A DNA stretch of 10,676 nt from NCBI GenBank assembly GCA_021161465.1, contig JAGHAM010000027.1, positions 1-10,676 of the forward strand. Direction: 5' to 3'. How positions within the stretch are numbered: the first letter of the stretch is position 1; the number at the start of each line of letters is the position of its first letter. A program made the position numbers and the translations under genes. Below the pieces are notes generated by a model. That model did no database searches. It was not told the DNA's origin and saw nothing but the letters and a program-made list of their open reading frames with translations. Shown piece after piece: positions 1 through 10,676 of this stretch. This DNA is from Candidatus Iainarchaeum sp. GTDB lineage: Archaea > B1Sed10-29 > WALL01 > JAGHAM01.

Positions 1-108
1 ATAAACTACCAAAAAAGAATGGTTTTGACGGACCGAAAGACATCAGCGCAGTCATTCCTGAGAGTGCCGGCAAGCAAACAACGCAACCACCATACCGTCT
101 GAAAGGGT

Positions 109-1689
109 TTATCTACTTATTTGATTGCATCTTTCGATAACTTCTTCATCCAGAGAGAGCAAGAATGTAGCCAGCCGAGGCCCTTGCTTCTTGCCTAGCA
201 GAACTAGGTATGCAGCTTCAAAGAACTCGCGCGGCTTCAACCCACTGTCCCCAACTATTCTCTTGAGCTGTTCTCCTAGTTCAGCAGGACTCTTAGCTTG
301 CTTTACAGCATCAGGAAGTTTACTCAATGCCTCTCTCTGCCTTTCCGAAAGGCCCTTCATGACACTATCTGGAACCTCCTCTAAAATCTTTACTCTTCTC
401 TTCTCAGGGGCATATTTCTCTGCCCAGTTCTTAGCCAGCTTGAGTCTCAATTTGACCTTCTCTATATCTCGCTGAGAAAGCTTCTTTGGGACATGCCCAG
501 TCCTCTGTAAAATTCCAATGGCTGTCTCTGTGTCAGATGCAACCTGGACCAGGTCAACGAGAAATGTGAAAGGAGGCTGGACTGGAAGCTGCCATTTACT
601 CCTTGGTCTGATTTGGCTTAGCTCATAGGCTGCAACTAGGTTTTCTTTCTCCCTATCATTGGTTGGTGTTTCCTTTCCAAAGAAAACGCGCTCTGCCAAA
701 TCGTAAGCTTCATAGTAGTTGAACACACCTTCATCAAACGGAACCTCAATTGCCCGGTTTATCTTTGGTGTGTAAATGAATCTAACTATCTCAGGTTCGT
801 ATACCTCAAGTAGCTCGCTGACTGTAAAAACATTGCCCTTTGAGGAACTCATCTTCTCCTTCTGGCCTTTTGCATACACAAATTCATACATTGGTCCTAT
901 TGGTGGCTCATGCTTGAAGACATTCTTTGATATGCGAACGCCCGTATCCCAGGAACCACCAGAGGCATGATGGTCCTTTCCAGAGCTCTCAAAATCCACA
1001 TCGTAGTGCGCCCATCTCTGAGGCCAGCACACGCGCCAGACCATTTTAGCGTTTCCCTTCTTCCTGAAGTCAAACTCTCCAGAATGTCCGCACTCGCATT
1101 TATAGCGCAGCCGATACCCACCAAGGTATTCGACACTGGTTGTATCCTTACCGCATTTTTCGCAGTAGACTCTAACGGGCATCCAGCGCTCTGATAATGG
1201 TTCCTTCCTGTAGTCGTTAAGTATTTCCCTAATCGAATCTTTGTTCTCAAGGGCTATTTTCATGTTCTCTGCGAAGGTGCATTTCTTGTATTCCTTGCTC
1301 ATCCAGATGTAGTCAGCCTCAACATCACAGGCTTTGTTTTCCTCTATGAGTTCACTGGCAAAGTGCTCGGAATAGCTCTTGTGGCATCCCCAGGGGTCAG
1401 GAGTCTCGCTAACTGGTATCCCTATATAATCCTCAGCTTCTTTCTTCCAGCTTTCTGGCACTCCGGCAGGAACCTTCCTGAACCTATCATAATCATCCCA
1501 CACGTACTGATAGCGCGCCTTCACACCAAGCTTCAGAAGCGCGCGGTAAACAAAATCTTGTGTCAGAACCTCGCGAAAATTGCCAGCATGGACAATACCA
1601 CTGGGGGTTATCCCGGACTCTACCACATATTCCTCCTTGTCAGGCTTCCTAGCCACTATCTGTTTTGCATAGCTGTCAGACCAGTGCAT
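109..1689 (-). CDS. lysS: Lysyl-tRNA synthetase, class I (archaeal type)
   Basis: Cytoplasmic enzyme that charges tRNA-Lys with lysine using ATP. The 526-residue product has the class I signatures: a HIGH-like HAGN at residues 34-37 after ITPSG, and KMSSSKG at 279-285. Between them is a four-cysteine zinc-knuckle-like insert (C176, C179, C198, C200). The C-terminal half is helical, as in class I LysRS, and the length matches the family. ATG at 1687-1689 is preceded by a purine-rich stretch (AGGGATAGGT) that may be a weak ribosome site. A TATA-like box lies about 37 bases upstream. It diverges from the calcium-ATPase gene. The matching tRNA-Lys(TTT) lies about 2.8 kb away on the same strand, probably by chance. 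Most bacteria and eukaryotes use the unrelated class II LysRS, so this gene supports an archaeal source. Identification is very secure. Confidence 0.97.
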   Translation of the reverse strand: MHWSDSYAKQIVARKPDKEEYVVESGITPSGIVHAGNFREVLTQDFVYRALLKLGVKARYQYVWDDYDRFRKVPAGVPESWKKEAEDYIGIPVSETPDPWGCHKSYSEHFASELIEENKACDVEADYIWMSKEYKKCTFAENMKIALENKDSIREILNDYRKEPLSERWMPVRVYCEKCGKDTTSVEYLGGYRLRYKCECGHSGEFDFRKKGNAKMVWRVCWPQRWAHYDVDFESSGKDHHASGGSWDTGVRISKNVFKHEPPIGPMYEFVYAKGQKEKMSSSKGNVFTVSELLEVYEPEIVRFIYTPKINRAIEVPFDEGVFNYYEAYDLAERVFFGKETPTNDREKENLVAAYELSQIRPRSKWQLPVQPPFTFLVDLVQVASDTETAIGILQRTGHVPKKLSQRDIEKVKLRLKLAKNWAEKYAPEKRRVKILEEVPDSVMKGLSERQREALSKLPDAVKQAKSPAELGEQLKRIVGDSGLKPREFFEAAYLVLLGKKQGPRLATFLLSLDEEVIERCNQISR

Positions 1690-1722
1690 ACCTATCCCTG
1701 CTATCTGTTTTCCATTTTTGGA

Positions 1723-1730
1723 TTTATAAA
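1723..1730. promoter_or_regulatory. Palindromic TATA box between lysS and the ATPase gene
   Basis: TTTATAAA is its own reverse complement. On the minus strand it lies about 37 bases before the lysS ATG, giving a predicted transcript start near 1700 and a leader of about 10 bases. On the plus strand it could drive a start near 1753 for the ATPase gene. Placement follows the usual archaeal rule that the TATA box is centred about 27 bases before the transcript start. Confidence 0.5.
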
Positions 1731-1746
1731 CTACTATCGAAAATCG

Positions 1747-1754
1747 TATAAAAG
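1747..1754 (+). promoter_or_regulatory. TATA box for the ATPase gene
   Basis: TATAAAAG starts 19 bases before the ATG at 1766 and 28 bases before the in-frame ATG at 1775. The second spacing is what a leaderless archaeal transcript beginning at 1775 would need. Confidence 0.5.
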
Positions 1755-1765
1755 TTAGATGTGTA

Positions 1766-4261
1766 ATGCAAGGGATGGCAAAACAGGAAGGCTTGAGTCA
1801 GGAGGAAGCCAGAAGGCGGCTGAAGGTATTTGGGGAGAACAAAATAGAAAAAAGAAAAAAAGAATCCCCACTAGACATGCTGATTGCCCAATTTAAGTCG
1901 CCAATAATACTGCTTCTGATTGGCGCTGCAATAATATCCATAGCATCCAACTACCACTCCCAGGAGAGTTACATAGACAGCATTATGATAATAGTTATAG
2001 TATTCGCTGCAGCGATAGCTGGGTTTGTCCAGGACTACAAAGCTGAGAAAGCTGTTGAAGCCCTGCAAAAGTTGGCAGCCCCAAAGGCGAAAGTGATAAG
2101 GAACGGTAAAAGAAGAGAAGTACTGGCGACTGAGCTAGTCCCTGGCGACATAGTGCTCATTTCAGGCGGAGATGTCATACCTGCAGACGCTGAAATTATA
2201 GAAGGATACCTAGAAGTTGACGAATCCAACCTAACAGGTGAATCAAAAGCAGTAAAGAAGATGCCTGGCGACAGAGTATTCTCCTCCACCTCGGTATACA
2301 TGGGAGAAGCAAAAGCTAAGATATACGCAACTGGTATGAAAACTGAGCTTGGGAAGATAGCTGGAAAAATGCAAGAGGTAAAAGAAAGAGAGACTCCATT
2401 CCAGTACCACATCCGAAAGTTCACCAAGAAGATTGTTGTACTGGCGCTACTCATAATCGTAGTTGTACTATTTGTTGGCTTGGGGAAATTTGGTCCCACA
2501 GAAGCGTTTTTGATTGCAGTTGCGCTTGCGGTGGCTGCAGTGCCTGAGGACCTGCCAGCAGTCATAGTCACAGCCCTGTCACTTGGCTCGAGGGATATGG
2601 CCAACAAGAATGCCTTGGTGAGGAAGCTTGCAGTAACTGAGTCCATAGGCTCTGTTGATGTAATCTGCACAGACAAGACAGGGACACTAACTAAGGGACA
2701 AATGCAGCTAACAAAGCTATGGTTGCCTAAGGAAAATAAAAAAGCAAATGAGCTCGCAGTTGAGTGCTGCTACTACTGCAATGACGCTAAAAAAATCACA
2801 AAAAATGACAAAGAAAAATACATTGGCGACGAAACTGATGTTGCCCTTAAAATGTTCTCTGTGGGGATTCTAAAGGATAAATCATTCAAGCGTTTTGAGG
2901 AGATACCCTTCAGCTCTGAGAGAGAACGTATGAGTGTAGCCTGCGAAACTAAAAATGGAAAGCTGGTCTTTGTCAAGGGCGCGCCTGAAGTTGTAGTCAA
3001 AAAATCCAGCAAAGCGCTTATAGGCGGGACTGTAAAGGACATCTCTTCCATCAAAAAGCAAATTTTGGATAAGAACAGTGAGTTCACATCCAAAGGCTTC
3101 AGGGTGCTCGCATTAGCATATAAACCTTACAAGAAGCCTATAGAGAGTAATCTGATTTTCATAGGTTTAGCTGTTTTGTCTGACCCACCAAGGGAGGAAG
3201 CTGGGGAGGCCATAAAGGATTGTTATTCTGCAGGTATACGTGTAATAATGATTACTGGGGACAATCCAAAAACAGCCAAAGCAGTGGCTGATGAGATAGG
3301 GCTTAAAACAGAAGGTGTGGTGACTGGAAACGAGCTTGACAAAATGAGCCGGGAAGAACTCTCCGAACTTCTAAACAAAGGTGTCAATATATTTGCGCGC
3401 ACAACACCCTTCCACAAGCTTACAATACTGGAAGTCCTGCAGAAGGAGGGGCACATAGTAGCCATGACTGGAGATGGTGTAAACGACTCGCTCGCTTTGA
3501 AAAAAGCAGATATTGGCATATCAATGGGCATACGGGGTTCACAGGTAGCAAAAGAGGCAAGCGATATAATCCTTCTCGATGACAACTTCGCAACAATAAG
3601 GAACGCCATCAAAGACGGCAGGAGGATATTCGACAACATAAGGAAGTTCATAGATTACCTTATGACCTGCAATGTCGCTGAGGTCGTGGTTGTCACTCTG
3701 GCCACTTTCTTTTTCCCGTACATCTTACTTTATCCTGTTCAGATATTGTGGATAAATCTCATCACAGATGGACTACCTGCTCTGGCGCTGTCTATAGACC
3801 CATCACGACCAGACACCATGAAGAGGAAACCACGTAAAAGAGGTGAAGGTATAATCAACAGGAAACTGTTGCTACTGATAGGTGGAATAGGCATCAAAAA
3901 AGCAATAATGATTCTGTCGATATTCTTGGTGACGCTTCCACTTGGAATTGATGTTGCAAGGACATCACTGTTCACTGGGTTCATCCTTTATGAGTTTGTG
4001 AGAATAGCTGTCATAAGGTACAATGAAAAGCTGGACTCCCTTAAGGACTGGTTCTCGAACAAAGTGTTGGTTGCCTCTCTGCTTGGCTCACTGGCACTTC
4101 AGCTGTTCATAATTTACACGCCAGTTTCCAAATACTTCAAAGTGGTTCCGCTTGGTGCTTATGAGTGGACAGCCCTGATAGTAGGCACACTTACCGGGTT
4201 CATCCTTGGCATAATAATCTCAGAGGTAATAGACAGAATCACAAAAGGAGAAGAGTATTAA
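1766..4261 (+). CDS. P2A-type (SERCA-like) Ca2+-transporting ATPase
   Basis: Membrane pump predicted to expel calcium at the cost of ATP. The 831 residues run in the usual order: N-terminal cation-ATPase domain; M1-M2 (about 45-90); actuator domain with TGES at 157-160; M3-M4 (about 222-275); phosphorylation domain with DKTGT (D303 is the phosphorylated residue); nucleotide-binding domain with KGAPE at 404-408; hinge motifs TGDN (497-500) and TGDGVND (568-574); then M5-M10. Side chains matching the SERCA calcium sites are all present: E261 in M4, N636 and E639 in M5, N664, T667 and D668 in M6, and E743 in M8. This argues for Ca2+ rather than H+ or Na+/K+. M4 reads PEDLP where the family usually has PEGLP. 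The nucleotide domain is compact, making the protein shorter than animal SERCA. The second ATG (1775) may be the true start because of promoter spacing. Specific substrate remains inferred. Confidence 0.93.
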   Translation: MQGMAKQEGLSQEEARRRLKVFGENKIEKRKKESPLDMLIAQFKSPIILLLIGAAIISIASNYHSQESYIDSIMIIVIVFAAAIAGFVQDYKAEKAVEALQKLAAPKAKVIRNGKRREVLATELVPGDIVLISGGDVIPADAEIIEGYLEVDESNLTGESKAVKKMPGDRVFSSTSVYMGEAKAKIYATGMKTELGKIAGKMQEVKERETPFQYHIRKFTKKIVVLALLIIVVVLFVGLGKFGPTEAFLIAVALAVAAVPEDLPAVIVTALSLGSRDMANKNALVRKLAVTESIGSVDVICTDKTGTLTKGQMQLTKLWLPKENKKANELAVECCYYCNDAKKITKNDKEKYIGDETDVALKMFSVGILKDKSFKRFEEIPFSSERERMSVACETKNGKLVFVKGAPEVVVKKSSKALIGGTVKDISSIKKQILDKNSEFTSKGFRVLALAYKPYKKPIESNLIFIGLAVLSDPPREEAGEAIKDCYSAGIRVIMITGDNPKTAKAVADEIGLKTEGVVTGNELDKMSREELSELLNKGVNIFARTTPFHKLTILEVLQKEGHIVAMTGDGVNDSLALKKADIGISMGIRGSQVAKEASDIILLDDNFATIRNAIKDGRRIFDNIRKFIDYLMTCNVAEVVVVTLATFFFPYILLYPVQILWINLITDGLPALALSIDPSRPDTMKRKPRKRGEGIINRKLLLLIGGIGIKKAIMILSIFLVTLPLGIDVARTSLFTGFILYEFVRIAVIRYNEKLDSLKDWFSNKVLVASLLGSLALQLFIIYTPVSKYFKVVPLGAYEWTALIVGTLTGFILGIIISEVIDRITKGEEY

Positions 4262-4312
4262 TCCTATCCAAAACTACCCTAATTGGCAAGAATCAAGGCG
4301 GGCCCGACGGGA

Positions 4313-4377
4313 GTCTCCACAACCTTCCAAAGGTGGAGGGCTTATAAGGGAGGAGGGAATGTGTCCCTCCTCCTTAT
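4313..4377 (-). other. 65-nt T-loop intron of tRNA-Lys (position 59/60)
   Basis: Splits the T-loop after TTCAAA; the second exon resumes with T60 and the 3' T-stem. Inside are two hairpins. The first is a long stem from TAAGGAGGAGGGA to its complement at about 4344-4357, with one unpaired base. The second closes CTCCAC with GTGGAG. Exon TTCA can pair with intron TGGA (4319-4316), giving a relaxed central helix with bulges AAA and GACT. Borders may shift by one or two bases without changing the product's structure. Confidence 0.82.
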
Positions 4378-4421
4378 TTTGAACCCGCGACACCCAGGTT
4401 AAAAGCCTGGTGCTCTAGCCA

Positions 4422-4453
4422 GTTCAGGCACAACGGCTTGCCACCGAAGCGCA
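4422..4453 (-). other. 32-nt D-loop intron of tRNA-Lys
   Basis: Pre-tRNA pairing forms a bulge-helix-bulge. The outer helix is TAGC (4463-4460) with GCTA (4419-4416). The central 4-bp helix is TCAG (4459-4456) with CTGA (4427-4424). The 5' bulge is CCT (4455-4453). The inner helix is GCGC (4452-4449) with GTGC (4431-4428), continued by CGG/CCG after two T-T mismatches. The 3' bulge is ACTG (4423-4420), one base longer than canonical. Cutting after CC and after AC removes 32 bases and leaves a normal D-loop, AGCCTGGCTA. Sequence alone would allow a shift of up to 3 bases because CTG occurs at both ends; the fold selects these borders. Confidence 0.82.
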
Positions 4454-4492
4454 GGCTGAGCTACGGGCCCACACAAAGACAACACAATGGAG

Positions 4493-4500
4493 ATTTAAAT
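4493..4500 (-). promoter_or_regulatory. TATA box of tRNA-Lys
   Basis: ATTTAAAT lies 23-30 bases before the first base of the tRNA, the standard archaeal promoter distance. The rest of 4501-4588, between this box and the winged-helix gene, shows nothing recognisable. Confidence 0.55.
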
Positions 4501-4588
4501 GCCTGTATGCTGTGCAACTTCTACGCACTCTTTCCTGCAAGGATATATCCACTGGTCTTCTAATTTAAGCGTGTTTTCATTTATATCT

Positions 4589-4861
4589 TTATAGCCCAAA
4601 CGATTCCATAAATCTCTTCATTCTCCTCAGCTCAGAAAGCAGTTGGAACCCATCCTTCGTCATGGTTATAAATGTCTTATTGCCTTCCACATCCTCCACA
4701 ATGATACCCTTCTCCTTTAACTCCGATAAGTATGACTTCAAGAGGTCATAAGATAGATTTGCCTTATACATAATATGTGTTGGTTTAGCATGATTATCCT
4801 CTTTTTGTATGGCTTCCAGTATGGAAACTATGACCTCAGCGCGGTCCCTTCTTCCCCTCAT
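4589..4861 (-). CDS. Small winged-helix DNA-binding protein
   Basis: The 90-residue protein is essentially one winged-helix domain. Helix 1 is at about 5-19, helix 2 near 26-33, a recognition helix at about 37-50 (SYDLLKSYLSELKEKG), a beta wing at 53-68 and a closing helix at 70-88. It resembles the archaeal HTH_45-type family of single-domain transcription regulators, often found near membrane proteins; the family call is from memory of the pattern. Its ATG overlaps the stop of the upstream membrane-protein gene (ATGA, 4858-4861), so the two are translated together and probably act together. No metal site or ligand domain is visible, so any signal would have to come from a partner. DNA target unknown. 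Confidence 0.85.
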   Translation of the reverse strand: MRGRRDRAEVIVSILEAIQKEDNHAKPTHIMYKANLSYDLLKSYLSELKEKGIIVEDVEGNKTFITMTKDGFQLLSELRRMKRFMESFGL

Positions 4862-5538
4862 GATTTGTTCACCATGAAAAAGTCATACAGCAGCAGCAGG
4901 TACCCAACGAGCTGCAGGAATTCGCCTATGACATACATATCCAAGTGGATTATAGTAAGTAGGAAAAATACCTGGCTAAGCAACAACACAGCAAATGAAA
5001 ACACGATGACCTTGGTGCTCGACTCGCCCTTCTGTTTGTAGTGGTGGTAATAGTAACCTACGAGCATAAACAATAGGATAGCCATCGTTATGTGAAATAC
5101 CACAAAGATGTAATAACTAAAAAAGGTTGTTAAAAGTATGAAGTAAAAAAGCAGATAAACCAGATTCCTCGACTTCTCCTTCTGTGTTATTAGATAAAGG
5201 CTTGAAAAAGCACCTATCATGAGTAGCCTGAACAGGAAATAGCCAATAGAGTATATTATTTCAGACTTGTACTGATAATTAACGAAATGTAAAGTGCTGC
5301 CAATCTGGATAACCCTTAAGACATGGTAGTATATTGTGAAATTGGTCAGGATTTTAAAGATAAAGGCAACACCAATCAGTAGAAAGATAACAGAGAAATA
5401 CCTGTGTTTCCTCTCATGAGACACTTTGAAGAACTTGTTTGCATAGTAGGCTATCAAAAAACAAACTAGAATACTAAATATCTCAAAGATAATATCGACA
5501 CCATAAAACCATTTTGGGCTAAACACGTACTGTAGCAT
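4858..5538 (-). CDS. Seven-helix membrane protein of unknown function
   Basis: The 226 residues are almost entirely hydrophobic, with seven predicted transmembrane segments at about 11-33, 48-72, 95-118, 126-147, 148-165, 175-196 and 203-222. Short basic loops follow helices 1 (HERKHR), 3 (QKEKSRN) and 5 (HHYKQKG), which the positive-inside rule places in the cytoplasm. No transporter motif, kinase domain or catalytic residues are seen. It is the first gene of a coupled pair with a winged-helix protein, so a sensor or regulator role is plausible but only inferred from context. ATG at 5536-5538 lacks a ribosome site, and a TTAAAAAT box sits about 28 bases before it, fitting a leaderless transcript. 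Confidence 0.85.
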   Translation of the reverse strand: MLQYVFSPKWFYGVDIIFEIFSILVCFLIAYYANKFFKVSHERKHRYFSVIFLLIGVAFIFKILTNFTIYYHVLRVIQIGSTLHFVNYQYKSEIIYSIGYFLFRLLMIGAFSSLYLITQKEKSRNLVYLLFYFILLTTFFSYYIFVVFHITMAILLFMLVGYYYHHYKQKGESSTKVIVFSFAVLLLSQVFFLLTIIHLDMYVIGEFLQLVGYLLLLYDFFMVNKS

Positions 5539-5562
5539 ACAAACACTTTTGGTCCCAGCCAG

Positions 5563-5570
5563 TTAAAAAT
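5563..5570 (-). promoter_or_regulatory. Likely TATA box of the membrane-protein/winged-helix pair
   Basis: A T-rich box (ATTTTTAA on the minus strand) is centred about 28 bases before the ATG at 5538, which has no Shine-Dalgarno sequence. Together these suggest a leaderless mRNA. Confidence 0.45.
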
Positions 5571-5610
5571 ACTACTGGAACATAGTTCTATATCTTTGTT
5601 GCGAAAGGCG

Positions 5611-5618
5611 TTTATAAA
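5611..5618 (+). promoter_or_regulatory. TATA box upstream of a candidate RNA
   Basis: TTTATAAA, palindromic, predicts a plus-strand start near 5641-5645. No plus-strand protein gene follows, but a potentially structured region does. Read on the minus strand it would lie too far (about 75 bases) from the membrane-protein gene to fit that start directly. Confidence 0.45.
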
Positions 5619-5640
5619 CGAAACCAGATAGATAAGACAG

Positions 5641-5796
5641 CGGCCTATAAGCTGCACAACAAAAGGAGGTGGTTGACAAGATGGGATAATGGATAGGAAA
5701 AGCTAATCCTGCGAGGGTGTGGTCCCCTAACACTACGAGTTCTGTAAACCTCGCACCACCCTCGCTCCCCTCATATCTACCCTCTCAGGCCTTTCT
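5641..5796 (+). ncRNA. Candidate structured non-coding RNA, unidentified
   Basis: This is most of the 296-base gap between the membrane-protein gene and the HAD gene, and no ORF fits. GGCCT (5642-5646) can pair with AGGCC (5787-5791), followed by TTTCTT, as a closing stem. GCGAGGGTG (5711-5719) pairs perfectly with CACCCTCGC (5757-5765). Within that, CGAGTT (5736-5741) pairs with AACCTCG (5747-5753), leaving one base bulged and a five-base loop. GGAT/ATCC (5691-5694 / 5706-5709) may add a small hairpin. A TATA box lies at the right distance upstream. It contains GGAGGTGG (5665-5672) followed by ATG-GGA-TAA, a two-codon frame. I see no C/D boxes, no tRNA T-arm, and no RNase P or SRP signature. 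It could also be a remnant leader of a lost gene. Confidence 0.35.
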
Positions 5797-5834
5797 TGAC
5801 CGAAAATATAGACGATTGCTTGGAGTGAAGATAA

Positions 5835-6527
5835 TCACCTACTCATTGCTCCCAGCACTTTATTGATATCCTCAAGGTCTTCAAAAACAAAATCTGCACC
5901 TGCTTTCCTTAAATCCTCAGGAGAGCAGTCACCAGTTGCAACAGCTATGGTCTTGATGTTTCTCACACCAGAATTCTTGGCTGCTTCGACATCCCGGATG
6001 GTGTCCCCAACCACAAAAATCTTGCCTGGTTTGAAACCTTCCTCCTTTGCTCTCTCCACTGCCAACCTGACTAAATCTGCCCTGTTTGGGCTGTCACTGC
6101 CAAATGCACCTACCTTAAAATAGCTCCACAAATTGACTCCTTCAAGCTTTCTTTTTGCTATCGGCTTTAGGTTTCCAGTGACCAATCCAAGCATGGTGCC
6201 TTCTCTCTGGAGTGTTTTTAGGAGCTCTCTAACCCCACCAAGCACCTCAAATTCTCCGCTTCTAACGTTCTCATTGAAAAATTCCCCCATACGTTGCATG
6301 CACTTCAGGAGGCCCCCCTTTATCTCACTGTCACTGAATCCATGTAATTTCAAAACTTCAATCAGTATCTGTTGGTCAGTCATGCCACGATGGTCCACTA
6401 GGTCAACATGGGTATCAATCCCATAAACTTCCTTTATAGCTATGGAAAATGCCATCCTCTGGGTGCTTGGGCGAAGCTTGCTCACCAAGAGTGTCTTGTC
6501 TATGTCAAACAAAACAAGCGCGTTCAC
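5835..6527 (-). CDS. HAD-superfamily phosphatase, phosphoglycolate phosphatase-like
   Basis: Soluble 230-residue hydrolase. Motif I is DIDKT (D8 nucleophile, D10 acid/base). A helical C1-type cap covers about 16-90. Motif II is LVTGN (T117). Motif IV is GDTIRD (D175, D179). The position where many HAD enzymes have the motif III lysine reads FGSDSPNRADLV, with R149 as the likely basic residue, a variant seen in phosphoglycolate-phosphatase-like members. The substrate cannot be told; small phosphomonoesters are typical. It starts with GTG (6525-6527) overlapping the serS stop (GTGA), so it is translationally coupled to serS; the choice of start rests on that overlap. The link to seryl-tRNA synthesis is not obvious and may be simple co-transcription. 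Confidence 0.88.
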   Translation of the reverse strand: MNALVLFDIDKTLLVSKLRPSTQRMAFSIAIKEVYGIDTHVDLVDHRGMTDQQILIEVLKLHGFSDSEIKGGLLKCMQRMGEFFNENVRSGEFEVLGGVRELLKTLQREGTMLGLVTGNLKPIAKRKLEGVNLWSYFKVGAFGSDSPNRADLVRLAVERAKEEGFKPGKIFVVGDTIRDVEAAKNSGVRNIKTIAVATGDCSPEDLRKAGADFVFEDLEDINKVLGAMSR

Positions 6528-7789
6528 TTTCCTAACTCCTTTATCCCATTCATGTACGGCACCAGCACCTTTGGCACTTTTATCGTGCCTTCCTTCGTCT
6601 GGTAATTCTCAATTATGGCAAGCATAGTCCTGCTTGTAGCTATGGCCGTGCTGTTCAGAGTATGGACAAGCTGTTTGTCACCGCCCTGGCTGCCGTACTT
6701 TATGTTCAATCGCCTGGCCTGGTAGTCTGTGCAGTTGCTGCATGAGACTGCTTCTATGTATTTCCCCTGCCTCGGAGACCACACTTCCAAATCATACTTT
6801 TTAGCTGCTACGGTGCCTATGTCACCAGTGCAAACGTTAACAATGCGATAAGGAAGTTCCATCTTCTGGTATAGGCTCTCCGCATTATGAATCAGTTCTT
6901 CATGGATAGCCCATGACTCCTCAGGCTTGCAGAAAACAAACTGCTCAACCTTGTCAAACTGGTGCATTCTAAACAGCCCACGGGTATCAACACCGTGCCG
7001 CCCAACTTCCCTCCTGAAGCTAGGGCTGATGCCACAATACTTTAAAGGCAGGCTTTCAGTGGGCAGAACATCATTCATATACATAGCTGCTATCGGGTGT
7101 TCACTCGTTGCTATCAAGTACATGTCCTCCTCATCTATCTTGTACATAACATCCTCAAAATCATGCAAGTCAGTGACACCCTCATATGCTTTCCTGTTCA
7201 TCATAAATGGAGGCAATACTGGCGTAAAGCCTTTTTTTGCCAACTCATCAATAGCGAATCTCTGTAAGGCAAAATCCAGCAAAGCTAATCCACCCTTCAG
7301 GAAAACAAAACCACTACCAGCAACCTTGGCTGCCTGCTCAAAACTGGCCAATCCAAGCTTCTCTATAAATTCGCCGTGAACCTGCACCTCCACCTTCTTT
7401 GGCTTGCCCCATCGCCGAACTTCAACATTATCGGAGTCGTCTTTGCCAATCGGAACTGACTTGTGCAGCAGATTTGGGGAACGCATAAGAAGCTCATCGC
7501 GTTTGCTCTTTAGCTCACGAACCTCTTTTTCAAGGCTTCGCATATCAGCATCGAGTTTTCTCATCTCACTAATCTCTTTCTCAGCGGGCTTCCGAGCGCG
7601 CTTCAGCCCGGCTATCTTCTCAGAAACTACATTTTTCCTGTGCCTCATCTCATCGAGCTTCTTCAAGCCAACACGCCATCGCTTGTCCAGGTCGATTATT
7701 TCATCCACCAGCTTCGTTGACTGACCACGTTTCTTCAAATCGGCGCGCACTATCTCTGGATTCTCACGAAAAAGCCGTATATCAAGCAT
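6524..7789 (-). CDS. serS: Seryl-tRNA synthetase (class II, standard type)
   Basis: Charges tRNA-Ser with serine; the product also feeds selenocysteine synthesis where that exists. The 421 residues start with the characteristic long antiparallel coiled-coil arm (about 27-105) that holds the tRNA-Ser extra arm, then the class II core. The core has the motif 1 region near 187-200 (GFTPVLPPFMMNRK), TSEHPIAA at 228-235, motif 2 with FRRE at 258-261, and motif 3 around 379-397 with R387. It is the common SerRS type, not the rare methanogen type with its different N-terminal domain and active-site zinc. ATG at 7787-7789 has no ribosome site, and a TTTAAA-rich box is centred about 27 bases upstream, suggesting a leaderless mRNA. 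The next gene overlaps its stop. Confidence 0.97.
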   Translation of the reverse strand: MLDIRLFRENPEIVRADLKKRGQSTKLVDEIIDLDKRWRVGLKKLDEMRHRKNVVSEKIAGLKRARKPAEKEISEMRKLDADMRSLEKEVRELKSKRDELLMRSPNLLHKSVPIGKDDSDNVEVRRWGKPKKVEVQVHGEFIEKLGLASFEQAAKVAGSGFVFLKGGLALLDFALQRFAIDELAKKGFTPVLPPFMMNRKAYEGVTDLHDFEDVMYKIDEEDMYLIATSEHPIAAMYMNDVLPTESLPLKYCGISPSFRREVGRHGVDTRGLFRMHQFDKVEQFVFCKPEESWAIHEELIHNAESLYQKMELPYRIVNVCTGDIGTVAAKKYDLEVWSPRQGKYIEAVSCSNCTDYQARRLNIKYGSQGGDKQLVHTLNSTAIATSRTMLAIIENYQTKEGTIKVPKVLVPYMNGIKELGK

Positions 7790-7811
7790 GATTATCTTCT
7801 CTTCTGGGAAG

Positions 7812-7821
7812 TTTAAAAAAA
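7812..7821 (-). promoter_or_regulatory. TATA box of serS
   Basis: TTTTTTTAAA on the minus strand is centred about 27 bases before the serS ATG, inside the 38-base gap after the upstream HAD gene. It gives serS its own promoter even though the upstream gene runs the same way. Confidence 0.5.
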
Positions 7822-7827
7822 TATGGT

Positions 7828-8469
7828 TTACAATGATGTAAATGTGGAAAAAGACAGGTTTGCCAAACGCTCAACCACCAAGTCAGCGGGATAACTCTTG
7901 GTTGTATCCTTGGCCAGCGCTATGCACTTCATGCCTGCCTTTTTCGCGGCGAGCATGCCATTAATGCCATCCTCAATCACGACACAATTCCTTGGTAGCA
8001 CCCCTAACCTCTTTGCTGTCAGGATGAAAACATCCGGCTCTGGTTTACCTCTCTCCACTTCATGTGAACTTGTGACGGCATCGAACAAGTTCTCAATCCC
8101 CAGCTCACTCAAGACAAGCTTGATGAATTCTGGTGGGGATGCCGATGCGACCCCTAGCTTAAGATTGTGGTTTTTGCATTTGTTTATCAGCTCAAGCGCG
8201 CCTGGGATTGGTTGAATACCCCTGCGCGCTAATTCCAACATCATGTCCCACTTTTCTCTTATAATTGCATCAATGTCATCAAGGTGAACACAATATTTTC
8301 TAAACAAACCTTCAAAGAACTCCTTATCAGAAACTCCTGTGTAACTCTCTATTTCCTCATGCGTAACATCTATTCCGTGTTTCCTCAAAAGTGTCATCTC
8401 CACTGTCTCGTGGAACTTTTGTGTATCTGAAATAACTCCATCCATATCAAAGATTACTGCTCTTAACAT
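7828..8469 (-). CDS. HAD-superfamily hydrolase, beta-phosphoglucomutase/phosphatase-like
   Basis: Soluble enzyme of 213 residues from the preferred ATG. It has motif I DMDGV (D8, D10), a helical C1 cap (about 15-85), motif II GVASAS (S109), motif III K142 in RGKPEPD, and motif IV IEDGINGMLAAKKAG (E166, D167). The GKPxPD and EDxxxG pattern is that of HAD-IA variant 3 enzymes such as beta-phosphoglucomutase and sugar- or glycol-phosphate phosphatases; the substrate cannot be read from the sequence. The frame also allows a GTG start two codons earlier (8475). I prefer ATG at 8467-8469 because MLRAVIFDMDG is the usual N-terminus. It is followed by serS after 38 bases and diverges from the small ORF at 8519. 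Confidence 0.9.
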   Translation of the reverse strand: MLRAVIFDMDGVISDTQKFHETVEMTLLRKHGIDVTHEEIESYTGVSDKEFFEGLFRKYCVHLDDIDAIIREKWDMMLELARRGIQPIPGALELINKCKNHNLKLGVASASPPEFIKLVLSELGIENLFDAVTSSHEVERGKPEPDVFILTAKRLGVLPRNCVVIEDGINGMLAAKKAGMKCIALAKDTTKSYPADLVVERLANLSFSTFTSL

Positions 8470-8485
8470 AACCACCCACTGATAA

Positions 8486-8496
8486 TTTTTTATAAC
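8486..8496. promoter_or_regulatory. TATA region shared by two divergent genes
   Basis: TTTTTTATAAC lies in the 49-base gap between the HAD gene and the small ORF. On the plus strand its centre is about 28 bases before the ATG at 8519, the ideal spacing for a leaderless start. On the minus strand it is about 22 bases before the HAD ATG, slightly close, so that transcript may begin inside the first codons or use another signal. Confidence 0.5.
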
Positions 8497-8518
8497 TCCA
8501 GTTACTTATTGTTAGACT

Positions 8519-8689
8519 ATGCAATACAAACACCTTAAGCTTCTACACGAAATGATAGATAAGAACATTAGCCAGAGCAAGATAATGCACTATTTCCAGT
8601 TGGAGGGGTATTCCGAGGAAGAAGTGTTGAAGGAAATAAATGACTACGAGGAAGAAAAAACTCTGAAGAGTGAAGATGAAGAGCAGTAA
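8519..8689 (+). CDS. Small acidic protein, 56 residues, unknown
   Basis: ORF from ATG 8519 to TAA 8687-8689. It begins MQYKHLKLLHEMIDKNIS. The middle, KIMHYFQLEGYSEEEVLKEI, looks like two helices, and the tail is rich in Glu, Asp and Lys. I do not recognise a family. Support for a real gene is the TATA box exactly 28 bases before the ATG (leaderless), the absence of competing plus-strand frames, and sensible helical, charged composition. Against it are its short length and the lack of a ribosome site. The SEEEVLKEI helix after a tyrosine could resemble a small helix-turn-helix or protein-contact module, but this is a guess. It ends 18 bases before the 3' end of tRNA-Phe, which runs toward it. 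Confidence 0.6.
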   Translation: MQYKHLKLLHEMIDKNISQSKIMHYFQLEGYSEEEVLKEINDYEEEKTLKSEDEEQ

Positions 8690-8721
8690 ATCACTAGTTC
8701 TTGAAGGTGGGACGGGTGGGA

Positions 8722-8786
8722 TTTCCCAACCACAAGCGGATTGCGTAACAATCCCCTGCAGGTTTAGAAAGGGTGCAACCCTTCTT
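8722..8786 (-). other. 65-nt T-loop intron of tRNA-Phe (position 59/60)
   Basis: It begins in the A-run after TTCAAA. It contains a hairpin AGAAGGGT/ACCCTTTCT with one unpaired base, a CCTGCAGG palindrome, and a perfect six-pair hairpin GGATTG/CAATCC with loop TTACG. Exon TTCAA can pair with TTGGG (8729-8725), leaving bulges AAA and AAAT, a relaxed bulge-helix-bulge. The first 50 bases are identical to the tRNA-Gly intron and the last 15 differ. Exact borders can shift by up to about three bases because A's flank both ends. Confidence 0.82.
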
Positions 8787-8795
8787 TTTGAACCC
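8737..8795. repeat. 59-bp exact direct repeat, copy 1 (tRNA-Phe intron)
   Basis: Identical at every base to 8936-8994. It covers the 5' 50 bases of the intron plus the adjoining T-arm exon bases (GGGTTCAAA side). Identity ends at the fourth T-stem base on one side, where the two tRNAs differ, and inside the intron on the other. Confidence 0.95.
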
Positions 8796-8871
8796 ACGAC
8801 ACCCAGGTCTTCAGCCTGGCGCTCTCCCAGTCTGAGCTACCGCCCCTTGGCATTTTTTTAGTTTTTCTCTC

Positions 8872-8879
8872 TTATTAAT
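8872..8879 (-). promoter_or_regulatory. TATA box of tRNA-Phe
   Basis: ATTAATAA on the minus strand is centred about 30 bases before G1 of tRNA-Phe. It lies in the 65-base spacer between the two tRNA genes, suggesting tRNA-Phe has its own promoter. Confidence 0.45.
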
Positions 8880-8925
8880 GCTTCTGTCATCGCTTTCTAC
8901 TATTGGTGGAGTGCGACCGCCGGGA

Positions 8926-8985
8926 ATTCCACCTACGGATTGCGTAACAATCCCCTGCAGGTTTAGAAAGGGTGCAACCCTTCTT
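8926..8985 (-). other. 60-nt T-loop intron of tRNA-Gly (position 59/60)
   Basis: Exon TTCA (8991-8988) pairs with TGGA (8931-8928) to give a 4-bp central helix. The 5' bulge is AAA (8987-8985) and the 3' bulge ATT (8927-8925), both three bases as in the canonical motif. Cutting after the second base of each bulge gives these borders exactly. Its first 50 bases match the tRNA-Phe intron. The 3' 10 bases are its own, and AGGT there can pair with ACCT inside the intron. Confidence 0.85.
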
Positions 8986-8994
8986 TTTGAACCC
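8936..8994. repeat. 59-bp exact direct repeat, copy 2 (tRNA-Gly intron)
   Basis: Identical to 8737-8795, offset by 199 bases. The tRNA bodies on either side (Phe and Gly) are clearly different, so the repeat is not simply a recent tandem duplication of one gene. Confidence 0.95.
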
Positions 8995-9070
8995 GGGTTA
9001 TCAGCTTGGAAGGCTGAAGTCCTACCAGACTAGACTACGGTCGCGTAATCTTTGTTTTTAGAAATCCCTA

Positions 9071-9078
9071 TTATTAAA
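9071..9078 (-). promoter_or_regulatory. TATA box of tRNA-Gly
   Basis: TTTAATAA on the minus strand is centred about 30 bases before G1 of tRNA-Gly, just after the stop codon of the transglutaminase-like gene. Confidence 0.45.
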
Positions 9079-9082
9079 CTTT

Positions 9083-10675
9083 TTAGGTTTTTTTAATCTT
9101 GATGAGCCTGTGCCACCTGCCCCTCTCTTCAAACGGGCGTTTTGGCCTGTTCACCAACGGATAGATTAATGCTATGAAAACCAAGACAACAACAACCAGT
9201 ATCACAAAAGAGTACACGGGGTACCTGTTTATGTATTTACCAACCACTACCAAGAACTTTTGCTCAACTGGTGGTGGCTTAACAACACGGGCGCTTCCAG
9301 ATTCTGTTATGGTTTTACCGTCATACGTTACTGCAACAGTATAAGTATAGTTCCCTGGCTCTGCACTGAATATGAAAGCAGCTGTTTTGCTCTCACCTGA
9401 ATTCAACTCAAGTTGCTTTTGTTTCACACCGACTGGTGTGATAACCCTTAAGTTAGGTATCAAATCGGTATTCCCTGTGTTCATAACAGTTACATTCATA
9501 TAAAGCTTCCCTTGTTCTCCCCTTGTAAAGACCTCCTCGATCTCTATGGGTTTTTCCTCTTCTATGTTTAGAGATGGGTTGACTGTTATTGTGAAATTTT
9601 TATCTACATCTGGTCCTCTGAAAAACAGTACGTATTCATCCATCTCACCATATGGTGCAAGAAATTCCCAGCTGACACTTTTTGTTTCGCCGGGACCCAC
9701 AATAACTGGTCTTCTAAACGGTCCAATACTGGTTATGCCCCTGCCCTTCTGTACCAGATAAGTAGGTATCACGATGGATTTTCCCTTGTTTGTTATCAGT
9801 GCGTCCACTGAGAACTTCTGTCTTGGTGCCAGAACATCATCTGAAATACTCACCTGGACATCGAGAGGTAACTCAAAGGGTTTTGCTGAGTAATCCTCAA
9901 CCTCCGCATTTTCTGAGCGGCCGAGGTAACCAGAAACGCTTGGTCCTGAGTAAAGTTTAACTGAAAGAGCATTTTTGGTTCCAACTTCGAGGTATGTAGG
10001 GTCAACGGGTACCCACTTTCCTGAAACTAAACTCTCGGCCCATGCATGACTAACCCAACCTCTCCCAGTATTGGCAACCCCTACTACAATCCTAGTTGGT
10101 ATGCCAGCAGAGCGGGCCAGTGCTGCGTATAAGTTTGCATACTCTGTGCATGAGCCTCTTCTATCTCTCATGACATCATTGCTAGTTATCATATCTTTGT
10201 TTGGCTCGTAAGTAATATGCTCATTGACCCAAACAGCAAGGCGCTTTACTGCCTCAAGGGTGGAATTAGTATCACCAATAATCCTTAAGGAGAACTCTCT
10301 TGTGCTTTCATCAACAATTATTAGGCTACTATTTCCCAGAAATTCTGAATAGTTATCAGTGTTTTCTTCTGGGAAAGGCTCATCCCAAAAGACGGGTTTT
10401 GACCCATCAACAAAAACATTGAATCTAAAGGAATAATTCCCAGTGGTATTAACAAGCTTATTGCCATCTCTATCATCAAAAATCTCTAAATCAGAAGGGT
10501 ATTTGACCTGCTGCCTTTCATCATTTATTGGTAGGTAGATTGGCCTTCCATTTGATTGGCCATCCAAAACAAGAGATATCTCAGCACTGCCAGCGTTTAT
10601 AGGTGAGAGAGCGATACTCATCACTGGCAAGAGTAAAAACAAAGCCGAAACCACCAGGACACAACACTTTCTCAT
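9083..10675 (-). CDS. Secreted, membrane-anchored transglutaminase-like protein
   Basis: The 530 residues begin with a signal peptide (basic MRK, then hydrophobic to about residue 23). A transglutaminase-like cysteine-protease fold spans about 140-232, with the triad C176 (GSCTEYA), H210 (SHAWAE) and D225 (VPVDPTY). Two beta-rich stretches (about 270-366 and 375-465) look like CARDB or immunoglobulin-type adhesion modules. A single transmembrane helix (about 486-508) is followed by a strongly basic cytoplasmic tail (RPKRPFEERGRWHR). The enzyme part therefore faces outside. Eight N-X-S/T sequons (N76, N80, N108, N115, N137, N360, N394, N442) fit archaeal surface glycosylation. Archaeal members may act as peptidases or crosslinkers; the reaction is unknown. 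The ATG is one base from the window edge but is followed directly by the signal peptide, so it is probably the true start. Confidence 0.88.
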   Translation of the reverse strand: MRKCCVLVVSALFLLLPVMSIALSPINAGSAEISLVLDGQSNGRPIYLPINDERQQVKYPSDLEIFDDRDGNKLVNTTGNYSFRFNVFVDGSKPVFWDEPFPEENTDNYSEFLGNSSLIIVDESTREFSLRIIGDTNSTLEAVKRLAVWVNEHITYEPNKDMITSNDVMRDRRGSCTEYANLYAALARSAGIPTRIVVGVANTGRGWVSHAWAESLVSGKWVPVDPTYLEVGTKNALSVKLYSGPSVSGYLGRSENAEVEDYSAKPFELPLDVQVSISDDVLAPRQKFSVDALITNKGKSIVIPTYLVQKGRGITSIGPFRRPVIVGPGETKSVSWEFLAPYGEMDEYVLFFRGPDVDKNFTITVNPSLNIEEEKPIEIEEVFTRGEQGKLYMNVTVMNTGNTDLIPNLRVITPVGVKQKQLELNSGESKTAAFIFSAEPGNYTYTVAVTYDGKTITESGSARVVKPPPVEQKFLVVVGKYINRYPVYSFVILVVVVLVFIALIYPLVNRPKRPFEERGRWHRLIKIKKT

Positions 10676-10676
10676 C

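Follow-up and report, generated by a model that had tools for sequence, protein, structure and literature searches.

Large-scale transposition of tRNA introns is described for the Thermoproteales, where, in the accounts given by later papers, nearly identical introns interrupt tRNAs that differ in specificity, at both canonical and non-canonical positions, and where the spread is thought to act on DNA (Fujishima et al., 2010, via PMC4033280 and PMC4090602). Non-canonical tRNA introns are also reported for Micrarchaeum ARMAN-1 and ARMAN-2, which, again according to later accounts, possess an epsilon2 endonuclease, a three-unit enzyme whose special loop accounts for its broad specificity (Fujishima, 2011; Hirata, 2012; via PMC4033280 and PMC6379350). 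Among the Asgard archaea, 92–95% of the tRNA genes of Atabeyarchaeia and Freyarchaeia contain introns, often several and often at non-canonical positions (PMC11291895). For the tRNA-Thr of Caldiarchaeum, the gain of an intron was seen as presence and absence in closely related genomes and a recombination model was put forward (PMC3293823). The origin and the spread of archaeal tRNA introns are not settled, and the published cases rest mainly on the comparison of intron sequences.

Here we describe introns found in a window of 10,676 nt, the whole stretch of DNA that was analysed, which belongs to a 0.98-Mb draft genome (40 contigs, about 93% complete) of the DPANN archaea, hereafter G000. As far as the cited accounts of the Thermoproteales go, this is the same kind of process, now in a DPANN lineage: near-identical introns are found across tRNA specificities, they go back to gain and not to gene duplication, and in tRNA-His both the canonical and the T-loop site are occupied. 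Unlike the Thermoproteales as portrayed in those accounts, G000 is a DPANN archaeon, has a single site (59/60) filled in 32 of 36 tRNAs, contains composite arrays and offers empty sites through conserved synteny within the same family. In addition, an alpha-type EndA alone was found, whereas the Thermoproteales are credited with an (alpha beta)2 endonuclease. G000 resembles ARMAN-1 and ARMAN-2, as they are described, in being an ultrasmall DPANN with unusual intron positions, but differs from them in having a 170-aa alpha-type endonuclease gene only. Atabeyarchaeia and Freyarchaeia share the high intron load; however, they belong to an unrelated phylum, and the accessible parts of PMC11291895 report no copying between tRNAs. 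The Caldiarchaeum gain concerns one tRNA and a large integrating element, whereas the introns of G000 are tiny, gene-less and present in most tRNAs. Judged by the open-access literature, the novelty lies in the lineage, in a single T-loop site close to saturation, in empty sites documented by synteny, in mosaic introns and in an endonuclease type at odds with the introns, with no claim of priority for each single feature.

The interrupted tRNA genes of the window

The tRNA genes in question escape standard tools. ARAGORN finds neither the Phe nor the Gly-UCC gene, and Rfam at its gathering threshold reports no tRNA in the window, Gly alone being scored, just under the cut-off. Following these results we used a custom finder, which pairs the T-stem with the acceptor stem across an insert. 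A D-arm pattern search for tRNAs performed no better than its reversed control. Both genes lie on the minus strand: tRNA-Phe(GAA) at 8846-8708 (acceptor GGGGCGG/CCGTCCC, T-stem GTGGG/CCCAC, anticodon GAA), with syntenic orthologues in the order, and tRNA-Gly(UCC) at 9044-8912 (acceptor GCGACCG/CGGTCGC, T-stem CCGGG/CCCGG). In both, the cloverleaf pairs completely across the insert, with 7/7 acceptor and 5/5 T-stem pairs each. The Phe intron comprises 65 nt (8786-8722, minus strand) at site 59/60, between TTCAAA and T60, where the intron-less orthologue reads TTCAAAT. The Gly-UCC intron comprises 60 nt at the same site (8985-8926, minus strand). If splicing joins A59 to T60, the mature loop reads TTCAAAT, just like that of the orthologues that have no intron; removal of the intron, computed from the sequence, thus restores a normal mature loop in Phe and Gly.

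An earlier note on this DNA had described a 59-base exact repeat with 50 intron bases, and the sequence bears this out: positions 8737-8795 equal positions 8936-8994, spanning exon GGGTTCAAA and the 50 intron bases (minus-strand cores at 8737-8786 in Phe and 8936-8985 in Gly-UCC). Placement of the splice sites likewise upholds the gene-specific 3' ends of 15 bases in Phe (8722-8736, minus strand) and 10 bases in Gly. The tails are indeed specific, but the pairing with the exons that the note mentioned does not require this: only about 4 nt of a tail pair, and they face an exon motif, TTCA, that Phe and Gly have in common. Rfam detected no intron family in the window, and the 60–65 nt inserts contain neither a group I/II ribozyme core nor an encoded protein. 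From their sequence and position, the Phe/Gly repeats are best explained as archaeal protein-spliced tRNA introns of the bulge-helix-bulge (BHB) type at T-loop site 59/60, which would be excised and the exons ligated.

The same intron occurs a third time nearby. A transglutaminase-like membrane protein gene (9083-10675, minus strand), the synteny anchor of the tRNA cluster, lies at the window end; 25 bp at its start are also found at the end of contig C30, which joins the two contigs. Contig C30 carries tRNA-Gly(GCC), about 2 kb off across the contig break, with an intron exactly identical to that of Gly-UCC. Thus three neighbouring tRNAs, Gly-GCC, Gly-UCC and Phe, possess an identical intron core.

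Another interrupted gene of the window, tRNA-Lys(UUU) (4470-4299, minus strand), has, besides an additional insert in the D-arm region of its 5' part, a T-loop intron (4377-4313), which belongs to a family (B, see below) unrelated to the Phe/Gly intron. It adjoins genes for a P-type ATPase and a class I-type LysRS, followed by SerRS and two HAD phosphatases. In a named relative (L096), tRNA-Lys, LysRS, SerRS and the transglutaminase-like gene are found all together.

Gain at empty sites

The nearest genome compared, G001, belongs to the same family as G000, and G002, G004, G005, G007 (assembly WALL01, 'DPANN group archaeon isolate S014_61_esom') and G009 are further members of the order. The gene order Lys-CUU, Gly-GCC, transglutaminase-like gene, Gly-UCC, Phe recurs in G001 and, with small changes, in the other five. 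No T-loop intron was found in any of the four cluster tRNAs of G001, nor in those located in the remaining members, and the empty orthologous T-loops read TTCAAAT, TTCGAAT or TTCAAGT. In G000, all four carry one, three of them of the intron family termed A below and Lys-CUU a family-B composite. The body of Gly-UCC hardly differs from that of its intron-less G001 orthologue, with the intron placed exactly between A59 and T60. Such empty syntenic sites within the order argue for gain instead of gene duplication. Read from gene order and sequence, the cluster introns are a gain in resident genes, which would postdate the split from the nearest compared relative.

Gene duplication was refuted as a source of the repeat, because the tRNA bodies are non-homologous and each has its syntenic orthologue. 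Similarly, a duplicated assembly was rejected, as the Phe and Gly genes each have a syntenic orthologue with its own body. The draft does consist of 40 contigs, several of which end inside composite introns, but with a separate body and orthologue for every tRNA, and with a repeat of 59 nt, shorter than usual reads, we consider an assembly artefact or a duplicated contig extremely improbable. The earlier note had preferred intron copying to gene duplication, and the identical introns in non-homologous bodies, the empty orthologous sites and the many carriers side with it. It had also taken variation in presence among relatives as a sign of mobility, and the cluster sites are empty in every order relative that could be tested.

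The gain could in principle have come with a mobile element. Since tRNA genes serve as attachment sites of integrases, and the intron gain in Caldiarchaeum tRNA-Thr was explained in this way (PMC3293823), a tRNA-targeting integrase might have delivered the introns of G000. However, the inserts of 60–65 nt are gene-less, the flanking genes match those of the relatives, no partial tRNA repeats were found beside the genes, and a 24-mer of the 5' junction has no exact match in the viral collection searched, all of which makes such a delivery very improbable.

Family A itself predates the gains in the cluster, since G001 and G012, the latter from another family of the class, have family-A-like introns in the T-loops of other tRNAs. 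Furthermore, Leu-GAG and Ile-GAU possess T-loop introns in both G000 and G001. Related introns at one site in several genomes would also fit a purely vertical history, in which ancestral T-loop introns were lost in the relatives and concerted evolution keeps the G000 copies alike. Yet this scenario demands that at least six genomes lost introns precisely, and in parallel, from four syntenic tRNAs, family B occurs in G000 alone, and Ala-CGC and Arg-CCU carry family B in G000 but family-A-like introns in G001. Consequently, we regard it as improbable. The latter exchange indicates that the T-loop site is re-used. Mean intron identity is 0.67 within G000 vs. 0.61–0.63 to G001 and G012, and 0.71 for two same-tRNA intron pairs of G000 and G001; both comparisons are weakly informative and were left out of the evidence.

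Intron families and the movement of copies

The tRNA genes of G000 were catalogued from stretches around matches to four probes (an intron bait, a 5'-hairpin model, the Rfam tRNA model and a family-B probe), and the resulting 36 genes, 34 complete and two broken by contig ends, are a lower bound, with Asn and Cys seen but left out. In the most heavily interrupted genes, anticodons were assigned by a simple script and might be mistaken in a few cases; that of Pro-GGG was amended manually after its counterpart in G001. T-loop inserts are present in 32 of the 36 genes, and 30 of the 34 complete ones contain at least one further insert in their 5' part, which gives at least 62 introns in 36 genes. 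Of the 217 archaeal genomes surveyed in the tRNAscan-SE 2.0 paper, the most intron-rich has 71 introns, spread over 46 genes (PMC8450103). The Rfam model RF00005 detects 8 tRNAs in G000 vs. 13–44 in the other 18 genomes of the class, pointing to a heavy intron invasion specific to the G000 lineage. Standard tRNA finders thus overlook the majority of tRNAs in such genomes (8 detected, at least 36 present), which matters for the annotation of DPANN. As for the Phe–Gly pair, copying between the two stands, but an exchange private to them does not: Gly-GCC carries the same intron and T-loop inserts are found in nearly all catalogued genes.

Searching the genome for the intron core, a step the earlier note had proposed, revealed many carriers: a 60-mer query gave 22 matches at E <= 0.001 (best 9e-26), a likeness well outside what chance would produce, and nearly all matches examined lie in tRNA T-loops. 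Two families predominate at this site, A (AAGAAGGGTTGCACCC...) in 14 tRNAs and B (ATAAGGAGGAGGGACAC...) in 12, besides a third, less numerous group and the short inserts of the Val tRNAs. With the family-B probe, family B was found in none of the other genomes of the class. An exact stretch of at least 25 nt is common to the insert of another tRNA in 22 of the 32 T-loop-insert tRNAs, amounting to 55 pairs of different tRNAs (12 pairs at >=40 nt); the longest stretch, between Gly-CCC and Ile-UAU, measures 77 nt. Composite T-loop inserts reach up to about 320 nt and consist of repeated modules that are also common to several tRNAs. Composite introns of about 190–320 nt were noted at L011, L014, L016, L017, L019 and L020. 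Several contigs end inside such introns, suggesting that they break the assembly.

Other inserts deserve mention as well. A further common intron element (about CCGCAAAATCGG...GCTTTGTG) resides in the D-loop or anticodon loop of Ala-CGC, Gly-GCC, Glu-CUC, Ser-GCU and Thr (L168, L170, L172, L264 and L169). Val(GAC) (L171:341-256) and Val(UAC) (L182:553-446), both on the minus strand, have only 13 and 16 extra T-loop bases, which might be remnants, miniature introns or enlarged loops. In tRNA-Cys(GCA) (L180, G000:C10:763-845), an odd T-loop TGCGACTGCGCAAGCAAAT replaces the usual TTCAAAT.

How the copies moved can be judged from their mosaic structure. The Phe intron equals that of Gly up to ...GCAATCCG, and the next bases, formed by the end of the core and the Phe tail (GCAATCCGCTTG), match the introns of Met, Ser and Thr. 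In addition, its inner-hairpin variant GATTGTTACGCAATC is common to Pro-GGG, whose 5' hairpin differs. The tail appears to mark a recombination joint, and such a mosaic of a Gly body and a Met/Ser/Thr-like tail favours gene conversion at the DNA level. The family-A tail AGGTG(G/A)AATT occurs in four tRNAs, all with T-stem CCGGG (three Gly and Arg-GCG), and tRNAs with other T-stems have other tails. In tRNA-His, the element occupies the anticodon loop as well as the T-loop, with 96.6% identity between the two over 29 nt, and relatives carry it in the anticodon loop of Asp (G001) and His (G002). Ectopic jumps between anticodon loop and T-loop presumably occurred as well, and an origin from an anticodon-loop intron is plausible.

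The earlier note had named gene conversion or reverse splicing as the route. The mosaic introns speak for the former; no evidence supports the latter, and reverse transcriptases (RVT_1) were not detected in any of the 19 genomes. One might still envision that an excised, perhaps circular intron was reversed into other pre-tRNAs, copied to DNA and recombined into the gene. That many tRNAs carry the insertion precisely at one splice site, and that tRNA-His has a second element at its anticodon-loop splice site, would suit such an RNA-level route. However, besides the lack of RVT_1 proteins in G000 and its 18 related genomes, insertion of whole introns would not yield mosaics with joints inside a hairpin, and the intron loss typical of cDNA is absent, most carriers retaining other introns. 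We therefore regard this route as unlikely.

Taken as a whole, the sequence comparisons strongly support copying of the intron between tRNAs. Most probably, a BHB-type intron family was copied into many tRNA genes, mostly by DNA recombination or gene conversion. Every tRNA offers the T-arm motif GGTTCAAAT and the intron brings its own pairing partner, so a copy would be accepted and the function of the tRNA kept: the splicing endonuclease would cut at the helix formed by exon 54–57 and the intron 3' end, and the ends would then be sealed. Both the spread of the copies and their continued likeness would stem mostly from DNA recombination or gene conversion, acting between T-arms as well as among resident introns, and some copies would have jumped ectopically from anticodon loop to T-loop or back. 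The identical Phe/Gly core would then most likely represent a conversion tract from the Gly into the Phe intron or the reverse, which would end inside the intron because the T-stems differ. Counting against this explanation, 59 nt is short for classical gene conversion. In G000 each gain has its empty counterpart in the conserved gene order, one position is contested by two families, and mosaics hint at the mechanism; thus the process becomes open to step-by-step study.

The putative splicing motif and the endonuclease gene

Of 45 T-loop inserts drawn from three genomes, 41 show complete pairing (4/4) between exon bases 54–57 (TTCA or TTCG) and the 3' end of the intron, against about 1.6 expected from the background rate. 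The paired intron bases sit directly upstream of the bulge before T60, which fits best as 3 nt in 29 and as 4 nt in 16 of the 45 inserts. Moreover, base 57 covaries with its partner: G57 usually faces C in the intron and A57 faces U (permutation of base 57, p = 5e-5; Fisher p = 5e-6, with the bulge picked blind to base 57). As expected for BHB splicing, the exon 54–57 pairing would form the central helix and the T-stem the outer helix of the motif. On the intron side, introns of families A and B show two hairpins in place of the second outer helix that a strict BHB would have, and three base pairs of the first (5') hairpin show two-sided changes. For G012, pairing between the 5' and 3' parts of the intron is predicted.

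Only one splicing endonuclease gene was found in G000, an alpha-type EndA of 170 aa (L196, G000:C16:15155-15634, minus strand), which aligns almost gap-free to the alpha4 enzyme of M. jannaschii; the N-terminal domain model revealed no second subunit in this genome. G001 and G012 have a single PF01974 match each, corresponding to one alpha-type gene. According to reviews, relaxed motifs are cut efficiently only by (alpha beta)2 and epsilon2 enzymes (PMC6379350). Thus, with introns that look like relaxed BHB substrates and an alpha-type EndA alone, either the enzyme is broader than thought or a diverged subunit escaped detection. The non-strict BHB features, together with a lone EndA that resembles the narrow-specificity enzyme of M. 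jannaschii, count against the explanation by BHB-type introns. A bolder scenario, which we propose tentatively and hold to be possible but rather unlikely, is a self-spreading intron of 60 nt and devoid of a protein, whose TTCR complement keeps any recipient spliceable and which gene conversion drove to near-saturation, with a plain alpha EndA, thought to be narrow, cutting at least 62 relaxed introns in 36 genes. If a lone alpha-type endonuclease does cut these motifs, the accepted correspondence of enzyme type with intron repertoire will have to be revised.

Finally, G012 has its own T-loop intron variant in at least seven tRNAs (two Glu, Leu, two Pro, Lys and Val; L137, L144, L149, L152, L155, L158 and L161). 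Several tRNAs of this genome comprise nearly the same 86-nt T-loop, in which base 57 and its intron partner covary.
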